In this document: piece after piece, positions 1 through 64,000 of the stretch
Layout: every line of letters starts with the position of its first letter
How positions within the stretch are numbered: the first letter of the stretch is position 1
Source of the DNA: Maritalea porphyrae
GTDB taxonomy: Bacteria > Pseudomonadota > Alphaproteobacteria > Rhizobiales > Devosiaceae
Reading direction: 5' to 3'
DNA: 64,000 nucleotides
NCBI RefSeq assembly: GCF_027213965.1
Contig: NZ_JAPWGX010000001.1
Coordinates: 1 to 64,000, forward strand
Program-made: the position numbers and the translations under genes
Notes under the pieces: model-generated
Databases searched by the model: none
What the model was told of the DNA's origin: nothing
What the model saw: the letters and a program-made list of their open reading frames with translations, nothing else

Positions 1-2336
1 TGATTGAGAACGTCGGTCGTATCGCCATCAATCTGAATTTTGTACGACGACACCGGCGCGGCCAAATTGAATACAAATTTTTTCGATTTTAGCTTGTCCA
101 AAGTCTCCGGCTCTTCAAGGTCCGTTGTCACATCAACTGCTTCAACGGTGTCATATGATCCACCGACTAAGATTTTGCATGTCAGTGTATGGTCGTCATC
201 ATCCCAGTGCTTTGCACGAAGAACCACTTCAACCGTGTCACATGGTGCAGTGAGCGTACGAACACCGGAAATATGATCCAAATTAGTGTCGCCACGAGCT
301 GCAATCATGCTTGAGCGCGAATTTCCGATCCCAAATGCAGGCATTGCATCGGTCGTACCGACCAAAACTGCTTTAAGCTGCACAATGCTTGGGCGGGTTG
401 AAAGCGCACTTGCTAGAGTTGGATTGCCGCCAGACAAGACTTTCCACGTTCCACCGATTAAGCCTTCGATAACAATGGTCGTGCCATCGGGCACTGAGGT
501 ATCACAGTTGATCAACAACTGCTCGATACCACCAGCAAGCTCACAGGCGTCCAATTGCACTTCAACGCGCGTATGACGATAACCGTTGAACCACAGCTCC
601 ATCGCCAAATCGACATCAGCAGCTGCAGGCACCCAATCCGCGCCATTACGTTGGAAGAACGCGCCTTGAGCATACTTATTGCCAGACACCGTTGATAGAA
701 AATGTGACCCCTGAGAAACCACCCAGATGCCGTATAAGCGACCTTTGACAAGCGAAGCAGCTTCTACATCAAAAGACGTTGGGGTTAAACCAGAGAGATC
801 TGCATTTAGTTCAGCTGGTGTTTTCGTGATCTTGTGCAGAACACGTGTCGGATCCGGACGACCGGATGCATCAGTTTCTGTCAAATAGACATGAACGTCG
901 CCGCTTTCGGCTTTGCGTGTAAAGAACAGATTGACCCGCCCCAATGCGCCTTCTTGTGCATTTAGGAAGGTCGACCCAATCTGAAAGCCTTGGACAGTTT
1001 CTTGGCTCGTTACCTTATCAAAATAGGGTTCATCAAAAGTGCGAAGCTTTCGGTGTGTCCAATGATAAGTGCGTACCTTGGACATTGTTTGCCCAGATGG
1101 TCCCATGTTGAGCTGGTGGTTCTCGGCCCAATTGTATTCCCAAGTTTCAACGACATCCTCAGTAACGGGATCAATCCGTTCCAAGGTGCGCACAACATCA
1201 TTCCCAAAGTAGTCGAAATGCTGTGTGCTTTCTCGCCACGTACCATCGTTGAGCTGCGGAGTAAAATCGTCCGCAAGTTGGAAATCAACCATCTCCCATT
1301 CACTGCGCGAGCGGGATAGCTTTACAACATCTGTTGAGCTGCTTGTGAAGGTCGCCAAAGCAACTTCACCATCATTGCCACTTACAGAGAGCCGCTTGAT
1401 CAAATCATGGCGCGGCATAACCATATTGTCGATGACGGTAATCCGCTCATCCAACGGGTTTACCAACGCTAGACCTGCTACACTGCGCGCGGCGTCTTTG
1501 AAGAATAAGCCGTTCTTTACTTTACAATCGTATTCACCGTGCGCTGTATCACTTTGCCCCTCATTGGCAAAATTGTCCGCACTCCAATTGGTGTAGTTAT
1601 CTGGCAATTCGCTTAGACGTTTCACACGCGCAAAATCACCAGCAAGGTTGACCACCATTTCCATTGGGGCTTTGCCGCGCGTAGCAAGTGCCAGACCAGA
1701 TAGGTCCGTGCGCAAAGTATCAATTTGAGACCCTGCCAAATCCAAACGTTTTTCAACTATCGTTAAGCGCGTATTGAGCGACTTCAATGAAATCAGCCGA
1801 TTGGCCTCAATCATCTCGATCTTTTCAATGCCGGTCGTGTTCAAGGTGACATATGCGACGCCCAAAACATTCGCATCAAGCGCAGGTGGTTGTGGATCAA
1901 CGTTTTCCGTACCTGCAACGCGATCGATATTGGCAACACGATGGTTTTCTGTTGAAACGATCCGTGCTTCAGTCGTGCGGGTCACCGCGTCAAGCAAGAA
2001 CGTGCGCGCCTCGGTTTCAGCATCAACAGCATTGCCCCAGACCACCACGGTAACGATCCGCTTTGTAACGGCTGGAAGTAACGAAACCAAGTCAATGGTT
2101 GCGCTGTTATCGTCATCGCGAGAATAAACCTTCCCATCGCGATACAAACGACCACCACTGACCGTGACTTCTGCGGGGCCGCTCTGAACCACGGCAAGCT
2201 TTATATAGCCTGCAAGGTCGGTCACAGCATCTTTTACAATGTGATCCATCGCGTCACGGCCAAACAAACCGATATTGTTAAAGTCATCAACAGTGACAAT
2301 CTGGTTTTGCGCAGCGGTAACAATTTTCTCAGACAT
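1..2336 (-). CDS. Tail fibre-like structural protein, 3' end missing
   Basis: An uninterrupted reading frame starts at an ATG at 2336 and runs off the left edge, giving at least 778 residues. The start (MSEKIVTAAQ) lies 9 bases downstream of the tail protein I gene. The protein is acidic with many beta-prone stretches, and the middle and end look like repeated beta-sandwich modules. I do not recognise a named family. Position directly after baseplate genes V-W-J-I matches the P2 gene H slot (tail fibre), so a fibre or baseplate-attached adhesin role is inferred from synteny only. Confidence 0.7.
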   Translation of the reverse strand, partial: MSEKIVTAAQNQIVTVDDFNNIGLFGRDAMDHIVKDAVTDLAGYIKLAVVQSGPAEVTVSGGRLYRDGKVYSRDDDNSATIDLVSLLPAVTKRIVTVVVWGNAVDAETEARTFLLDAVTRTTEARIVSTENHRVANIDRVAGTENVDPQPPALDANVLGVAYVTLNTTGIEKIEMIEANRLISLKSLNTRLTIVEKRLDLAGSQIDTLRTDLSGLALATRGKAPMEMVVNLAGDFARVKRLSELPDNYTNWSADNFANEGQSDTAHGEYDCKVKNGLFFKDAARSVAGLALVNPLDERITVIDNMVMPRHDLIKRLSVSGNDGEVALATFTSSSTDVVKLSRSRSEWEMVDFQLADDFTPQLNDGTWRESTQHFDYFGNDVVRTLERIDPVTEDVVETWEYNWAENHQLNMGPSGQTMSKVRTYHWTHRKLRTFDEPYFDKVTSQETVQGFQIGSTFLNAQEGALGRVNLFFTRKAESGDVHVYLTETDASGRPDPTRVLHKITKTPAELNADLSGLTPTSFDVEAASLVKGRLYGIWVVSQGSHFLSTVSGNKYAQGAFFQRNGADWVPAAADVDLAMELWFNGYRHTRVEVQLDACELAGGIEQLLINCDTSVPDGTTIVIEGLIGGTWKVLSGGNPTLASALSTRPSIVQLKAVLVGTTDAMPAFGIGNSRSSMIAARGDTNLDHISGVRTLTAPCDTVEVVLRAKHWDDDDHTLTCKILVGGSYDTVEAVDVTTDLEEPETLDKLKSKKFVFNLAAPVSSYKIQIDGDTTDVLN

Positions 2337-2345
2337 AGAAGTCTC

Positions 2346-3611
2346 CTAAAGAATAGCAGGTACACGCGCGTCTAATGGCGTGGTTTGATCGAGATGCAAG
2401 CCAGTGCTTAGGCTTGGAGATGTTGTTGTTTGAAAGTCGACTAGCAAGCGGTCAGTAAACCGTTTTGAAGCGACGATTGCGTCGAGAGCGCTGTCGACCT
2501 TTTTCAGTTTTGACCCGTTCATCGCGTCTTCGCCAATGAAGGTTTGCCCCAAAACAAAACCGTCACTCGGCAACAATTTGTCTTCAGCGCGTACCAGCAT
2601 TTCAGCTGTGTGCGTTGGGAAGCCCAAGCGGGAAACGCCCAAAACAGCCAGGGCGTCCACCACCGGCACCGCTATGTCAGGATCGTGGAGATAAACCACA
2701 TCAGAAATCAGGGCAGCGCCATTGTTTTCACGCAAAGCGCCATCGTCTAAAAAGTCGGCGTCCAAAAAGAATTGCCCCAAACCAAAATCATATGCAGAAA
2801 CACGTTCAAACCTGGGGCTCATCGGCTCAAGACTTGCGCCCAAGCTATCAAGCGGCAGGTTGTCTATTTCACTGTTCAATCCACTATTCAGGCGAAACGA
2901 AAATATCGACTGCGCCGAAAGCTCAGCTGCTAAACTCGTGTCGTCTAACGGGCTTTCACCAATGTAAAATCCGCCAGCGTTGGCGTCGTGCAAGGACACT
3001 TGTTCATAACCATCACCAAGCGAATTGCCGCCGATATGATCAACACTAACTTCGACCTCATCAACCGCATCAGTTGGTTTATAATAAGCGCGCCGACCGA
3101 GCAATTCCAAGCCTGTTTCCACGCTGAAATGGTCGTCATCCAACGCGCTAGAACCGATAAAGAACCCGTTCGGTGGTTGCCATTCGCCTTGCCTGTTCTC
3201 TAGGCTAATGCGCACGCTTGGCATCCGCTTTATGTAGGCATCCCAGCTTTTCTTATCGACAGGCCCGGACAAAGCAAACCCCTGCGGCCCTGTTTTGGTG
3301 TCAACAAGATCCGCATCAACGATATTCAGATAACGCCTATGCCCTTCTTTGGTGCCCTTCAGGCGATGGTTTTCCAGCGATTGGGCGCAAACAGAACGTT
3401 TCTTATATTCGTCCCAACCTTCATCCCAAATATCAACTGACAGTTCGTGCGCCAGAAAATTGAGCAATTCCGGTGGGCAATCCCAGGCATTCTTGAACCG
3501 ACGAATAACATCGGGGTCAATAGTATCCCAACGTTCACCAGAAACCCGCTCAACGGCCCTTTCCCACTGTGTGGAATTGGGTGGCAAAATGGTTTGGAAA
3601 TCAGCCGTCAT
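2346..3611 (-). CDS. Phage tail protein I (baseplate)
   Basis: 421 residues. The N-terminal ~110 residues resemble P2 gpI (Tail_P2_I family): LPPNSTQWERAVE, then a short helical region with PELLNFLAHELSVDIWDE and a conserved HRLKGT element. gpI completes the baseplate between gpJ and the fibre. The remaining ~300 residues are longer than P2 gpI and look like an extra beta-rich domain containing repeated 'F-I-G-x-S-x-L-D-D' type units (around residues 146-160, 210-225, 285-295 and 365-380), possibly for fibre attachment. The start overlaps the end of the gpJ gene by 11 bases, which supports translational coupling. Confidence 0.88.
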   Translation of the reverse strand: MTADFQTILPPNSTQWERAVERVSGERWDTIDPDVIRRFKNAWDCPPELLNFLAHELSVDIWDEGWDEYKKRSVCAQSLENHRLKGTKEGHRRYLNIVDADLVDTKTGPQGFALSGPVDKKSWDAYIKRMPSVRISLENRQGEWQPPNGFFIGSSALDDDHFSVETGLELLGRRAYYKPTDAVDEVEVSVDHIGGNSLGDGYEQVSLHDANAGGFYIGESPLDDTSLAAELSAQSIFSFRLNSGLNSEIDNLPLDSLGASLEPMSPRFERVSAYDFGLGQFFLDADFLDDGALRENNGAALISDVVYLHDPDIAVPVVDALAVLGVSRLGFPTHTAEMLVRAEDKLLPSDGFVLGQTFIGEDAMNGSKLKKVDSALDAIVASKRFTDRLLVDFQTTTSPSLSTGLHLDQTTPLDARVPAIL

Positions 3612-4464
3612 GGGTTGAGACCTTCACAGTAATGCCTAAACAACGCCCCAGCTCCCCCTCAAGTCGCGCTATGTGGCCAGCGGGTTGATTGATCACAACA
3701 CGATCAACAGGGCCAACCGTTGCGGCAGCATGAATGGCAGAAGGTGGAATATCGCGCGCCGGTGTAAATCGAGATGCGGCCATTTTGGCCAAGCTTTCTT
3801 CAACTAATGCTTTGACCGACAACGGATCTGGTCCAGGCAGCACAAACACCTCAACATCAATGATATAGTCGAACTGCGTTACAGACCCGACATAGACCGT
3901 ATCAGTGAATGGCTTGATGTCGTCCTTGTGCAGATAAGAACGCACAAATTCAACAAGTTCGGCAGAAGCAACCCCGTCCGCCCCTTTTGCTTGCACAGCA
4001 ATCTGCGATACCCCATCGCCGGGTGACCACACATCAACGTTGGCAACATCTTCATGCGCAGCTAAAGCGTGGAAGATATATCCACCAAGAGTGCCTATTC
4101 CAGCAGCTTCCGGCTCCAAAAGAACACGACGTCGGAAAGCTTCATCCAGTTCCCCTTCAAGCCGCATGAGCGGCAACGCTAGATGATCGAGGTCTGAGCC
4201 AACAGCAAAGGCTTTCATCACCGCCTTAATGGCATCGTTGATTTCAGACTTTACCAACATTTCCCGATAAGCATCGGTTTCTTGCAATATCTTGCCAGGA
4301 TCTGTTTCAAGCTCGGCAACATCATAATCAATATCTCGATCATCGAACAACGCAACAAGCCGCGTCATTCTATCGGCCAGAATGGCCTCATAATCGACGC
4401 CACGAATGGCTAAAGGCGCAGGGAACCTTGAGAGGTCCAGCGTTTCTGCAGTGTATCGTGACAT
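3601..4464 (-). CDS. Baseplate assembly protein J
   Basis: 287 residues, close to P2 gpJ (~300). It has the family layout: an N-terminal segment with DYEAILADRMTRLVALF, the 'YREMLVKSEINDAIKAV' helix, then 'LEGELDEAFRRRVLLEPEA' and the GTLGGYIFHAL turn typical of Baseplate_J proteins. It forms the periphery of the contractile-tail baseplate. It is in the same operon as the V, W and I genes and overlaps the I gene. Confidence 0.92.
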   Translation of the reverse strand: MSRYTAETLDLSRFPAPLAIRGVDYEAILADRMTRLVALFDDRDIDYDVAELETDPGKILQETDAYREMLVKSEINDAIKAVMKAFAVGSDLDHLALPLMRLEGELDEAFRRRVLLEPEAAGIGTLGGYIFHALAAHEDVANVDVWSPGDGVSQIAVQAKGADGVASAELVEFVRSYLHKDDIKPFTDTVYVGSVTQFDYIIDVEVFVLPGPDPLSVKALVEESLAKMAASRFTPARDIPPSAIHAAATVGPVDRVVINQPAGHIARLEGELGRCLGITVKVSTHDG

Positions 4465-4479
4465 TGAAAATCCTATTGA

Positions 4480-4860
4480 TTAGGCTGCTTGTTTTACGGT
4501 CACCACATCGTCAACCACTGAGACAAACACGTTGGACTGCTGCCAGTTCTTATGGCCGTAGGGCCGGTGCTCGCCTACGAGGGTCACATCAAATGTGCCT
4601 GATCTGTCGACGCTGTTTGGTTCAAAACGCAGTATTCGATAGCGGGGTTCGTAGATTTCCACCAACGTCCAGACAATTGTTGCCCAACTTAAAATATTTC
4701 GCTCTGTGGCGTTCTCGCCAATAAGTTTGGTGCCGGGGTTGCCTACCCATTCTCGCATAATGCGTTGGGCCAATCCGGTATCAAACAGCTTTTGAAGACA
4801 CTGCTCGACGTGCGGAAAACCGGATAGAACTTTGCCGGTTGCCGCGTTGATGCCAACCAT
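4480..4860 (-). CDS. Baseplate protein W (GPW/gp25 family)
   Basis: 126 residues. Shows gp25-like features: MVGINAATGKVLSGFPHVEQCLQ at the start, 'LFDTGLAQRIMREWVGNPG' and an 'RNILSWATIVWTLVEIYEPR' core, matching the P2 gpW / T4 gp25 family that forms the inner baseplate. The ATG shares a base with the stop codon of the preceding small gene (TAATG). The gene lies between the V and J genes, the canonical place. Confidence 0.87.
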   Translation of the reverse strand: MVGINAATGKVLSGFPHVEQCLQKLFDTGLAQRIMREWVGNPGTKLIGENATERNILSWATIVWTLVEIYEPRYRILRFEPNSVDRSGTFDVTLVGEHRPYGHKNWQQSNVFVSVVDDVVTVKQAA

Positions 4861-5057
4861 TACTTTTTGGCCTTAATCTGAGTGGTAACTGACTTCTGCA
4901 CTGGCTTGGTTGAAGGCTTTTCATCAACAATATAGCCTTGACGAAGTGGCTGCGCTGCCTGATTTTCGGTCAGCTCAATCGGCTTTCCCACACCTGGATT
5001 TCTTTGACCTGCAACGTCCCGACCAGCAAGCTCAGTTACATAGAATGTCGTTTTCAT
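4860..5057 (-). CDS. Small phage protein between baseplate V and W
   Basis: 65 residues, unknown function. Two in-frame ATGs exist at 5063 and 5057. The first abuts the Shine-Dalgarno AAGGAG with no spacing, the second sits 6 bases from it, so 5057 is chosen. The protein has 'RDVAGQRNPGVGKPIELTENQAAQPLRQGYI', a motif (NPG.G..I.LT..QA) I recall from short proteins of phage structural operons, and a basic C-terminal tail. Probably a minor virion or assembly protein; this is inference from location. Confidence 0.75.
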   Translation of the reverse strand: MKTTFYVTELAGRDVAGQRNPGVGKPIELTENQAAQPLRQGYIVDEKPSTKPVQKSVTTQIKAKK

Positions 5058-5067
5058 CACCATCTCC

Positions 5068-5637
5068 TTAAACTGGGAACCCCGTCTTTTCTAAACCTGG
5101 GGTTACATCTTTGTGTTTGTGTTCATCTCCAACATTGACGTTATTGTGCAACAGTTCAGCACCAAGTGCTTCCACTTTGGCGCCATTGAGCCAAATGCCA
5201 TCTGCTGTTATTAAGATATACGAGCCTCCGACACTGACCTGCATGCCGTCACCTGTGAGATCGATTGTCACTGCGCCAAGTGTCAGCTTCTTGGCCGCTA
5301 CATCTTCCGAAATTGCCGGGTTATCGTCTGACCAATGCAGTGGTCTAACCGTTCCTTGTTCGATGTCGCCATTTGAGCACGTTATTTCGCACTGCTGCCC
5401 AATGCTTGGGAGGTCGTGGACGCTCATTGAGCCGGCTGTCTGCCCCACCTTAACCCAAGGTCCAAGAACATCATCACCTTCAGGCGTTTGCCCTATGATC
5501 AACCGAACCGCTTGCTTGGCTCCGTCAACTTCTTTTACTGTGCCGCGAAAACTTTGCCCTGCGACTTTACGATCTGTCTCCACCACGCGAGTGAGCAACG
5601 CGCCCAGCATCCGGTAAATCTCGTCAATATCACTCAT
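5068..5637 (-). CDS. Baseplate assembly protein V (spike)
   Basis: 189 residues. The N-terminal helix (MSDIDEIYRMLGALLTRVV), an OB-fold-like central part and a C-terminal beta-helical end with LTLGAVTIDLTGDGMQVSVGG and a terminal His-rich piece (GDEHKHKDVTPGLE) match P2 gpV-type spike proteins, where a C-terminal HxH motif can bind a metal at the tip. ATG at 5637 is preferred over an upstream TTG at 5643. It overlaps the preceding gene by 8 bases. Confidence 0.9.
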   Translation of the reverse strand: MSDIDEIYRMLGALLTRVVETDRKVAGQSFRGTVKEVDGAKQAVRLIIGQTPEGDDVLGPWVKVGQTAGSMSVHDLPSIGQQCEITCSNGDIEQGTVRPLHWSDDNPAISEDVAAKKLTLGAVTIDLTGDGMQVSVGGSYILITADGIWLNGAKVEALGAELLHNNVNVGDEHKHKDVTPGLEKTGFPV

Positions 5638-6400
5638 CTTCAATATCCGATGTTGTGATTTCGGTCAGAATGGCAGCATCGTCCGTTGTCGTTGGGTCAG
5701 CCGGTGCAATACCTGCAACACGCGCATCTTCAACCGTCCATCCCATTTGGTGACGGGCTTGCTCCCAATTAGATAAACCTTCAGGCGCGACAATCAGACT
5801 GCGAATGACCTCTGCAAGACTTTCCGTGGCTGAATCTGCAGCCATCGCGTCGTACAAAGCTTGCCAACCTGGGGTCATTCCCTGTTCGCCAAAAAATGGC
5901 TCTGGAATGCAATTCAAATCGTAGGCAACTGATAGGACGGGAACTTCCGTTTCAGAACCAATTTGGTAGACCAATGGGCGGTTTTTAACCGCATCGATCT
6001 TTGTGACAAATAGGTGCCAAATGGCCAACCATTCAGGGTTGCCGAAATGCAATGCGCGCTCAATTTGGCGCGCTACAAATTCAGTGGACGCCGCCCCGCC
6101 AGCTGTGCGCGTGTCGAACTCGATTTGAGGTGTTTCGCCATCCAGCACCACAACTTTTGGAGGCACAATGATATTGAACGCTATGGAGAGCGACGTGCTC
6201 CGCCCCTGCGTTTGCTTACCAACCACGTCCAAGTCGCGCTCAGTCGTATAGATAGATATCCGCGGGGTATCGTCGCCTTCCGCACCCTCCCAATCTGGCA
6301 GAGGGTCTACAGGGCTGTTATGAATGTGGGAGCCCGCCCAGGTCTGCCCTACAATCAATCTGGACACGATGTGACGGACTGCGAATGAAACCAAGCTCAT
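5630..6400 (-). CDS. Probable tail terminator or tail completion protein
   Basis: 256 residues, unknown family. The N-terminal part (VSRLIVGQTWAGSHIHNSPVDPLP) followed by beta segments ('PRISIYTTERD', 'TSLSIAFNIIVPP') and 'FVARQIERAL' resembles tail-terminator-type proteins that handle one phage subunit ring at the head-proximal end of the tail. It lies between a head-tail joining candidate and baseplate V. The C-terminal ~60 residues are acidic and disorder-prone. Function is inferred from location and weak resemblance. Confidence 0.65.
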   Translation of the reverse strand: MSLVSFAVRHIVSRLIVGQTWAGSHIHNSPVDPLPDWEGAEGDDTPRISIYTTERDLDVVGKQTQGRSTSLSIAFNIIVPPKVVVLDGETPQIEFDTRTAGGAASTEFVARQIERALHFGNPEWLAIWHLFVTKIDAVKNRPLVYQIGSETEVPVLSVAYDLNCIPEPFFGEQGMTPGWQALYDAMAADSATESLAEVIRSLIVAPEGLSNWEQARHQMGWTVEDARVAGIAPADPTTTDDAAILTEITTSDIEDE

Positions 6401-6412
6401 TTCAACACCACC

Positions 6413-6799
6413 TTACGTGCAGACAAAAACAGTGCGCCCCAATTTGTCAGGATGGATCGCTGAAATCTTCAATGAAACAGGGCCATCTTTCAGGGTCGCC
6501 GTAAAAACGTCGCCCTGCTTTGGCATGCCCTTGGATTGAAGCTCTTCGTCTCGAATGGAAACGTGAGCTACTTTGCCAGTGAGGTTTGGAAGAAAACCAT
6601 CGTTTCCCTCTTTACCCTTGGCTTTGATGGTTTCGGGGATGAAATCAATCACCCCCAAAACCGTGAATGTTGGCCGGTCGTTGTCCGCAGCACTTCCGTA
6701 ATCGCTAACTTTATGCTGCGGCAGCACGGTGATCTCATTTCCGAAGTATTCATCAACACTGTCGGAAACAAGATCTTCAAGGTCTGCGAACACTGACAT
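6413..6799 (-). CDS. Probable head-tail connector protein
   Basis: 128 residues. An N-terminal helix (FADLEDLVSDSVDEYFGNEI) is followed by a beta-rich body with 'VSIRDEELQSKGMPKQGD' and 'LKISAIHPDKLGRTVFVC', a layout typical of lambda FII-like or head-tail stopper proteins. The ATG overlaps the stop of the capsid gene (TAATG). The position directly downstream of the capsid gene supports a connector role; no residue-level assignment is possible. Confidence 0.65.
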   Translation of the reverse strand: MSVFADLEDLVSDSVDEYFGNEITVLPQHKVSDYGSAADNDRPTFTVLGVIDFIPETIKAKGKEGNDGFLPNLTGKVAHVSIRDEELQSKGMPKQGDVFTATLKDGPVSLKISAIHPDKLGRTVFVCT

Positions 6800-7821
6800 T
6801 AGGCGCGCTTACCGCTCATTAGAACGCGAGGACGAGTGCAATACTCTAGCGCATTCATTTGAACATCGAAGTGAATACCCTTTTTGTTTGGCATCACATA
6901 TTGGTGATTGTAAAGACGCTCACCCATCGTGTTCACAGTGTCGACATAATCTGCCGGTGCATAAACTGTGCGGAACAAATTATCGACGCCCGTTGGGAAC
7001 AAAGCACACTCATCTGTAGGTACTTGAACGCCCAAGTTGCTGGAACCGCGATAATTCTCAAAAACGATGCCGCCAAATTTGACGATATCGGAAGAATCGC
7101 GCTTTTTGCCGAGATAGCTGTCCCGCAAGATTGCGGCATCTGTCCAACCCAAATGGCTTTCACGGAACTCTTTGTTTTCCATCAAGCCATCAAAGAAGTT
7201 GTCGCCGCAGAACACATGGATTTCGTCATAAGGGATGCTACCCAGTTCGTCATCCATGACGCGCTTCAGACCAGTTGTGAACTTGCGCAATTTGCCGTCG
7301 ATATTGGTGGCCAAATTGAAATTCAGCTGGGACAATTTGGTTACGCCAAACGTTTGATAAAGGTCCAGCTGGGTTCCGTCTTGATAGACGACGACACCCT
7401 GCACTGCTCCCAAGCGGCTCTTTTCTTGTGTGACCGCCATTGAGCTAACGTGAATAGAGGCACGCTCGGTCAATTTTGCAGACAAGATTTCCAGCTGTTG
7501 GGGTTTGCCAAAACGAGTTACGTTTTGGATTTCTTCAGCCATGACGTGATCGTTGATTTCGAAATGCGGCACGCTCATTTGCAAAAGCGACCGGCCTTTT
7601 TTCCCAACAGTTGTACCCGGACCACCGCGAGCGGTAGGTGGAACAACAATGATGGTGTCACCTTTTTGCTCGACCGCAACGCTAGTGGTATCGGTAGAGG
7701 TTGGCGTGAACAGTCCGAGCTTGCCAATACGGCCAGGCTTGTATGTGCGAGTATTGATGGCATCGGTCAGCGATGTAGTCGAGAACGCGTCATCATTAAA
7801 AATATTGAGAATGTGGTCCAT
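6799..7821 (-). CDS. Major capsid protein (lambda gpE family)
   Basis: 340 residues, the usual length for E-type capsids (~341). Typical features are the N-terminal 'FNDDAFSTTSLTDAIN', the 'GRIGKLGLF' segment, 'RSLLQMSVPHFEINDHVMAEEIQNVTRFG' and a C-terminal half with 'VDNLFRTVYAPADYVDTVNTMG'. HK97-fold capsid protein that builds the icosahedral shell. It follows the decoration gene by 12 bases, as D precedes E in lambda. Confidence 0.95.
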   Translation of the reverse strand: MDHILNIFNDDAFSTTSLTDAINTRTYKPGRIGKLGLFTPTSTDTTSVAVEQKGDTIIVVPPTARGGPGTTVGKKGRSLLQMSVPHFEINDHVMAEEIQNVTRFGKPQQLEILSAKLTERASIHVSSMAVTQEKSRLGAVQGVVVYQDGTQLDLYQTFGVTKLSQLNFNLATNIDGKLRKFTTGLKRVMDDELGSIPYDEIHVFCGDNFFDGLMENKEFRESHLGWTDAAILRDSYLGKKRDSSDIVKFGGIVFENYRGSSNLGVQVPTDECALFPTGVDNLFRTVYAPADYVDTVNTMGERLYNHQYVMPNKKGIHFDVQMNALEYCTRPRVLMSGKRA

Positions 7822-7832
7822 GTTGGTTCCCC

Positions 7833-8504
7833 TTAGCGGACGATGATCATTTGCTTGGCCAAGGAGTCAGCCGCAGCGGACTTTTGTGCCTCGGTGACGC
7901 CATCTGGCCATTCGATTACTTTGCCGTTGAGCTCAGCTAGGCGAGTGATGCCCGCAACGCGAGCTGTTTGGCCCGCGCCTGTCGAAATGAGGTAAAGTGA
8001 CATAGCTACCGCTCGCTCTGCACCATCGGCACCATCTGGATCCCAAGGAACAAATTGTTCGCCGGTGGCAGGGTTTGAATCCACATCGATGTAGATCAAG
8101 TCACCTTCGACAAAATCCGTTGCACCATCGGCCAGCGTAAACTTGATTTCTTTGTTGAAAAGCGTCCCTACGTCGCCGATACCGATCGACTTGCCGTCAG
8201 GGCCTTCGACTTCAAATTTACCGCCATCCGCAGCTGCTTCTGTGATCATCAACACATAGCGACCTTGCTTGGCGTTCTTGTTCGTAGCTGGGTCTGAAAG
8301 TGTTAGAACACCGTCGCCTGTCAACCCGTCGCCGGGAACGACAGTTAAAGTCGTACCGGCGTCAAGCGTTTGAAGCCCCAACAGTTGGTTTGGAAGGATT
8401 GTTGTTTCCGCGGGGATCAACAAGTTATCGCGTGAAATGCCGGAGTTTCCTTCGGACATAACTGCAGCGGCGGCATGGCCGCCTTCTTTAAAAATAGTCA
8501 TCAT
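7833..8504 (-). CDS. Head decoration protein (gpD-like), long form
   Basis: 223 residues. The HDPD-type core is 'GNSGISRDNLLIPAETTILPNQLLG' early and 'VAMSLYLISTGAGQTARVAGITRLAELN' late. Lambda gpD is ~110 residues, so ~100 residues (about 70-170, including GDGVLTLSDPATNKNAKQG and VEGDLIYIDVDSNP) look like an inserted or extra beta domain that could be displayed on the capsid surface. Two adjacent ATG codons follow the Shine-Dalgarno GGAG; the second (8501) has the better spacing. Confidence 0.88.
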   Translation of the reverse strand: MMTIFKEGGHAAAAVMSEGNSGISRDNLLIPAETTILPNQLLGLQTLDAGTTLTVVPGDGLTGDGVLTLSDPATNKNAKQGRYVLMITEAAADGGKFEVEGPDGKSIGIGDVGTLFNKEIKFTLADGATDFVEGDLIYIDVDSNPATGEQFVPWDPDGADGAERAVAMSLYLISTGAGQTARVAGITRLAELNGKVIEWPDGVTEAQKSAAADSLAKQMIIVR

Positions 8505-8525
8505 TTTCTCCGAGAGAAGGTTGGG

Positions 8526-8921
8526 TTACGAGCTGCGGGCGTTAGCCTTCTCAGCAGCAGCCATCATTGGGTTGGGAGCATTGCTACCACCAACAGGGTC
8601 CGGCGTACCGAGGCCACCAGCTTCAGCTTTGCGCTTCAGAAATTCATCTGTTGCATCAATTTCAGAAGTGCCCGAAGCCTTATCCGCAGACGCCGCTTTC
8701 AGCATTTCCACAGCCTTGGCCGTCGAAATATCGTCGTCATCAAACAACGCGCTCGCCAATGTTGGGTTGGCTTTGCCGTCTTCAGATTGCAGGATCATTG
8801 TCATGCGCTCTTTGGTGTCGGCCTTGGCTTGGGCCTTGGCGTCATTTGTCGCCTTGTCCACGTCAGCCTGTGTAATTGCAGCGGGTTCTTGGCCGTCCAC
8901 CGCGCCTTCTGTATTTTTCAT
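8526..8921 (-). CDS. Internal in-frame start: Nu3-like scaffold protein
   Basis: Inside the protease gene an in-frame ATG at 8921 is preceded by AAAGGA with 6-base spacing. The product, about 131 residues beginning MKNTEGAVDG, is exactly the helical scaffold-like part. In lambda, Nu3 is made from such an internal start within gene C. The site sits precisely at the boundary between the protease domain and the scaffold domain, which supports a real second start. Confidence 0.72.
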   Translation of the reverse strand: MKNTEGAVDGQEPAAITQADVDKATNDAKAQAKADTKERMTMILQSEDGKANPTLASALFDDDDISTAKAVEMLKAASADKASGTSEIDATDEFLKRKAEAGGLGTPDPVGGSNAPNPMMAAAEKANARSS

Positions 8922-9794
8922 CGTTTTTCCTTTTGTAGAACGATTTGAAGTGCGGCGGCTGCCGCTTTTCGATAGTTGGGACAGCACATAGTCAAAAGAG
9001 GCGACAACATCAGCCATCCCTTTTTCGACCGCGTTTGCCCCTACTTCGACGCCACCGGCGCCAAAATTCTTGATGATGTTTTCGACAGTTGTGTCGCGAT
9101 GTTTTGCAACGTTGGAAAGGAACACAGCTTCGAGATCGTCAGCTCGACGCTGGACCTCGGCCTTGCCTTTGTCGGTGTCGTAATCAGGTCGTTTGTTTGG
9201 GGCATTTGACGACACAAATTCGTATGATTTAATGCCTTGGGCTTTCCGGCGTTCCGCATTGTCTTCAATACCGATGACAACGCCGATCGAGCCAACTTGG
9301 CTGGCCTCAGAAACAACGATCTCATCGGCAGCACTGCCAATCCAATAACCGGCAGAGCAAGCCATGCCGGAAACGTACGAAATGATCGGTTTCTTGCCGC
9401 GCGCTTCATAGATCATCTGGGCGAACTCATCGCATCCCGCAACCGTTCCACCTGGCGTGTCTTCATTGAGAATAATGCCGTTAATTTCCGATGCTTCGAA
9501 TGCAGAGTTGAAGTCTTTGGCCAGCATTTCATACGAGCAAGCACCAGACATCGCCTGAAACATGTTAGCTTTTTTGAAGAGCGGACCTTCGATATCAAGC
9601 ACTGCAACATCATCGATCACACGAAGGCGATAAGACCCGTCGTACATGTCCGATTTTTGCTTTTCGAGAGCTTTTAGCTCTTCAATTTGCTCTTTCGAAA
9701 CTTCATTTTCGCGCGCAGCAATGCTCAAGATCGTTTCGACACGATCCTGCGACATGGCCCAAGCTTCCGCGAGGGCCAACTGATAAATTGACAT
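8526..9794 (-). CDS. S49-family prohead protease fused to scaffold
   Basis: 422 residues. Residues ~1-280 are an SppA/S49-type serine protease: 'NEDTPGGTVAGCDEFA' at ~110-124, catalytic Ser147 in MACSAGYW and the 'SQVGSIGVVIGIEDN' stretch that follows. Residues ~292-422 are Lys/Ala/Asp-rich and predicted helical, like a scaffold. This is the lambda gpC/Nu3 arrangement: the protease processes the prohead and the C-terminal part nucleates it. Shine-Dalgarno AGGA lies 7 bases before the ATG. Confidence 0.93.
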   Translation of the reverse strand: MSIYQLALAEAWAMSQDRVETILSIAARENEVSKEQIEELKALEKQKSDMYDGSYRLRVIDDVAVLDIEGPLFKKANMFQAMSGACSYEMLAKDFNSAFEASEINGIILNEDTPGGTVAGCDEFAQMIYEARGKKPIISYVSGMACSAGYWIGSAADEIVVSEASQVGSIGVVIGIEDNAERRKAQGIKSYEFVSSNAPNKRPDYDTDKGKAEVQRRADDLEAVFLSNVAKHRDTTVENIIKNFGAGGVEVGANAVEKGMADVVASFDYVLSQLSKSGSRRTSNRSTKGKTMKNTEGAVDGQEPAAITQADVDKATNDAKAQAKADTKERMTMILQSEDGKANPTLASALFDDDDISTAKAVEMLKAASADKASGTSEIDATDEFLKRKAEAGGLGTPDPVGGSNAPNPMMAAAEKANARSS

Positions 9795-9803
9795 GTTGAT
9801 TTC

Positions 9804-10046
9804 CTAACCAGCTGTGATGGCAAACAGGTTGCTCTGAATGCCTGCTGCGGCCTTCAATTCGGCCATAACCTTGGCCCACTCTTCCAAATTGTCAGGGCGG
9901 AACCAAAGCTCGCGGTCGCGAAACTTGATTTTCTCAGGGCTGCGACTTAGCCGCACCTCCATATATTTGGGGTACAGCGTTTCGTAGGTGACCTTTGGAT
10001 CTGCGCCCGGAGCGAACAGCACGTCATAAGGAATTTTATCTGACAT
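9804..10046 (-). CDS. Small phage protein between portal and protease genes
   Basis: 80 residues, not recognised. It contains 'YPKYMEVRLSRSPEKIKFRDRELWFRPDNLEEW', compact and likely folded, with no cysteines or membrane segment. The ATG overlaps the stop of the portal gene (TAATG), so it is translationally coupled to the portal. A head-completion or connector role is possible by position only. Confidence 0.72.
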   Translation of the reverse strand: MSDKIPYDVLFAPGADPKVTYETLYPKYMEVRLSRSPEKIKFRDRELWFRPDNLEEWAKVMAELKAAAGIQSNLFAITAG

Positions 10047-11779
10047 TATTCGTCCTTCAGTAATCCGACTTCAAGTTCCGTGTCCAAGGCGTCCTTGGGC
10101 TCACGATCAGGAACGTCACGGCCACCGCCGCGACGATTGCGGCTGGTTTTCTTCGGCTTTTTCCTGTCACCCTTATCCGCCGTAGCGGGAGCGTTCAGAT
10201 CTTCCCCCTCCGGCTCGTCAAAGAAGCCATCGGCGCGGCCATGTGGTGGCGGCACGCCCTCACGTTTGGCAGCTTCATTTTCACGGCCCTGTTGCACCAC
10301 AGTCTCATCGTAGTTTGTGCCGTATTCGTCAGACACTTCCTGTACTGAAGCAATGCCGCTATCGATCCGAACTTGGGCAGCGCGAGCAGCCTTAAACTCA
10401 TCCGCCTGCGGTTGAGCTGGGCCATTCCAAGTTGTGCGTGCGATGTCTTCGCGGTTGTCGAGGAAGAACTTGAAATCCTTCCCACCAGGCAGTTTGATCC
10501 GACCAGTGAAAATTTCTTCTTCCAAAAACGCAGTGGCAACTGCGCTGTTGAATGGAGCGACCAACTCGTTGCGCTTCCGCAAAACGCCCTGCCATTCTTT
10601 AGCACCCGCCATGCGGATTGAAGAATATGTGGCACCACGATAATCGCCCGTTGCGCTTTCGTATGAAAGCCCCGCGGATGCTGCAAACTCCAACATCAAC
10701 CAACGCGCAATCGGGTCAAATTCGTCGTTTGCAGCTTTGGATTCTACAAACTCCATCTTGTCGCCTGGGAAAAGCTGCCCAATGCGACCATGCTGAGTTA
10801 AATCCAGCTTTGAATTTTTATAGAACTTCTGGTGTTGCTGAACGTAGCCTTGCCAATCGAAGTTGCTCGCACCAGATGCATCAGCCGCAACATTCTCTTG
10901 CTGCGTCATCAATCCACGAAAAGCTTCCATGCCATTGACTTGGCTGTGTATGATCGCCCCAAAAATGGAGCGAACCATTTTCTGCGTAAGGTTAGCGTCA
11001 CCGTACTGGTCAAATTGGCGATATGACTTCATACCAGCACCCAATGTAGGCATGCCGCGAGTTACAGCAATGTTCGGCATGAATCGGTGCACAAGTGTTT
11101 GCCGACCGTCGCGATCACGCACGCGGATTTCCCGCTCGCCGATAGTCCCATCTGAGAACTTCTCAGTAATCAGGTACGAAATGGGCAAACCCCATTTGTT
11201 TGTTCGCACACCTTGGACAAGATCAATACCATCTGACCGGTCGACAATTCGAGACGGAGGCAGCAACTTCACTTTTGTCGTATTTTTGACGCCTGGGCGC
11301 TTCTCATTGACAATCAGCGACAATCCCTCGCCATAGCTTGCCGCGCTGGCCAAATAGGCTTGCTGAAGCCCACCAAAAGTGAATTGACCACTAGCATCGC
11401 AAGAATAAGGATTCTGTGCCCAAGTTCTGAACGCAGTTTCGAACTCGGTAGAGAATTTTTCAGCCTCTTTATCGCTCCAACCCAAACGATCTGCATTCGG
11501 ACGGGATGACATGCGCAATCCGCAGCCAACAACCTGAGAAACACTAATCTCGACAACATTTCGGAAGAAACCACTTGATTGCTGCAAGCTCAGAATGCGG
11601 CTGACCTGTTTGTAGAGATTTTGATCAACCTCATCTGCAGGTTCTCGCAGATTTGGAAGAAACCCCGCCAAGATGTCCGGCTCATAGTCACTTCTGCCGT
11701 GCGTGTAAAACATATCGCGCGCGGTCGCACCTGTTACGTCACCCGCTTCAACACGGATGCGAGGTTTATCAGTGCTCAT
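10046..11779 (-). CDS. Portal protein (lambda gpB family)
   Basis: 577 residues. Lambda-type portal features: 'YEPDILAGFLPNLREPADEVDQ' near the start, 'VVGCGLRMSSRPNADRLGW', 'LLPPSRIVDR' and 'FDPIARWLMLEFAASAGLSYES' in the central core, then a charged C-terminal tail rich in Lys/Arg/Asp. The portal ring forms the DNA entry vertex and terminase dock. Lies between the terminase and protease genes, 4 bases after the terminase stop. Confidence 0.95.
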   Translation of the reverse strand: MSTDKPRIRVEAGDVTGATARDMFYTHGRSDYEPDILAGFLPNLREPADEVDQNLYKQVSRILSLQQSSGFFRNVVEISVSQVVGCGLRMSSRPNADRLGWSDKEAEKFSTEFETAFRTWAQNPYSCDASGQFTFGGLQQAYLASAASYGEGLSLIVNEKRPGVKNTTKVKLLPPSRIVDRSDGIDLVQGVRTNKWGLPISYLITEKFSDGTIGEREIRVRDRDGRQTLVHRFMPNIAVTRGMPTLGAGMKSYRQFDQYGDANLTQKMVRSIFGAIIHSQVNGMEAFRGLMTQQENVAADASGASNFDWQGYVQQHQKFYKNSKLDLTQHGRIGQLFPGDKMEFVESKAANDEFDPIARWLMLEFAASAGLSYESATGDYRGATYSSIRMAGAKEWQGVLRKRNELVAPFNSAVATAFLEEEIFTGRIKLPGGKDFKFFLDNREDIARTTWNGPAQPQADEFKAARAAQVRIDSGIASVQEVSDEYGTNYDETVVQQGRENEAAKREGVPPPHGRADGFFDEPEGEDLNAPATADKGDRKKPKKTSRNRRGGGRDVPDREPKDALDTELEVGLLKDE

Positions 11780-11783
11780 AAAA

Positions 11784-13634
11784 TCATCCGTTTAGGTTTG
11801 CGCCATACTCACCGAAATCAAAGCCCCCCTCTTTTTTCGAGGTGGTCGGGAGCAAGCTTTTCAAGCGCGCAGGAAAGTCAATTTTCAAAAGGTTTTTGAC
11901 GGCGATTGCGTAAACGGCGGCGTCAAGAGCTTCGGCTTGTCGGTTTTCAATCCGAACAAACTTTTCTTTGGCTCGCCCTTTTACGTACTCTATCGATCGG
12001 CGCTCCGAATTGAATTGGCGAAACCATTCTTCATTTAGACTATCCGAGTAGCGGAATGCTCCGGGCGTTAGACTGCCTGCCTCACCCATGAACTCATTTG
12101 GCAGGGACAAAGAGATGTCGAGCTTCACACTATCGGCACCAACGATGAAGAGCGGCTGCCCTTTACGTTTTGACATTTCAATGAATGGTCGGCTAAAGCC
12201 GTCATCGCCTTTGATTGCGTAAATCCTGCGATGAAAACGCGGGAAACAAAAATCGTACACATATTGCGTGTGATTGCCGTTTCCTGAATCTATCGCGGTC
12301 GCATCAATACCAATTGTGCCGCCCAAAGGGTGGCGCCAACGGGTGCTGAGAAAAGCGTCAACTTCTTCCCAAAGGCTATCATCGTTTGCCAAGCCATAAA
12401 TGACATGGTGCCCGAGGAAATAGCGCTGTTTATTGTCTGACCAGCCAACCAAAACAGCCTCAACACGGTCACCCTGCACGTCAATACCGCAAGTGATGTA
12501 CATGACCTCTCGTGGGATTTCCTCTCTCCACCTAGACTCATCCTCAAGATAAGTCAGGCCGAAAGTTTCGCGGCGAGAAAGCAGAATTTCCTCACTGACG
12601 CTACCAAGTTTGCCGGACCACGGCAGGCCAAGCAGGGTGTTGTAAAACACCATTAAATCAAATGGCCCGAGTGCTTCCGCCTCTTTGAACTCTTTGACCA
12701 GGTAGGCCCATGTCGCTTTTGGATGCAGCGAACTAATCGCGCTATCCCAAAAACTTGCAGAGTTTTTTGAGTTCTCAGGAACTGTTGCGCGCCAATCGCC
12801 GTTTTCTTCCATCCACGGCTTGTGTTTTTCGTCGATTTCACAGCCACACGAAGGGCAGTTAGCAACGATATTTTCAGGATCGTCCGCCGATGGACCAAGA
12901 TGCTCAAACAAGAAATGCGAACGATCTTCGCAATGTGGGCACATCATCTCAAAGACGCGCTGATCACCACGCAAATAGAGCTTTTGAATGATCGAAGTGT
13001 CTTCGAGCGTCGGCGTTGAGCCGTAAATAAACTTGGAGTCTGCGTACGATAGCGCCCGCTTCTCGATGATCTTGATTGAATCGCCTTCGACAGACATTTT
13101 AAAGCCGTCGATTTCATCAATGTAGATCACGCGACCAGTGTGCCGCCTAAAATTCTTGGGCGTTGCCGCCCCCAAGGCGAACAACCTACCACCGCCAACA
13201 AAATGGCGCCGCGTTAGAGTGTTTTTCGCGTCCATCCGCCCCTTGGGCATCAACCCTTGGAGCGATGGCGAACTCTGAAATGCAGGGTCAATATCATCGA
13301 CCATGATCTCCCGAGCATCTTCGTCGGTAGGCATATACAGCAGCATCGGACACGGGTCTGAAGCCGCTTGCGCGCCAATGGCCGCGGTCATGCAGGTTGT
13401 GTAACCCGTCCGTGTGGCTTTGCGGACTGTTACGATGGGCACCAACGGGTCGCCCATTGTGTCCAAAATACCGCGCTGCTTTTTCCATGGCCGATATTTA
13501 CCGGCTGCGGCGCTGCTTTCATTCAAACGAAAATTCTGTTTTGCCCACTCAGAGAAAATCAATCGCTCAGGTGGTGTGAGTGACTTTCTTAGCGCGCTTG
13601 CGAGGCGTTGCTTTGCGCTTAGTGGCTTTGACAT
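11784..13634 (-). CDS. Terminase large subunit (GpA family)
   Basis: 616 residues from ATG 13634 (MSKPLSAKQR). An upstream ATG at 13691 would add 19 residues deeper inside the small-subunit gene and is less likely. A Walker-A-like segment 'RKATRTGYTTC' (as in lambda gpA), Walker B 'VIYIDEID', a CxxC...CxC zinc site ('MCPHCED', 'CPSCGCE') and the nuclease 'GIDATAIDSG' are visible. It packages DNA into proheads and cuts it, in lambda at cos. The reading frame overlaps the small-subunit gene by 68 bases. Confidence 0.93.
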   Translation of the reverse strand: MSKPLSAKQRLASALRKSLTPPERLIFSEWAKQNFRLNESSAAAGKYRPWKKQRGILDTMGDPLVPIVTVRKATRTGYTTCMTAAIGAQAASDPCPMLLYMPTDEDAREIMVDDIDPAFQSSPSLQGLMPKGRMDAKNTLTRRHFVGGGRLFALGAATPKNFRRHTGRVIYIDEIDGFKMSVEGDSIKIIEKRALSYADSKFIYGSTPTLEDTSIIQKLYLRGDQRVFEMMCPHCEDRSHFLFEHLGPSADDPENIVANCPSCGCEIDEKHKPWMEENGDWRATVPENSKNSASFWDSAISSLHPKATWAYLVKEFKEAEALGPFDLMVFYNTLLGLPWSGKLGSVSEEILLSRRETFGLTYLEDESRWREEIPREVMYITCGIDVQGDRVEAVLVGWSDNKQRYFLGHHVIYGLANDDSLWEEVDAFLSTRWRHPLGGTIGIDATAIDSGNGNHTQYVYDFCFPRFHRRIYAIKGDDGFSRPFIEMSKRKGQPLFIVGADSVKLDISLSLPNEFMGEAGSLTPGAFRYSDSLNEEWFRQFNSERRSIEYVKGRAKEKFVRIENRQAEALDAAVYAIAVKNLLKIDFPARLKSLLPTTSKKEGGFDFGEYGANLNG

Positions 13635-14154
13635 GCAACGGCTCTGGATTTGCGCCAATGACGCCCTGCTCGACCTCTTCGCCCAATTCAATGAGCAATT
13701 CGGTCATAAACACGCGGACAGTCTCTTGGTCGTGAGTGGTCAGATGCGGGATTAACCCGCGCAATTTCGATGGTGTCGTGAGCAATTTGCGCTTGAACGA
13801 CATGCAAACCGCCGTCCAAGCATTTGAAACCTCGTCGACAGAAAGGACATTGCCTTTCAGCTCGTCGCGCTTCAGCTCTTTGGTTTCAGTGTCCGCAAGC
13901 TGTGCGCGCAGTTTCAAATCTGCCAACTCATCGTCGTCAGTTCGGCCCGCGGCTATTTTTCGGTAATGCTCAAAACAGTTGTTCAGAGATTCAAGCGTCA
14001 GGTAGACGCCTCGCTGTCTCGGTGCCCGTTTGATAATCCCAGATTGAGCAAGATTTTGGATAGTTCGCTTGTTTACCCCAAGCATCTCGGCAAGGTCTGT
14101 CACCTTGCAGGTTTGGGGAAGGAACTCGGCGTCGTTCGTGGACTTTACTGCCAT
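13567..14154 (-). CDS. Terminase small subunit (Nu1-like)
   Basis: 195 residues. The N-terminal winged HTH 'KVTDLAEMLGVNKRTIQNLAQSGII' (about 17-41) matches the Nu1 DNA-binding domain. A helical middle with 'LADLKLRAQLADTETKELKRDELKGNVLSVDEV' and a basic C-terminus (KRKATPRKRAKK) follow. It should bind the packaging site and recruit the large subunit. No clear Shine-Dalgarno is seen; translation may be coupled to the gene ending 3 bases upstream. Confidence 0.87.
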   Translation of the reverse strand: MAVKSTNDAEFLPQTCKVTDLAEMLGVNKRTIQNLAQSGIIKRAPRQRGVYLTLESLNNCFEHYRKIAAGRTDDDELADLKLRAQLADTETKELKRDELKGNVLSVDEVSNAWTAVCMSFKRKLLTTPSKLRGLIPHLTTHDQETVRVFMTELLIELGEEVEQGVIGANPEPLHVKATKRKATPRKRAKKVTHTT

Positions 14155-14157
14155 TTA

Positions 14158-14361
14158 TCAATCGTCCGGGTCGATACAAGTAACTTGAACGTCTACCTTC
14201 GAAGCATCCAACACGATCGCAACCTTATCTCGGTCATACCGAACGTCTAAGAGCGCTGAATTATCGATCGTATTTTCACCAACTTGAATAGTTGCAAGCA
14301 TTTGATGACCAGGTTGGCGGACAACTCGTAGGCAAATTTTTTCTTTTTTAGGTTCATTCAT
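14158..14361 (-). CDS. Small protein upstream of terminase
   Basis: 67 residues from ATG 14361, chosen because GGAG lies 6 bases upstream and because a longer start would cross the terminator at 14373-14405. The sequence (PKKEKICLRVVRQPGHQMLATIQVGE...) looks like a small beta-barrel with an acidic end. Function unknown. It is the first gene of the packaging/head operon as defined by that terminator. Confidence 0.7.
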   Translation of the reverse strand: MNEPKKEKICLRVVRQPGHQMLATIQVGENTIDNSALLDVRYDRDKVAIVLDASKVDVQVTCIDPDD

Positions 14362-14372
14362 GGGGGGCTCCA

Positions 14373-14405
14373 ACAAAAACCCCTGCTCAATTGCTCGAAC
14401 AGGGG
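14373..14405 (-). terminator. Rho-independent terminator (minus strand)
   Basis: On the minus strand a 9-bp stem, CCCCTGTTC paired to GAGCAGGGG with one G-T pair, encloses an 8-base loop and is followed at once by TTTTTG. It lies after the small membrane-protein gene at 14437-14727 and just before the packaging operon, so late transcription must read through it (antitermination) or restart nearby. Confidence 0.8.
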
Positions 14406-14436
14406 CAAATTTATGATGATCCAACGATTGGGACTG

Positions 14437-14727
14437 CTAACACTGCATAGAAGGGGAGCAGATATCGTCAAACTGAGAACCGTTGTATTTGTCGTGCGTC
14501 AATGCTTTTTCTAAGAACGCCTTTGCGCTCCGCCATCGGTTGCCAAAGCTGGTCTTCAATGACTGGACAATGCCGGCAAGCGATTGCTCAATTCGCACAT
14601 CAAGCGTGAATAGCGATCGTAGGCCGAAGGTTGTAAATTTAATGACTGGCGCCACCAGCGCAGTGAGAAAACTCAGAGCGACAGCAGCAACCAAAGAGCC
14701 AAAGACAAGCATTTGTTTTCGGATCAT
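14437..14727 (-). CDS. Small membrane protein
   Basis: 96 residues. A hydrophobic segment of about 25 residues begins at residue 6 (MLVFGSLVAAVALSFLTALV) and can be one or two short membrane passes; the rest is soluble and mixed charge, ending in PSMQC. Shine-Dalgarno AAAGGA lies 7 bases before the ATG. Function unknown; a holin or lysis-regulator role is possible for a one-pass phage protein but nothing specific supports it. Confidence 0.72.
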   Translation of the reverse strand: MIRKQMLVFGSLVAAVALSFLTALVAPVIKFTTFGLRSLFTLDVRIEQSLAGIVQSLKTSFGNRWRSAKAFLEKALTHDKYNGSQFDDICSPSMQC

Positions 14728-14778
14728 GGTTTTTCCTTTCGGGGTTCACCCTCCAACACTGTGCCAGAGGTAATTCGT

Positions 14779-14955
14779 TTAGCATTGTGAGACACGAAAT
14801 TGCTCGTCTCGCTCCACAACCCAGCGCGGTTCGACATGGTATTGCCAACGAGCCTTTGATTTCTGCCAGCACTTGAACACGACTTGTTCGTCCACAAATC
14901 CCCTTACGTGGCATAGACCGTACAAAGAATGCCGGAAACAGCCTCCAACAAACAT
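14779..14955 (-). CDS. 58-residue Cys/aromatic-rich protein
   Basis: ATG 14955 has GGAG 7 bases upstream. The product (MFVGGCFRHSLYGLCHVRG... ending RDEQFRVSQC) has four cysteines and several tryptophans; its composition looks protein-like, unlike the alternative frame on the same strand covering 14639-14968, which collides with the membrane-protein gene. No family recognised. Confidence 0.6.
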   Translation of the reverse strand: MFVGGCFRHSLYGLCHVRGFVDEQVVFKCWQKSKARWQYHVEPRWVVERDEQFRVSQC

Positions 14956-15021
14956 GCATTGGCTCCAATTTTGCGGGGTTTAAACAATTAAACAGATGGT
15001 AAAGCGCTCTGAATTTGCGCG

Positions 15022-15603
15022 CTAAATTCCCAATTGGCGCTGAATGTGCCTCACGACACGTTTTTCAAGATCCAATTGCATGAACTTTGCAGCGCCTTTA
15101 ACGTTGGTCCAATCTGGCGTTGCCAGCTCGTTTGCCAAAACTGTCGAGTAAATCTTGCGAAGTTTGCCGCTCTTTTCGCGCTTCCAAACCTTGCCTTTCG
15201 CGAAGAAAGTGCCACGGTGATAGCGTCTATTGCCCCAGCCGGTAGCCAGAACACCAGGCATTGAGCTGACAGGACCGCCACGGTTACCGCCAGCCATGGG
15301 GTTGAGATCCCTCACCCACTCAGGGTTTCCGTATTCTTCAAGCCCGATTGCTTTGTCTGCCGTCCGAACTTCTGCGGCCATAACGCCCACTGGACGGGCC
15401 TTTTTGACGGTTGTAACACCTCGAATACGACCGGCTGGAACTTTCGTCACACCAGCCATTCGCACCACCGATTGACGGCGGGTTTCTTCAGCGTGCTCAT
15501 TCAGCCCAGCGGCCATGGCCTTGGGCGAAGCGTTCGCAAGCGACGACAAAAATCGGCTTATCTCAGCCTTTTTGTGGAAGGTTGCCTGGATCTTTGCGAC
15601 CAT
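15022..15603 (-). CDS. Minor tail protein Z-like
   Basis: 193 residues. The start 'FHKKAEISRFLSSLANASPKAMAAGLNEHAEETRRQ' and the basic middle 'RIRGVTTVKKARPVGVMAAEVRTADKAIGLEEYG' resemble lambda gpZ-type minor tail proteins, which help join tail to head or complete tails. Its place upstream of terminase, apart from other tail genes, is unusual. An ARGG-type spacing (AGGGG 9 bases before the ATG) is present. First gene of the leftward late module. Confidence 0.6.
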   Translation of the reverse strand: MVAKIQATFHKKAEISRFLSSLANASPKAMAAGLNEHAEETRRQSVVRMAGVTKVPAGRIRGVTTVKKARPVGVMAAEVRTADKAIGLEEYGNPEWVRDLNPMAGGNRGGPVSSMPGVLATGWGNRRYHRGTFFAKGKVWKREKSGKLRKIYSTVLANELATPDWTNVKGAAKFMQLDLEKRVVRHIQRQLGI

Positions 15604-16163
15604 GGTGACGAACCCCTACAAAAAAAATCTCAATCTCTATTCAAAAGGGGTCCGGTGGCCCCACGGTGCGCAGCTAGGTTGTACGGTCCCTAAACATGCT
15701 ATTCCTGCCATTCTAAGCAGCGCACAGCGCCATGCGCGCACATCACGCCACCCCCATAGCCTAAACACCATCACTCACGCTCACGCTGCATCTATCGCCA
15801 CGCATCGCACGCCACCCACATTGGGCAGTGCATAGGGTCGGGCATATGGCTAAGGGCATGGGCAAGAGGGGCAAGGGCCAAGGCTATGGCCTTACATATG
15901 GAAAGCCCTTGCGCCTAACGGGCTGAGGGCTAGGGCAAGGGCTTATCCATTGGGAGTTAGCCTTGAGGCGTAGTTTTCCAACTTACCAACTAACAAGGCT
16001 GTTTATGGGGTGATTTGCTAACTAGGGCAACCTTGGCCATGATTCCAAAAACCGCTTTAGGTTTTGGCTAACCTCTTTGTTTTATTTGTGCTTTTTCCGT
16101 TTTTATTTGTGTTTTTCCCTTGTATTTTCCGGGGTTTTTCCTTATATTTGAAGTGTAAGAAGT
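15604..16163. other. Gene-free divergent region; origin or packaging-site candidate
   Basis: No convincing gene between the leftward late module and the rightward small-gene module. The plus strand is C-rich and G-poor at about 15730-15820, then abruptly G-rich with repeated GGGCA/AAGGGC words (15830-15945), then very T-rich with several TTTTTCC words (16070-16145). It carries a 10-bp inverted repeat and smaller palindromes. Such composition switches, iterated words and an adjacent easily melted T-rich tract are common at replication origins; terminase sites (cos/pac) also often lie here. Confidence 0.5.
15903..15944. repeat. Perfect 10-bp inverted repeat
   Basis: AAGCCCTTGC at 15903-15912 is repeated in inverted orientation as GCAAGGGCTT at 15935-15944, with 22 bases between. 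The loop contains more GGGCT/AGGGC words. It is in the divergent intergenic region and has no T-tract, so a protein-binding or origin role is more likely than termination. Confidence 0.8.
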
Positions 16164-16189
16164 ACCCGCCTATTGGCAACTTAACAGGA
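16164..16189 (+). promoter_or_regulatory. Leader element L1 (gene-less copy)
   Basis: CCCGCCTATTGGCAAC followed by TTAACAGGA. First copy of the repeated leader; its dyad has only three clean pairs (GCC/GGC). The next ATG (16203) opens a frame that reads across copy L2 and lacks coding character; it is buried in the hairpin at 16200-16226. Confidence 0.75.
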
Positions 16190-16199
16190 CTTCAAGCTC

Positions 16200-16226
16200 A
16201 AGATGGGCGGACCTTCTGCCCATCTT
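16200..16226 (+). promoter_or_regulatory. Perfect 9-bp hairpin between L1 and L2
   Basis: AAGATGGGC (16200-16208) pairs with GCCCATCTT (16218-16226), 9-base loop. It follows L1 and ends 7 bases before L2. No run of T follows, so it is not a classic terminator; an attenuator or RNA-stability structure is inferred. Confidence 0.7.
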
Positions 16227-16232
16227 ATAAAA

Positions 16233-16258
16233 CCCGCCATTTGGCAACGACGACAGGA
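16233..16258 (+). promoter_or_regulatory. Leader element L2
   Basis: CCCGCCATTTGGCAAC, then GACGACAGGA; the stem is GCCA/TGGC. The AGGA is the Shine-Dalgarno of the gene starting at 16268 and heads a cluster of three overlapping genes. Confidence 0.85.
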
Positions 16259-16267
16259 TCAAAGACT

Positions 16268-16579
16268 ATGCTCACCCTATACGGCAAAACATACGCCAAA
16301 ACAAAAACCGAGTTTACAAACTCACTGTTTAACCCTGAAGGCACTTGCAACGGCTTCTATAAGAAAACACGCGGCGGCGTTATCTTGTCCGATATGCAAC
16401 AAAACGAACGCGTATTTATTCGCAAGCGCGACGGGTTGCTTGTCACTATTAGGCGGCAAGAGGACAACACAAGGCGCTACATGTTTGCGACGTCCACCAG
16501 CGACGAAAACTGGTTAGGCGTGCCAGAAAGCTACATAGCCGAATGTGATGGCGCGTTTGAGGCGGTGCAAAATGCTTAG
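16268..16579 (+). CDS. Unknown phage protein, first of a coupled triplet
   Basis: 103 residues (MLTLYGKTYAKTKTEFTNSL...). The start at 16268 is set by leader L2; a longer frame upstream would translate the leader itself. The protein is mixed alpha/beta with 'VFIRKRDGLLVTIRRQED' and no cysteine motif or membrane segment. No family recognised. Overlaps the next gene by 8 bases. Confidence 0.75.
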   Translation: MLTLYGKTYAKTKTEFTNSLFNPEGTCNGFYKKTRGGVILSDMQQNERVFIRKRDGLLVTIRRQEDNTRRYMFATSTSDENWLGVPESYIAECDGAFEAVQNA

Positions 16580-16859
16580 TTTTGATCAAGCATATGAGAT
16601 GCACCAACAAGCCATGGACGCCCGAGACATTGCAGGCGCTGCATTGGCTAAATACCAAAAAGGGCCGCTTGGCTTAACCCCTGAAGGCGTCAAATTTTCG
16701 GCCCCGTATCGCAAAGATTTGGCGGCTTGGAACAAGGCATTTAAGCAAGTGCGCGTTGCCAACGCTTATTTGCTCAAACACTACAAAAGCAAATTCAACC
16801 AACGCCAACGGGAAGAAAGAGACGCGCGACGCATGGCCAAGCTGGGGGCAAGCGCATGA
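16572..16859 (+). CDS. Unknown helical phage protein
   Basis: 95 residues from ATG 16572, which overlaps the end of the previous gene. Highly basic and helical C-terminal half (FKQVRVANAYLLKHYKSKFNQRQREERDARRMAK), so it may bind nucleic acid; this is inference. Its last four bases overlap the start of the next gene. Confidence 0.72.
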   Translation: MLSFDQAYEMHQQAMDARDIAGAALAKYQKGPLGLTPEGVKFSAPYRKDLAAWNKAFKQVRVANAYLLKHYKSKFNQRQREERDARRMAKLGASA

Positions 16860-17053
16860 CCTATACGCTAATCATCATTATGCACTTTGCGTCTGGTCAC
16901 TTCACTGAAACGGCTTTGCACCAGCATTTGAGCTTGGAAGAGTGCATTCATTTGGAACGGCAAATCTGGGATCTTGACTACCCGGTAGTTTATGAAGATG
17001 AGGCCGGGCCTGCGTGGTCACTAGACGCCGCTTGCATACCGATTAAGGACTAA
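16856..17053 (+). CDS. Small protein, paralogue of the product at 19476-19682
   Basis: 65 residues, ATGA overlap with the previous gene. It shares a pattern with the 68-residue product at 19476: M-x-Y-x-L-I near the start, an HF pair, E-x-C in the middle and 'GPA..LDAAC.P.K' at the end. The hydrophobic start is short. Function unknown; the duplication inside one module suggests an early-expressed factor. Confidence 0.75.
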   Translation: MTYTLIIIMHFASGHFTETALHQHLSLEECIHLERQIWDLDYPVVYEDEAGPAWSLDAACIPIKD

Positions 17054-17063
17054 AAATCAACTA

Positions 17064-17091
17064 CCCCGCCAACGTGGCAACTTCGACAGGA
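17064..17091 (+). promoter_or_regulatory. Leader element L3
   Basis: CCCGCCAACGTGGCAAC, then TTCGACAGGA; stem GCCA/TGGC with a 3-base loop. Shine-Dalgarno for the gene at 17101. Confidence 0.85.
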
Positions 17092-17100
17092 AAAACCAAA

Positions 17101-18003
17101 ATGACCTATCTAATCAATGACGAAACACTTGTTTACACCCAAAAGGGGCAAGCCTCTTATCGCGTGCAATTCATTGTTGATAACGATCCGCAAAACCCTT
17201 GGGAAGACTGGGAAGGCTCAACCCCTCTTGCGGTCCTATCCTTTGGATATGGTTCAAGTTCAACAATCAAAGAATATACAAGCGGTCATGACATTTTGAA
17301 CCCTATTGGGAACATGACAACGGCCTATGTTTCACGCAATCGCAAAGCCATATTTGACCTTTTGGATATTGATCAAGCTTTTGAAGCGTTTGAAGATGAA
17401 TGCAAAGAATATGGGGCAGGCAATCTTGCGGACTATCGGCGCGATGAATTTATTGAGGCGCTAGGCGGTATGAACGCAAGCGACCGATTTGAGGCAATCG
17501 CAGCACTTTGGGAAATGCAGGGCATACCAGCGCAATGCACGTCTAGCAATGGTTACTCGCAGGGCGATTATGTCGAATTGTTGTTTGTTGCTCACCCTGA
17601 TTGGATCAAAGAAATTGGGTTTAAATCGGTCAAATCATACGTCAAGCAATGCGGTTCAACTTTTGAAGGCGACGCAAATACCTATGGCGCTTGGGCATGG
17701 GGCGGAGTGATTGGCTATAAACTCGATTTGCTAGATCCTCAAGATATTGAGCGCGGCGACTATGACGCCAACGAATTGCAAGAGGTTGAAGAGGTCAATT
17801 CTTGTTGGGGCTTTTATCCTTCAGGATCTAGCGACTATTTCCCACTTGAAAAGAATTTTGCCTATCTCATTAAAGAGATTGAAGGGGGAATTGAAAGCCA
17901 TAGAAAGCGCACTTTCAAAGCCAAATCAGCACGGCTTGCAGAACTAATCAAAAACCATGTGCCTTTACACGTCAGGCAAGTTGAACTTGCGAAATTTCTT
18001 TAA
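17101..18003 (+). CDS. Unknown 300-residue phage protein
   Basis: Start at 17101 follows leader L3. Acidic, soluble, no recognised motif. Visible features include an aromatic-rich centre with 'YGAWAWGGVIGYKLDLLDP', an acidic 'DANELQEVEEVNSCWGFYPSG' and a basic end. The sequence from ~175-230 looks like a compact conserved core. Stands alone as a one-gene unit headed by its own leader. Function unknown. Confidence 0.78.
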   Translation: MTYLINDETLVYTQKGQASYRVQFIVDNDPQNPWEDWEGSTPLAVLSFGYGSSSTIKEYTSGHDILNPIGNMTTAYVSRNRKAIFDLLDIDQAFEAFEDECKEYGAGNLADYRRDEFIEALGGMNASDRFEAIAALWEMQGIPAQCTSSNGYSQGDYVELLFVAHPDWIKEIGFKSVKSYVKQCGSTFEGDANTYGAWAWGGVIGYKLDLLDPQDIERGDYDANELQEVEEVNSCWGFYPSGSSDYFPLEKNFAYLIKEIEGGIESHRKRTFKAKSARLAELIKNHVPLHVRQVELAKFL

Positions 18004-18013
18004 TTCCAAGCCC

Positions 18014-18035
18014 TGCCCATTGTTCGCAATGGGTA
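18014..18035 (+). promoter_or_regulatory. Hairpin with TTCG loop between gene clusters
   Basis: CCCATTG pairs with CAATGGG around a TTCG tetraloop, extendable to 9 pairs. A second small hairpin, GGGG/CCCC, lies at 18041-18053, just before leader L4. No T-run; likely 3'-end protection or attenuation. Confidence 0.65.
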
Positions 18036-18057
18036 GCACTGGGGATTAACCCCAAAA

Positions 18058-18083
18058 ACCCGTCAATATGACAACAGAAAAGG
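18058..18083 (+). promoter_or_regulatory. Leader element L4 (compensated dyad)
   Basis: CCCGTCAATATGACAAC, then AGAAAAGGA. Here GCC/GGC is replaced on both arms (GTCA/TGAC), preserving the pairing. Serves the gene at 18094. Confidence 0.85.
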
Positions 18084-18093
18084 AAAACGAGTT

Positions 18094-18252
18094 ATGAAAA
18101 CCCTTGACCATAATACTTCAATTTATTTCCCGCCACATTTGATTGATCCACGTTCGGAGCGGGTCCAACGCGACCGCAAAGAGGGCAAGCGCGAACGCCG
18201 CGCAACACGCCTTGCACGCATTGCACAAAAACGTTCTTGGCTCTTGCACTAA
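18094..18252 (+). CDS. 52-residue very basic protein
   Basis: MKTLDHNTSIYFPPHLIDPR followed by a strongly basic stretch (RDRKEGKRERRATRLARIAQKR). Likely binds nucleic acid or an acidic partner. Starts 10 bases after the AAGGA of leader L4. Its stop codon shares two bases with the next start (TAATG). Confidence 0.68.
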   Translation: MKTLDHNTSIYFPPHLIDPRSERVQRDRKEGKRERRATRLARIAQKRSWLLH

Positions 18253-18380
18253 TGCACCAGCCAGAACCTAAACCAACGCTTGGCGATTGGTTGCGCGACA
18301 TAATGGCATTGGCCGCTATTGCGGCCTTTGCCACCGCCTTAATCACCTGGGCCGATATATTGGCCGCTTTAATTCACTAA
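18252..18380 (+). CDS. 42-residue single-pass membrane protein
   Basis: MHQPEPKPTLGDWLRDIM leads into a hydrophobic run (ALAAIAAFATALITWADILAALIH) long enough for one membrane pass. Translationally coupled to the preceding basic protein through TAATG. Leader L5 begins immediately after its stop codon. Function unknown. Confidence 0.62.
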   Translation: MHQPEPKPTLGDWLRDIMALAAIAAFATALITWADILAALIH

Positions 18381-18406
18381 ACCCGCCATTTGGCAACAGA
18401 ACAGGA
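18381..18406 (+). promoter_or_regulatory. Leader element L5
   Basis: CCCGCCATTTGGCAAC, then AGAACAGGA; its dyad is identical to L2. It starts on the base after the previous stop codon and heads a six-gene overlapping cluster. Confidence 0.87.
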
Positions 18407-18414
18407 ATTTTGAA

Positions 18415-18894
18415 ATGACAATCACACCGGATCAACTTGTTAGTCGGGAAGTTCACTACTGCGTAAGTTCGCTAGTTCATACGCTGGCTAGCTCCAGCGC
18501 GGGTCATGGTGATGACCCACTCAATATTTTGCTTGGGCAAGCGCACGGCCTCTTTACACCACTCTATGACTATGAAAGCGCCGCTCGAGAAGCTAACTGG
18601 GAGTTTGACGAAAAAGAGGGCCATTGGTGGCGCGTAGAAACGTCCAACGCCAACGGCCTAGAATTGGCGTCGACTGCTGAAAACGCTTGTGCAATAGATG
18701 ACATTGAACCCCACGAAACAGAAATTCTAGAGCACTGGATTGTCTCAAATTGGCTTGCCGAACAGCTTGAAGCTAAAGGCCAGCGCGTTGACAATGATTT
18801 TGCAGGTCTAACCGTTTGGGCAAGGACCACGAGCGGCCAAGCCATTAGCCAAGATTATGTAATTCAACAAATCCATGCGGAGTTGGTGAAGTGA
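18415..18894 (+). CDS. Unknown 159-residue acidic protein
   Basis: First gene of a six-gene cluster, start set by leader L5. Acidic overall; the C-terminal third 'EHWIVSNWLAEQLEAKGQRVD' plus 'FAGLTVWARTTSGQAISQD' resembles short ORFs I recall from alphaproteobacterial plasmids and phages, none with known function. Overlaps the next gene by four bases. Confidence 0.75.
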   Translation: MTITPDQLVSREVHYCVSSLVHTLASSSAGHGDDPLNILLGQAHGLFTPLYDYESAAREANWEFDEKEGHWWRVETSNANGLELASTAENACAIDDIEPHETEILEHWIVSNWLAEQLEAKGQRVDNDFAGLTVWARTTSGQAISQDYVIQQIHAELVK

Positions 18895-19130
18895 ACAACA
18901 TTGAAATCGTTAAAAAATACGGCTTTGAAATCTTACCCCGCGAGCAATTTATGGCAAAGCGCGGCCCCCTTTTTGATCCATTGATCGAAAGGTCAATCGG
19001 CAACAAGCTAACACGCCTGCTTTATGTCCTATTTGATCCAAGTAGCGACGAACAAGGTTGGTTGCTATGGGGCGACGATCCCGAAGAATTGGCGCGTGAA
19101 ACCGTTGAGTTTATGGAGTTGGTGGCATGA
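18891..19130 (+). CDS. 79-residue unknown protein, GTG start
   Basis: A GTG start overlaps the previous stop (GTGA). 'MNNIEIVKKYGFEILPREQFMAKRG' and an acidic C-terminus. Compact, no cysteines, no membrane segment. Not recognised. Confidence 0.68.
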   Translation: MNNIEIVKKYGFEILPREQFMAKRGPLFDPLIERSIGNKLTRLLYVLFDPSSDEQGWLLWGDDPEELARETVEFMELVA

Positions 19131-19324
19131 ACAAATTCAATATGGACACCTTGGCCAGCGAGATCAACGACAGAATGATTGAGGAATTTTGCGACATTTG
19201 CGAAAGCTACGGCATCGTCTTGCCCAGTGAGCAAAACGACGCTCTAACAATTGAATTGAGTTTAGCAACTTCATTGTTTGTTGAAATTGCGAAGCGGACA
19301 ATTTCGCGGGGTGAAGCCCAATGA
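19127..19324 (+). CDS. 65-residue unknown acidic helical protein
   Basis: ATGA overlap on both sides. Predicted helical with two cysteines (FCDICESYG) near the middle. Not recognised. Its closeness to neighbours suggests production in fixed ratio with them. Confidence 0.66.
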   Translation: MNKFNMDTLASEINDRMIEEFCDICESYGIVLPSEQNDALTIELSLATSLFVEIAKRTISRGEAQ

Positions 19325-19479
19325 GACACACCCTTTCAATTTCGATGTTTGATACACCATTAAACGACGACCAACTTGCAGACGAGATGGAGCGAATAGC
19401 TGGCATGGTGCGGGAAGGGTTTACGAGTGGTGAAATAATCCGAGAAGATCAGCGCGGCTGGTGGGATATTGAACAATGA
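19321..19479 (+). CDS. 52-residue unknown protein
   Basis: MRHTLSISMFDTPLNDDQLA... ending RGWWDIEQ. ATGA overlaps with both neighbours fix start and end. Predicted beta start followed by a helix. Function unknown. Confidence 0.65.
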   Translation: MRHTLSISMFDTPLNDDQLADEMERIAGMVREGFTSGEIIREDQRGWWDIEQ

Positions 19480-19682
19480 AATACGCCCTCATAATGCTTT
19501 TTCACTTCTCACCGGAAAGTCACATTTACTTCCAATTTGGTGGCCCAATGACGTGGGAGCAATGCCGAGCAATCGTCACCAGAATTGATCAACAACCATC
19601 ACGCTTAGTCTTTACAGATTTTGACGGGCCAGCGCGTGAACTGGACGCAGCTTGCACACCAGCAAAAGGAACAACACGCTAA
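19476..19682 (+). CDS. 68-residue protein, paralogue of the product at 16856-17053
   Basis: Shares the pattern 'M.YALI..FHF', 'EQC', and 'GPARELDAACTPAKG' with the earlier small protein, while the middle differs, so the two are diverged copies. Four-base overlap with the preceding gene. Function unknown. Confidence 0.73.
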   Translation: MKYALIMLFHFSPESHIYFQFGGPMTWEQCRAIVTRIDQQPSRLVFTDFDGPARELDAACTPAKGTTR

Positions 19683-19933
19683 TGCACGACATAACAAAGT
19701 TTTTTATTTCTCACACCAACGGTCATGATTTTGGGATTGATGTCTTTTTAGACGACAACGGCAGTATGTCCACACGTCGCCAATGGGTTTTGTCAATCTA
19801 TCACGAAGGGCCACCACATTTAGAAGTGCTTTATGCCAATTCAGATGATGGTGATTTTGACAATCAAAACACGGTCAAACGCGCCGATATAATCGGCCTT
19901 GCAATGGATGCAATGCGCAAAAAATTGAATTGA
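19682..19933 (+). CDS. 83-residue unknown protein
   Basis: ATG 19682 shares a base with the previous stop (TAATG). Beta-rich N-terminus (KFFISHTNGHDFGIDVFLDD) then a C-terminal helix ending in RKKLN. Last gene of the L5 cluster. Not recognised. Confidence 0.7.
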   Translation: MHDITKFFISHTNGHDFGIDVFLDDNGSMSTRRQWVLSIYHEGPPHLEVLYANSDDGDFDNQNTVKRADIIGLAMDAMRKKLN

Positions 19934-19970
19934 TCGCAAACCAAACCATTTAGACCAAAAGACCAACAAA

Positions 19971-19997
19971 ACCCGCCGACATGGCAACTGAAAAGGA
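19971..19997 (+). promoter_or_regulatory. Leader element L6
   Basis: CCCGCCGACATGGCAAC, then TGAAAAGGA; stem GCCG/TGGC contains one G-T pair, which is allowed in RNA but not in a strict DNA palindrome. Serves the DnaN gene at 20007. Confidence 0.84.
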
Positions 19998-20006
19998 ACT
20001 AATACC

Positions 20007-21152
20007 ATGAACACAGCAACACAAATCCAAACCATTGAGAACGTACAAATTGCACAAAACGTAACATTTGAGCGCACCAGCGCCCTAGCGGCAATGAAGG
20101 CGGCAATTCTTGCCTCAGATGCTAGATCAACAGTGCCAATTTTGGGCAGCGCCAAACTTGAATTTGCCAATGGTATTGGCACAATTACTTGCCACAATCT
20201 TGATGTTGAAATTGAGGCGCAATTTGCCACGGAGTGCGATAATTCAGGCGCAGCGGTGATCAATGCAAAAGACTTTGAAAAGCTGCTAACCAAGCTAAAA
20301 TCTGATCAATTCAGCTTGGAAATTGGCGACAATGCCACGCTTGGCGATGGGAAGCGCTCTTACACCTTGCCAATGGAAGATTTGGACCAATTCCCAAGCT
20401 TGCGACGTATCGACGCCCAATCAACCCTAGTAATGCCAGCGCAAACCCTTTTTCAAGCAATCCAACGGGTCAAGGGCGCAATTTCAACCGATGAAACCCG
20501 CTATTACCTCAATGGCGTTTACATGCACCATGAGGACGGGTTTTTGAAGTTCGCGGCCACTGACGGGCACCGCCTATATGTTCAACAATATGCACAAAAT
20601 GCGCAAGACATGCCCGGGGTCATTATCTCAAGCGACACAATCAAAATGCTCGAAAAGATATTAAAGGGCCAAACCTGCCCAATTTCAATTGACGTGAGCG
20701 AAAACCGCCTTGTGGTGCGCGTTGGTGACGTGACAATTCGTTCAAAGTTGGTTGAAGGCACATTTCCAGATTACCACCGTGTAAAACCCAATTTTGACTA
20801 TTCCAAACCGGAAGCTGAATTGGAAATTGAACAAGCTGAGTTTTTGCAAGCAATCAAAGATGTAACTATCTTGGCAACTGGTAAATCAGGTAAGGCGATT
20901 GTCGTTGAAAACACCGAGGATGGCCTATCATTAAAGACAATCATCAACGGTTCAATCTCAACGACAAACATCAACGCTCAAGGCGATTTGCCTTACAAAT
21001 GCGGGTATAATTCAACATATTTGGCGGACCTTTTGACCGTGTGCGGTGCTGGCTCGATTACCTATCGCGCTGAAGACGAGCGCTCACCTTGTCTGATCAC
21101 TGCTGAAGGCGCTGAGGGCTGGCAGGGCGTTGTAATGCCAATCCAGGTCTAA
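20007..21152 (+). CDS. dnaN: DNA polymerase III beta subunit (sliding clamp)
   Basis: 381 residues, close to bacterial DnaN (~370). Three-domain clamp features are visible: 'DARSTVPILGSAKLEF' in domain 1, 'YYLNGVYMH' and 'FAATDGHRLYVQQY' in domain 2, and the C-terminal 'GVVMPIQV', matching the conserved VMPMRL end. It tethers the replicative polymerase to DNA. A phage-encoded clamp is uncommon; it may replace or compete with the host clamp. Headed by its own leader L6, no partner gene directly attached. Confidence 0.94.
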   Translation: MNTATQIQTIENVQIAQNVTFERTSALAAMKAAILASDARSTVPILGSAKLEFANGIGTITCHNLDVEIEAQFATECDNSGAAVINAKDFEKLLTKLKSDQFSLEIGDNATLGDGKRSYTLPMEDLDQFPSLRRIDAQSTLVMPAQTLFQAIQRVKGAISTDETRYYLNGVYMHHEDGFLKFAATDGHRLYVQQYAQNAQDMPGVIISSDTIKMLEKILKGQTCPISIDVSENRLVVRVGDVTIRSKLVEGTFPDYHRVKPNFDYSKPEAELEIEQAEFLQAIKDVTILATGKSGKAIVVENTEDGLSLKTIINGSISTTNINAQGDLPYKCGYNSTYLADLLTVCGAGSITYRAEDERSPCLITAEGAEGWQGVVMPIQV

Positions 21153-21174
21153 ACGCTCGCCACCGCCTAACAAT

Positions 21175-21190
21175 GGGGCAGCAATGCCCC
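21175..21190 (+). promoter_or_regulatory. GNRA-type hairpin before L7
   Basis: GGGGCA pairs with TGCCCC around a GCAA loop (a stable GNRA tetraloop in RNA), 2 bases before leader L7. No T-run. Confidence 0.65.
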
Positions 21191-21192
21191 TA

Positions 21193-21219
21193 CCCCGTCA
21201 ACTTGACAACAGAACAGGA
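21193..21219 (+). promoter_or_regulatory. Leader element L7 (compensated dyad)
   Basis: CCCGTCAACTTGACAAC, then AGAACAGGA; paired changes on both arms give GTCAA/TTGAC. Heads the cluster starting at 21229. Confidence 0.86.
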
Positions 21220-21228
21220 CAAACGAAC

Positions 21229-21795
21229 ATGACCAATGCAATAGAGTTTAAATGCCGAACGTGCGGCGGCGAAGAGATTGTTTGGGGCGCTACAGTCAAA
21301 TGGGACAAAGCCAACCAATGCATGGAACCGGGGAACAATCTTGAGGGCGCGTATTGTGACAATTGCGAGGCTGATATTGATCCAGTACAGGTTGATACAG
21401 GCAAGCCGTTCAAGACCCCAATCATACTGAACGAAAGCCAATCGTTTGACCTTTTGTGCCTCTTTGAAATTGTGAGCGATTGCACTTTGACTGAGCACGA
21501 AACCAAATATCCAAACATCAACCGACTGCGAAGCGACATAGGGATCGCTGAATTGCGCGACCTACTGATCAAATTAACACCAGCGCTTCACACGCTCTAC
21601 AATGATCACATGACCGACGACGAGCGAGAGCTATTTGTGCCGTTCGATTATGATTTTGTGCCGTGGTTTGTCGATCTTTTGGAAACAACTGACGCGCTGC
21701 CCTACTATTACGGACGGGGTGAACTTGTTGAGGTGAAACCGTTCGTTCTGCATTTGCTTTTGGAGATTGAACGTCGCAAGGAGCAAGCCGCATGA
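21229..21795 (+). CDS. Zinc-ribbon protein of unknown function
   Basis: 188 residues. CRTC near residue 9 and CDNC near residue 43 form a four-cysteine zinc ribbon; the rest is acidic and helical with 'LFVPFDYDFVPWFVDLLE'. Start at 21229 fixed by leader L7. A nucleic-acid or protein adaptor role is possible. Overlaps the next gene by four bases. Confidence 0.75.
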   Translation: MTNAIEFKCRTCGGEEIVWGATVKWDKANQCMEPGNNLEGAYCDNCEADIDPVQVDTGKPFKTPIILNESQSFDLLCLFEIVSDCTLTEHETKYPNINRLRSDIGIAELRDLLIKLTPALHTLYNDHMTDDERELFVPFDYDFVPWFVDLLETTDALPYYYGRGELVEVKPFVLHLLLEIERRKEQAA

Positions 21796-22073
21796 GCAAC
21801 GATGACCCAACAAACAACGACCGCGCCCAACGCATAGTCGAGCCGCTAAAGGTGTATCAGATCACTGTAGGGAAGCAAGGCGACGTAATCAGCGGCGATG
21901 AAGTCAAGGATATGCTCATCGACCTGCGCCATTTTTGCGATGCTAAGAAGCTGGATTTTGATGATCTCGTTAGCTCCTCTAACACGCATTACCAATGTGA
22001 AATTAACCCGAGAGATGTCGACGGCGGCCCAATTGCCGATGCTGTTGAATTTCCCGAATGGAGCGAGGAGTAA
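21792..22073 (+). CDS. 93-residue unknown acidic protein
   Basis: Contains 'MLIDLRHFCDAKKLDFDDLVSSSNTHY', a segment I have seen in plasmid and phage ORFs near replication genes, without an assigned role. ATGA overlap with the zinc-ribbon gene. Function unknown. Confidence 0.72.
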   Translation: MSNDDPTNNDRAQRIVEPLKVYQITVGKQGDVISGDEVKDMLIDLRHFCDAKKLDFDDLVSSSNTHYQCEINPRDVDGGPIADAVEFPEWSEE

Positions 22074-22078
22074 GCACA

Positions 22079-22456
22079 ATGAAATTCGAAGTTTCAATAG
22101 GATTTGACAGCCGCGCCTATGCGACAATTGAACTTGAAGCAAATGACATCGATGAGCTGGAAAGCGTTGACTACCGGGGCATAATTCAGAATGGTGGCGT
22201 TCACGTTGAGCACTCAGATTTTGACATGCCGCTTAACATCAATATCATTAGTGCAACCGATGAAGACGACGAGCACCATCACATTGACCATGAGATTGAA
22301 GATACGTTGAATATCACTGGTCATACGTGTTTATCAACCAATCAAGTCCGCGAACTTATCACAGCCATAGAAAGCGGCACCGCCTATAATTCTGACGTTT
22401 ACAGCGACCTCAGAAAACAATTGGCCGATGTCGACGCTCCTGCAAAGGGTGACTAG
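22079..22456 (+). CDS. 125-residue unknown acidic protein
   Basis: ATG 22079 with its own Shine-Dalgarno GAGGAG 8 bases upstream, so the earlier in-frame ATG (22058) is rejected. Beta-strand start (MKFEVSIGFDSRAYATIELEA) and an acidic/His-rich middle (DEDDEHHHIDHEIED). Not recognised. Confidence 0.7.
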   Translation: MKFEVSIGFDSRAYATIELEANDIDELESVDYRGIIQNGGVHVEHSDFDMPLNINIISATDEDDEHHHIDHEIEDTLNITGHTCLSTNQVRELITAIESGTAYNSDVYSDLRKQLADVDAPAKGD

Positions 22457-22469
22457 CCCTGCCCTTGCA
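22441..22469 (+). promoter_or_regulatory. Hairpin at the 3' end of the L7 cluster
   Basis: TGCAA(A)GGG pairs with CCCTTGCA with one bulged A; it overlaps the last codons of the upstream gene. No clear T-run. Confidence 0.55.
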
Positions 22470-22510
22470 ATGTAATATCTGCAAACCGATTCCCAAATGA
22501 AAGCAAACAC

Positions 22511-22981
22511 ATGCAAAACAAACTATCGGGCAAGCCCGCAAAGCGATTTTTCGCAAAGGCAATGCCCGCAAATGGCGGCGGGTTCCATGCCCAATATGCA
22601 GCGCCAGGGCTTGTGCCTGGATATGTGATGGTAGGTGGCCAGCGACAAAAATTTAACACAGAATTTGAGGCCACATTCACCGCGCAGAAAGTCCTTATTG
22701 AAGTTTTACAAAACCGAATTGATGCCCCAGAATTGCGCGACAAATACCAATTGGCCAGCGCCAATGAATTGTCAGAAGCCTTGGACAATGCGGACATTTC
22801 TCCCCAATTCTTCTCTTGGTTGACCGGCGCGCGGCCACGAACAGTCTTAGGCTGGCTTGATGGATCAATGGTAATTCCGCACCATGCCTTTTTGTTGTCT
22901 CAGCTAGGCGTAGATCAAGCCACACTTGACACAATGGAAGAGATCACTAAGTCGCGTATTGTTGAGGATGACGAACGCTAA
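22511..22981 (+). CDS. HTH-domain protein of unknown role
   Basis: 156 residues. A likely helix-turn-helix lies at about 103-130 ('FFSWLTGARPRTVLGWLDGS'), similar to XRE/HigA-like folds. The N-terminus is basic and glycine-rich (KPAKRFFAKAMPANGGGFHAQ). It is the only gene in this block that starts a new segment without a leader element (54 bases after the previous stop), so it could itself be a regulator of that element; speculation. Confidence 0.68.
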   Translation: MQNKLSGKPAKRFFAKAMPANGGGFHAQYAAPGLVPGYVMVGGQRQKFNTEFEATFTAQKVLIEVLQNRIDAPELRDKYQLASANELSEALDNADISPQFFSWLTGARPRTVLGWLDGSMVIPHHAFLLSQLGVDQATLDTMEEITKSRIVEDDER

Positions 22982-22990
22982 ATCCATAGC

Positions 22991-23015
22991 AACGCCAATT
23001 GGCAACAGCAAAGGA
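22991..23015 (+). promoter_or_regulatory. Leader element L8
   Basis: AACGCCAATTGGCAAC, then AGCAAAGGA; a perfect GCCAATTGGC palindrome. The upstream CCC is reduced to AAC. Serves the HerA-like gene at 23023; last copy. Confidence 0.82.
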
Positions 23016-23022
23016 CACACCA

Positions 23023-24405
23023 ATGAAAACAATCAAACTTGGCAAAACTGCCGATGGAAAAGAGATTGGTCTACCGCTCCGACTAGCAAACCGTCATGGC
23101 CTTGTGTGCGGTGCGACAGGTACAGGCAAAACCGTCTCCCTGCAAACAATGGCCGAACAATTCTCTAAAGCTGGGGTGCCAGTATTTGCCGCCGACATCA
23201 AAGGCGACTTGTCCGGTATTGCCAAGCCAATGCCAACGGTGTTTTGGGACGTTTTTGGCCAGCATGGCCAGCCGATCAAAACCAGCATCCAAGAGATGGG
23301 TGGTCTAGTTCTGTCCAATATGTTCAATGCCAACCCGACGCAATCGGGCACCATAGAGATTGCGCTTAAACGCGCACGCGACCAGCACGACTATATGCTG
23401 GGGCTGGATGATTTAAGGTGGCAATTGCAGGACATGGGCGAAGAGCGCGAAACTGTCTGCTCGACCTATGGCAATGTCACCGCTAGCTCAATCAATGCCA
23501 TCCAACGCAATATCATGGCCCTTGAAAGCCAAGACGGTGGCGCGTTGTTTGGTGAGCCGCCTTTTGACATCGAACAATTCATGCAAACCACAGATGGATT
23601 GGGCAATATCAACCTTTTGCACGCCGACCAGCTCATGCACACGCCCAAGCTCTATGGCGCCATAATTTTTTGGCTGTTGAATGAATTGCTCAAACGTTTG
23701 CCAGAGGTGGGAGACGCCGACAAACCAAAGCTGGTGTTTTTCTTTGATGAGGCGCACCTGCTATTCAGAGATGCGCCAAAGCACCTAATTGAAGCTGTTG
23801 AGCGTGTGGTGCGTTTAATCCGGTCCAAGGGGGTTGGTGTCTATTTCGTCACACAATCGCCTAGCGACGTACCAGATCGCATCCTCGCGCAGCTTGGCAA
23901 CCGCATCCAGCACGCCCTTCGCGCCTATACGCCAAAGGAACAGCGTTTGGTCAAAGCAGCGGCTTCGGCCTTTAGGCCAAATCCTGACATCGATGTTCAA
24001 GCATCAGTGTTGGAAATGGGCGTTGGTGAAGCGCTTGTCTCTACCTTGCTCGACGATGGTGTTCCAATGCCAGTTGAGCGGGTGAAAATGAACTTGCCAA
24101 CCTCGCAGGTCGGGCCAATTACTGCCGATGAACGAAAAGCAATGCTTAAACTAAGTGTTGATGTTGGTATGGAACAGGCGCATTTCAATTTCCGCAACCG
24201 TATGCGGGTGAAGGACAATCTCAAGCCGCTTGAACCGATTCAGGATGAAGAAAAGCACTCCGCCGATGTTGACGAAGTGCTTGCACAATTTGAGGCGGAA
24301 ATAAGGAAGTCGCCCGATGTTGGAAAACCTTCAAACAATCTGAGAGATGGCCTGATTATGCTGGTGGTTGCTGGCCTTCTGTTTTGGCTTGCGCAGTTGG
24401 TGTAG
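23023..24405 (+). CDS. HerA-like / DUF853 ATPase
   Basis: 460 residues. Walker A GATGTGKT at 30-37, 'VFAADIKGDLSGIA' after it, Walker B 'KLVFFFDEAHLLF' and 'VYFVTQSPSDVPD' are typical of the DUF853/HerA-like group, related to FtsK/HerA hexameric DNA translocases. The C-terminal ~17 residues are hydrophobic (LIMLVVAGLLFWLAQLV), so it may sit at the membrane. Possible roles are DNA processing or transport. Its last 50 bases overlap a convergent gene. Confidence 0.85.
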   Translation: MKTIKLGKTADGKEIGLPLRLANRHGLVCGATGTGKTVSLQTMAEQFSKAGVPVFAADIKGDLSGIAKPMPTVFWDVFGQHGQPIKTSIQEMGGLVLSNMFNANPTQSGTIEIALKRARDQHDYMLGLDDLRWQLQDMGEERETVCSTYGNVTASSINAIQRNIMALESQDGGALFGEPPFDIEQFMQTTDGLGNINLLHADQLMHTPKLYGAIIFWLLNELLKRLPEVGDADKPKLVFFFDEAHLLFRDAPKHLIEAVERVVRLIRSKGVGVYFVTQSPSDVPDRILAQLGNRIQHALRAYTPKEQRLVKAAASAFRPNPDIDVQASVLEMGVGEALVSTLLDDGVPMPVERVKMNLPTSQVGPITADERKAMLKLSVDVGMEQAHFNFRNRMRVKDNLKPLEPIQDEEKHSADVDEVLAQFEAEIRKSPDVGKPSNNLRDGLIMLVVAGLLFWLAQLV

Positions 24406-24580
24406 AAACCAATCCATCAATTTCTTCAAGAAGCTTGCGCTCTTGCGAGTTTAGTTCCGAAATCTTTTCACGTAGCGCGGGTCCAGCGGAGGACGTACTG
24501 AATTTGTATTGGTCGTTCCATTGCTTGATATTCTGACGCAACTTGTCCAATTCTCGGACTTTATCCATTAAATTTGCCAT
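24356..24580 (-). CDS. Small coiled-coil protein
   Basis: 74 residues from ATG 24580 (GGGAG 7 bases upstream; overlaps the preceding stop, TGATG). A helical region with heptad-like spacing ('LDKLRQNIKQWNDQY', 'LREKISELNSQERKLLEEID') suggests a coiled coil. Converges on and overlaps the HerA-like gene by 50 bases. Function unknown. Confidence 0.7.
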   Translation of the reverse strand: MANLMDKVRELDKLRQNIKQWNDQYKFSTSSAGPALREKISELNSQERKLLEEIDGLVSTPTAQAKTEGQQPPA

Positions 24581-25098
24581 CACCAAACTCCCACTTCATG
24601 CCTGTTAAGCCGCTCGGCAATCATGCCGGCAGCCTTATCGCGTTGATAATTAAATGTTGAATAGGCCCACTTTTTCCGAATGCAAATCTGACGAATTGGG
24701 GTGGACCGCCTACCCAGTTCTTTCTTCATTTCGTTCAAGCACCAAATGGTGAGTTTGCGCTGTAGGTCTGGATGACCAATCATTGGACCAGCCAGCCAAG
24801 CCTTCATCGGCCCTTTTGGGGTCTTACCGCCAAACATGACCAGCTCTGCGCGCTGAATTTGCCTTGAACCAATTCGGCGGTGCCGTGGCCGATCGTTCTT
24901 TGCTTGAATATGCTCAAATGCCAATTCGTCTTTGGTCAGAAATTCCCTTGTGAACTCAGGCCAAGCGCATTTCACACCGCCTGGGCCAACGCGCCCTGCA
25001 GTCAACTCGATCACCACAACGGCGCTCACCAAAGCTTCTTTGACGAGCTTTGGCGTCCACAATTCTTGATTGCCCTTGGCATAATCTGGAATGATCAC
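24580..25098 (-). CDS. DUF6362-like HTH protein
   Basis: 172 residues, GTG start. 'LWTPKLVKEALVSAVVVIELTAGRVGPGGVKCAWPE' resembles a family I recall as DUF6362 in Rhizobiales prophages, and the end 'STPIRQICIRKKWAYSTFNYQRDKAAGMIAERLNRH' looks like an HTH. A regulatory or packaging-related role is possible. No catalytic motif is visible. Confidence 0.65.
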   Translation of the reverse strand: MIIPDYAKGNQELWTPKLVKEALVSAVVVIELTAGRVGPGGVKCAWPEFTREFLTKDELAFEHIQAKNDRPRHRRIGSRQIQRAELVMFGGKTPKGPMKAWLAGPMIGHPDLQRKLTIWCLNEMKKELGRRSTPIRQICIRKKWAYSTFNYQRDKAAGMIAERLNRHEVGVW

Positions 25099-25101
25099 TA
25101 A

Positions 25102-25452
25102 CTAGTCCTCGTCAACAACAGCGTTGTACATGTCGTCCTTGATGCAAACCTCAAGAACGCGACCAGCCCAATCTTCGACCGCCATATTTCGACGACCTGC
25201 CAACACCTTTAACTGAGCTGCACGCGCATTGGAAACCCTCACCGGAATAACTTTTGAATTGCGGTCATCTTCGGGCAACCCCCAACGCGAACACATGCGG
25301 CGAATATTGGGTGCGCCAAACCTACCGCCAAGCATTCTTGAAATGTCGTTTGAGGTCGTGCCCCTGCCCTTTTGGTAGCCAACAAAAGCGGCGACCTTGC
25401 CCTTTACACTCCGCGATCTCTTACGTCGGATATTTGTTGTTTTTCGCCGCAT
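25102..25452 (-). CDS. Basic HTH-like protein
   Basis: 116 residues. The start is strongly basic (MRRKTTNIRRKRSRSVKGK), then 'TTSNDISRMLGGRFGAPNIRRMCSRWGL', an HTH-like unit, and 'VIPVRVSNARAAQLKVLAGRRNM', ribbon-helix-helix-like. Likely DNA-binding. AGGA lies 6 bases upstream of the ATG. Confidence 0.68.
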   Translation of the reverse strand: MRRKTTNIRRKRSRSVKGKVAAFVGYQKGRGTTSNDISRMLGGRFGAPNIRRMCSRWGLPEDDRNSKVIPVRVSNARAAQLKVLAGRRNMAVEDWAGRVLEVCIKDDMYNAVVDED

Positions 25453-25460
25453 CTGAAGTC

Positions 25461-27815
25461 CTAAAATGGTGGGTTGTCTGGGTCTAAGCCGTATTCTCGC
25501 TGAACATCGTCGGGCAACGGATCTGGCGGGTCTTCTTCCTGCGCCATTGGTGGAGGCTTGCGCTCATGGGGTGATTTGATGGCCCATATCACCCCCTTGT
25601 CGTTATCACGGCCAATGTAGCCCTTGGAGACAAGCGCAGTGACGTTGCGCTTCAGAACTCCTGCCAATTCCTTCTTACGTGCTTCAGCGTCGTCCTCGGG
25701 CGCTGAAAACTCCCAAGTTCGCCGCACCGCACCTACTAAGCTTTTTTGAGGGCAAACTCTTTTGATTTGAGGGCCGATTGTCATGCCAGATGGTGTTGGT
25801 ACACCGCTCTCTTCAGTCGCCATTCGCAGGGCTTCCATGATCAAAATATGATAGTCGGATAAGCGATCTGGTCGCTCTTCGTTGACTTCGCGATGTTTGG
25901 CGGGATTATCGAGAACACAAGTTGTGATGTCATGGCCCTCGTCATCAACCCCAACTTTTAACTCTCGGGTTATGAAGCAAAACAGGTCGCGCGGGTTGCC
26001 GTTTTTCAATTTGTCTAAGCGAACCTTACGAACCTCGTCTCCATTTTCATCTTTAATAAAATCAGGCGTGTTGAAACGACTTTTTGATTGCTCGCGCAGT
26101 TTGTTAACAAAGATGACGTTCTGCGCATCGTTGTAAAGCGACGAGTGACCAATCATCTTGGACCCGTCCTTTGTCATATGCTGAACAACCCCTACAGTGG
26201 TGTTGCACTGGGCTGAAATTGCTTCCAACCGCGCCATGACAGCCCCAACTTCTTTGCCGGAAATATCATCTAAACCTGTGGTCGCTTTCTTGAACGTATC
26301 AATGAAAATGGCCTCAATTTTTTGGCCATAGTATTCTGACCAGACATTACACTCAGCAATGAACGCATCCACACTTGCTTGGTCGTTCAAAAAGAGTTTT
26401 CCCGTCAAAACCACGAACGGAATGTCCGCATTTTCAGGAATACCTTTATCTCGACGGAAGCCTTCAAGGCGAAGCAGAACGCCGTTGGCATCCTCCCCAG
26501 CTTGATAAATCACCAAGCCTTGCCGTGTCTTTTGTTTGGCAAAATCTTGTCCCAAAGCAATCCGCATGCCCATATCAATGGCCACAAATGTTTTTCCGGC
26601 TTGAGACTCCCCTGCCAACATAAATACAGCGTGTCGCTCAACGATGTCCCTGATCAACCAATCGTGCTTGACTTTGCGACCAGCAACTTCACTCATTTGG
26701 ACTGCGCCAAAACAGGAATGCGGTGCCCAAATAGGGGATTCAGCGACAAGCCTGTTTAGCTCTTCTAGTGTTCCCCCAGCTTCGATCCACTCAACAATAT
26801 CACCCTTCAATGGCAAATCTGGGAGGATTAGGACTTTTACAGAGGCAGCAATGTGCCGCAGTTTGCGTGCAACAAAGTTGGCGTGGTCTAAGCCAGGGAT
26901 AACTGGTCGACCATCTGGATGAAATCTAAGCTGACCAGTTTTTGGATTAACTGCTTGCGGGTCGTTGTCAGGGATAATGACAACATTTGAGCCGCGAAAC
27001 GAGCTCAACAAATCATCATGGAACTTATTCGCACCACCGCTATTGCAGGTGGCTTCAATCCCAAGGGCAACGGAGGCATCAACAGCCTTCTCGCCCTCAA
27101 CAACAAAGATAGTTTTGCCGGCTTCGCCAGCGAGCTCAATTTCGTTCCTGCGGTAAAGGCTGTGCGTCACTTCGCCAGTAAGCTCAACTGTCTCGCCGTT
27201 TGTCAGAGCATCAAAGGTCTCTTGATCAAACTTCTTCCAATCCCCATTGCCCTTAGGCCGCATGTATTTGCCCGGTTCCAGCGACCAAACGAATGAACCA
27301 TCTGATTTTCCAGATGGGCGGCATTGGGCAAATCTCTTGTCAACCTTACCCGACTTGTTGAGTTCCCAACTTCCGTCAGGCATTTTGAATTGTATGCGTC
27401 TGACTTGATAGATCAGCCTGTCGCCATCGAAATAGTCGTAACGATTTACGATCGTGAACTTGCCCTTGGGCTTCTTTTCAGGCTCGGGCTCAGGGTCATT
27501 GGCAGGCGCGTCATAATCTGGCGCGCGCTGATCGGACTTTCCTTTAGTGTATTTAGGGTCGCCAACAATATAACCATGCTCTTCGAGCCATTTCATGGCG
27601 TCGGCATGATGAGATAACCCCTCTTCGCATTTTATCAGCTCAATGACGCCACCGCCCAAGTCGCTTTCAAAGTCCTTCCAGACGCCCTTGTCGGTGTTGA
27701 CCACTCGGGAGCCACCGTTACCCCAACGCACCTTATTGCCGCGTTCGTCAGACGGGTCACCCCAAAATTCTTTGGCGATCGGCAATATCATGCTGGCGAA
27801 ATCAATATCAGCCAC
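25461..27815 (-). CDS. Phage primase-helicase (Toprim + RecA-like ATPase)
   Basis: 784 residues, GTG start overlapping the preceding gene by 8 bases. Residues ~1-85 resemble a primase N-terminal region without a complete zinc finger. A Toprim domain at ~233-340 shows 'IFVVEGEKAVDA' and 'VVIIPDNDPQ'. A RepA/AAA_25-type ATPase follows, Walker A GESQAGKT at 402-409 and 'QKIEAIFIDTFKKAT' further on. The C-terminus includes a winged-helix-like part. It should prime and unwind the phage origin with the clamp product. Confidence 0.9.
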   Translation of the reverse strand: MADIDFASMILPIAKEFWGDPSDERGNKVRWGNGGSRVVNTDKGVWKDFESDLGGGVIELIKCEEGLSHHADAMKWLEEHGYIVGDPKYTKGKSDQRAPDYDAPANDPEPEPEKKPKGKFTIVNRYDYFDGDRLIYQVRRIQFKMPDGSWELNKSGKVDKRFAQCRPSGKSDGSFVWSLEPGKYMRPKGNGDWKKFDQETFDALTNGETVELTGEVTHSLYRRNEIELAGEAGKTIFVVEGEKAVDASVALGIEATCNSGGANKFHDDLLSSFRGSNVVIIPDNDPQAVNPKTGQLRFHPDGRPVIPGLDHANFVARKLRHIAASVKVLILPDLPLKGDIVEWIEAGGTLEELNRLVAESPIWAPHSCFGAVQMSEVAGRKVKHDWLIRDIVERHAVFMLAGESQAGKTFVAIDMGMRIALGQDFAKQKTRQGLVIYQAGEDANGVLLRLEGFRRDKGIPENADIPFVVLTGKLFLNDQASVDAFIAECNVWSEYYGQKIEAIFIDTFKKATTGLDDISGKEVGAVMARLEAISAQCNTTVGVVQHMTKDGSKMIGHSSLYNDAQNVIFVNKLREQSKSRFNTPDFIKDENGDEVRKVRLDKLKNGNPRDLFCFITRELKVGVDDEGHDITTCVLDNPAKHREVNEERPDRLSDYHILIMEALRMATEESGVPTPSGMTIGPQIKRVCPQKSLVGAVRRTWEFSAPEDDAEARKKELAGVLKRNVTALVSKGYIGRDNDKGVIWAIKSPHERKPPPMAQEEDPPDPLPDDVQREYGLDPDNPPF

Positions 27816-28092
27816 GCTTGTTGACCTCCGCCATAAGTTTTAAAAACCTATCGGGGTCTTTGTGCATGACAGCGAACGCGCTTGCGCTCTTCATAAACAC
27901 ATGCGCCTCGCGCAACATCTTCACACTTGGCTTAATGATCAAACCACGCTCAAGCTGGCTATCGTGCCACTGCTGAAGGCGCATCGCATGGTCATAATTG
28001 AATTGATGCATTTCCATGAAATCTGGCAATTGACAGACCGAATTGAAGATTTCGGGATCTTCGAGTGATTTGCTGGTGAGTTGGAAAATCAT
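27808..28092 (-). CDS. 94-residue helical unknown protein
   Basis: Start at ATG 28092 overlapping the methyltransferase stop (TGATG). Helical with 'FMEMHQFNYDHAMRLQQWHDSQ' and 'MLREAHVFMKSASAFAVMHKD'. No motif recognised. Directly upstream of the primase gene. Confidence 0.7.
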   Translation of the reverse strand: MIFQLTSKSLEDPEIFNSVCQLPDFMEMHQFNYDHAMRLQQWHDSQLERGLIIKPSVKMLREAHVFMKSASAFAVMHKDPDRFLKLMAEVNKRG

Positions 28093-28715
28093 CAATCCCA
28101 ATCTCCCATTCGTACAAACTTGTTCTTGCTTTTTGGGATCCAATGCAGGCGCGTGTGGCCGCCGCCATTAAAATCCTCTTTGAGCCAAACAACCCAACAA
28201 TAGGAGGTGGCAGTGCCACCTGATGAATCTATGCGACCTTTGAACATGGGCACACGTTCAACGTATTGAGCTACGAACGACGGAGGAAAAGGTTTGAAAA
28301 GCTGCAGATACCGATCTTCGCTTTCAAGGAATGAAGTCCTCACCAACATGGCTACACCATGGCTCGCAACTTCAAACGATTTTAGGATGAACTCTTTGGC
28401 AAAAGCGAATGGTGGATTGGTGATCACCCAGTCCGACTTACCTTCATACCCTATCAGATAATCTTGAACTTGACCGAACCCTCGATCCACTAGATCCGAG
28501 CTGGCGACCGAAGAAAAATACTCACTCAATGCTCGAGACATATGGCCCTCGCCACACGCAGGCTCTGTGCAGCTGAGTTTATCCAAACAGCCAACATTAC
28601 CTTCGAGCCAATTGCAGAAAGCGCGCGTTGCCCACAAAGGAGTTGGGTAGTAATCGGTTTTGTCGTCTTTGTCGTGGCGTTGGGCCATCACAGCAGAAGA
28701 TGTGTTTTGTGCCAC
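28092..28715 (-). CDS. Phage DNA adenine methyltransferase
   Basis: 207 residues from GTG 28715 (GAGG 8 bases upstream, shares one base with the previous stop codon); ATG 28688 is the alternative. Motif I 'CTEPACGEGHMSRAL' and motif IV 'VITNPPFAFA' are those of N6-adenine methyltransferases. No restriction partner nearby, so an orphan enzyme for self-protection or regulation. Short for the family, without an obvious target-recognition domain. Confidence 0.86.
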   Translation of the reverse strand: MAQNTSSAVMAQRHDKDDKTDYYPTPLWATRAFCNWLEGNVGCLDKLSCTEPACGEGHMSRALSEYFSSVASSDLVDRGFGQVQDYLIGYEGKSDWVITNPPFAFAKEFILKSFEVASHGVAMLVRTSFLESEDRYLQLFKPFPPSFVAQYVERVPMFKGRIDSSGGTATSYCWVVWLKEDFNGGGHTRLHWIPKSKNKFVRMGDWD

Positions 28716-29857
28716 TATATTGCCTCGACTGGTTCGATGCCCACGCCGATCTCGCCAAGGTAATTTATGCAACCACCCGCCTGAGCTTCAGAACCACGCC
28801 AAGCGTGTTGGCGGCTATCGGTAAAAGACAGCTTATTCATCTTCTTCATGGCCAAGATGTTCTGTTGAAGAAACATCTCTGGGTCTTCGCAGGATGCAAT
28901 ATAAAACAAAGCTGAAGTTGATTTTCGCGGTTGAACGAGTGGTCTCTTGCGAAGCGCTGTTCGCTCGCGCTTCGCTACTGCAATGCCCTTGCCTGCCTTT
29001 AGTCCAAATTCATGCAACGTTTGGCTAACGTAAACATTCCGAACGCTCAAACTTGATGCTATGTCCCCAACTGACATATCGGGGGAACACTCAATCATCG
29101 ATATTATGCGACCACGAATACTATCCGGGTCAACACTAGCTCGACGCTCATGGTCTGTTTTTGGCGGTAGTTCGACACCCCCTCTATATGGCCGTCGTTT
29201 CATCCTAATTCCGTGTATTCTGCATACTCGGCTAACATAAGATGCTGTACATTTGACGGCCTGCATAACACCATCCAGATCCGCCCCTGGGTTGTCTTTT
29301 AAGTACAGAACAATTCGGTCTTCGACTGTCACCTTGTTGTGTTTTTTTGGCTTTTTCCCCTTGTTTGGAATGTGGCTGTCGGCCTCATTTTTAACGACAG
29401 CCACATCGCGACTTTCTGTCGACTTAACATCGTCTACATTTTCGCCTCCTGTGTTGGCGTTAAGGCTTTCTTCGCTCACTTCCGCGATTGCCTCAGTGCT
29501 GGGTAAAACCGATGGGACGGAAGCTTCCACATCTGTAATTTTGGCAATCGAAGCTGCATGATTGACTTCAATCGCAATTGGTTCCCCGCCACCAACCGAT
29601 GAGGGAGGAGGAACATCGGAGGAGGGATTTGGCGGCGGGGCCATGTCGGCAGGATCAGTGCCGAGCATTTCTTGAATTTCGTTCAGGTGTGCAACATATT
29701 GGTCTAGTTTTTGACGTTGATCGCGCAACTTGCCCAATGCAGCATGTTCAAGGTCCAGTTTTCCCGCAAGCAATTCGATGTTGTATTTGCGCTGCCCTAG
29801 AAGCTCATCAACCAATGCAATCCGATTTAAAACTTCGATTTTGGTGTTAAGAGACAT
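28715..29857 (-). CDS. Two-HTH DNA-binding protein with coiled-coil N-terminus
   Basis: 380 residues from ATG 29857 (TAATG overlap). Residues ~1-60 are helical and may dimerise; ~65-175 are low-complexity, Pro/Ser/Glu-rich; two tandem helix-turn-helix units follow: 'VEDRIVLYLKDNPGADLDGV' and 'IRGRIISMIECSPDMSVGDI'. Looks like a phage replication-initiation or transcription factor; the exact role is not known. Confidence 0.75.
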   Translation of the reverse strand: MSLNTKIEVLNRIALVDELLGQRKYNIELLAGKLDLEHAALGKLRDQRQKLDQYVAHLNEIQEMLGTDPADMAPPPNPSSDVPPPSSVGGGEPIAIEVNHAASIAKITDVEASVPSVLPSTEAIAEVSEESLNANTGGENVDDVKSTESRDVAVVKNEADSHIPNKGKKPKKHNKVTVEDRIVLYLKDNPGADLDGVMQAVKCTASYVSRVCRIHGIRMKRRPYRGGVELPPKTDHERRASVDPDSIRGRIISMIECSPDMSVGDIASSLSVRNVYVSQTLHEFGLKAGKGIAVAKRERTALRKRPLVQPRKSTSALFYIASCEDPEMFLQQNILAMKKMNKLSFTDSRQHAWRGSEAQAGGCINYLGEIGVGIEPVEAI

Positions 29858-30153
29858 TAGCTGCACCCCGTTGTCGAACCGCAAGTTTGGCACTTGAGGC
29901 ATGTTCCATTTCTAACCATTGTCATGTTGCCGCATTCGGAGCAGGCATCGCCTGTGTAGCCCTGCATTTGCGCTTGCGCGCGTTGCTGTTTGGCCCCATC
30001 GGCATCTTTGGCCACAGGGTCTGCCAACTGGTTCCAGTGAGCCACAAACGCTGCACAAGCGTCTTCATAACCGTGCTTGTTTAGGAAATTGCAGCAGATA
30101 TTTGCAGCATCCAAAGTGCCAGCTTCATATGCGTCTTTTACAGTCTGGCTCAC
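29857..30153 (-). CDS. Stand-alone ribonucleotide-reductase C-terminal zinc ribbon
   Basis: 98 residues, GTG start overlapping the preceding stop (GTGA). The last ~35 residues, CSECGN...GTCLKCQTCGSTTGCS, are nearly the same as the C-terminal zinc ribbon of vitamin-B12-dependent (class II) ribonucleotide reductase NrdJ; the N-terminal part is helical. NrdJ's tail rereduces the active-site cysteines. The rest of the enzyme is absent. A role in redox support or host RNR modulation is inferred. Confidence 0.75.
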   Translation of the reverse strand: MSQTVKDAYEAGTLDAANICCNFLNKHGYEDACAAFVAHWNQLADPVAKDADGAKQQRAQAQMQGYTGDACSECGNMTMVRNGTCLKCQTCGSTTGCS

Positions 30154-30761
30154 TTTGCTGCCCTCGCTTTTCGACGGGCTTTTTGGTCATCAAGCTTGGC
30201 TTTAACTTCGCGCATAATCGCGTCTGCGTTTTCCGGCATCCGAGAAACAAATGACTGGCGAAATGGAATTGAAACTTCACAAGCTCTTGCAGCCCAAATC
30301 GCCTGCGCGTCGGTTTCGTCAAAGCCAGTTTCGTCGTCTGCCCAGCCAAGTTCGCAACAACGAGAATGCACCAAGGGCTTTGCTGTTGCTCTTGGTGGCG
30401 TGCCCTTCCCGATAAAGAGCTTACGCACAGTCGACGGGTAATAACCGACCGGCTCTTTGCGAGACTTAAGAAATACAGCGGTTGAAATATTGGCATGTAA
30501 TCCAATAGTGAGTTTCATCGTGTTTGGATTGGAGTTGCCTTTTGCATCTGGGGTAAGAAATGGCAATTCAAGCACAACCTGATCTGGTTGAAGTTCGTCC
30601 ATCATCTTTGAGGTCCACACCAATGCGTTTGCGCATTTAATGATGGCACTTTCCCCATCAAACCGATGGGTGCCACTTTTCATTGGCTTGCGCCCCTCAC
30701 CCACTAGGCCAAAGGCGAAACCAATATTTGTGGCAATATCTAGGGAGAGGAGCGTGCTCAT
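30150..30761 (-). CDS. RuvC-like Holliday-junction resolvase
   Basis: 203 residues. RNase H-like acidic residues fit: 'LSLDIATNIGFAFG' (Asp8), 'DQVVLELPF' (Glu), and 'DETDAQAIWAA' (Asp near 150). This matches the phage RuvC family that cuts branched DNA intermediates before packaging. Starts with TAATG overlap; basic C-terminal tail. Confidence 0.84.
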   Translation of the reverse strand: MSTLLSLDIATNIGFAFGLVGEGRKPMKSGTHRFDGESAIIKCANALVWTSKMMDELQPDQVVLELPFLTPDAKGNSNPNTMKLTIGLHANISTAVFLKSRKEPVGYYPSTVRKLFIGKGTPPRATAKPLVHSRCCELGWADDETGFDETDAQAIWAARACEVSIPFRQSFVSRMPENADAIMREVKAKLDDQKARRKARAAK

Positions 30762-31171
30762 TATTGCACCACGGACAAGCTGTTGAGGGCTTCTGCACCT
30801 TCGCGCTGTTCTTGATCATCGCGAGCATTTTGCTCGTCGAGCTTGTCATCTGCTCGACGTTCAAGAACATCGCCCAACGGCGTGCCGCTGAGCCCTTTGT
30901 CCTTGGCAATCCGCGTTTTCAGCATGTCGTTAAAGTCTTCACGATCCTTGTCGCGAACTTTGTCCATTTGATCGACAGCGCTACGTAGTTTTTTGATGGT
31001 CGCAATTGTGCCGTTCAAAGCGCCGGTTGGGACGCCAAGGTTCTTTGCCCGGACCTTGATTTGCTTTGTATTCTTTTTGTGAAGTTCCTTGGCTGCGGCC
31101 AGTTTGTCGTCTTCCGCAGATAGTTCTTCAAAGATCTGGTCTAAATCGGACTCGTCGTACGTGTTGCTCAT
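30761..31171 (-). CDS. Acidic coiled-coil protein
   Basis: 136 residues. Long helix with 'DDKLAAAKELHKKNTKQIKVRAKNL' and a charged C-terminus ('DDKLDEQNARDDQEQREGAEAL'). AGGAG 8 bases upstream. No family identified. May be a structural or regulatory partner of neighbouring replication proteins. Confidence 0.7.
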   Translation of the reverse strand: MSNTYDESDLDQIFEELSAEDDKLAAAKELHKKNTKQIKVRAKNLGVPTGALNGTIATIKKLRSAVDQMDKVRDKDREDFNDMLKTRIAKDKGLSGTPLGDVLERRADDKLDEQNARDDQEQREGAEALNSLSVVQ

Positions 31172-31182
31172 CTGAGCATCTC

Positions 31183-31539
31183 CTATTTGGGTTGGGGATT
31201 GGTTGGTTCACACTCGCAACAGACGTAGACGCCATCTTGGTAAGTGGTGAAGTTGTCGTGGGGGCCGAGCGGCGTGGCGCATGCTTCACACCTTTCGAAG
31301 AGCTCCCCACCTGGTAGTGTTTCAAGGAGCGTTTCTTCGATGTCTTTAAGATGTGAAATTATGGTCAGCTCCTTGTAGTGAACGACATTTCTGCCGATCA
31401 ATGTGGCGGCATCACCAAGATGCCCTAAAGCCTCTGCCAGCTGTTCGCGGGTGATTGGCTCTAAATCGCTTAGCCGACGCTCATGCCCATCGGGTTCAGG
31501 TGCGCGTTTTGGTTTAGGAAATTTGGTAATCTCTGTCAT
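31183..31539 (-). CDS. Zinc-binding protein of unknown function
   Basis: 118 residues. C-terminal CEAC ... VCCEC arrangement suggests a zinc ribbon; the N-terminus is basic/proline-rich (KFPKPKRAPEPDGHERRL). AGGTGG lies just before the ATG. Not recognised. Confidence 0.68.
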   Translation of the reverse strand: MTEITKFPKPKRAPEPDGHERRLSDLEPITREQLAEALGHLGDAATLIGRNVVHYKELTIISHLKDIEETLLETLPGGELFERCEACATPLGPHDNFTTYQDGVYVCCECEPTNPQPK

Positions 31540-31563
31540 TGGTCCACCTAGATGTGGACTGAC

Positions 31564-31968
31564 CTATGCGTGGCCTACTTGCCCCGCACCGCTTTGAATA
31601 AAGTCTGGATCAGCCCGATAAGTTTGGCGGCGTGGCGATGCCACTGTTCTGCCGCGAATAGCTTCGCGTTGAGCGCGATAGAACTCAGCCCGACGCAAAT
31701 GGTGTTGTTCTGCTTCTTCAAGCGCATGTATTGCTCCATCCAAAACCGCGATGTCTGAAAGTGCGCGCGCTCTGTCCATTTCTTGAGAGCGAATGCAATC
31801 GGATTCGGATTGCCAAAAGCCCTTGGCCCTACGGCTCGTTACTCTGAGCTTGCGTGCGATGTATGGGAAAATTCTGTCTTGCTTCGAACCTTCTGGCATC
31901 CCTTTTGCCAGCAACCGAACAAGTCCACTCATCTCGTCAGCTGGATTATCCGTTTTTCCGTCAAACAT
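31564..31968 (-). CDS. HTH-containing early regulator candidate
   Basis: 134 residues. 'IARKLRVTSRRAKGFWQSES' looks like an HTH; the C-terminal half is helical and charged. Position just downstream of the Cro-like gene in the early leftward operon makes a CII-like regulator plausible, but no family is recognised. Confidence 0.66.
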   Translation of the reverse strand: MFDGKTDNPADEMSGLVRLLAKGMPEGSKQDRIFPYIARKLRVTSRRAKGFWQSESDCIRSQEMDRARALSDIAVLDGAIHALEEAEQHHLRRAEFYRAQREAIRGRTVASPRRQTYRADPDFIQSGAGQVGHA

Positions 31969-32049
31969 ATCCGACCTCCTGGTTTGTGGGTTTGTTAGTG
32001 TTCAGTTAACGAGAGCAACAAGTGATTTACCCACCTTCAATGAAAGCTG

Positions 32050-32277
32050 TTATTCAGCGTTCGCGGGTTCTGTTTCTAACTCGTCGTATAAATCTGGGCG
32101 TATTGTCTCCATTGGCACTCCAATGAACCGAGAAACTCTCGGAACACGGGCTGGTGGGCACGTTACCCAGGCTGAAATGGCTTGTGACGAGATGCAACCA
32201 AGAAAGCGGGAAAGCTTTACAGGGCCGCCAGCGGCCTTGATCGCTTTTTGAAGGTCAAATGTTGTTTCTTTGCTCAT
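32050..32277 (-). CDS. YdaS/Cro-like repressor
   Basis: 75 residues. 'FDLQKAIKAAGGPVKLSRFLGCISSQAISAWVT' is a YdaS-family HTH, commonly in the Cro position of lambdoid prophages. Divergent from the CI gene with a 74-bp gap. It should bind the operators there and favour the lytic early operon. Confidence 0.85.
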   Translation of the reverse strand: MSKETTFDLQKAIKAAGGPVKLSRFLGCISSQAISAWVTCPPARVPRVSRFIGVPMETIRPDLYDELETEPANAE

Positions 32278-32351
32278 GCGTCATTGAAAGCACAGCTTAC
32301 AGAACAATGCAAGCAAAAGTTTCAGTGATTGAAAGAAAGGAAAGTTAAATA
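32278..32351. promoter_or_regulatory. CI/Cro operator-promoter region
   Basis: 74 bp between divergent genes. An inverted repeat TTTCAgtgatTGAAA lies at 32320-32334, and its half word ATTGAAAG occurs twice in direct orientation, at 32283-32290 and 32328-32335, 45 bp apart. An A-rich Shine-Dalgarno (AAAGGAAAG) precedes CI. Exact -10/-35 boxes cannot be fixed by eye. Confidence 0.7.
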
Positions 32352-33047
32352 ATGAAAGCTATGGAATCAATTGGCAGCCGCATCACACATTTGCGAGAAA
32401 ACATTTTGAAACTCACTCAGGAACAGTTTGCTGAGCGCCTACGTGTTTCCCGAGGGGCCGTGGGTAATTGGGAGCGAAATAAACCAATCGGACGGAAAAG
32501 CATTGAAATTATCAGCAGCACATTTGATACTAGTGTTGACTGGCTAATCACTGGTCAGGGGCTCCCCCCGAGTGGCCAAAGTAATATTTTAAGTCAATTG
32601 GAACCGCCATCCAACGCGACTATTGTGGGCTCTGTCGAAACAACCCCCACAATCAAGATCCCATTGTATGGGCACGCAGTTGGTGGCGCAGATGGTGAAT
32701 TTGTGCTGAATGGTAATAAACTCGATGATATATCAGCCCCGCCTGTCCTTTCGGGCATACGCGGGGCTTACGCTGTAACCGTGGCTGGCGATTCAATGGA
32801 ACCTCGTTATGAGGATGGTGAAACCCTATTTATCGATCCACAAAAGCGCGTTTCAAAGGGCGACTACGTGGTGGCGCAAATACAAACTGAGGAAGATGGA
32901 CCCATTTGCGCGTACATCAAGAAGTTTGTCCGCCACAACTCGGCAGAGCTGATCTTGGAACAATTCAACCCAACCAAACAACTACAGTTCGATCACGACC
33001 ATGTGGTTTCAGTAGACTATGTGGTGATGGGTGGGCGGCTTTTTTAG
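32352..33047 (+). CDS. CI-type repressor with S24 peptidase domain
   Basis: 231 residues. N-terminal XRE HTH ('LTQEQFAERLRVSRGAVGNWE') and C-terminal LexA/CI peptidase with Ser in 'VAGDSMEPRYEDGE' and Lys in 'AYIKKFVRH'. The probable cleavage stretch reads 'GHAVGGADGEF', with no Ala-Gly or Cys-Gly pair, so RecA-assisted self-cleavage is less certain. Maintains lysogeny and likely also represses the leftward and possibly rightward operons. Confidence 0.92.
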   Translation: MKAMESIGSRITHLRENILKLTQEQFAERLRVSRGAVGNWERNKPIGRKSIEIISSTFDTSVDWLITGQGLPPSGQSNILSQLEPPSNATIVGSVETTPTIKIPLYGHAVGGADGEFVLNGNKLDDISAPPVLSGIRGAYAVTVAGDSMEPRYEDGETLFIDPQKRVSKGDYVVAQIQTEEDGPICAYIKKFVRHNSAELILEQFNPTKQLQFDHDHVVSVDYVVMGGRLF

Positions 33048-33051
33048 ACCA

Positions 33052-33591
33052 CTACTTTTTGGCGATAAACAAACAAACTTGATGGTATGTGCCAACCCCA
33101 TCGTCGGGGGTGGTTTTGAGGGTAAATTCATACCCGTTTATGGCGTTGGTGGAAGTCACACCACCCAAATCACCAGCAACCCTGCCGGACAAAAACCTCG
33201 TGTAGAGCTTGGCGAAGTATTCCAAAGCCACATCAGATCCTACGCCCAACTGATTTCCCACAATCCCAAGTAATTCTTGAAACTCATCTGCTGCGCCAGG
33301 GAAAGCAGGCCGCGCGCATAGCTCAAACGTCTCGACAACGGTATCATCTGGCCCGCAAACAAGCGCCCCATATGCCTTCCCACCCCTATTCGCACTATCC
33401 CCCATGGGCCCATACTTGAACCACGAAGGAATGGCGCTAGGCGTAACGGTAGAACCATATTCAGACGCGACTTGCACGACCTTTTCCCTAAAACCCGAAC
33501 ACGATCCGGGCGTTGTCGCAAATGCAGATGGGCTCATCAAGACACCTAAAGTTACACCTACAACCAAACAGGATGAAACGCTCAAATTCAT
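33052..33591 (-). CDS. Secreted protein, probable lysogenic-conversion gene
   Basis: 179 residues. A signal peptide (hydrophobic core VVGVTLGVLMSPSAFA, cut near Ala25) and four cysteines in the mature part suggest a periplasmic or exported protein. It converges on the CI gene with 4 bases between. The region next to CI is often active in lysogens, so this is a candidate 'moron'. No family recognised. Confidence 0.75.
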   Translation of the reverse strand: MNLSVSSCLVVGVTLGVLMSPSAFATTPGSCSGFREKVVQVASEYGSTVTPSAIPSWFKYGPMGDSANRGGKAYGALVCGPDDTVVETFELCARPAFPGAADEFQELLGIVGNQLGVGSDVALEYFAKLYTRFLSGRVAGDLGGVTSTNAINGYEFTLKTTPDDGVGTYHQVCLFIAKK

Positions 33592-33733
33592 AAAATACCG
33601 CCTACCAATCTAACAATTTGAACGCAAAATAGCTCAAATTGTCAAATTTGACGAATAATTTTTAGGAGAAAAAAACTAAAGAATGCGCGCACACGGATTC
33701 ATAATAATCAACTTCCATAAGAGATTATTTCTT

Positions 33734-33849
33734 ACTCCCTACCGTGTATCAAGCGCTCTTCAGAGCGCGCTTGCCGATACCCGTCGTGAGGGCCGGTCAC
33801 TTCCTCAGTTTCGCTTGCGCTCAACTTCGTAAGTTCCCTAGAAGGGAGT
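33734..33849. ncRNA. Structured RNA candidate
   Basis: A 7-bp closing helix (ACTCCCT 33734-33740 with AGGGAGT 33843-33849) encloses three hairpins: GTATC/GATAC plus GCGCTC/GAGCGC with a TTCA loop (33746-33780), GTGA/TCAC (33786-33800), and AACTT/AAGTT (33823-33835). This multi-branch fold is in a 384-bp gap without genes between the conversion gene and the Rha operon. Strand is not settled. Could be an RNA regulator or a cis leader. Confidence 0.4.
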
Positions 33850-33975
33850 TATTTTCCAAATTTTTCATGTTGTCAACCAAAAAATGTAAGTTGTGCTTTC
33901 AATTTCACTTGCACAGCTCTGAAAGTTATGCTTTCATTGCTTTCATCGAAGCAAGACGCTTTCAGGGCTGACAAC

Positions 33976-34029
33976 ATGAAACTAGAAGTTCCATCACTAG
34001 AAACTCTCATAACACGAGGTCAAAAATGA
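33976..34029 (+). CDS. 17-residue leader peptide candidate
   Basis: ATG AAA CTA... encodes MKLEVPSLETLITRGQK and its TGA overlaps the next gene's start as ATGA. AGGG lies 8 bases upstream. It may translationally couple and control the following gene. Very short; evidence is only position and the overlap. Confidence 0.35.
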   Translation: MKLEVPSLETLITRGQK

Positions 34030-34352
34030 CCTCGATTTTTATTACCTATTTGCAGAACTGTACAACGCCGTCTCTGTTCAAACTCGATGGTGTTTTGCCC
34101 TTCATTCAGATTGGTTCTGATTACCTAGACCAAGAGCTCACTGATATCTTCCAACGCTTGTGCAACGTCACCTCCAAGACGGTGCAGCTCGACATTATCG
34201 AGCAAAAGCGGCGTATCTGGGAGCGACGGGCAACGAGACTAATCGGCACCCTGCCCTTATCCGAAATCCTCCAAATCAACAAAATGGTCGGCACTCTTGG
34301 CGAGTGGTACTTGGCAATTGATGCCGACATACCAGCAGGACGCGCAGCATGA
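34026..34352 (+). CDS. 108-residue unknown protein upstream of Rha
   Basis: Helical (LDQELTDIFQRLCNVTSKTVQLDIIEQKRRIWERRATRL). Four-base overlap with the Rha gene. No motif recognised. First sizeable gene of the rightward recombination operon. Confidence 0.7.
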   Translation: MTSIFITYLQNCTTPSLFKLDGVLPFIQIGSDYLDQELTDIFQRLCNVTSKTVQLDIIEQKRRIWERRATRLIGTLPLSEILQINKMVGTLGEWYLAIDADIPAGRAA

Positions 34353-34912
34353 ACGACTTGCAAAACATTCCATCAAACATCACCACAATGTCGTCGCGAG
34401 AAATCGCAGAGCTTTGTGAGAAACAACACAAGAATGTACTTCGAGATATTGAAGTTATGTTCGAAGCGTTGAGCCTAGACCGGCTCACATTTGAGCGCAT
34501 CTACACCGACAAACAGGGTCGTGAGCAGCGCGAGTATCACCTCAATAAAGACCTCACCATGACGTTGGTGACAGGCTACAGCATCTTGCTCCGCAACCGT
34601 GTTGTTGTTCGTCTAAACGAACTTGAGCAATCAGGCGGTGTGTCTCGGCATGAGTTTGAAACTTTGAAGGCTGCAGTCGAGAACGGCTTTTCCCAAATCA
34701 AAAAAGACATTTGGGCTTCCGCTATTCGGACAACCGAGAGCCTTGGCGCTGACTTCAAGCAAAAGCCCTACACGAAGGGCAAGCCAAAACGCTTGGATTA
34801 CAAGCGCGGAACCCCAGAGCAGCTTGAACGCTGGGACCAGCTTCAAGACCCTCAAACAGTTGTTGGTGATGCGTATGAGCCATCCGACGACGACAGTACC
34901 CCTTGGAACTAA
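34349..34912 (+). CDS. Rha-family phage regulatory protein
   Basis: 187 residues. 'MSSREIAELCEKQHKNVLRDIEVM' and 'REYHLNKDLTMTLVTGYSILLRNRVV' are diagnostic of the Rha (Phage_pRha) N-terminal domain. The C-terminus differs and is basic. Rha proteins interfere with phage growth in IHF-deficient hosts in one studied case, generally regulatory. Confidence 0.88.
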   Translation: MNDLQNIPSNITTMSSREIAELCEKQHKNVLRDIEVMFEALSLDRLTFERIYTDKQGREQREYHLNKDLTMTLVTGYSILLRNRVVVRLNELEQSGGVSRHEFETLKAAVENGFSQIKKDIWASAIRTTESLGADFKQKPYTKGKPKRLDYKRGTPEQLERWDQLQDPQTVVGDAYEPSDDDSTPWN

Positions 34913-34937
34913 TCAATAAACTCACGAAAGCCCCAAC

Positions 34938-35993
34938 ATGACCGATACACAAGAACTAGCAGTCTCAAATGAGAGCATCGAAGTCCAACAAATCCAACAA
35001 ATCATTGGCGGAGAGCCAAGCCTTTTGTTCAAAAAACCCGATTTATTGGACCCATTGGTTTCTCATATCGAGAAAGAAATCAAAGAGTTTGATTATGACC
35101 TATCCACCGATACGTCACGTCGGGCCGTCATCTCTTTTGCGAACAAGATCAACAAAACCCGGGTGGGAATTGATAAGGCCGGTAAAGAGATCAACCAAGA
35201 GTTGGCCAAAAAGCGAGACGCTAACAATGCGTTTATCGCGAGAGCCGCAGAACGCATTAATGGTCTTCGCGACAAAGCGAAGAAACCCCTCACCGATTGG
35301 GAAGCTGCTGAAGCTGAAAAAGACGATCGCCGCCAAAAGACGTTGGCTGAGATTAAAATCTTGGGCAATTCAGGATTGGACGACACCTCGGATCAAATCG
35401 CGGATCGTTTAAAGACCCTAAAAGCCATGGACCTGGACGCTATGGACATGGGCGACTTTTTGGACGCTGCCAAAGAGCGTCGTGATTACTCCATCTCTTC
35501 TCTCAACTCGTCTTACCTGCGTGTCAAAGAACACGAAGATAAAGCTGCAGAGTTGTTGCGCCTCAAGGCCAAGCAAAAAGAAGACGACCGTATTCGCGAA
35601 GAAGAGCTAAAAGAGCTGGAAGCTCTTCGCGCTGAAAAGGCCAAACGTAAGGCTGAAGAAGAGGCTGCCAATGCCGACCCTGTTGCCGAAGTAAAGGATA
35701 GCGCCCCCGAGCCAGAACGGACTGCGAAGGTGGCTGTTGGGCAGCATCAGGCCACCTACGCACCTGAAGCACAGGAAACCGCACCAGCGAACTCGCAAAT
35801 CGACCCTGCTGACACATCTCCCACTGAATTTGAAGTTGGCGACCCCGACGAAGACACAGAAGAGGCTCAAGACCCTCGCCTAACCAAGATCATCGCTGTC
35901 CTTTGCGCGCGCGGCGAGTTGGAAATGTTTGACGCTATTCGCATTGGCGAAATGCTCTTCAAGGGCGAAGTGCCACACATGGAGCTCGTATAG
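34938..35993 (+). CDS. Coiled-coil protein preceding RecE/RecT
   Basis: 351 residues. N-terminal ~200 residues form long helices ('KINKTRVGIDKAGKEINQELAKKRDANNAF', 'KKPLTDWEAAEAEKDDRRQ'), then a charged Ala/Glu/Lys region (~215-245), a flexible Pro/Ala/Thr linker and an acidic terminal domain. Similar proteins sit before RecE/RecT in phages; DUF1351-like at best. Function not established. Confidence 0.72.
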   Translation: MTDTQELAVSNESIEVQQIQQIIGGEPSLLFKKPDLLDPLVSHIEKEIKEFDYDLSTDTSRRAVISFANKINKTRVGIDKAGKEINQELAKKRDANNAFIARAAERINGLRDKAKKPLTDWEAAEAEKDDRRQKTLAEIKILGNSGLDDTSDQIADRLKTLKAMDLDAMDMGDFLDAAKERRDYSISSLNSSYLRVKEHEDKAAELLRLKAKQKEDDRIREEELKELEALRAEKAKRKAEEEAANADPVAEVKDSAPEPERTAKVAVGQHQATYAPEAQETAPANSQIDPADTSPTEFEVGDPDEDTEEAQDPRLTKIIAVLCARGELEMFDAIRIGEMLFKGEVPHMELV

Positions 35994-36958
35994 TGGATAA
36001 GCCAATCACAATTGAAGATGGCGAAATTGTCATCGAGAATGGTTTCTACGACATTCCGATCGAATGGTATCACCAGCAATGCTGCGATGGCCCTTCATTG
36101 AGCAGTTCTGGTCTGCGCCAAATCCTGCGCAGCCCTGCCGAGTTTTGGAAACACAGCCCTCTCAATCCTGATCGGGAAGAACAACCCGAAAAGGCGGCGT
36201 TCATTCTTGGACGTGCTGCTCACCACCTACTGCTGGGCGAAGAGAACTTTAGGGAACACTTCGTCGAACGACCTGCGAAGTTGGATGGTTCCAATTGGCA
36301 GAGCAATAGAACCGCCTGCAAAGAATGGCTGGCCGAACAAAAAGAGATGGGCTTGGCAGTCCTTACGCCTGAACAAGTCAAATCCATTCGTGGAATGGCC
36401 GGCTTACTGCCGTGGCAAAAGAACTGCCCAAATAGTGGTTTGGCAAATACCCCATTGATCAATGAGACTGGAATGCTGCAGGGGCAAATCGAGTGCTCGT
36501 TTATCTGGCAATATGATGGCGTCTGGCTCAAGGCTAGACCCGATAACATTCCGTTGGCCAGCAATGACTATACCGACCTCAAAACGAGCGGTGTTGGCAT
36601 CGGCAACCACAAGCTGACAAGCACCAATGCAGAACGTGAATACTTCGTTCAAGGCGCAACCGTTGGCATGGGGTCGTCCGCCGTTCTTGGTCGCGTTATG
36701 GACGGCTTTCATTTGGTTTTTGTGCAGTCTAACGAGCAATACGCCACCAGCGTAAAGACCATAGAGCAAGAAGACATCATTCTCGGCGAAGACATGATCT
36801 TCGTGGCGATTGGCATCTTCAAAAAGTGCCTGACCAGTAACACTTGGCCAACCTCAACAGCAAGCGCAAACGACGCGCAAAACTTACCCCTTCCACAGTG
36901 GAAACGCGACGACGTTCGCCGCCGCTTGGACGAACTCCGTGGAGCTTACGGACTATGA
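35993..36958 (+). CDS. RecE-like PD-(D/E)XK exonuclease
   Basis: 321 residues, GTG start on the stop of the preceding gene. 'GPSLSSSGLRQILRSPAEFW', 'FILGRAAHHLLL', 'LKARPDNIP' and 'DYTDLKTSG' form the PDDEXK_RecE-like (DUF3799) catalytic pattern (Asp/Lys in LKARPD and DLKTS). It trims ends to give 3' single strands for RecT. Overlaps the RecT gene by 4 bases. Confidence 0.9.
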   Translation: MDKPITIEDGEIVIENGFYDIPIEWYHQQCCDGPSLSSSGLRQILRSPAEFWKHSPLNPDREEQPEKAAFILGRAAHHLLLGEENFREHFVERPAKLDGSNWQSNRTACKEWLAEQKEMGLAVLTPEQVKSIRGMAGLLPWQKNCPNSGLANTPLINETGMLQGQIECSFIWQYDGVWLKARPDNIPLASNDYTDLKTSGVGIGNHKLTSTNAEREYFVQGATVGMGSSAVLGRVMDGFHLVFVQSNEQYATSVKTIEQEDIILGEDMIFVAIGIFKKCLTSNTWPTSTASANDAQNLPLPQWKRDDVRRRLDELRGAYGL

Positions 36959-37845
36959 GCAACAATCATCTTGTCACAACCGACATTGAAGCCCGAATTG
37001 CAAACAAGGTTGATCCAGAGGCGGCAAAGTCCTTTGCCCTTTCGACACGCACAGGCGGCGTTGATGTAGAGAACATGTCGCAGGTCATGGAGTTTGCCAA
37101 AATGATGGCGGTTTCAGACGTGGCCGTGCCAAAGCATTTGCGAGCAAACCCCGGCGCATGTCTAGCGATCGTCATTCAAGCGTTTGAGTGGCAAATGAGC
37201 CCGTTTGCCGTGGCAAATAAAAGCTATTCGGTTAATGACAGGCTCGCATTCGAAGCCCAGCTGTTGCACGCTGTTATTCTAAACAGAGCGCCCATTGATG
37301 GCCGTCCAAACTGCGAGTATTTTGGCGACGGGCAAGAAAGATCAATCCGAATTTGGGCAACGCTCAAGAACGGACAAGAGGTTGAATATGTCAGCCCAAA
37401 GATCAAGGACATTAAGCCCCAAAACTCTCCACTTTGGAAAAACGATCCAGATCAGCAGTTGTTCTATTTTGGTGCGCGCGGAATGGCTCGTCGGCATTTT
37501 CCAGATGTAATTCTGGGCATATACGCTGCCGATGAGCTTGAAGGCTCAAAGGACATCACACCCAAGCAACACGGAGAAAACTCTGGTCTAGCTGCTCGCC
37601 TTACCTCGCGCAACTCAAGACAAACCCAAACCGGTTTCCAAGCCGATGCTGTTGCCCAAACACTGGGCGATGAGCAGCCCGATGTAGATCCAAATACAGC
37701 GATTGAAGATGATGCGCGCAGAGCTGCTGCATCTGGCAAGCCGCGCGAATTGCCGCCCATTTGGGACGAAGGCGAACCAGAAGCAGACGTGTGGTTTGCG
37801 GCATACGATGCCGAGGTTGGCAACGTCGACGGTGGTGAGGGATGA
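36955..37845 (+). CDS. RecT single-strand annealing protein
   Basis: 296 residues from ATG 36955. 'SQVMEFAKMMAVSDVAVPKHLRANPGACLAIVIQAFEW' and 'GARGMARRHFPDVILGIYAADE' are RecT-family hallmarks. The C-terminal ~80 residues are acidic and disordered. Acts with the RecE-like nuclease in phage recombination. Confidence 0.92.
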   Translation: MSNNHLVTTDIEARIANKVDPEAAKSFALSTRTGGVDVENMSQVMEFAKMMAVSDVAVPKHLRANPGACLAIVIQAFEWQMSPFAVANKSYSVNDRLAFEAQLLHAVILNRAPIDGRPNCEYFGDGQERSIRIWATLKNGQEVEYVSPKIKDIKPQNSPLWKNDPDQQLFYFGARGMARRHFPDVILGIYAADELEGSKDITPKQHGENSGLAARLTSRNSRQTQTGFQADAVAQTLGDEQPDVDPNTAIEDDARRAAASGKPRELPPIWDEGEPEADVWFAAYDAEVGNVDGGEG

Positions 37846-38054
37846 GTTTCATTCAACGTTACAACCGCAAAGATTTCGTCAAGCTTTCCAATGGCAAGGC
37901 AATGATCGAAGTCGAGGTCTTCACTGGGGGGAAGTTCAAAACGCATTTTGGCGTTGTCCATCATCCCGAACCTAAGACCGTATGGGTTGGTTCATATGTC
38001 TTCCACTATCAACAAATTCGCAAGTTTAAGGAGATCGGCAATGGCGTCGAATAA
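37842..38054 (+). CDS. 70-residue unknown protein
   Basis: ATGA overlap with RecT. Beta-rich with 'GKAMIEVEVFTGGKFKTHFGVVHHPEPKTVWVG'; SH3-like shape is possible. Not recognised. Overlaps the HNH gene by 14 bases. Confidence 0.7.
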   Translation: MSFIQRYNRKDFVKLSNGKAMIEVEVFTGGKFKTHFGVVHHPEPKTVWVGSYVFHYQQIRKFKEIGNGVE

Positions 38055-38511
38055 CCGAAAACTGATCATTAAGCGTCGGCAAGAATCCTTCATTCGCCAA
38101 GGCGGACTTTGCTTCTATTGCAACAAGCCTATGTGGGAAGGAGAGGTGGAAAGCAAGACAGCTGCCATGGCGCGGCTAGGTGTGACCCGAACAGAGTTGA
38201 AACTCTTAATGTCTACAGCCGAGCATCTATTGCGAAAGGCAGATGGCGGAGGGAACTGCAGGGACAACATTGTTGCCGCTCACGCGATCTGCAACCATTC
38301 GCGAGAAGAGCGAACAGTTGAAGAGCACAAAGCCACTCTTTGGATTGATCCGCCTGCGGACGAAGACCCTCGGATAGTTGAAATCATTGACCGGCTGAAG
38401 GTAGTCAAAGATGGGAGTCGCTTGCACACCGAATTAATGGGCAAGTTTAAAGCACTACGCACGCACCAGCTTGCCGAACAAATTGGTTACAATTTGCAGG
38501 TGACGCTATGA
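38041..38511 (+). CDS. HNH endonuclease
   Basis: 156 residues from ATG 38041 (an upstream ATG would lie inside the preceding gene). 'GGLCFYCNKPMW' supplies the first CxxC, then 'AEHLLRKADGG', 'NCRDNIVAAHAICNHSR' completes the HNH metal site. Probably a branch or strand-specific nuclease in recombination. Four-base overlap with the helicase gene. Confidence 0.82.
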   Translation: MASNNRKLIIKRRQESFIRQGGLCFYCNKPMWEGEVESKTAAMARLGVTRTELKLLMSTAEHLLRKADGGGNCRDNIVAAHAICNHSREERTVEEHKATLWIDPPADEDPRIVEIIDRLKVVKDGSRLHTELMGKFKALRTHQLAEQIGYNLQVTL

Positions 38512-39605
38512 AATGGTCACCTCAACAAGACGACGCACTGAAAGCTGTCTCTGCGTGGCTTATAGACCCAACGGCACCTCAAATTTTCAGATTGTTTGGG
38601 TATGCGGGCACCGGGAAAAGCACCCTAGCGCGGCATTTGGCGCAAAGTGCCAGATCTGTTTGCTATGCAGCATTTACAGGCAAAGCAGCACTGGTCATGA
38701 AGAAAAACGGTTGTCATGACGCGTCTACCATTCACAGCCTGATCTACAATGTTGGGCAAAAGAAAAGCGGTGAGAGAACTTACAAGCTTAATAAGGATAG
38801 TCCTGCTGCGACCGCCGAACTTATCGTCATTGATGAAGTGTCAATGGTCGGGCAAGACCTAGCAAAAGATTTACTATCTTTCGGCACCAAAATTCTGGTC
38901 TTGGGCGATCCATTTCAACTTCCACCCGTAAATGGTGAAGGCTTTTTTATTAATGCCGATCCAGATGTAATGCTGACCGAAATCCATAGACAAGCTGCTG
39001 AAAACCCCATTGTCCAATTATCGATCGACATTCGTGAAGGGAAGCGGTTGCAGATTGGGAACTATGGCGCCAGCCGAATAATCTCGCGCAGTGATCTCGA
39101 TCGCGAGGAAATGTTGCAGTGTGACCAAATTCTATGCGGTAAAAATCTTACCCGTATTCAATACAATGATCGCATTCGGAAAATAGACGGTAAACCGCAC
39201 CGAGAACCAGTGACCGGCGACCGTCTGATCTGCTTAAAAAACAATAAAACCAAGCACATTTTTAATGGTCAAATAGCAACCGTTGAACATGTTTCCGAGG
39301 AAACTATTGCCGGAATTAAATGTCAGTCGATGAGGGTTTTGCCCGAAGATCATCGCTATCCGGTAAAAGTTGACACCCCAAATCAATTCTTTGCTGGCGA
39401 TGAAGAAAACCTAGATTGGCGCGTTCGTAAAAAATTCGATGAATACTATTTTGGCTACGTCATCACGGTTCACAAAGCACAAGGAAGTCAGTGGGATAAT
39501 GTATTTGTTTTTGATGAAAGTGGTGTCTTCAGAGATAGCGCTCAAAATCATTTATACACTGCGGTGACCCGCGCTGCTGAGAAAATTACGGTGGTGGTGG
39601 TGTGA
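38508..39605 (+). CDS. RecD/Dda-like superfamily 1 helicase
   Basis: 365 residues. Walker A 'GYAGTGKSTLARHL', Walker B 'LIVIDEVSMVGQ', 'LGDPFQLPPV' (motif III) and C-terminal 'YVITVHKAQGSQWDNVFVF' and 'LYTAVTRAAEKI' (motifs V-VI). Compact AAA_30 + UvrD_C_2 layout as in phage Dda/RecD-like enzymes; likely unwinds DNA in replication or recombination. Confidence 0.92.
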   Translation: MKWSPQQDDALKAVSAWLIDPTAPQIFRLFGYAGTGKSTLARHLAQSARSVCYAAFTGKAALVMKKNGCHDASTIHSLIYNVGQKKSGERTYKLNKDSPAATAELIVIDEVSMVGQDLAKDLLSFGTKILVLGDPFQLPPVNGEGFFINADPDVMLTEIHRQAAENPIVQLSIDIREGKRLQIGNYGASRIISRSDLDREEMLQCDQILCGKNLTRIQYNDRIRKIDGKPHREPVTGDRLICLKNNKTKHIFNGQIATVEHVSEETIAGIKCQSMRVLPEDHRYPVKVDTPNQFFAGDEENLDWRVRKKFDEYYFGYVITVHKAQGSQWDNVFVFDESGVFRDSAQNHLYTAVTRAAEKITVVVV

Positions 39606-40006
39606 TGGCTGGACAAGTAAAACGTCCCGACACGGCATTTTCAACCGACCGCATCGGCTTATTTCGCCGTCCACAACGGACCTGCAAAAAACACCTGCAA
39701 TTCGTTGCCTCGCTGCCCTCTCTAATACCAGGCACAGGCCGAGTTGACCCCGCCCACATCAAGTTTCGGGAACCCTTATTCGCAAAGCGTGGTGTGGGCG
39801 GGGCGGAGAAGCCGGACGATTGCTGGGTGGTGCCTTTGCATAGGTCGGTACACGACCGTCAGCACAACATGAATGAAAAACAATTTTGGCGTGAGCAAGG
39901 GATTAACCCGCTGCTTGTTGCAGCACTGCTTTGGCTTCATTCGGGCGACGAAGAAGCCGCAACGATTGTTATCTCAAACGCTAGATATATTGGAGAAGCA
40001 TTATGA
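39605..40006 (+). CDS. DUF968-like protein
   Basis: 133 residues from ATG 39605 (TGATG overlap; a GTG at 39602 is the alternative). 'KKHLQFVASLPSLIPGTGRVDPAHIKFRE', 'KPDDCWVVPLHRSVHD' and 'FWREQGINP' match DUF968-type phage proteins with an HNH-like pattern, but the first cysteines are lost here. Probably in recombination. Confidence 0.7.
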   Translation: MAGQVKRPDTAFSTDRIGLFRRPQRTCKKHLQFVASLPSLIPGTGRVDPAHIKFREPLFAKRGVGGAEKPDDCWVVPLHRSVHDRQHNMNEKQFWREQGINPLLVAALLWLHSGDEEAATIVISNARYIGEAL

Positions 40007-40299
40007 GCGAGAAAGCGACTTGCCGTGGCTGTGGCCGTGTTTTGGAAGGCCACCCCTACCATACCGGGAAAAGTGCATGGATCATGAACCATCGCAAATA
40101 TGGATTGATCAGGGCACCCTCTTGTCACTACGGCGGGCATGTTTGCTCCGAGCGTTGTGATGTTAAAGCCTGTCGTGAGCTTGAAGGTTCCATGCCCGGC
40201 TACAGTGGCGAACCTCGTAGGTTGAGCGGCAACTTAGATCGTGAAATCGCTCGTAAATGGGATGAGCTACGGCGCGAATATCCAGGGGCGATATCATGA
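40003..40299 (+). CDS. Small zinc-binding protein
   Basis: 98 residues. 'CRGCGRVL' near the start and later His/Cys residues (SCHYGGHVCSERCDVKAC) may bind one or two zincs. Four-base overlap on both sides. Unknown function. Confidence 0.7.
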   Translation: MSEKATCRGCGRVLEGHPYHTGKSAWIMNHRKYGLIRAPSCHYGGHVCSERCDVKACRELEGSMPGYSGEPRRLSGNLDREIARKWDELRREYPGAIS

Positions 40300-40574
40300 A
40301 AATCATCACCTATCACTCCGCCAATGCTCGGCCCGAAATCTGCTGGATCGCCTACATCGTCGGTGAAAAACCAAAGAAAACCAAAAGCAATCTCGATCAT
40401 GGCGAGACGAACGACCCGAAGGGGTTTCTACCAAGTAGGTTTGTTGGCGCCACTGAAGAAGAGGTTTCTGCTATGGCCGTTAAGTGGTGGCAATCGGGTG
40501 AGGAAAAGCGAGAGCGGAAGTTGGCCGCTTGGAGGACTGCTGCTGCAAAGCGCGCAGCGAAGGAGACAAAGTGA
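40296..40574 (+). CDS. 92-residue unknown protein, basic tail
   Basis: Contains 'EEVSAMAVKWWQSGEEKRERKLAAWRTAAAKRAAKET', a long amphipathic basic helix. Four-base overlap with the preceding gene. Not recognised. Confidence 0.68.
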   Translation: MKIITYHSANARPEICWIAYIVGEKPKKTKSNLDHGETNDPKGFLPSRFVGATEEEVSAMAVKWWQSGEEKRERKLAAWRTAAAKRAAKETK

Positions 40575-40768
40575 TGGAAGGTTTACTACTAATTATTTTT
40601 GCTTTTGCTTTGTTTGATGACGATCTCCCAGCGAGTGGGCACAGCACAACCGACATTTCAGAGCAAGATAAATCTGAGATCTTTGACGATCTATTCGGCA
40701 CGAAGTCGACGCTCGAAAGCAGAAATCGCTGGATGAAAAAACACTATCCCAACGGTGGTGAGCAATGA
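40574..40768 (+). CDS. 64-residue protein with hydrophobic N-terminus
   Basis: ATG 40574 overlaps the previous stop (TGATG). MEGLLLIIFAFALFDDDLPA may be a signal anchor; the remainder is charged. Unknown. Confidence 0.62.
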   Translation: MEGLLLIIFAFALFDDDLPASGHSTTDISEQDKSEIFDDLFGTKSTLESRNRWMKKHYPNGGEQ

Positions 40769-40911
40769 CCAACAAGCGCAAGAAAAAGCAAATCATCCGC
40801 AACGAGCCGGAACAACATGATCCTCGCCCCAAGTGCCCAATATGCGGCCACAAAACCAAGGGCCAGAAGGGCATGAAACAGCATTTAAAGGACGTACACG
40901 ATGGGAAGTAA
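40765..40911 (+). CDS. 48-residue C2H2 zinc-finger protein
   Basis: MTNKRKKKQIIRNEPEQ followed by CPICGHKTKGQKGMKQHLKDVH: Cys2-His2 spacing (CxxC, 12 residues, HxxxxH). A single classical finger in a small phage protein suggests DNA or RNA binding. ATGA overlap with the previous gene; 11-base overlap with the next. Confidence 0.72.
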   Translation: MTNKRKKKQIIRNEPEQHDPRPKCPICGHKTKGQKGMKQHLKDVHDGK

Positions 40912-41206
40912 TCTTTTCAAATCTGAGCACACGGACATCCCGGTGGAAGCAAGAATTGCGCGCGGACGTGAAATTGCCTCACGGTCGATCGACCAAGATG
41001 TCGAGGAAAAGAAGTTTGATGTCATCGCGCTTGAAAGCGTCGAGATTGATTATTCAACTCGCCTAGCTCAAATCGGGCGCGAAGTTGAGGCGTTGCAAAG
41101 CGAGCAAGCCAACCTTCACGGCAAACGCAAAGACAACCGCGTGCGGCTCCGTCTTCTAAAGCAGTCAATCCATGAAATGGAGATTGATCTGTTGGGGGAT
41201 GAATGA
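40901..41206 (+). CDS. 101-residue coiled-coil protein
   Basis: 'IDYSTRLAQIGREVEALQSEQANLHGKRKDNRVRLRLL' gives a coiled coil in the second half. Four-base overlap with the following membrane protein. Not recognised. Confidence 0.68.
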   Translation: MGSNLFKSEHTDIPVEARIARGREIASRSIDQDVEEKKFDVIALESVEIDYSTRLAQIGREVEALQSEQANLHGKRKDNRVRLRLLKQSIHEMEIDLLGDE

Positions 41207-41412
41207 TGGCTGAAAAACTAAAGCCCGATAACTTCATCACAACGGTTTTTAGGGGCATGGCATTGTTGCTAACTTTTGGACCAATCCTCGCGTTCATCTA
41301 TTGGGCAATCACTTGGCAGCCAATATTTCCTGCTTGGTGGGTTGGCTCTTGTCTGTTTTGTATTGGGATTTTCTTTGGCGCAATCAGACACAGAATGAGG
41401 GGGGGCGAATGA
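41203..41412 (+). CDS. Two-pass membrane protein
   Basis: 69 residues. Two hydrophobic segments, ~16-38 (GMALLLTFGPILAFIYWAIT) and ~45-60 (WWVGSCLFCIGIFFGAI), end in a basic RHRMRGG. Could be an inner-membrane anchor for the adjacent DnaJ-like/AAA+ pair, or a holin-like protein. Four-base overlaps on both sides. Confidence 0.66.
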   Translation: MMAEKLKPDNFITTVFRGMALLLTFGPILAFIYWAITWQPIFPAWWVGSCLFCIGIFFGAIRHRMRGGE

Positions 41413-41978
41413 CGGTCCCTTATCCACTGGCATGGCCAGAAAACCTGCCGCGCCACAGGTCGCCCACAACGTCGAAGTTTCGCACGTCACTTGCTGGTGC
41501 ACTAGGCAACGTCAAAAAGTCCCTGAAAGACTTCTCGAACGATAGCGGCAAGTCCGTAAGTTCAATCGTGATCTCTTCAAACTCAAGCCTTGGCGAACAA
41601 CGCCCTAAAGACGCTGGTGTGGCCGTATGGTTTGAGTGGGATAACCTACGCCTTTGCATTGCGGTCGACCGCTACCAAAAGGTCGAGGACAATTTGCAGG
41701 CCATTCACCACGTCCTAGAGGCCCGTCGCACAGAATTGCGGCATGGAACGCTTGCATTGCTTAGAGCATCCCTCAGTGGCCTGCAGGCGCTGCCCTCCCC
41801 CACAACCAAGCGCAGTTGGCGGCAAGTGTTTGGCTTTAGTGACGTGGCCACGATTTCAGAAAAGCGACTAAGTGAAGAATACCGTGAGTTGGCTAGGGAA
41901 AGTGGAGGCAATGAAGACAAACTCCGCGAGCTCAATGTTGCTCGTGATGAGGCTAGGAAGGAAATTCAGAATGTCTAA
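41409..41978 (+). CDS. DnaJ-like (J-domain-type) phage protein
   Basis: 189 residues from ATG 41409. 'VSSIVISSNSSLGEQRPKDAGVAVWFEWDNLRLCIAVDRYQKVEDNLQAI' and 'RSWRQVFGF....' followed by 'ISEKRLSEEYRELARESGG' match a group of plasmid/phage proteins annotated as J-domain-containing. The usual HPD triad is not present, so co-chaperone activity is doubtful. Overlaps the AAA+ gene by 8 bases; the two may act together. Confidence 0.75.
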   Translation: MTVPYPLAWPENLPRHRSPTTSKFRTSLAGALGNVKKSLKDFSNDSGKSVSSIVISSNSSLGEQRPKDAGVAVWFEWDNLRLCIAVDRYQKVEDNLQAIHHVLEARRTELRHGTLALLRASLSGLQALPSPTTKRSWRQVFGFSDVATISEKRLSEEYRELARESGGNEDKLRELNVARDEARKEIQNV

Positions 41979-43314
41979 AAATGATCGATTTGGCAGCCCA
42001 TTCGACCCGTCTTACCAAGGTCAAAACAAAATAACTCGACCACAGGAAATGTCAGAAAGGGAACAACATCGTCTTCGTGGGTGTGCCGATAAGAACTGCC
42101 CAGTTTGCAATCCAGAAAGTGCTGCGATTGGCACCGGTGGGGGCCAACGGCGCGCGCCAAGTTTTGCCGGATCGTATGCTGGTAGACGAGTTGAAGAGGA
42201 ACTGCAACGAAGATTGTTTTTGGCCTTAACCGACACACTTTCAGCTTCAACCAAAATTAATGATAGCCCACCAACCAGCTACAAAGAAGCACGCAAAGAA
42301 GTCGAAGCTTACATTGTAGAAGCGCCAACCCAGTCCTTTGATGACATAGTTGGCAACGACGAAGCCCTTGCCTTGCTTAAAGATGCAATCACCGCTCCTG
42401 TGGAGCACAAGGATCTGTACGAGGCATATGGCATGTCCATGCCAAAGGGAGCATTGCTATCAGGACCGCCAGGTTGTGGTAAAACAATGTTCGCGCGTGC
42501 TGCCGCTTCTCAAATGAAAGAGCTTTACGGCGATAGCCAAGAGTTTATCTCAATTTCCGGCTCCGAACTGCAGTCAATGTATGTTGGGGAAACTGAAGGC
42601 CGCATCAAAGCCATTTTCACTTATGCCCGAGAGTATAAGAGATTTCACGATGTGCCTTTGCTCGTGTTTATGGACGAAGCGGAGGTGCTATTGCCGGATC
42701 GTACGGGCCGTGTGCGACGGCTCGCACCGTGGGAGGAGTCGCAGGTAGCGACCTTCCTCGCTGAAATGGATGGCATGCAGGAAAGTGGTGCATTTGTATT
42801 GCTGGCCACCAATCGCCCAGAGGTTATTGATCAAGCTGTACTACGCGATGGGCGCTGCGATTTTAAAATTGTTGTGAAGCGCCCAACTGTCGAAGCACTT
42901 GAAATCATTCTGCGCAAAAACTTCAAAGATGTGCTGGCTGCCGAACCAACAGAGGACTTGGTGTTCGCTGCTCTCGAAGCGTTTCAAGACCCGCACAAGG
43001 TGATTGCAGAAGCCCACGCAATTGGACTTGGTGCCGATGGGAAAGCCGCAGATTTTGGCGGGAAAAATTTCATGCTTGAACACATTGTCTCGGGCGCGAT
43101 GGCCGCATCAGTCCCCGGCCGTGCAAAGCGCAGGGCTTTTGCACGCGACAAGGCTTCGGGCAAAGCCACCGGCATCACCACTGCCGACGTTCTATCGTCG
43201 GTAAACGAGCTCTTTGATGAGAACAAAGGCCTCGACCATTCGTTCGCCTTGGCCGATTTCAAGCGGGAATTTGAAACGGAAATCACCTCTAAGCGCAAGT
43301 CGAGGATGAATTAA
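41971..43314 (+). CDS. Cdc48/Vps4-like AAA+ ATPase
   Basis: 447 residues from ATG 41971. N-terminal C-x5-C-x2-C at 38-46; Walker A GPPGCGKT at 165-172; Walker B LLVFMDEAEVL around 230-240; sensor 'LLATNRPE' and an arginine finger area 'VLRDGRCDF'. Looks like a single-ring ARC/proteasome-ATPase or Cdc48-related unfoldase. Such an ATPase in a phage is unusual. Next to a DnaJ-like protein, it may remodel or unfold a host or phage target. Confidence 0.88.
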   Translation: MSKNDRFGSPFDPSYQGQNKITRPQEMSEREQHRLRGCADKNCPVCNPESAAIGTGGGQRRAPSFAGSYAGRRVEEELQRRLFLALTDTLSASTKINDSPPTSYKEARKEVEAYIVEAPTQSFDDIVGNDEALALLKDAITAPVEHKDLYEAYGMSMPKGALLSGPPGCGKTMFARAAASQMKELYGDSQEFISISGSELQSMYVGETEGRIKAIFTYAREYKRFHDVPLLVFMDEAEVLLPDRTGRVRRLAPWEESQVATFLAEMDGMQESGAFVLLATNRPEVIDQAVLRDGRCDFKIVVKRPTVEALEIILRKNFKDVLAAEPTEDLVFAALEAFQDPHKVIAEAHAIGLGADGKAADFGGKNFMLEHIVSGAMAASVPGRAKRRAFARDKASGKATGITTADVLSSVNELFDENKGLDHSFALADFKREFETEITSKRKSRMN

Positions 43315-44318
43315 TGGCTGAGAACACCAAAATTGAATGGTGCGACCATTCTTGGAACCCTTGGGTTGGCTGTACCAAAGTCTCAGCCGCTTGCGATAAC
43401 TGTTATGCAGAAGGCTGGGCAAAGCGGGCCGGACGACCTGTTTGGGGTCCGCACGCAGATCGTCAACGCACCAAAACGTGGGGATCTCCAATCAAGTGGA
43501 ACAAAACGATTGAAGGCACTGGCAAACGCGAACGCGTATTTGTCGCCTCACTTGCAGACGTTTTTGACAACCACAAATCAATTTTGCCGGAATGGCGTGC
43601 TGAAATGTGGGAATTGATCAAGTCATGCACAAACCTCGATTTCCTTTTGCTGACCAAACGCCCGCAGAACATCGCGAAGTATCTGCCAGCAGATTGGGGA
43701 ACGGGCTATCCAAATGTTTGGCTTGGAACGACTGTTGAGAACCAGACTGAGGCAGAGCGTCGTATACCACACCTATTGCGCGTCAACGCTGCTATCCATT
43801 TTCTCTCGTGCGAACCGCTGCAGAGCGAATTGTCACTGACCGAGATTGCTGGACTGTCGTCAGATGAGTATGGCGAGTTCCCGGTTTTCTTTGATGCGTT
43901 TTCGGGCAAAGCCTATGGAGAACATGGTGATGAACAAGCGTGCGGGCATTGGATTGATCCGGGCATTGACTGGGTAATCTCTGGCGGCGAAAGCGGACCA
44001 GGCGCGCGCCCTACCCATCCCGACTGGCACCGCTCGTTGCGCGACCAATGCGCAGAAGCTGGTGTGGCATTCTTCTTTAAGCAATGGGGCGAATGGGTTC
44101 CCGGTCACTACTCGATTTCGCAACACACAATGTTGCTTGACCCGTCGAACGGTCCCAAAAGCGGCATGGTGCTTGGTGAGCCACCTCATTCTCCAACCCA
44201 TGTACATGATTGGGGCGACGGCTATATCGCTGCCAAGGTCGGTAAAAAGAAGGCTGGAAAGCTTCTTGATGGGGGAGTCTTCCATGAGTTCCCGGGGGTG
44301 GCCGAAATCAATGACTAA
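43314..44318 (+). CDS. Phage Gp37/Gp68-family (DUF5131) protein
   Basis: 334 residues. 'KIEWCDHSWNPWVGCTKVSAACDNCYAE' at the start provides cysteines CxxxxxxxC..CxxC, followed by 'HLLRVNAAIHFLSCEPLQ' and 'WVISGGESGPGARP'. The family resembles radical-SAM-like enzymes; its role in phages is not known to me. Overlaps the AAA+ stop codon by one base. Confidence 0.87.
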   Translation: MAENTKIEWCDHSWNPWVGCTKVSAACDNCYAEGWAKRAGRPVWGPHADRQRTKTWGSPIKWNKTIEGTGKRERVFVASLADVFDNHKSILPEWRAEMWELIKSCTNLDFLLLTKRPQNIAKYLPADWGTGYPNVWLGTTVENQTEAERRIPHLLRVNAAIHFLSCEPLQSELSLTEIAGLSSDEYGEFPVFFDAFSGKAYGEHGDEQACGHWIDPGIDWVISGGESGPGARPTHPDWHRSLRDQCAEAGVAFFFKQWGEWVPGHYSISQHTMLLDPSNGPKSGMVLGEPPHSPTHVHDWGDGYIAAKVGKKKAGKLLDGGVFHEFPGVAEIND

Positions 44319-44538
44319 GTGCTGCATACCCTTCTGCGACCGCACCACCAAAAAGGATCATCCTGAGTGGGTTTGCGCGGTGCACTGGAAACCAGTGCCG
44401 CCGAAGTTGAAGGCATTAAACACGAGAAAACAAAACGCCGTGAACAAGGCAGAAGACGAAGCAACCGCGATACGCGAAAGTCAAAAGGTCTGGGCCAAGT
44501 GCAAGAGGATCGCAACAGAAAAGGCAATGGGAATATGA
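44311..44538 (+). CDS. 75-residue zinc-finger-like protein
   Basis: 'MTKCCIPFCDRTTKKDHPEWVCAVHW' carries four cysteines and two histidines that may form a zinc knuckle, then a basic helix. Overlaps the preceding gene by 8 bases and the next by 4. Unknown role. Confidence 0.68.
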   Translation: MTKCCIPFCDRTTKKDHPEWVCAVHWKPVPPKLKALNTRKQNAVNKAEDEATAIRESQKVWAKCKRIATEKAMGI

Positions 44539-44969
44539 CTGATATTACCAAGAAACGCCATGAGTTTATGGTCAGTGGATTGAAGGCTCAGCTCGAGACG
44601 TATTCGTTATTGGCCTCAAGAAGCGGCCGCTCGACCAACCTAATGAATATCCTTCGGCCGGACGATTGTGTTGTCTTCCCGAAGGTAGCTCAGCTGCGAT
44701 GGTTCGAGAGAAGCTACGACCAATTCCTTGACCAGTCCAAAACTCTCCATCACTCGGCAAACTCAATTAGGTTGATCGCAATCCCTCCACACAACATCGA
44801 CCTGATTTCACATGCGGCTGACCGTTCAAAAGTCGAAGGGAAGGTGTACTTCGACGACACCTGGTACGAAGCGCACGCTCAATGGGCAATTGGTTTGCTG
44901 GATAGTAGACCGGAAGCTATTTCCGCGAAGTTGAAACAAACACCTCCAACACAGCAGGAGTTTACATGA
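44535..44969 (+). CDS. 144-residue unknown protein
   Basis: Start at ATG 44535 (ATGA overlap). Acidic/neutral, 'SRSGRSTNLMNILRPDDCVVFPKVAQLRWFERSYDQF'. No motif recognised. Four-base overlap with the following tiny gene. Confidence 0.68.
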   Translation: MTDITKKRHEFMVSGLKAQLETYSLLASRSGRSTNLMNILRPDDCVVFPKVAQLRWFERSYDQFLDQSKTLHHSANSIRLIAIPPHNIDLISHAADRSKVEGKVYFDDTWYEAHAQWAIGLLDSRPEAISAKLKQTPPTQQEFT

Positions 44970-45142
44970 GCAAAATCCCTATCCAGGAGGCAACTTTAGA
45001 AGTCGAACAAGATGATATTGGCCAATGCTCCACGTGCCGAGAACTCGCTATCGATGGCGAGAAATATTGCAGCTATTGCAAAGATTATTGGGCCGATGTT
45101 GAGAATGGAATGTTTGATGATGAGAGTGGGATTAATGACTGA
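44966..45142 (+). CDS. 58-residue zinc-ribbon protein
   Basis: MSKIPIQEATLEVEQDDIG then CSTC and CSYC pairs 16 residues apart, a rubredoxin/zinc-ribbon-like layout with acidic flanks. Overlaps neighbours by 4 and 8 bases. Unknown function. Confidence 0.68.
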   Translation: MSKIPIQEATLEVEQDDIGQCSTCRELAIDGEKYCSYCKDYWADVENGMFDDESGIND

Positions 45143-45563
45143 ACCAGACTTCAAATTAGACCTTGGTGGGAATAAACCCCCGTTGGCTGTCGCATGGCGG
45201 GTTAAAGACTTCGCAGATGGGTGGATACTTTTCACCAATCCTATCTTAGCAAGTGATGAAGCTACATTGTCGAGCGGAAAACGCGAGGCTCTATACACTG
45301 CACAGGACGTTCAATCCGCCTACAACGCTGGCAAGGCTGAGAACGGGTGGGAGTTCGATGTAGACCAAGCCAAACGGGATGGAACTAAATATGACTTTTG
45401 GGTCGAAATGGAAAGCGGATTGAGGAGACGGTTCCAAGATTGTTACTGGTCCGATCTAGGAAACGATTGGAAGCTGAATGGTGAACACTACGCAAGTAGC
45501 TACCCGCTATATATGCGCATCCTCGCCTACCGCCTTATAGACCTTCCAAACGAGGTGAAGTGA
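45135..45563 (+). CDS. 142-residue unknown protein
   Basis: 'LAVAWRVKDFADGWILFTNP' and 'GTKYDFWVEMESGLRRRFQDCYW' suggest a compact alpha/beta fold; the first half looks like a 'WRVKDFADGWIL' module common in phage accessory proteins. ATGA-type overlap with the previous gene. Confidence 0.7.
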   Translation: MTEPDFKLDLGGNKPPLAVAWRVKDFADGWILFTNPILASDEATLSSGKREALYTAQDVQSAYNAGKAENGWEFDVDQAKRDGTKYDFWVEMESGLRRRFQDCYWSDLGNDWKLNGEHYASSYPLYMRILAYRLIDLPNEVK

Positions 45564-45564
45564 G

Positions 45565-45825
45565 ATGGGTGGAACACCAGCAACCCGTATCGAGTTTTAC
45601 AACCGAGGCGGGGGAATGATCGATGCGCTTCGAGGCTATGTTGTGCCCCGCCAAGGTGAATATATCAACATCAATCAAGAGCAGTGGAAAGTGGCGTTTG
45701 TTTCATGGTGCGTAGACACAGAACGGCCGTGGGGCAAAGAACTTCGCGCAAATGTTGAGCTTGAAAAAGTGCCAAACGACGAAGTTGGCCCCGCCACTCC
45801 CAACACCAATGGAGAAAGCAAGTGA
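45565..45825 (+). CDS. 86-residue unknown protein
   Basis: 'GMIDALRGYVVPRQGEYININQEQWKVAFVSWCVD' indicates a small beta-rich fold; the C-terminus is disordered. GAGG lies 10 bases before ATG 45565. Overlaps the next gene by 4 bases. Confidence 0.66.
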   Translation: MGGTPATRIEFYNRGGGMIDALRGYVVPRQGEYININQEQWKVAFVSWCVDTERPWGKELRANVELEKVPNDEVGPATPNTNGESK

Positions 45826-46211
45826 CTGACGCGCCGATCACCGCAAATGTTGTCCGCTTCCCACGCTACAAAGTTTCACGCAAGAACACGTTCATCGTGA
45901 TTGTCGGGGAGAACTATAATCTGGATGGAACTGCAGATATTCCAAAGCTCTATCGCGTTACGAAGATAACCAACCGCCGCATCTATGTGGAGGATGAAAA
46001 GCGCACTTTCTACAACAAGCATTCGTCACGGTTTCGGTTCTTTGATGACTACCAGCAAGCGGTCGCCCTTTTGGAAAAACTTGGCCATGAGCATCCAATT
46101 GAGCAAGCGGTTAATGGCTTCGTTGAGGCACGTTTTACCATGGCTGCAGCCAAAGCCGCCCTTCTGAAATCCGGTTGGGCCGAAAGCGATACGCAAGGGC
46201 AATTGCTGTAA
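45822..46211 (+). CDS. 129-residue unknown protein
   Basis: Beta-rich N-terminal half ('KNTFIVIVGENYN', 'LYRVTKITNRRIYVED') and a helical C-terminal half. GTG/ATGA-type overlap with the preceding gene. Not recognised. Confidence 0.68.
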   Translation: MTDAPITANVVRFPRYKVSRKNTFIVIVGENYNLDGTADIPKLYRVTKITNRRIYVEDEKRTFYNKHSSRFRFFDDYQQAVALLEKLGHEHPIEQAVNGFVEARFTMAAAKAALLKSGWAESDTQGQLL

Positions 46212-46411
46212 TGAGCCGCATCTCCATCCATCAACTCGAAGAATCGTTGCACGCATGCGCAGACTTAATTGCCGCGCATGGAGATTGCTATCTGCCGATT
46301 TTTGAGCGGTTGGAACGGGAGATAGAGAAGGCTCGCAACTCTGCAACGTCGCGAGATAGAGCGTTGCAGATGGCCAGACGGAACGATAAAGAAGACCGGT
46401 TTCATTTGTAG
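46211..46411 (+). CDS. 66-residue helical protein, last prophage gene
   Basis: ATG 46211 overlaps the previous stop (TAATG). Helical, basic C-terminus (SATSRDRALQMARRNDKED). It lies next to the putative attachment site, but it lacks features of an excisionase that I can name. Confidence 0.66.
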   Translation: MSRISIHQLEESLHACADLIAAHGDCYLPIFERLEREIEKARNSATSRDRALQMARRNDKEDRFHL

Positions 46412-46417
46412 AATGTC

Positions 46418-46441
46418 GTTTTGATGCACTTTTTGATGCAC
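46418..46441. repeat. Tandem 12-bp repeat next to the attachment site
   Basis: GTTTTGATGCAC (46418-46429) is followed at once by TTTTTGATGCAC (46430-46441), one mismatch. Short direct repeats beside a tRNA-type att core are what integrase arm-type sites look like; function inferred from place. Confidence 0.6.
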
Positions 46442-46532
46442 TTTTATCAAAATAGAAGAACAAAATTTCTTCAAATTTCCTGAATAAGCCTCTGTAAAAC
46501 AAGAGTTTTCTTTCATTCAATGAAAATAGCGT

Positions 46533-46553
46533 CTAGTCCCGTAGGGCGCACCA
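46533..46553 (+). repeat. Right attachment site candidate (tRNA 3' end fragment)
   Basis: CTAGTCCCGTAGGGCGCACCA reads like the end of a tRNA: part of the T-loop, CCCGT T-stem arm, AGGGCGC acceptor arm, A discriminator and CCA. The matching 5' arms are missing upstream, so this is only a fragment, as expected at the phage-distal end of an integration in a tRNA gene. The isotype is uncertain; a tRNA-Arg starting GCGCCCT would fit the acceptor arm. Confidence 0.6.
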
Positions 46554-46579
46554 ACTCTTTAAGAGTTTTGCGAAACAAG

Positions 46580-46606
46580 AAACCGGCCTTTATGGCCGGT
46601 TTTTTT
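46580..46606 (+). terminator. Rho-independent terminator
   Basis: AAACCGGCC / GGCCGGTTT stem (9 bp) around a 5-base loop, followed by seven T. Located 27 bases after the tRNA-like 3' end, consistent with the tRNA gene's own terminator retained at the host side. Confidence 0.88.
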
Positions 46607-46697
46607 GTGCGCGAATTTATACGACCGTATAGATTGCTACCAATAAAACCTGTAACCAATGTCCAACTATCTTGGCAGCGGATAAGGATAAACGGCA

Positions 46698-48188
46698 ATG
46701 GAACGGCTTGTTCAAACGATTGTGCAAAAGCGCCTGTTGCCGCTTGTGCTTGTCGCGCTTGTTTTTATCGCTGCCAAAATCATTTTTGCACTGATAACGA
46801 TCGTTGCGGCGGACGAAGCCTATTACTGGGTTTGGGGCGAAAATCTCGCCCTCTCCTATTTTGATCACCCGCCGTTAAACGCATGGCTCATTGGTCTCAC
46901 GAGCATTTTTTTTGACAACAATGTATTTGCGATGCGTTTGCCGACGTTTCTAACGTTCGCTGGCACGCTTTACGTCTATTGGCTGTTTGCGTGTCGACTT
47001 TTCCCTAAAGCGCCTGAGAGAGCATTCTTACTTACAACAATTGGCTTTTTGGCGTCTCCAACTTTGTTTGCTTGGACGTCGATCGTTTATAACGACCATC
47101 TGCTCATCTTTTTGTCGTTGGCGGCCACATATGCGTTCGCCGACTATTTTAGCGCCTATTCAACAGATGAACGAACGTCAACAAAGCCGCTTTATGCTGG
47201 CGCTTTGCTTTTGGGCCTTGCCGCCTTATCAAAATACAATGCGGCATTCTTGGGCGTCAGCATTGCCGCGCTAGTCATTGCCCATCCTCGCCTGCGTACA
47301 CTGTTGTTGCGCCCGCACATATTTGTTGCAGGTTTGCTTTGTGTGCTGATGCTTACCCCGGTATTGCTGTGGAACATCCAGCACGATTTTGCTTCGTTTG
47401 AATTGCATTTGGTGGACCGGTATGACCGACCGCTGTTCACTTCCTTCAAAGCCGACACCTTTATTCGTTATTTGGCGTCCACATTTATCTATTTTGGTCC
47501 GGTTTTGATGATTCCACTCGTCGCGATCTTTTTCAGGCAACGCGACCTTGATCAATTTGGCAACATGACCATCTGGATCGCACGCCTCATGATTGCATTT
47601 ACGTTTGTGACTTTTACGGCCCTGTCGACCCGAGGTGCGGTACATTGGTACTGGGGCGCAATTGCCTACGCCTTGATGCTACCGTTTTTACCCATTTTGT
47701 TGAAGAATATGTGGCTATATGGCGTACACATCGTTCTTGGGCTAACTTTCGTTGTCTATGCGACCGTAAACTATAGCTACGCCCCAGTTGAGCTACTGCT
47801 TGGTGGACAAAGCTCTGAGGTAGCACGCGTTTATGGCTGGCCCGAAGCTGGCGAACTTGCGGTTCAGCTTGAACGTAAACATGGCCCAATTTACCTTGCT
47901 ACAACCGGCTATCCAACCGCTGCCCAATTGGCGCACACACTTGATAGAACAGACATCTATGATCTTGACCCGCGCCCCTCACATTTTAGCTTTGTGGAAC
48001 GCAAAGCCATCGCGCCCGGCGCCGACGCTGTCATTTTACATGATCAGTTTGGTAATTTAGAAGGAACCGCTGCTCGGTTTGAACGCTTCAGCAAAATTGA
48101 GACGTTTGTGTACACTGCTCATGGCGTTGATATAAATAAGTTTGAGTTCTATTTGGGTGAAGGCTTTATCTCCGATGGCGATCAATAA
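46698..48188 (+). CDS. ArnT-like glycosyltransferase family 39 (copy 1)
   Basis: 496 residues, about 10-12 membrane segments. 'AADEAYYWVWGENLALSYFDHPPLNAWLI' contains the family's catalytic Asp/Glu motif (DEAYYW then SYFDHPP), typical of GT39/PMT_2 (ArnT, dolichyl-phosphate-sugar-type) transferases in the inner membrane. Such enzymes add a sugar from a lipid-linked donor to lipid A or other acceptors. A paralogue lies at 49778. First host gene to the right of the prophage. Confidence 0.85.
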   Translation: MERLVQTIVQKRLLPLVLVALVFIAAKIIFALITIVAADEAYYWVWGENLALSYFDHPPLNAWLIGLTSIFFDNNVFAMRLPTFLTFAGTLYVYWLFACRLFPKAPERAFLLTTIGFLASPTLFAWTSIVYNDHLLIFLSLAATYAFADYFSAYSTDERTSTKPLYAGALLLGLAALSKYNAAFLGVSIAALVIAHPRLRTLLLRPHIFVAGLLCVLMLTPVLLWNIQHDFASFELHLVDRYDRPLFTSFKADTFIRYLASTFIYFGPVLMIPLVAIFFRQRDLDQFGNMTIWIARLMIAFTFVTFTALSTRGAVHWYWGAIAYALMLPFLPILLKNMWLYGVHIVLGLTFVVYATVNYSYAPVELLLGGQSSEVARVYGWPEAGELAVQLERKHGPIYLATTGYPTAAQLAHTLDRTDIYDLDPRPSHFSFVERKAIAPGADAVILHDQFGNLEGTAARFERFSKIETFVYTAHGVDINKFEFYLGEGFISDGDQ

Positions 48189-49093
48189 TAGTCACGCAGC
48201 AAGCGATAGAACCAAAACCTCTCTTCATGATCGAACAAATCATCAAGCTGCTTAGGTGATAATCCCGTAATGCGCTTTACGTCGCGCCCAAGGTGCGATT
48301 GGTCTGCGTACCCGTTTTCGAACGCAATTTGCGAAATGCTAAAATCGTCTTGCCCACGTTTTTCCAAGTAGTTCTTGTACAGTTCTTCGCCGCGTCCGTG
48401 GGCGGCCAATTCTCGTTGTGTCAAACCTGTCCATTGTTTTATGCGCCGTTGCAATTGTCGCGTGCTGCGACCAACGCCCTTTGTGGCCAGTTGAGATAGG
48501 CTCCGGTTTGCCCAATCCACAAGTCCATTGGGCAAAATCGCATGGCTGGGTCGCCTTTGCGCCCAAATGGGCTCAAGTATATCCTGAAGCTTCAAGAACT
48601 CCTGCGTGGCGTCCTTATTTGCACCGAACAAATCAAAGCAGCACTGAAACTCACTTGAAAGCAGCTCGGTGGCGTCAATGTTTTTGTCCACAATGTCCTT
48701 TACGGATACGCCAGTGAGCGCAAACCACGCGTCGGGCAAGAACCCAACAGTAATCGCATAAACGTCGCCGTCGTTCCACGACAGGGTGGGCGCTGTGGTT
48801 GGCCCACTAACAGCAAATTTGGGAAAAGCCGGCCATAGCCGCGGATCTTTCTCATTTGGGTTGTCGGCCATCCGGCAAGTGCCTTCGATGATCCACGAAA
48901 GTGCACAGTATGGCGATGTTGAAAAATTGTTGTAACGATTCCCAGCAATCAGGTTTGCGCCTCTCGTATCGCGCACAATTCCAATGGGCATGCAAGACGC
49001 TAACTCTTGCCTTGGCAACAACAGCGCAGCACGCGCTCTCGAACGGATTTCTTGCGGAATTTCTTGTTCTGAAATCATGCTCACATCATTCAT
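48182..49093 (-). CDS. AraC-family transcriptional regulator
   Basis: 303 residues. C-terminal HTH: 'RSTRQLQRRIKQWTGLTQRELAAHGRG' and 'ISQIAFENGYADQSHLGRDVKRITGLSP', standard AraC/XylS pattern. The N-terminal ~190 residues are an effector-like domain. Convergent with the GT39 gene and overlapping it by 7 bases. Target and signal unknown; may control flanking glycosyltransferase genes. Confidence 0.84.
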   Translation of the reverse strand: MNDVSMISEQEIPQEIRSRARAALLLPRQELASCMPIGIVRDTRGANLIAGNRYNNFSTSPYCALSWIIEGTCRMADNPNEKDPRLWPAFPKFAVSGPTTAPTLSWNDGDVYAITVGFLPDAWFALTGVSVKDIVDKNIDATELLSSEFQCCFDLFGANKDATQEFLKLQDILEPIWAQRRPSHAILPNGLVDWANRSLSQLATKGVGRSTRQLQRRIKQWTGLTQRELAAHGRGEELYKNYLEKRGQDDFSISQIAFENGYADQSHLGRDVKRITGLSPKQLDDLFDHEERFWFYRLLRDYY

Positions 49094-49162
49094 GTCGTAT
49101 CTATTCTATACTGAATTGGCTGAAATATTGAATGTGCGGTTATCATTTAAAGGGATACCGAC

Positions 49163-49708
49163 ATGACTGACCAGCGTTTACTTTCACCTGATTTTGCGTC
49201 GCCAAAAAACCAATATCAAGCGCCCTTGCAAGACTTTTCGGATCACTTGGCGGACAAAGGACATTTGGTCACCAGTTCCGCCGCCTTGATCAATTGGGCG
49301 CGAACGGGCTCTCTTCATCTCCTCAGCTTTGGGTTGGCGTGTTGCGCCGTCGAAATGATGCAATTCCTTACGCCCCGCTATGACTTTGAACGGCTGGGCA
49401 TGGCATTTCCGGGCACACCTCGCCAGGCGGACTTGATGATTGTGGCGGGCACCGTGACCAACAAGATGGCACCTGCTTTACGAAAAATATACGACCAAAT
49501 GCCGGAACCGCGCTATGTGATTTCAATGGGTTCATGTGCCAATGGTGGTGGTTATTACCATTATTCATACTCCGTCGTGCGGGGGTGCGATCGGATTATA
49601 CCTGTCGACATTTACGTTCCCGGCTGCCCACCAACTGCCGAAGCGCTGATGTATGCTGTGTTGTTGTTACAAAAAAAGATACGCAGCACCGGCACAATCG
49701 AGCGCTAG
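49163..49708 (+). CDS. nuoB: NADH-quinone oxidoreductase subunit B (orphan NuoB)
   Basis: 181 residues with all four N2-cluster cysteines: the CC pair in '[10 protein letters not shown]', 'SMGSCANGG' and '[10 protein letters not shown]'. This subunit holds cluster N2 near the quinone site of complex I. Normally nuoB is inside the nuoA-N operon; here it is alone, so this is likely a second paralogue. The start has an extended N-terminus (~35 residues, [21 protein letters not shown]). Whether it replaces the operon copy is unknown. Confidence 0.85.
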
Positions 49709-49777
49709 AGTGCACTAGCTCTATGGTTCAAAACGCCTTATAGAACAGCACCAACGTGGCGTTGTGTTGAGGCGAAT

Positions 49778-51301
49778 ATGGCAAAGTTGGAAAAACAGAG
49801 TGCGCTGACAAGAATTGCGCCGAGCGCGGGCCTGTCGCACCGCTTTATGGTCGCAGTGCTGATCTATTTTGCAGCTCTAAAACTGTTGGCCAGTTTTTCT
49901 ATGCAGCCACTAGGTGACGAGGCTTACTATTGGCTTTGGGGCCAAAATATCTCGCTATCCTATTTCGATCATCCGGGGCTTGCGGGTTGGATGCTTGGTG
50001 CGACTGATGCCATTTTTGGCACATCACTCTTTGGGTTGCGCATTGCCTCGGTTCTAACGAGCATTGGCTCAGTTTGGTTCTTGTGGCTATACGCTAAGCG
50101 CATCCTGCCAGAACAGCGCAAAACAGTGTTTTTGTTCATCACCCTCATGGTTGCGGCTTCGCCAACGCTTTTTGTTTGGTCAACGCTTGTCTATCACGAT
50201 CATTTGCTGATTTTTGTTGCACTCGCCGCCATGTATTTTTTTACCTGCTATTTGGGTGACGAAGCCAAGGATCGTACAGGACAATTGCATCATCTTTATT
50301 TGGGTGCATTGTTCTTGGGATTGGCGGGGCTGACCAAATATAGCGCCGTTTTCATGGGGCTAGCGGTTGCAATTCTGGTGTTGGCGCACCCCAAGTTGCG
50401 CGATTTGCTGTTGCGGCCACATATTTATATTGCGGGTGGTCTGAGCGCTGCAATGCAAGCGCCAACTCTAATTTGGAATCTAAATCGCGACTTTGCTTCT
50501 TTCGGATTTCACCTAAATGGCCGACATGATTCCCACTGGCTTTCACAGTTCAACCCGGACAGCTTTTTCAACTTTGTTTTGGTGACATTGTTGCTTTTCG
50601 GCCCGTTCCTAATTCCGCCTTTTGTTCGACTGTTCAGAACCAAAACTGAAGACAATTTCATTGGCATGGGCATTTGGATTGCGCGCCTTGTCACAGTCAT
50701 GTCGACTAGCACTTTCATGTTCATCTCTTTGTTTTCGTTCACCCTTTGGTATTGGAGCGACCTTTCCTACATTTTGATGCTTGTGATGCTGCCCGTTCTA
50801 GCAATGCGCAAGTGGTTGGCAATTTCGCACATTTGGTTTGGTGTTATTGTCGCGACATTGGTGTGCTTTAACTACACTGTTGTGCCAATCGCCAATTTGA
50901 TGGGGCAGCGCGATATTGAAGCGGGAACGGTTTATGGTTGGTCGGGTATTGCCGAGTTTGTTGCTGAAGCAGAGCAAGAGCATCAGCCAACCTTTTTGGC
51001 CGCTACGCGTTTTCAATCTGCTTCGCAGCTGTCTTTTGCCATGCAACGAACAGATATTACTGCGATTGAGGTGCGGCCCTCTCAATTTGATATTTGGGAG
51101 GATCGCAACAAAATCGCGGGCGGAACAGCGCTCATTTTGCAGGATGAATTTGGCCATTTAGAAGAAATGGAAAGTCGATTTGCTTCACTTGAAAAGGTGG
51201 GCGAATTTGAGGTTCAACAGTTTGGTTTTCCGCTTTTGAAATACGAATTATATCTGGGCACGAACTACAAACCGCGGGCCACAACGCTTGTGAAAGAATA
51301 A
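49778..51301 (+). CDS. ArnT-like glycosyltransferase family 39 (copy 2)
   Basis: 507 residues. 'LGDEAYYWLWGQNISLSYFDHPGLAGWMLG' is the same active-site motif as in the copy at 46698, and the membrane pattern agrees, so both are paralogues. Its TAA shares a base with the SDR start, suggesting an operon. Substrate not determined. Confidence 0.86.
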   Translation: MAKLEKQSALTRIAPSAGLSHRFMVAVLIYFAALKLLASFSMQPLGDEAYYWLWGQNISLSYFDHPGLAGWMLGATDAIFGTSLFGLRIASVLTSIGSVWFLWLYAKRILPEQRKTVFLFITLMVAASPTLFVWSTLVYHDHLLIFVALAAMYFFTCYLGDEAKDRTGQLHHLYLGALFLGLAGLTKYSAVFMGLAVAILVLAHPKLRDLLLRPHIYIAGGLSAAMQAPTLIWNLNRDFASFGFHLNGRHDSHWLSQFNPDSFFNFVLVTLLLFGPFLIPPFVRLFRTKTEDNFIGMGIWIARLVTVMSTSTFMFISLFSFTLWYWSDLSYILMLVMLPVLAMRKWLAISHIWFGVIVATLVCFNYTVVPIANLMGQRDIEAGTVYGWSGIAEFVAEAEQEHQPTFLAATRFQSASQLSFAMQRTDITAIEVRPSQFDIWEDRNKIAGGTALILQDEFGHLEEMESRFASLEKVGEFEVQQFGFPLLKYELYLGTNYKPRATTLVKE

Positions 51302-52074
51302 TGGAAAAGAGCGCAAAACCAACAGCGTGGATCATTGGCGCGAGCTCTGGTTTGGGCGCATCACTTGCTGTTCGTTTGGCCAACGAAGGCTATCGGGTTG
51401 CCATTTCGGCAAGACGTGCTGAGCGGTTAGATGAATTAGCTGAGCAGCATACCGATCTGACCCCTTTCCCACTTGATGTGGCTGATCCCAATGCCGCCCA
51501 AAAATGCGCCACAGATGTGCTTGCGACATTTGAGCGATTGGATTTGGTGGTGTTTTGCGCCGTCCGCTCCAGCACAGACCAATCAGCCCATCTCAGTATG
51601 GCAAATGGCATGGCTGTTGGCCTGTTAGGGGCAACAGCTGCGTTGGAACCGGTGCTTGAGCATATGAAGGCGCGTAAGGCGGGGCATATCGCCTTGGTCG
51701 GATCGCCAGTTGGATTTCGTGCCTTGCCCGGTACTCGTTCGTATGGCGTGGTGAAATCGGCATTGCACTATTATGCGGAGTTGATGAAAATCGAGTTGGC
51801 GGCCCACAACATAGATGTGCAGCTGATTTTGCCCGGTTTCGTTGAAACAGAACTGACGCAAGGCAATACATTTCCCATGCCATTTTTGATGTCTGTTGAT
51901 GAAGCCACTACGCGCATTTGGCGCGGCCTTGGCAAACCACGGCGGTTTTTGATTGCCTTTCCCAAACGTCTAATTTGGCCCATGAAACTGTTGGGTTTAC
52001 TCCCTGTCTGGATTTATCAAGGTCTTTGGTCAAAACTGGCGCACCGAATAAAAGGCGAAAAGAAACGCGATTAG
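51301..52074 (+). CDS. Short-chain dehydrogenase/reductase
   Basis: 257 residues. N-terminal NAD(P)-binding 'WIIGASSGLGASLAVRLA' (GASSGLG) and catalytic 'YGVVKSALHYYAE' (Y-x3-K) are visible; a C-terminal hydrophobic helix may associate with membrane. Operon with the GT39 gene (TAATG). Possibly in lipid or carbohydrate metabolism; substrate unknown. Confidence 0.86.
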   Translation: MEKSAKPTAWIIGASSGLGASLAVRLANEGYRVAISARRAERLDELAEQHTDLTPFPLDVADPNAAQKCATDVLATFERLDLVVFCAVRSSTDQSAHLSMANGMAVGLLGATAALEPVLEHMKARKAGHIALVGSPVGFRALPGTRSYGVVKSALHYYAELMKIELAAHNIDVQLILPGFVETELTQGNTFPMPFLMSVDEATTRIWRGLGKPRRFLIAFPKRLIWPMKLLGLLPVWIYQGLWSKLAHRIKGEKKRD

Positions 52075-52163
52075 TCGTCGTCTGTCGTGTGCGTGTCGGG
52101 GCCATGACGTGGTGCAAACCGGCCCATCGACCTAGTCAGTTTGGGCGACAAATAGGAGCCAAG

Positions 52164-52685
52164 ATGAGCATTATTGATAGACGCCTTGAGAGAGGTTGGA
52201 CGCAGGAACAACTGGCTGAATTTACGGGCCTGAGCGCACGTACTGTCCAGAGAATTGAGGCTGGGAAACCGGCAAACCTTGAGTCCCTTAAATGCCTTGC
52301 GGCCGTTTTTGAAACCAATGTCGCTGAATTGATTGAGGAACAAAAGATGGCAATGAACACCGACACCAATCCTGCACCCGACTCCAAGACCTATTACGAA
52401 TCTGAAGCAATAGATTATGTGAAGCGATTGAAGGAATTGTACAAACACGCAGTTGTCTTCATTGTGGTTTCACCCCTGCTTGTGTTGCTCAACTACTTTA
52501 TCAGTCCAGGCATATGGTGGGTGATATTCGCCATTGCGCCGTGGGCTTTCGCGGTTTGTATGCACTTCCTAGCGGTCTTTGGATTTTTGAAGTTTTTGGG
52601 ACCAGATTGGGAACAACGCCAGTTTCAAAAACGCATGCGTTCGCATGAGGTGGAAGAGTCAAAATCTAAGATGTTCAAAAAGTAG
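52164..52685 (+). CDS. XRE-HTH protein with two membrane segments
   Basis: 173 residues from ATG 52164; longer frames upstream would lie inside the SDR gene. N-terminal HTH 'RGWTQEQLAEFTGLSARTVQRIEAGKPANLESLK' and C-terminal '2TM'-type pair of membrane helices ('HAVVFIVVSPLLVLLNYFI', 'WWVIFAIAPWAFAVCMHFLA'). A membrane-tethered transcriptional regulator of the XRE/2TM type. Target unknown. Confidence 0.8.
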   Translation: MSIIDRRLERGWTQEQLAEFTGLSARTVQRIEAGKPANLESLKCLAAVFETNVAELIEEQKMAMNTDTNPAPDSKTYYESEAIDYVKRLKELYKHAVVFIVVSPLLVLLNYFISPGIWWVIFAIAPWAFAVCMHFLAVFGFLKFLGPDWEQRQFQKRMRSHEVEESKSKMFKK

Positions 52686-52689
52686 GGAC

Positions 52690-52710
52690 GTCCCGGCACA
52701 AAGCCGGGAC
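52690..52710. terminator. Bidirectional terminator-like hairpin
   Basis: GTCCCGGC pairs with GCCGGGAC around ACAAA, between convergent genes ending at 52685 and 52758. No T-run; a partial second copy of the GGCACAAAGCCGG word follows at 52715-52728. Likely termination, low certainty. Confidence 0.55.
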
Positions 52711-52757
52711 AAACTGGCACAAAGCCGGACGTTTCAGCCCACTTATCCCCGCCCCAT

Positions 52758-53996
52758 TTAGTCGTTCCGGCGATACTGGTAAACGCCAACATCGATCATA
52801 TTTTCAGCAAACCCAGCTTCGCAGTAACACAAATAGTAGATCCATTTTCGCTTGAACACTTCGTCAAAACCTAGCTTTTCAATTTGTGGCCAAGCCTCGA
52901 TGAAATTCTCCCGCCAAATGCGCAATGTCTTTGCGTATGACTGGCCGAACAGCACTTTTTTTTCGAGTGTCAAACCAACAGCTTCGCCTTGTTCTTTCAT
53001 GGCTTTTTCCGTCAGCAACATGCCGCCGGGGAAGATATAGCGCTGAATGAAATCGACGTTCTTCCGGTAAACTTCAAAATCAGTTTCGTTGATCGTGATC
53101 GCTTGGATCGCGGCGGTGCCGCCCAGTTTAAGGCGGTCATGCACTGTCTTGAAGTAGATAGGCCAATGGTCCTCGCCGACTGCTTCGATCATTTCAATTG
53201 AGCAAACATGATCGAATTGATGTTCCGTGTCCCGATAGTCCTCGATCACCAATTCGGTTAATCCGTCTAAGCCTTTGCTTTGCATACGATCTTTTGCAAA
53301 CTTAAGCTGCTCGACAGATAGGGTAATCCCTTTCAGTTCGCCACTATAGTCTTTCGCCACTGTTTCAGCGAACGCGCCCCAACCGCACCCAATCTCTAGC
53401 ACTGACGAGCCTTTTTCAATCCCAGCCATATCGGCGACAAGATGGTTCTTTGCCCATTGGGCGTCAGTAAGTGTTTGATTATCATCCGTATAATACGCGG
53501 ACGAATAGACCATCGTCGGGTCAAGCCAGAGCGAGTAAAAGTCATTTCCCAAATCGTAGTGTTCGGAAATGTTCTTTTTCGCGCCCTCTTTGGTGTTCTG
53601 CCGCGACATGTGATAGGCCATATCGTGGGCTGCACGTTGGAAAAAATTCGGCTTTTTGCCGACCAATTGGTCCCTATTGATGAGGAAAAAGGTGAAAAGT
53701 TTCACCAGATCGTCAACCTCGATATCCTCGTTCATATAGGCGGAAGCAAAACCCACGGTGCCGCGCCGCGCCGCTTCACGCAGGACATTGAAGTTGTTGA
53801 GTTTGAGCGTGGCCCTTGGGCCGGCGTTCGTTTTGTCCCCCAGATTAATTGATTTCCCTGAAGGTAGAATCACTTTTAAGCAGCCGTGTTTGATGCTGCC
53901 AACGGAACGTTTACCCAACCAACCAACAAGACTTGAAGCAAGTTTTGACCACAATGAGCCTGAAGCGCTCGTCTGATCCAGTGCAAAGTCACTCAT
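52758..53996 (-). CDS. cfa: Cyclopropane-fatty-acyl-phospholipid synthase
   Basis: 412 residues. SAM-binding 'VLEIGCGWGAFAETVAKDYSGELKGITLS' and family elements 'HYDLGNDFYSLWLDPTMVYSSAYYTDDN', 'YIFPGGMLLT' are visible. It adds a methylene bridge to unsaturated acyl chains of membrane phospholipids. N-terminal ~120 residues are the usual CFA N-domain. Gene is convergent with the XRE gene. Confidence 0.94.
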   Translation of the reverse strand: MSDFALDQTSASGSLWSKLASSLVGWLGKRSVGSIKHGCLKVILPSGKSINLGDKTNAGPRATLKLNNFNVLREAARRGTVGFASAYMNEDIEVDDLVKLFTFFLINRDQLVGKKPNFFQRAAHDMAYHMSRQNTKEGAKKNISEHYDLGNDFYSLWLDPTMVYSSAYYTDDNQTLTDAQWAKNHLVADMAGIEKGSSVLEIGCGWGAFAETVAKDYSGELKGITLSVEQLKFAKDRMQSKGLDGLTELVIEDYRDTEHQFDHVCSIEMIEAVGEDHWPIYFKTVHDRLKLGGTAAIQAITINETDFEVYRKNVDFIQRYIFPGGMLLTEKAMKEQGEAVGLTLEKKVLFGQSYAKTLRIWRENFIEAWPQIEKLGFDEVFKRKWIYYLCYCEAGFAENMIDVGVYQYRRND

Positions 53997-54189
53997 ACCA
54001 ATAATCCGGCGTAACTTGCTGATTCAAGGCACTCAAATATTGCGCTATACAGCGCAAAAGCCTCATGATCTGCAACGCCAAGGCCTCCCTAAATTACTAA
54101 CTGAAGTTTAACGGGACTGCATTTTTCTTGCAAGCCCATTTCACAAGCCATTGATTTAGCGGTAACTTTGAGGTTCGGCGGGGCTAAGG

Positions 54190-55980
54190 CTAACCCATAG
54201 GTGCTGCATCCATAATCCTGAGCTGAACCTCTTCGCGCCCTTGCCAATGGTTTATTGATAACGTTCCAACCACATGAATCGGATCAGAATTTCTTGCTTC
54301 AAGTAAGAATTGACCAAGGGCCGTATCAGCTGCGCGAAAAGCAATGCCATTTATACGGGCGCGGTCTTGAGAGATAAGGCTGACTTTGACATGTCCACCA
54401 ACGCCCACAATGTCAGAAAACGTTACCCGATGAGCCGGCAATGCGAACACGGGGCCAGGGTTACCCGAACCAAAAGGCCCTGCTTTTTCAACAGCGTGTA
54501 GAAAATCGATCGTGGCTCCGCGCGCGGTTAGGGCTGCATCGACTTTTAGTCCGCTGTCTTTTTGCGCCGACTGAACGTCATCTTCAAGCTTTTCGCTCAT
54601 ATAGCTTCGAAAGCCACCAATTTGCCCCTTACTGACCGAAATGCCCGCTGCCATGGCATGCCCACCACCTTTTGGTATCAAACCCTTTGAAACGGCTTCT
54701 AGCACTGCAGCACCAAGATCAACACCGGGGATCGATCGGCCAGACCCGGTTCCGCTTCCGTCCGGACGCTGGGCAATCGCAAACGCGGGCCGGTTAAACC
54801 GCTCTTTTAGGCGCGCCGCGACCAGCCCCACAACACCTTGATGCCAGTCGGGGGATGCAACAACGATAATGGGAGGCCCCTCGCCTTCGCCAATTTCAGC
54901 GTCAGCAACAGCTATTGCTTCATCTACCGCCTGTTTTTCGATCTGCTGGCGCTCAACGTTAAGTTGATCGAGTTGAGATGCCAAATGCATCGCGTCATGC
55001 TCGTCGCTGGTCGAAAGCAGTTTTGCGCCCAAACTCGCATCACCTATTCGTCCACCTGCATTTATGCGAGGACCAATTACAAATCCCAAATGATAGGGAT
55101 TTAAAGGCCCGGAAACCCGCGCCGCCATCGCCAAGGCGGCAATTCCTATGTTTGAGCCTTTGCGCATGGTTTCAATGCCGCGCTGCACGAAGGCACGGTT
55201 TAGGCCTTTTAGGGGTACAACATCGCATACGGTGCCCAAGGCCACCAAGTCCGTCATACTCATCAAATCGGGTAGCGGTTTAACACCTGCGTCCCGCAGT
55301 CTGCGATTAAGGGCAACCAATACCATAAAGGTAACCCCAGCAGCGCAGAGGTGCCCCAACTGTGAAATATCATCAAGACGATTTGGGTTGACCAACCCAT
55401 CGGCTCCGGGCAATTCGCCATCAACCATATGGTGGTCGATGACCAGTATATCGACCCCCTTCTTTTTTGCATGGGCGATTGGCCCGAGGCTGGTGGTGCC
55501 ACAGTCTAGCGTTACGATCAAAGTTGCGCCGTCGTCGATCAATTGGTCGATTGCGCCATTGTTGGGGCCATAGCCTTCGAATATCCGGTCCGGGATATAA
55601 ACCAGTGGGTCCAAGCCAACACCTGTGAGATAACGGGTGATCAACGCCACCGATGTGGCCCCATCAACGTCATAATCGCCAAAAAGCGCCACTTGTTCAT
55701 TGTTTTGCACAGCGCACACCAAACGATCCACAAGCTCTTCCATGCCCGTCAGCATGGTCGGATCGGGCATCAGATCGCGCAATGTGGGGGTCAGGAACTG
55801 CTCAGCATTCTCAAGCGACACGCCACGGCCAGCCATGACCCGCGCAACGATTTCGCTGATTTGAAGCTGTTGGCTCATGGCCGTGGCGGCACGGGAAGCA
55901 TTTTCGTCTAACCGATCCAGCCATTGACGACCAGAGACAGATTTTTCAACGCCGAGGAAGTGTTTGGTTCGCTGCAACAT
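54190..55980 (-). CDS. recJ: Single-stranded-DNA-specific exonuclease RecJ
   Basis: 596 residues, normal length. DHH-family motifs 'ALFGDYDVDGATSVAL' and 'ILVIDHHMVDGELPGADGLVNP', then 'GPRINAGGRIGDASLG' and a C-terminal OB-like segment ending 'NHWQGREEVQLRIMDAAP'. It degrades 5'-ended single strands in recombination and repair. Lies close to glpX and hom as in many Rhizobiales. Confidence 0.95.
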   Translation of the reverse strand: MLQRTKHFLGVEKSVSGRQWLDRLDENASRAATAMSQQLQISEIVARVMAGRGVSLENAEQFLTPTLRDLMPDPTMLTGMEELVDRLVCAVQNNEQVALFGDYDVDGATSVALITRYLTGVGLDPLVYIPDRIFEGYGPNNGAIDQLIDDGATLIVTLDCGTTSLGPIAHAKKKGVDILVIDHHMVDGELPGADGLVNPNRLDDISQLGHLCAAGVTFMVLVALNRRLRDAGVKPLPDLMSMTDLVALGTVCDVVPLKGLNRAFVQRGIETMRKGSNIGIAALAMAARVSGPLNPYHLGFVIGPRINAGGRIGDASLGAKLLSTSDEHDAMHLASQLDQLNVERQQIEKQAVDEAIAVADAEIGEGEGPPIIVVASPDWHQGVVGLVAARLKERFNRPAFAIAQRPDGSGTGSGRSIPGVDLGAAVLEAVSKGLIPKGGGHAMAAGISVSKGQIGGFRSYMSEKLEDDVQSAQKDSGLKVDAALTARGATIDFLHAVEKAGPFGSGNPGPVFALPAHRVTFSDIVGVGGHVKVSLISQDRARINGIAFRAADTALGQFLLEARNSDPIHVVGTLSINHWQGREEVQLRIMDAAPMG

Positions 55981-56469
55981 AGCTAAGTGCTAACGCGCAA
56001 ACAGCAATTCGTCGAGCAAAAATCGAAACGGTAATCATTTCGGCCGGTTGGAAATACTAAAAATTGAATTTCTTACGTTTTACAATTATTTCATCAATTC
56101 AAAGCAACTATTACTCAATACAGTAATAAACAAAAACACAGAGATATAATAAAGGTTCCACGTAGTTTTAATCAAGCAAACCAAAGATCCAAACGAGTCA
56201 CTTTAGGCCATACTATTTGGATCGCCTAGATTGCGATACTGTTTTCGTCTTGAACACGCGAATGCGGAGCGAGCAATCAGATAGTCATCCAACAGGCAGT
56301 TTGAAGTGATGCAACACTTCCCTCTGTCGTTTTACTCGCTGCTTTCTTCGTGATTATGCTGATGGCATATTGCTTTGAGCATAGGAAAACAGCTCCATTT
56401 TTATTAAAATGGCGCAATATTTGCGTCCGGTTGGCGGGGCACACTGTCCCGCCAATTGTACTAAGGGCG
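55981..56469. other. Gene-free AT-rich gap
   Basis: 489 bp between recJ and the kinase gene. 56040-56160 is strongly AT-rich. Near its right side an 18-bp palindrome, CCATTTT/AAAATGG (56395-56412), and a hairpin at 56431-56455 are present. I see no coding sequence or tRNA. Confidence 0.6.
56431..56455 (-). terminator. Hairpin downstream of pfkB-type kinase
   Basis: TTGGCGGG pairs with CCCGCCAA, 9-base loop, 15 bases past the kinase stop codon. The T-run is weak; likely a termination or mRNA 3'-end structure. Confidence 0.55.
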
Positions 56470-57351
56470 CTAGTCTATTAGTTCGCGGATCACTTGCACA
56501 CTCATTTGCGTTGGCACGATGTCAAAGCTTTGAACGCATAGTTTTGATGCCGCTGCAGCAAATCGTCCTGATTGTTCCAACGTGCCCCCATTTTCCAGCT
56601 CATGCCAAAGGGCAACGCCGAATGTATCTCCGGCCCCATTTGCGTCTTTCACTTCAGCGTCTATGGCTTGAACGATAACCCGCTCAGCTTTCGTATGTAA
56701 TACAGCCCCCTGCTTTCCTCTCGTCAACACCACCAATTCGATGCCGCGTTGAAGCAGTTGCTGCACAACGCTTGCCGGGTCAGATAATTGCTCGTCGGAA
56801 AGCTGCACAATATCCGCAACAACAATGAATTGTTCGTGCCATGGGTTTTCACCGTCATAGTCATGCAAATCCACATAGATTTTTGCCTCTACTTGCCGCA
56901 ACAATGGCAAAATCGGGACGCTAGAGGCTGTGATATTGAGAAATATGGTGTCCGCCGCCTCAATATGTGGACGGAGTGCATCAACATCAATTTTAGGCGA
57001 CGCAGACCCGTTTTCACGGAAGATTGAAATGCGCTGACCATCCTTGTCCATCAAATTGACATGCTGCGATGTTGGTGCATCATCCCAATCCAGAAGCAAT
57101 TCGACACTTCTTTGCGCACAGGTCGAAATGAGTTTTTGCCCCTCCGCGTCTTTTCCCACGGCCAGATGCAACAATGGATCATAGCCAAGTTGTTTGAGCG
57201 CAAACGCTTTTCCGATACCTGTTGAACCCGCCCCTTCGACAAATTTAGCGTTTGCAATTGTCTGCGGTTTGCCGCTGGGCAATTGATCCAGATAGATCAT
57301 AGTGTTCCAACTTGCGCCGCCGAGCACCAAAACGTTTTGAGGATTTGTCAT
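56470..57351 (-). CDS. PfkB-family carbohydrate kinase
   Basis: 293 residues from ATG 57351 (MTNPQNVLVLGG); a longer frame upstream would cross the glpX terminator. 'DANGAGDTFGVALW' is the PfkB/ribokinase signature with catalytic Asp; 'GGASWNTMIYLDQLPSG' is the N-terminal substrate-binding pattern. Phosphorylates a sugar or nucleoside; the substrate is unknown. Confidence 0.86.
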   Translation of the reverse strand: MTNPQNVLVLGGASWNTMIYLDQLPSGKPQTIANAKFVEGAGSTGIGKAFALKQLGYDPLLHLAVGKDAEGQKLISTCAQRSVELLLDWDDAPTSQHVNLMDKDGQRISIFRENGSASPKIDVDALRPHIEAADTIFLNITASSVPILPLLRQVEAKIYVDLHDYDGENPWHEQFIVVADIVQLSDEQLSDPASVVQQLLQRGIELVVLTRGKQGAVLHTKAERVIVQAIDAEVKDANGAGDTFGVALWHELENGGTLEQSGRFAAAASKLCVQSFDIVPTQMSVQVIRELID

Positions 57352-57362
57352 ATTCAGGTCCA

Positions 57363-57397
57363 AAAAAGTAAAAAGGGCAACCAAATGGCTGCCCTTT
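57363..57397 (-). terminator. Rho-independent terminator of glpX
   Basis: On the minus strand AAAGGGCAGCC / GGTTGCCCTTT forms an 11-bp stem (one G-T pair) with an ATTT loop, followed by TTACTTTTTT. It separates glpX from the kinase gene, which therefore has its own promoter or read-through. Confidence 0.87.
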
Positions 57398-57427
57398 CCC
57401 AATATCAGAGTTTTAAAACAGTTTGAA

Positions 57428-58417
57428 CTAGATGTCGCGCACGTGACGCGCTTTGATCCAACGCACTGTTTTGGACCACGAGCGCATAACAAGGGTCGAA
57501 GTTTCGAAATAGTTTGGCCGAATTTTCACGCCATCCAACAAAGAACCATCTGTTACACCCGTTGCGGCAAACAAAACGTCGCCTGACGCCAAATCATTCA
57601 CTTCATAAACGCGCTCAGGGTCTTCAATGCCCAAACGTGCTGCACGCTCGCGTTTTTCAGCTGTGTCGAGCACCAAACGCGCCTGCATTTGACCGCCAAC
57701 GCAGCGCAGAGCCGCTGCAGCCAAAACACCCTCAGGTGCGCCGCCAGTGCCCACATACATGTCAATTCCGGTTTCTTCGCGGTCTGTGGTGTGAATAACC
57801 CCTGCGATGTCGCCATCATTGATCAATTTGATGGAGGCGCCAATTTCGCGCAGTTCATCAATGATTTTTGCGTGACGCGGACGATCCAGCACACAAACGG
57901 TGACTTCAGATGGCTTGACGCCGCGTGCTTTGGCGATGGCATTCACGTTTTCAGTAACCGAACGATCAAGTTGCACAATGCCCGGCTCAAATCCTGGGCC
58001 AACAGCAATTTTGTCCATATAGACGTCGGGCGCATGCAAAAGGCCGCCGCGTTCCGCCATGGCCAACACGGCCAAAGAGTCATGTTGGTTCTTTGCGCAA
58101 AGCGTTGTGCCTTCCAACGGATCAACAGCAATATCAACTTTGGCACCTGTGCCTAGGCCAACTTCCTCGCCAATGAAAAGCATCGGCGCTTCGTCGCGCT
58201 CACCTTCGCCAATCACCACGCGGCCATCAACAGTAACTTTGCCCAGCTCTTCGCGCATGGCTTCAACAGCGGCGCGGTCAGCCGACTTTTCGTCACCCTT
58301 GCCGCGCCAATCAGCCGCTGCAATTGCTGCGTTTTCTGTAACGCGTACAATTTCAAGTGTAAGATTACGATCGACGATGGCCGGTTCGCTCAAAGCTGAT
58401 TTAGCTGTTGTAGTCAT
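57428..58417 (-). CDS. glpX: Class II fructose-1,6-bisphosphatase
   Basis: 329 residues. GlpX hallmarks: 'GEGERDEAPMLFIGEEVG', 'VDPLEGTTLCA' (metal and phosphate site) and 'GTGGAPEGVLAAAALRCVGG'. Removes the 1-phosphate of fructose 1,6-bisphosphate in gluconeogenesis. Same-strand neighbour of hom, 70 bases apart. Confidence 0.95.
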   Translation of the reverse strand: MTTTAKSALSEPAIVDRNLTLEIVRVTENAAIAAADWRGKGDEKSADRAAVEAMREELGKVTVDGRVVIGEGERDEAPMLFIGEEVGLGTGAKVDIAVDPLEGTTLCAKNQHDSLAVLAMAERGGLLHAPDVYMDKIAVGPGFEPGIVQLDRSVTENVNAIAKARGVKPSEVTVCVLDRPRHAKIIDELREIGASIKLINDGDIAGVIHTTDREETGIDMYVGTGGAPEGVLAAAALRCVGGQMQARLVLDTAEKRERAARLGIEDPERVYEVNDLASGDVLFAATGVTDGSLLDGVKIRPNYFETSTLVMRSWSKTVRWIKARHVRDI

Positions 58418-58487
58418 AATTGACGCCTTTTATGTGTCTGTCCCCAAAACGGAAATATAATCGAAACATTGAAGTTACCAACGGCAA

Positions 58488-60002
58488 CTAGAATCGCTCG
58501 ATCCGTATAACTTGCGGTGTGCCAACGATAAAACCATCTTGTGCGACGCGGTCCAATGTCTGGCGCACAGATTCTTCCATCGTTTCTTGAGTGATCAAAA
58601 CCACTGTCCGAGTTGCCACATCACCCGCCTCAGGATCATTAACAACTAAATCTGGACGTTGGATGACGCTTTCCAGCGAAATATCACTCTCACCCATACG
58701 CGACGCTATAGCAGCTAGCGCGCCTGGAATGTCCCTAGCATTTAGTCGTATAAAATAGCCACCCTCATGCGCGCGCATGCGTGCCTTTTTGTATGGCGCC
58801 AACTCGTCGACCGGCATGCCCAGCGGCGGAACAAGCGTGCCACGCGCGCTGTCGAATATGTCCGCGAGCACCGATGCAGCTGTTGCTTCGCCGCCAGCGC
58901 CGGGCCCAGCCATCAATAGTTCTTGCACGTGGTTTGTTTCCAAGGCAATCGCGTTCATCACGCCGTCAATGCCTGCAATCGTTGACGATTTTGGAATAAG
59001 AGTTGGGTGCACGCGCTGTTCAATACCATCAGGCGTGCGCTGCGCAACGCCAAGCAATTTGATGTTAAAACCAAGATCGTCTGCTACTTTGATGTCTGCT
59101 TGATCGATCCGTGTGATACCTTCGACGAACATTTCGTCAGCCGCAATTTCTGTACCAAAACAAAGGCTTGTGAGAATTGCGAGTTTATGCGCGGTGTCGT
59201 TGCCTTCAATATCAAAAGTTGGGTCCGCTTCCGCATATCCCAATTCCTGCGCATCTTTCAAACAAGCAGCAAATGAAATCTCTTCATTGGACATGCGGGT
59301 CAGAATGTAATTGCAGGTGCCGTTCATAATGCCGTAAACGCGCTGAACGCGGGCGAGGCCAAGCCCTTCGCGCAAGGTTTTGATAACGGGAATGCCACCG
59401 GCAACCGCCGCTTCAAAACTAAAGGATGTATTGTGCTTTTCTGCCAAACGCGCAATTTCAACACCATGCTTGGCGATCAACGCTTTGTTGGCCGTGACAA
59501 CGGGAATACCCGCTTCAAGCGCTGCGCGAATGCTGGCCAACGCCGGACCGTCTTCGCCCCCCATCAGTTCAACATAAAGATCGATAGAATCGGACTTTGC
59601 CAGTTGCACGGGATCATCAAACCATTCGACCGCGCTCAAATCGACACCACGATCGCGCGAACGCGAGCGAGCGCAAACCGCTGTGACTTCAATGTCGCGG
59701 CCAAAGCGCTTTTGCACAACATCTTGTTGACCCTGCAGCATATTCACCAAAGCGGCGCCAACGGTACCAACCCCTGCAACCCCAATGCGAATAGGCGCGC
59801 CTGCATTCGAATCTGCTTTTTCGATTTCTTTAATCATGTCGACTATCTTATTTCGTGTTTCAGCGCGCGGCTCACGGCCTTCGCGCAAGTTAAATACAAA
59901 CTGGGGATCTGATGCGAGTTCACGGCCAAAGCGCGTCGCTGTCCAATTGTAGCGCTCCAAAAAGCGCTCAACTCGCGTTCGAAACTGTTCTAACTCTGTC
60001 AT
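58488..60002 (-). CDS. hom: Homoserine dehydrogenase with N-terminal HTH-like extension
   Basis: 504 residues, ~70 more than usual. Hom proper begins at ~residue 72 with 'IRIGVAGVGTVGAALVNML' (NAD(P) site) and includes 'NGTCNYILTRM' and 'AEADPTFDIEGNDTAHKLAIL'; the C-terminal ACT domain contains 'TVVLITQETMEESV'. Residues 1-65 ('TATRFGRELASDPQFVFNLREGREPRAETRNK') look like a small HTH protein fused in frame. Hom reduces aspartate semialdehyde in threonine/methionine synthesis. Confidence 0.93.
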   Translation of the reverse strand: MTELEQFRTRVERFLERYNWTATRFGRELASDPQFVFNLREGREPRAETRNKIVDMIKEIEKADSNAGAPIRIGVAGVGTVGAALVNMLQGQQDVVQKRFGRDIEVTAVCARSRSRDRGVDLSAVEWFDDPVQLAKSDSIDLYVELMGGEDGPALASIRAALEAGIPVVTANKALIAKHGVEIARLAEKHNTSFSFEAAVAGGIPVIKTLREGLGLARVQRVYGIMNGTCNYILTRMSNEEISFAACLKDAQELGYAEADPTFDIEGNDTAHKLAILTSLCFGTEIAADEMFVEGITRIDQADIKVADDLGFNIKLLGVAQRTPDGIEQRVHPTLIPKSSTIAGIDGVMNAIALETNHVQELLMAGPGAGGEATAASVLADIFDSARGTLVPPLGMPVDELAPYKKARMRAHEGGYFIRLNARDIPGALAAIASRMGESDISLESVIQRPDLVVNDPEAGDVATRTVVLITQETMEESVRQTLDRVAQDGFIVGTPQVIRIERF

Positions 60003-60131
60003 TGGCGATCAGACTTGCTCGGCTGTTGTAGGTGATCATTTTTGCTCGCGCACTTAAATAGGAAAAGTCCTATTCGTCAACAGGCAACTAACGATATGTA
60101 CGGCGGGATCTGCAGTAGACGTGCAAGATGG

Positions 60132-62309
60132 CTAGTTTATCACTGATAATGTCGCGTTGTGGACAATGAACATAGTTGGTCGGTCAGCATCAACCAACCG
60201 CACACGCACTTCAACATCGCCTACCGCCCTATCGAAATGATGTTCGATGAGGATTGGCGTGTTCTCATCTATCAGCAAATCGAAATTGTTCTCAAAATGT
60301 GTTGTGAACTGGCCCTCGTCCTGACTTACAATGTCCACATGAACTGTTGCAGCGGCAGCAGAGGTAAGCTCCAGAGCCGCTTTGAAGGTCAAACTGCCCC
60401 CTGATTGGACATCAATATACTGGCAACAAATCAGATATGGCTCGTCATCAGTTATCTCAACAAGGCTGTTTGCGGGCATCAACTCCAATTGGAAATCATC
60501 GACGCCTTGATTAGTTAGGATTGCAAGTGCGGCAGCTTTTCTGTTCATTGATGTTGTCGTGCCAACTTGGCGCAAATCGCCCATTTTACCGTCAACGCGC
60601 TGGAAGGATTGGCAATGATCTTCGTCTAACTGGCATATATCGATGCTATCATTTGAGATTCCATAGGTGAAATTGCCGATACTGTTGAACGCATAGATGG
60701 TTCTCGTTTCAACATATTGTCTAAACGCACTGCGTCCGCCAAAGTTTTGAGCTGTTTCTAGCCCGACAAAATCGGCCACCGAAATCGGTAGATCGGTTTG
60801 CCCCGCCACCGATTCAATTAGCCTTGGCTGTATCCATTGCGGCGCTACAAGGGCAAACAGGCCCCAATTTCGTGCTAATTCAGCAACGGCGCTTGCCGCA
60901 GGCCCGACCAAGCCACCAGATTCATCGCTGACAACGATAACCAATGTATTCGCCAACAGCCCTTTGCGCTCCAGTCCTTCTACAAATTCATTGAAAGCAA
61001 CGTCCAAATATTCAAACGATCTGATTTTTGGGTCGTCATTGCCCGCAAATGAGCTGGGTACAATATCAAATGGATGGTGTGTGCCAACGTTGAGCACTGT
61101 TAGGAACCACGGCTGTTCACCCTTTGAAAGGCTTTCAACGCGCTCTTGGGCCTTGGAAAACAACACGTGATCATCAACGCCCCAAGCGCTACCAATGTCT
61201 TTGGCACTAAATGAAGCAGCGCCATACAGTGTCTGGAATCCTGTCAGGGGAAGCGATTGGTCCTTTTTTGAAAAAGAAAGTGGCGCAGCTTGCAAGTATT
61301 CCGTCACGTAGCCTGCATCAGCCAAACGTCGTGGCAAGCAGTCCAATTCCTGACCGCGAGTGGCAGCAACTTCCAATTTTGGTGTGGCAGAAGAGAATCT
61401 TGGCAACTGGCCACACAATAATGCGTATGTGCCACGTGTCGTCTGACGTTGATGAGCGAAGAATTGGCTAAAAACCGCACCTTTGCGTACAAACTGATCG
61501 ACATTGGTCATTTTTACGTTGCTGTTAAGCCCTTGTGTTTCCACAACACTGGGCAGGTAAGCTGCGGACGCGCTTTCCAAAACCACCATCAAAATATTTG
61601 GTTTTTCCAGTGGCAGATCTAGCCAGAGAGCTCCCGATGCATCAGCACTAAGTTCTTGTTTCAACCGCATAATTTCAGTGGAAAAATCGGCTTTACTGTC
61701 GTCTTTGAACCTGTTCTTAAGCATGGCGATCGCGCTACGTGCATTTTGATTTAAAAAGCCAGACGTGCGCCAATCCGCCAAGTCATCATTTGAAGGCAAA
61801 AGGGCGAAAGCCAGCCACCCAACCAAACCGCAAATGGAGAAAACACGCACTAATGCACTGCCTGATATGCCGCGTATGGCAAAACCAACAATGAACACCA
61901 AACCGATTGCAGCAAAGAACAGTTCCGGATTGTGTAGCTTGGTTGCAGAGCCCCAAAAGAAGGTCTGATCTGCCATATAGCCGATTTGTGAGAACTCAAG
62001 CGCCCTGCCAAACACCCAGGCAAATTCCGCATTGGCCACCTGCACCAACAGATGTAGTCCAAACAATACAACTGCTATGGCTGCGCCCCATCGAGGGATA
62101 CCCCAAACAGCGATGAGCAAAAGTGCGGATACCAGCGCAACGTCGATCGCAATGCCTTTAAGGTCAGCAACACCAAATCCGATGGTCGTAATCGGATCAA
62201 ATAGAGACAAACGCAGCGCAAGCGGCAGCACAAATAGTGCAAAAATGCTCGTAATTACGAAAATAATGTAGCGCCACATCGGGGCTTTGTCGGTAGTAAA
62301 CTCAGTCAT
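60132..62309 (-). CDS. LtaS/phosphoethanolamine-transferase-like sulfatase-fold protein
   Basis: 725 residues. Five or so N-terminal membrane helices (~1-190), then a sulfatase/alkaline-phosphatase-fold domain with 'NILMVVLESASAAYLP' (metal ligand Glu), the nucleophile region 'RQTTRGTYALLCGQLPR' (Thr) and 'NVGTHHPFD'. Resembles LTA-synthase/OpgB-type enzymes that move phosphoglycerol or phosphoethanolamine onto envelope polymers. The last ~130 residues are an extra beta domain. Confidence 0.82.
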   Translation of the reverse strand: MTEFTTDKAPMWRYIIFVITSIFALFVLPLALRLSLFDPITTIGFGVADLKGIAIDVALVSALLLIAVWGIPRWGAAIAVVLFGLHLLVQVANAEFAWVFGRALEFSQIGYMADQTFFWGSATKLHNPELFFAAIGLVFIVGFAIRGISGSALVRVFSICGLVGWLAFALLPSNDDLADWRTSGFLNQNARSAIAMLKNRFKDDSKADFSTEIMRLKQELSADASGALWLDLPLEKPNILMVVLESASAAYLPSVVETQGLNSNVKMTNVDQFVRKGAVFSQFFAHQRQTTRGTYALLCGQLPRFSSATPKLEVAATRGQELDCLPRRLADAGYVTEYLQAAPLSFSKKDQSLPLTGFQTLYGAASFSAKDIGSAWGVDDHVLFSKAQERVESLSKGEQPWFLTVLNVGTHHPFDIVPSSFAGNDDPKIRSFEYLDVAFNEFVEGLERKGLLANTLVIVVSDESGGLVGPAASAVAELARNWGLFALVAPQWIQPRLIESVAGQTDLPISVADFVGLETAQNFGGRSAFRQYVETRTIYAFNSIGNFTYGISNDSIDICQLDEDHCQSFQRVDGKMGDLRQVGTTTSMNRKAAALAILTNQGVDDFQLELMPANSLVEITDDEPYLICCQYIDVQSGGSLTFKAALELTSAAAATVHVDIVSQDEGQFTTHFENNFDLLIDENTPILIEHHFDRAVGDVEVRVRLVDADRPTMFIVHNATLSVIN

Positions 62310-62428
62310 TAAAGTTGAAAAACACCGCCGCTTGTTTTCGCGGCGATGCTCCTATTACACAAAACTCTGAGAGTTGGAGCCCTGCTTGCTTTAGTTGAAA
62401 CAAAAAGGGCATTTGATCATCTCTCGGA

Positions 62429-63640
62429 TTATTTACTCATGGGCACAACATTAGACCCTTTTTCATGGTCTGCCATAAACTTCTTGATGCTGCGCGCCGC
62501 TTGGCGGATGCGTTGTTCGTTTTCCACCAGCGCGATACGCACGTAGTTGTCGCCATATTCACCGAAACCGAGCCCGGGTGCAACTGCCACGTCGGCTTCC
62601 TGAATAAGCATTTTAGCAAATTCAACTGAACCAAGGTGCGCAAATTTGTCCGGGATTGGTGTCCAAGCGAACATGGTGGCTGGTGGTGGGGTAACATCCC
62701 ACCCTGCCCGCGCAAAACTGTCAACAAGCACGTCGCGGCGATGCTTATAGATTTTGCGCACTTCGGCAACGCAGTCATCTGGTCCGTTCAGTGCCGCTGC
62801 TGCAGCGACCTGAATTGGCGTGAAAGCGCCGTAGTCCAAATAGGATTTCACCCGCTTCAGCGCTTTGATCAAACGCTCGTTGCCAACAGCAAAACCCATG
62901 CGCCAGCCCGGCATGGAGAAGGTTTTGGACATGGACGTGAATTCAACTGCAATGTCCATCGCACCTGGCACTTCCAAAATCGAAGGCGGTGGTGTGTCAT
63001 CGAAATAGATTTCCGAATAAGCCAAATCGGACAAGATGAAGATCTCGTGCTTTTTACAATATTCAACCACCCGTTTGTAGAAATCCAAATCCGCTACATA
63101 AGCAGTTGGGTTGGACGGATAGTTCAAAATCAAAGCGATTGGCTTTGGAATTGAATGGCGCACCGAGCGATCCAGCGCTTCGAAGAAATGCTCGTTTGGT
63201 TCTGCCGGCATAGAGCGCACAACGCCGCCTGACATGATGAACCCGAACGAGTGAATAGGATAAGTTGGGTTTGGTACCAGCACAACATCACCGGGCGCGG
63301 TGATGGCGGAGGCCATGTTGGCAAAACCTTCTTTTGAGCCAAGCGTTGCAACAACTTGCGTGTCCGGGTCCAACTTTACGCCAAAACGACGACCATAATA
63401 GGAAGCTTGTGCCTTACGCAGACCGGGAATGCCTTGTGAAGCTGAATAGCGGTGGGTACGTGGGTCCATCACCGTTTCTTGCAGTTTCTCAACAATATGC
63501 TTTGGTGTTGGCAAGTCGGGATTGCCCATACCCAGATCGATAATGTCCGTTCCCGCCGCTCGCGCCGCCGCCTTGATCGGATTGATATGTTCAAACACGT
63601 AAGGGGGTAGTCTGCGGATGCGGTGAAATTCTTCGGTCAT
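62429..63640 (-). CDS. alaC: LL-diaminopimelate/alanine-type aminotransferase
   Basis: 403 residues from ATG 63640. PLP-binding Lys in 'SMSKTFSMPGWRMGFAVGN'; 'LNYPSNPTAYVADLDFYKRVVEYCKKHEIFILSDLAYSEIYF' is the typical fold-I aminotransferase stretch. The alphaproteobacterial protein beside hom is usually annotated as AlaC or LL-DAP aminotransferase; specificity cannot be read from sequence. It can supply alanine or DAP-related amino acids. Confidence 0.88.
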   Translation of the reverse strand: MTEEFHRIRRLPPYVFEHINPIKAAARAAGTDIIDLGMGNPDLPTPKHIVEKLQETVMDPRTHRYSASQGIPGLRKAQASYYGRRFGVKLDPDTQVVATLGSKEGFANMASAITAPGDVVLVPNPTYPIHSFGFIMSGGVVRSMPAEPNEHFFEALDRSVRHSIPKPIALILNYPSNPTAYVADLDFYKRVVEYCKKHEIFILSDLAYSEIYFDDTPPPSILEVPGAMDIAVEFTSMSKTFSMPGWRMGFAVGNERLIKALKRVKSYLDYGAFTPIQVAAAAALNGPDDCVAEVRKIYKHRRDVLVDSFARAGWDVTPPPATMFAWTPIPDKFAHLGSVEFAKMLIQEADVAVAPGLGFGEYGDNYVRIALVENEQRIRQAARSIKKFMADHEKGSNVVPMSK

Positions 63641-63912
63641 TGTCTCTCTTTCGACCTCTAATAGGGTTGTGGTGGTGCCCAATGCACCAGCGCAATCAGC
63701 GCTATACCATCTATTATGAATAAATGTGGTTTTTAAAAGAATAATCTGTACCCAGCTTTGCAAAAATCGGGCTTGTTGGCCCCTCGCTTTTTTATCAGGT
63801 TTTCGTTCGCAGCGCTGTTTGGGTAAAATTTTATGAAAATGCGCTGGGTGCGCACGACAAAGTTTCAAACCATTTTTAGGATGATGGGCCGCAACAATCG
63901 GATTGGTGGCAA

Positions 63913-64000
63913 ATGGAACTTCTCAGCAAAGTCAGCTCAGCGCAGGATAATAGCGAACGGCGACAACTTGCGCGTGAAGTTGTAAACTTGTTTTTTCACG
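63913..64000 (+). CDS. Start of a divergent gene (partial)
   Basis: From ATG 63913 the frame stays open to the window end (MELLSKVSSAQDNSERRQLA, then REVVNLFFH). The pattern resembles the start of a DUF2336-type protein, though 29 residues are too few to be sure. Divergent from the aminotransferase with a 272-bp gap. Confidence 0.45.
   Translation, partial: MELLSKVSSAQDNSERRQLAREVVNLFFH

Follow-up and report, generated by a model that had tools for sequence, protein, structure and literature searches.

To our knowledge, few translational regulons that span a whole phage have been described apart from that of T4. In Escherichia coli, the thrS operator forms a hairpin just upstream of the Shine-Dalgarno sequence (SD), where the bound protein competes with the ribosome; it is a single site in a host gene and is bound by a large protein. 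The RegA protein of T4 is 122 amino acids long, and its sites lack a clear structure and include the AUG region (PMC3014915). Cluster K mycobacteriophages carry the start-associated sequence (SAS), a 13-bp sequence repeat, and the ESAS, which consists of 17-bp imperfect inverted repeats (PMC3203893, PMC12699233). The authors state that departures in the ESAS repeats give no support to RNA pairing (PMC3203893), and in 2025 the role of these repeats was still called "proposed" (PMC12699233).

A repeated leader element in a prophage early block of Maritalea porphyrae

The window, a 64-kb stretch of the M. porphyrae genome, contains a prophage early block in which we found seven good copies (L2-L8) and one degenerate copy (L1) of a short leader element. 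The sequence is present at all eight positions named in an earlier note on this DNA (16164, 16233, 17064, 18058, 18381, 19971, 21193, and 22991). The copies, and a hairpin that lies between the first two, are placed as follows:

L1, 16161..16189, + strand: degenerate copy, GCCT/TGGC stem, not followed by any credible gene
Intervening hairpin, 16200..16226, + strand: strong hairpin seen in sequence and fold, conceals the ATG behind L1
L2, 16229..16258, + strand: leader hairpin and SD of gene 16268
L3, 17061..17091, + strand: leader of gene 17101
L4, 18055..18084, + strand: heads the arginine-rich gene 18094, stem GTCA/TGAC
L5, 18378..18406, + strand: heads gene 18415 and shares bases with the stop codon of the gene before it
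L6, 19968..19997, + strand: leader of dnaN
L7, 21190..21219, + strand: leader of gene 21229, GTCA/TGAC stem
L8, 22987..23015, + strand: heads the HerA-like ATPase gene 23023, no ACCCG

A model trained on L2-L8 plus five copies taken from two further phages (R1) recovered the eight copies in the window at 21.8-41.2 bits, the next best match scoring 12.3 bits. In the 3.6-Mb genome of the same strain it found the eight copies and one further match of 19.3 bits, with 120 of 3,691 candidates scored. A scan of the 64 kb for a stem followed by CAAC, AGGA, and ATG gave seven matches on the + strand and none on the - strand; in 200 dinucleotide shuffles the matches averaged 0.125 and never exceeded 2, a comparison which is descriptive because the motif was defined on the same copies.

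Several details of the earlier description had to be adjusted. L1 is correctly placed but is not a full copy, since a T faces a T at an A-U position and it scores 21.8 bits. The ATG behind it (16203) lies inside the strong hairpin, which has nine perfect pairs (AAGATGGGC/GCCCATCTT) and 12 pairs in the fold, and the reading frame of this ATG overlaps the gene at 16268. The ACCCG described as common to all copies is missing from L8, and loops given as 2-5 bases are 2-3 nt long inside the 4-bp stem of L2-L8. Covariation of the stem, also noted earlier, does occur in the window but is thin, being limited to the alternatives GCC/GGC and GUC/GAC, and the case for pairing rests on other phages. The leaders L2-L8 fold no more stably than their shuffles (z -1.34 to 1.11).

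The element recurs in other phages as a covarying hairpin

Eleven further phages or prophages carry a related element; from one set of 29 stretches, contigs that had just one copy, or 0-2 outer pairs, do not enter this count. At least some of the carriers are prophages in the bacterial order of the host itself. The repeat is real and extends beyond the window. Its consensus runs from three stem pairs of variable sequence through C[A/G]-AUYG-UG and a further three paired bases to AAGGA and the AUG. The core of the hairpin is invariant (C-G and A/G-U pairs with an AUYG loop), while the three outer pairs vary; the copies in the window represent a short-loop variant.

Pairing held when many more copies were added, a check named in the earlier note. 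Changes on both sides of the stem filled 62 cells in 55 copies, against 1-18 in slid controls, and 32 cells in the 26 copies from other phages, against 0-6; both sets were partly selected for stems. In a test without stem selection, 61 of 81 outer pairs were formed (31.7 in shuffles), and all three outer pairs were present in 13 of 27 rows where 2.05 were expected. After removal of the discovery phages this was still the case for 7 of 16 rows against 1.6 (P 0.0002). The same observations bear on a reading of the dyad as an operator in the DNA at which a phage repressor would bind. Dyad symmetry and the presence of several copies would fit such an operator, but half-site spacing and sequence vary while pairing persists, and the variable loop length also counts against it. 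The element is moreover tied to SD and AUG, and the block shows no excess of promoters (11 vs. 10.2 in shuffles). We consider a DNA operator extremely improbable.

A second model (R2), built without the window copies, recovered just two of these, weakly (18.2 and 14.1 bits), and found no window copy in the M. porphyrae genome at E 0.01. Over 397 genomes of the order it gave three matches, which do not amount to a census because 18 candidates were scored per genome. Two of them (L106 and L107) show no SD and start in place and the third heads rplK; all three were rejected. A pattern scan of genome contigs returned five stretches that were taken as chance, four of them having no ATG in place; the fifth (L095) has an ATG 9 nt on. 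Short blastn searches with two leaders against phage records gave weak matches alone (E 0.8 or worse), mostly covering the right arm, SD, and start. No Rfam 15 family matched the window at the gathering score, and neither the early block nor any of six related loci gave a relevant match with E as high as 5. We found no earlier report of the element in the open-licence PMC literature.

The hairpin is placed at a fixed distance from the start codon of uncoupled genes

The distance from hairpin foot to AUG averages 19.5 nt (sd 2.0) and is 17-22 nt in 53 of 56 copies, in a scan that demanded an SD and a start. When hairpins were taken without demanding a start codon, 41 of 58 had the AUG of an ORF of at least 30 codons 14-24 nt on, compared to 1,240 of 14,400 random positions (8.6%). 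In the four phages to which protein searches had led, this was true of 11 of 16 hairpins. The position is thus fixed relative to SD and AUG, as expected of a translational operator, and the constant distance to the start codon favors an action on translation over one on transcription.

In the window, the element is present at seven of the eight uncoupled starts (first in the block or >30 nt past the previous stop) and at none of the 10 coupled starts (overlapping the previous stop or ≤5 nt from it), a count in which start 16572 was entered one base off. The earlier claim that elements stand at every cluster head and never inside a cluster therefore holds for the coupled starts and fails at the uncoupled start 22511, which is bare. 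This strict confinement, and the fact that several copies begin at or beside the upstream stop codon, would also suit an element acting in cis on translation only, which holds the SD accessible or tags uncoupled starts as sites of re-initiation and has no trans-acting reader. We regard this as unlikely: the invariant C-G and A/G-U pairs and AUYG-like loop combined with free outer pairs resemble a recognition site, and the core pattern, which misses variants such as those of the window, occurs in just one of 385 class-wide genomes, at a locus without a paired hairpin. The location at cluster heads could likewise point to RNA processing or stability sites that make a 5' end for each cluster, a very improbable function for short stems with a conserved loop and a fixed distance from the AUG.

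A role of the hairpins as nut/boxB-like sites, at which an N-like protein would be reloaded at each cluster for processive antitermination, was considered as well. The elements do lie in a phage early block, and the candidate partner described below appears to resemble the arginine-rich motif of N, as judged from the P22 N sequence (PMC11480772) and from a shuffle test. Antitermination would, however, need no constant distance to the AUG, and of the 56 stretches of 45 nt upstream of the elements only one contains a boxA-like GCTCTT. On both strands together, the block has 18 terminator-like sites, against 12.1 (sd 3.8) in shuffles, and partners of 32-34 amino acids would probably leave scant room for contacts with NusA and polymerase. 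We therefore judge this role improbable.

The element heads dnaN in all phages in which both were seen

The earlier note placed one copy in front of the following gene:

dnaN, 20007..21152, + strand: phage DNA polymerase III beta subunit (sliding clamp; Pfam PF02767/PF00712/PF02768)

The element heads dnaN in all five element phages where dnaN was seen (the window, G001, G063, G201, and G123), and copies thus stand beside homologous genes in other phages, a further check that the earlier note had set. Three dnaN-bearing phages, Rhizobium phage 16-3, Aurantimonas phage AmM-1, and Rhizobium phage RR1-A, served as controls, and R1 found nothing significant in the stretches fetched from them (best E 2.9). 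In phage 16-3, the scan gave a single loose match that has an SD and an ATG (L014 29246); this phage also contains two canonical hairpins with a loose SD and a start behind them. A viral search with gene 17101 as query found no relative.

A small arginine-rich protein is a candidate reader of the hairpin

Two genes of the block are candidate partners of the element:

Arginine-rich gene, 18094..18252, + strand: 52-amino-acid protein, candidate RNA-binding partner, with core RRATRLARIAQKRSWLL and resemblance to ORFs of other element phages
HTH-like gene, 22511..22981, + strand: small gene, rival partner, not headed by an element in the window

Gene 18094, which was absent from the earlier list of candidates, is our candidate trans-acting factor. 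An arginine-rich gene (32-52 amino acids) was seen in 11 of the 12 element phages and follows an element in nine of these 11; it is not headed by one in G063 and L161, and none was seen on the partial contig G069. A search starting from this gene gave three more element phages (L161, L162, and G201, the last with a match of E 0.011), each with several elements. The product of 18094 matched a profile built without it weakly (E 6.2) and was later aligned and added to the profiles, and the G068 gene was also weak (E 5.9) before its addition. The G123 gene was chosen by eye behind an element and lies outside the best eight profile matches in that phage. With a later profile the gene is detected in 10 of the 11 phages, but eight of those 10 had contributed to that profile. 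A match in G211 was set aside as there are no elements there, and 26 class-wide loci with weak profile matches have no canonical element.

For four of the proteins (G001, L064, L065, and that of the window), Pfam and PHROG gave nothing better than E 0.07, and none of the four shows homology to RegA. The P22 N peptide outscores 99.6% of its shuffles (0.004) on the arginine-rich profile; the same profile did not bring up N peptides in the PDB. For the G001 protein, AlphaFold2 predicts a single helix that spans the basic part (pLDDT 65.6). The hairpin is present at minimum energy in three of the five folded leaders of this gene from other phages and is absent in those of G201 and G123, which slightly lowers our confidence in the operator reading and in the extension of it proposed below.

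The HTH-like gene 22511, one of the candidates listed in the earlier note, co-occurs with the element equally well: it is common to 10 of 11 element phages by blastp and clusters with no ORF of the three controls. A search starting from it added G123 to the element phages; R2 matches G123 at four sites (E 0.02-0.2), and two of these come up in a stricter scan as well. A reader that is this protein, or a host protein, instead of the arginine-rich one is nevertheless quite improbable in our view, because HTH proteins normally bind DNA and because two other genomes from the HTH-first search (G133 and G077) have no canonical element in the stretches fetched. The product of 22511 has no Pfam match.

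Proposed mechanism

Sequence comparison shows the pairing of the hairpin, its position, its copy number, the conserved targets, and the co-occurrence with the candidate genes. On balance we lean toward the element being a translational RNA operator that acts across the phage early mRNA and is read by an N-like arginine-rich peptide. We infer peptide binding, the identity of the partner, and the sign of the effect. A small hairpin just upstream of the SD, at starts uncoupled from the upstream gene, would be bound by a tiny phage protein rich in arginine, whose gene usually follows one of the copies, in the way that lambda and P22 N bind boxB. The complex would sit at the edge of the region covered by the initiating 30S subunit and could alter initiation at all cluster heads together, including those of dnaN and of the peptide's own gene. 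Repression with negative feedback (early-gene shut-off) is the most likely net effect, with activation second. A single trans-acting factor for the whole block, as predicted in the earlier note, is plausible. A protein of 32-52 amino acids is small for a steric block, which counts against an operator.

We tentatively extend the operator reading, with somewhat less than even confidence, to a temperate phage lineage in which a minimal arginine-rich peptide (down to 32 amino acids, hardly more than a helix for binding RNA) and a hairpin present in up to 11 copies set early translation, including that of the peptide's own gene and the sliding clamp. The outer pairs would drift freely, C[A/G]-AUYG-UG would be recognized, and peptide and loop would have co-drifted in the phage of the window. 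If this is true, the phages hold a set of naturally diversified peptide-RNA pairs, and if the peptide binds, RNA biology would gain many natural peptide-hairpin pairs. Because the element covaries, heads conserved targets, and adjoins the gene of a tiny candidate reader, the question can be reduced to a plasmid reporter test.

Comparison with known systems

The combination looks like an undescribed route for a virus to steer its early proteins jointly. If our reading is right, its logic resembles that of T4 RegA, with one small phage protein acting at many mRNA initiation regions, whereas the site here is a hairpin upstream of the SD, unlike the RegA sites (PMC3014915). The thrS operator offers an analogy in its hairpin directly upstream of the SD, but the element described here is phage-wide, has many sites, and would be read by a tiny protein. 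A predicted arginine-rich helix alongside a 5-bp hairpin with a small loop recalls lambda and P22 N-boxB, and the core RRx[ED]RRx[KR][LI]A is similar in P22 N and the G001 protein (PMC11480772). In contrast to N/boxB, there is no boxA, the loop differs, the many copies each lie about 20 nt before an AUG, and the partner has 32-52 amino acids. The analogy to cluster K SAS/ESAS drawn in the earlier note stands for position and not for RNA pairing, which is supported here and, according to the authors of PMC3203893, not for ESAS. Both are repeated elements at the translation starts of some phage genes which contain the SD core, and in both the upstream stop codon may fall inside the element. With covarying arms a few pairs long in place of 17-bp repeats, and with a candidate reader gene, the element described here differs from ESAS.

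Leader elements in the prophage early block

The early block of the prophage lies on the forward strand, from ~16.1 to 24.4 kb of the window, and carries seven good copies of the leader element (L2-L8) and one degenerate copy (L1). A good copy consists of a small stem, CAAC, a few nucleotides and AGGA, followed by ATG. Among the 18 gene starts listed, the element is present at seven of the eight that either open the block or lie over 30 nt past the previous stop, and at none of the ten that overlap the previous stop or lie at most 5 nt from it. The HTH-like gene at 22511 is the sole uncoupled start in the window lacking an element. Other features of the window are:

16200-16226, strong hairpin between L1 and L2, occluding the ATG behind L1
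22511-22981, HTH-like gene
23023-24405, HerA-like ATPase (HerA_C), an early-block gene that L8 heads
32050-32277, reverse strand, YdaS-like protein
32352-33047, forward strand, S24-type repressor, back to back with the preceding gene

Together, the last two may form the prophage's immunity switch. Homologs of the HerA-like ATPase are found in phages G002 and G063, and in G002 a strong hairpin also lies directly 5' of a weak copy (stretch L012, ~13905-13930).

A covariance model search of the host genome returned the eight copies and one 19.3-bit match. Of the 60 relatives searched, 36 gave one or more matches at E ≤ 1 (best E 0.013), and none of these matches was clustered. GcrA, which is usual in Alphaproteobacteria, is encoded in the genome; the GcrA control also gave matches in Sulfolobus.

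The element in other phages

A pattern derived from the window alone, scanned over 2.9 million viral contigs, matched in two phages of 64 kb, G001 and G002, each time upstream of a Shine-Dalgarno (SD) sequence and start codon. G001 has 11 copies and G002 has 9, with only one outer pair in one and two of them, respectively. Later scans added G063, four phages with at least two copies each (G064, G065, G068, G069) and three with one credible copy each (G066, G067, G070). The consensus in these other phages is NNN-C[A/G]-AUYG-UG-N'N'N', then mostly ACC/GCC/AAC, AAGGA and AUG; the loop of the window phage is shorter. Stems are GCG/CGC in 10 of 11 cases in G068 and diverse in G001 (AAG/CUU, GGC/GCC, GCU/AGC, GGU/ACC and others). 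Since the covariance model built without window copies (R2) detects only two of these, weakly, the link to the window rests on the window-derived pattern, on shared arms and context, and on shared genes.

Two isolated matches were seen elsewhere. A single canonical hairpin (CGGTCAATCGTGACC; E 9e-4, one of 397 genomes) upstream of the SD of rplK, which encodes ribosomal protein L11, in G394, a relative of the host (stretch L105, ~1523, reverse strand), may be a chance match. A pattern match in a Candidatus Woesearchaeota archaeon record (stretch L095, 6993-7020, forward strand; ATG 9 nt past AGGA) is probably due to chance.

Evidence for a paired structure

For a 5-pair structure, 32 cells were altered on both sides in 26 non-window copies, compared to 0-6 in slid versions, and 62 compared to 1-18 in 55 model-aligned copies, many rows in both counts having been selected partly for pairing. 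A cleaner test used rows selected solely by CAATYGTGNNNACC, AAGGA and ATG. In these rows, pairing is seen at 61 of 81 outer positions, against a shuffled expectation of 31.7; all three outer pairs form in 13 of 27 rows (2.05 expected) or, when the discovery phages are left out, in 7 of 16 (1.6 expected, P 0.0002). Energy folding of the window leaders was no better than that of shuffles, and of five leaders that precede the arginine-rich gene in other phages, three had the hairpin at minimum energy, whereas those of G201 and G123 did not. Energy folding is uninformative; the evidence for the structure is comparative.

Position relative to the start codon

In a scan that demanded an SD and start codon within a set window, the stem foot of 56 copies lies 19.5 nt (sd 2.0) 5' of the AUG; the distance is 17-22 nt in 53 of these. 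When neither was demanded, an AUG was found 14-24 nt 3' of 41 of 58 canonical hairpins (at least three outer pairs; 11 phages, some found by ATG-containing patterns) compared to 1240 of 14400 random positions. In the four phages found by protein searches, this held for 11 of 16 hairpins. The hairpin foot lies near the 5' limit of the mRNA region that is occupied by an initiating 30S subunit. Several elements start at or beside the stop codon of the preceding gene. Promoter matches showed no excess in the early block, and no shared boxA-like sequence was found upstream of the 56 copies; one G001 copy (stretch L009, 18563-18593, reverse strand) has a boxA-like CGCTCTTTC upstream, the sole case.

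Genes headed by the element

The element heads dnaN, its identity supported by Pfam, in the window, G001, G063, G201 and G123, i.e., in all five element phages whose fetched DNA showed dnaN. Three dnaN-bearing control phages gave no significant element match, with one loose match in Rhizobium phage 16-3. A tiny arginine-rich gene is headed by the element in nine of the 11 phages having such a gene.

Element-headed arginine-rich genes and protein sizes
Window phage, 52 aa
G001, 47 aa
G002, 47 aa
G064, 42 aa
G065, 45 aa
G068, 34 aa
G201, 32 aa
L162, 42 aa
G123, 43 aa (picked by eye)

G063 and L161 also carry the gene, preceded there by another leader; none was seen in the partial contig of G069. 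The G063 leader (stretch L060, 7577-7591, reverse strand) has a different hairpin, GCCGC-CACGC-GCGGC, which ends 20 nt 5' of the AUG; its spacing matches that of the element, its loop does not.

Searches starting from the genes

With the arginine-rich query, a viral scan gave five loci, two of which are new phages (L161, L162) with several elements each. Among 397 genomes of the order, weak matches occurred in 55 besides the own genome; loci were fetched from 19 of these, and one, G201 (E 0.011), carries a block of several element copies, one of which heads the gene in a 32-aa version. Canonical elements were absent from the 26 non-self weak-match loci (~3 kb each) in 385 genomes of the class. 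In 297 genomes, the HTH-like query identified, besides the own genome and G201, which were both part of the query, G123 with its four R2 matches and four genomes with weaker matches. In the G133 and G077 stretches and the small G259 and G048 loci, no start was preceded by a canonical element having three outer pairs.

By BLASTP, the HTH-like gene is common to 10 of the 11 element phages (e.g., G001 L009 8411-8659, reverse strand; G064 L100 12823-13206, forward strand). It encodes a small protein without Pfam match, found in nearly all element phages and carrying an N-terminal extension in the window. The co-occurrence supports a phage module of the element, the arginine-rich gene and the HTH-like gene; taken alone, it singles out neither gene product as the reader.

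The arginine-rich protein as candidate reader

The core of the arginine-rich protein, R-x-x-R-R-x-R-I-A-x-K-x-A-F, is variable, with only R, R and K invariant in eight sequences. No Pfam or PHROG relatives were found for four of the proteins, nor PDB relatives for two queries. For the G001 protein, AlphaFold2 predicted, at modest confidence, a single helix spanning its basic half. The P22 N peptide scored above 99.6% of its own shuffles on the arginine-rich profile; a PDB search with this profile returned no N peptide.

HIV Rev represses reporters in E. coli via a hairpin upstream of the SD, which provides a precedent. The arginine-rich protein is likely the reader of the hairpin, and translation is likely the step acted on: the protein would read the hairpin and act on translation of the element-headed genes. 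Because an element precedes the arginine-rich gene itself in most cases, negative feedback is the favoured effect, with activation less probable.

Comparison with known systems

No earlier description of the element was found in the open-licence literature searched, and the element does not combine the defining features of any of the families compared. With the SAS/ESAS of cluster K mycobacteriophages (a later survey is PMC12699233), it has position in common, but not pairing. Phage N proteins bind boxB hairpins via an arginine-rich helix (PMC11480772); the N/nut system appears to share its peptide type with the candidate reader, whereas boxA is absent here. T4 RegA, a small protein that on its own targets the initiation regions of numerous mRNAs (PMC3014915), is comparable in logic, not in site.
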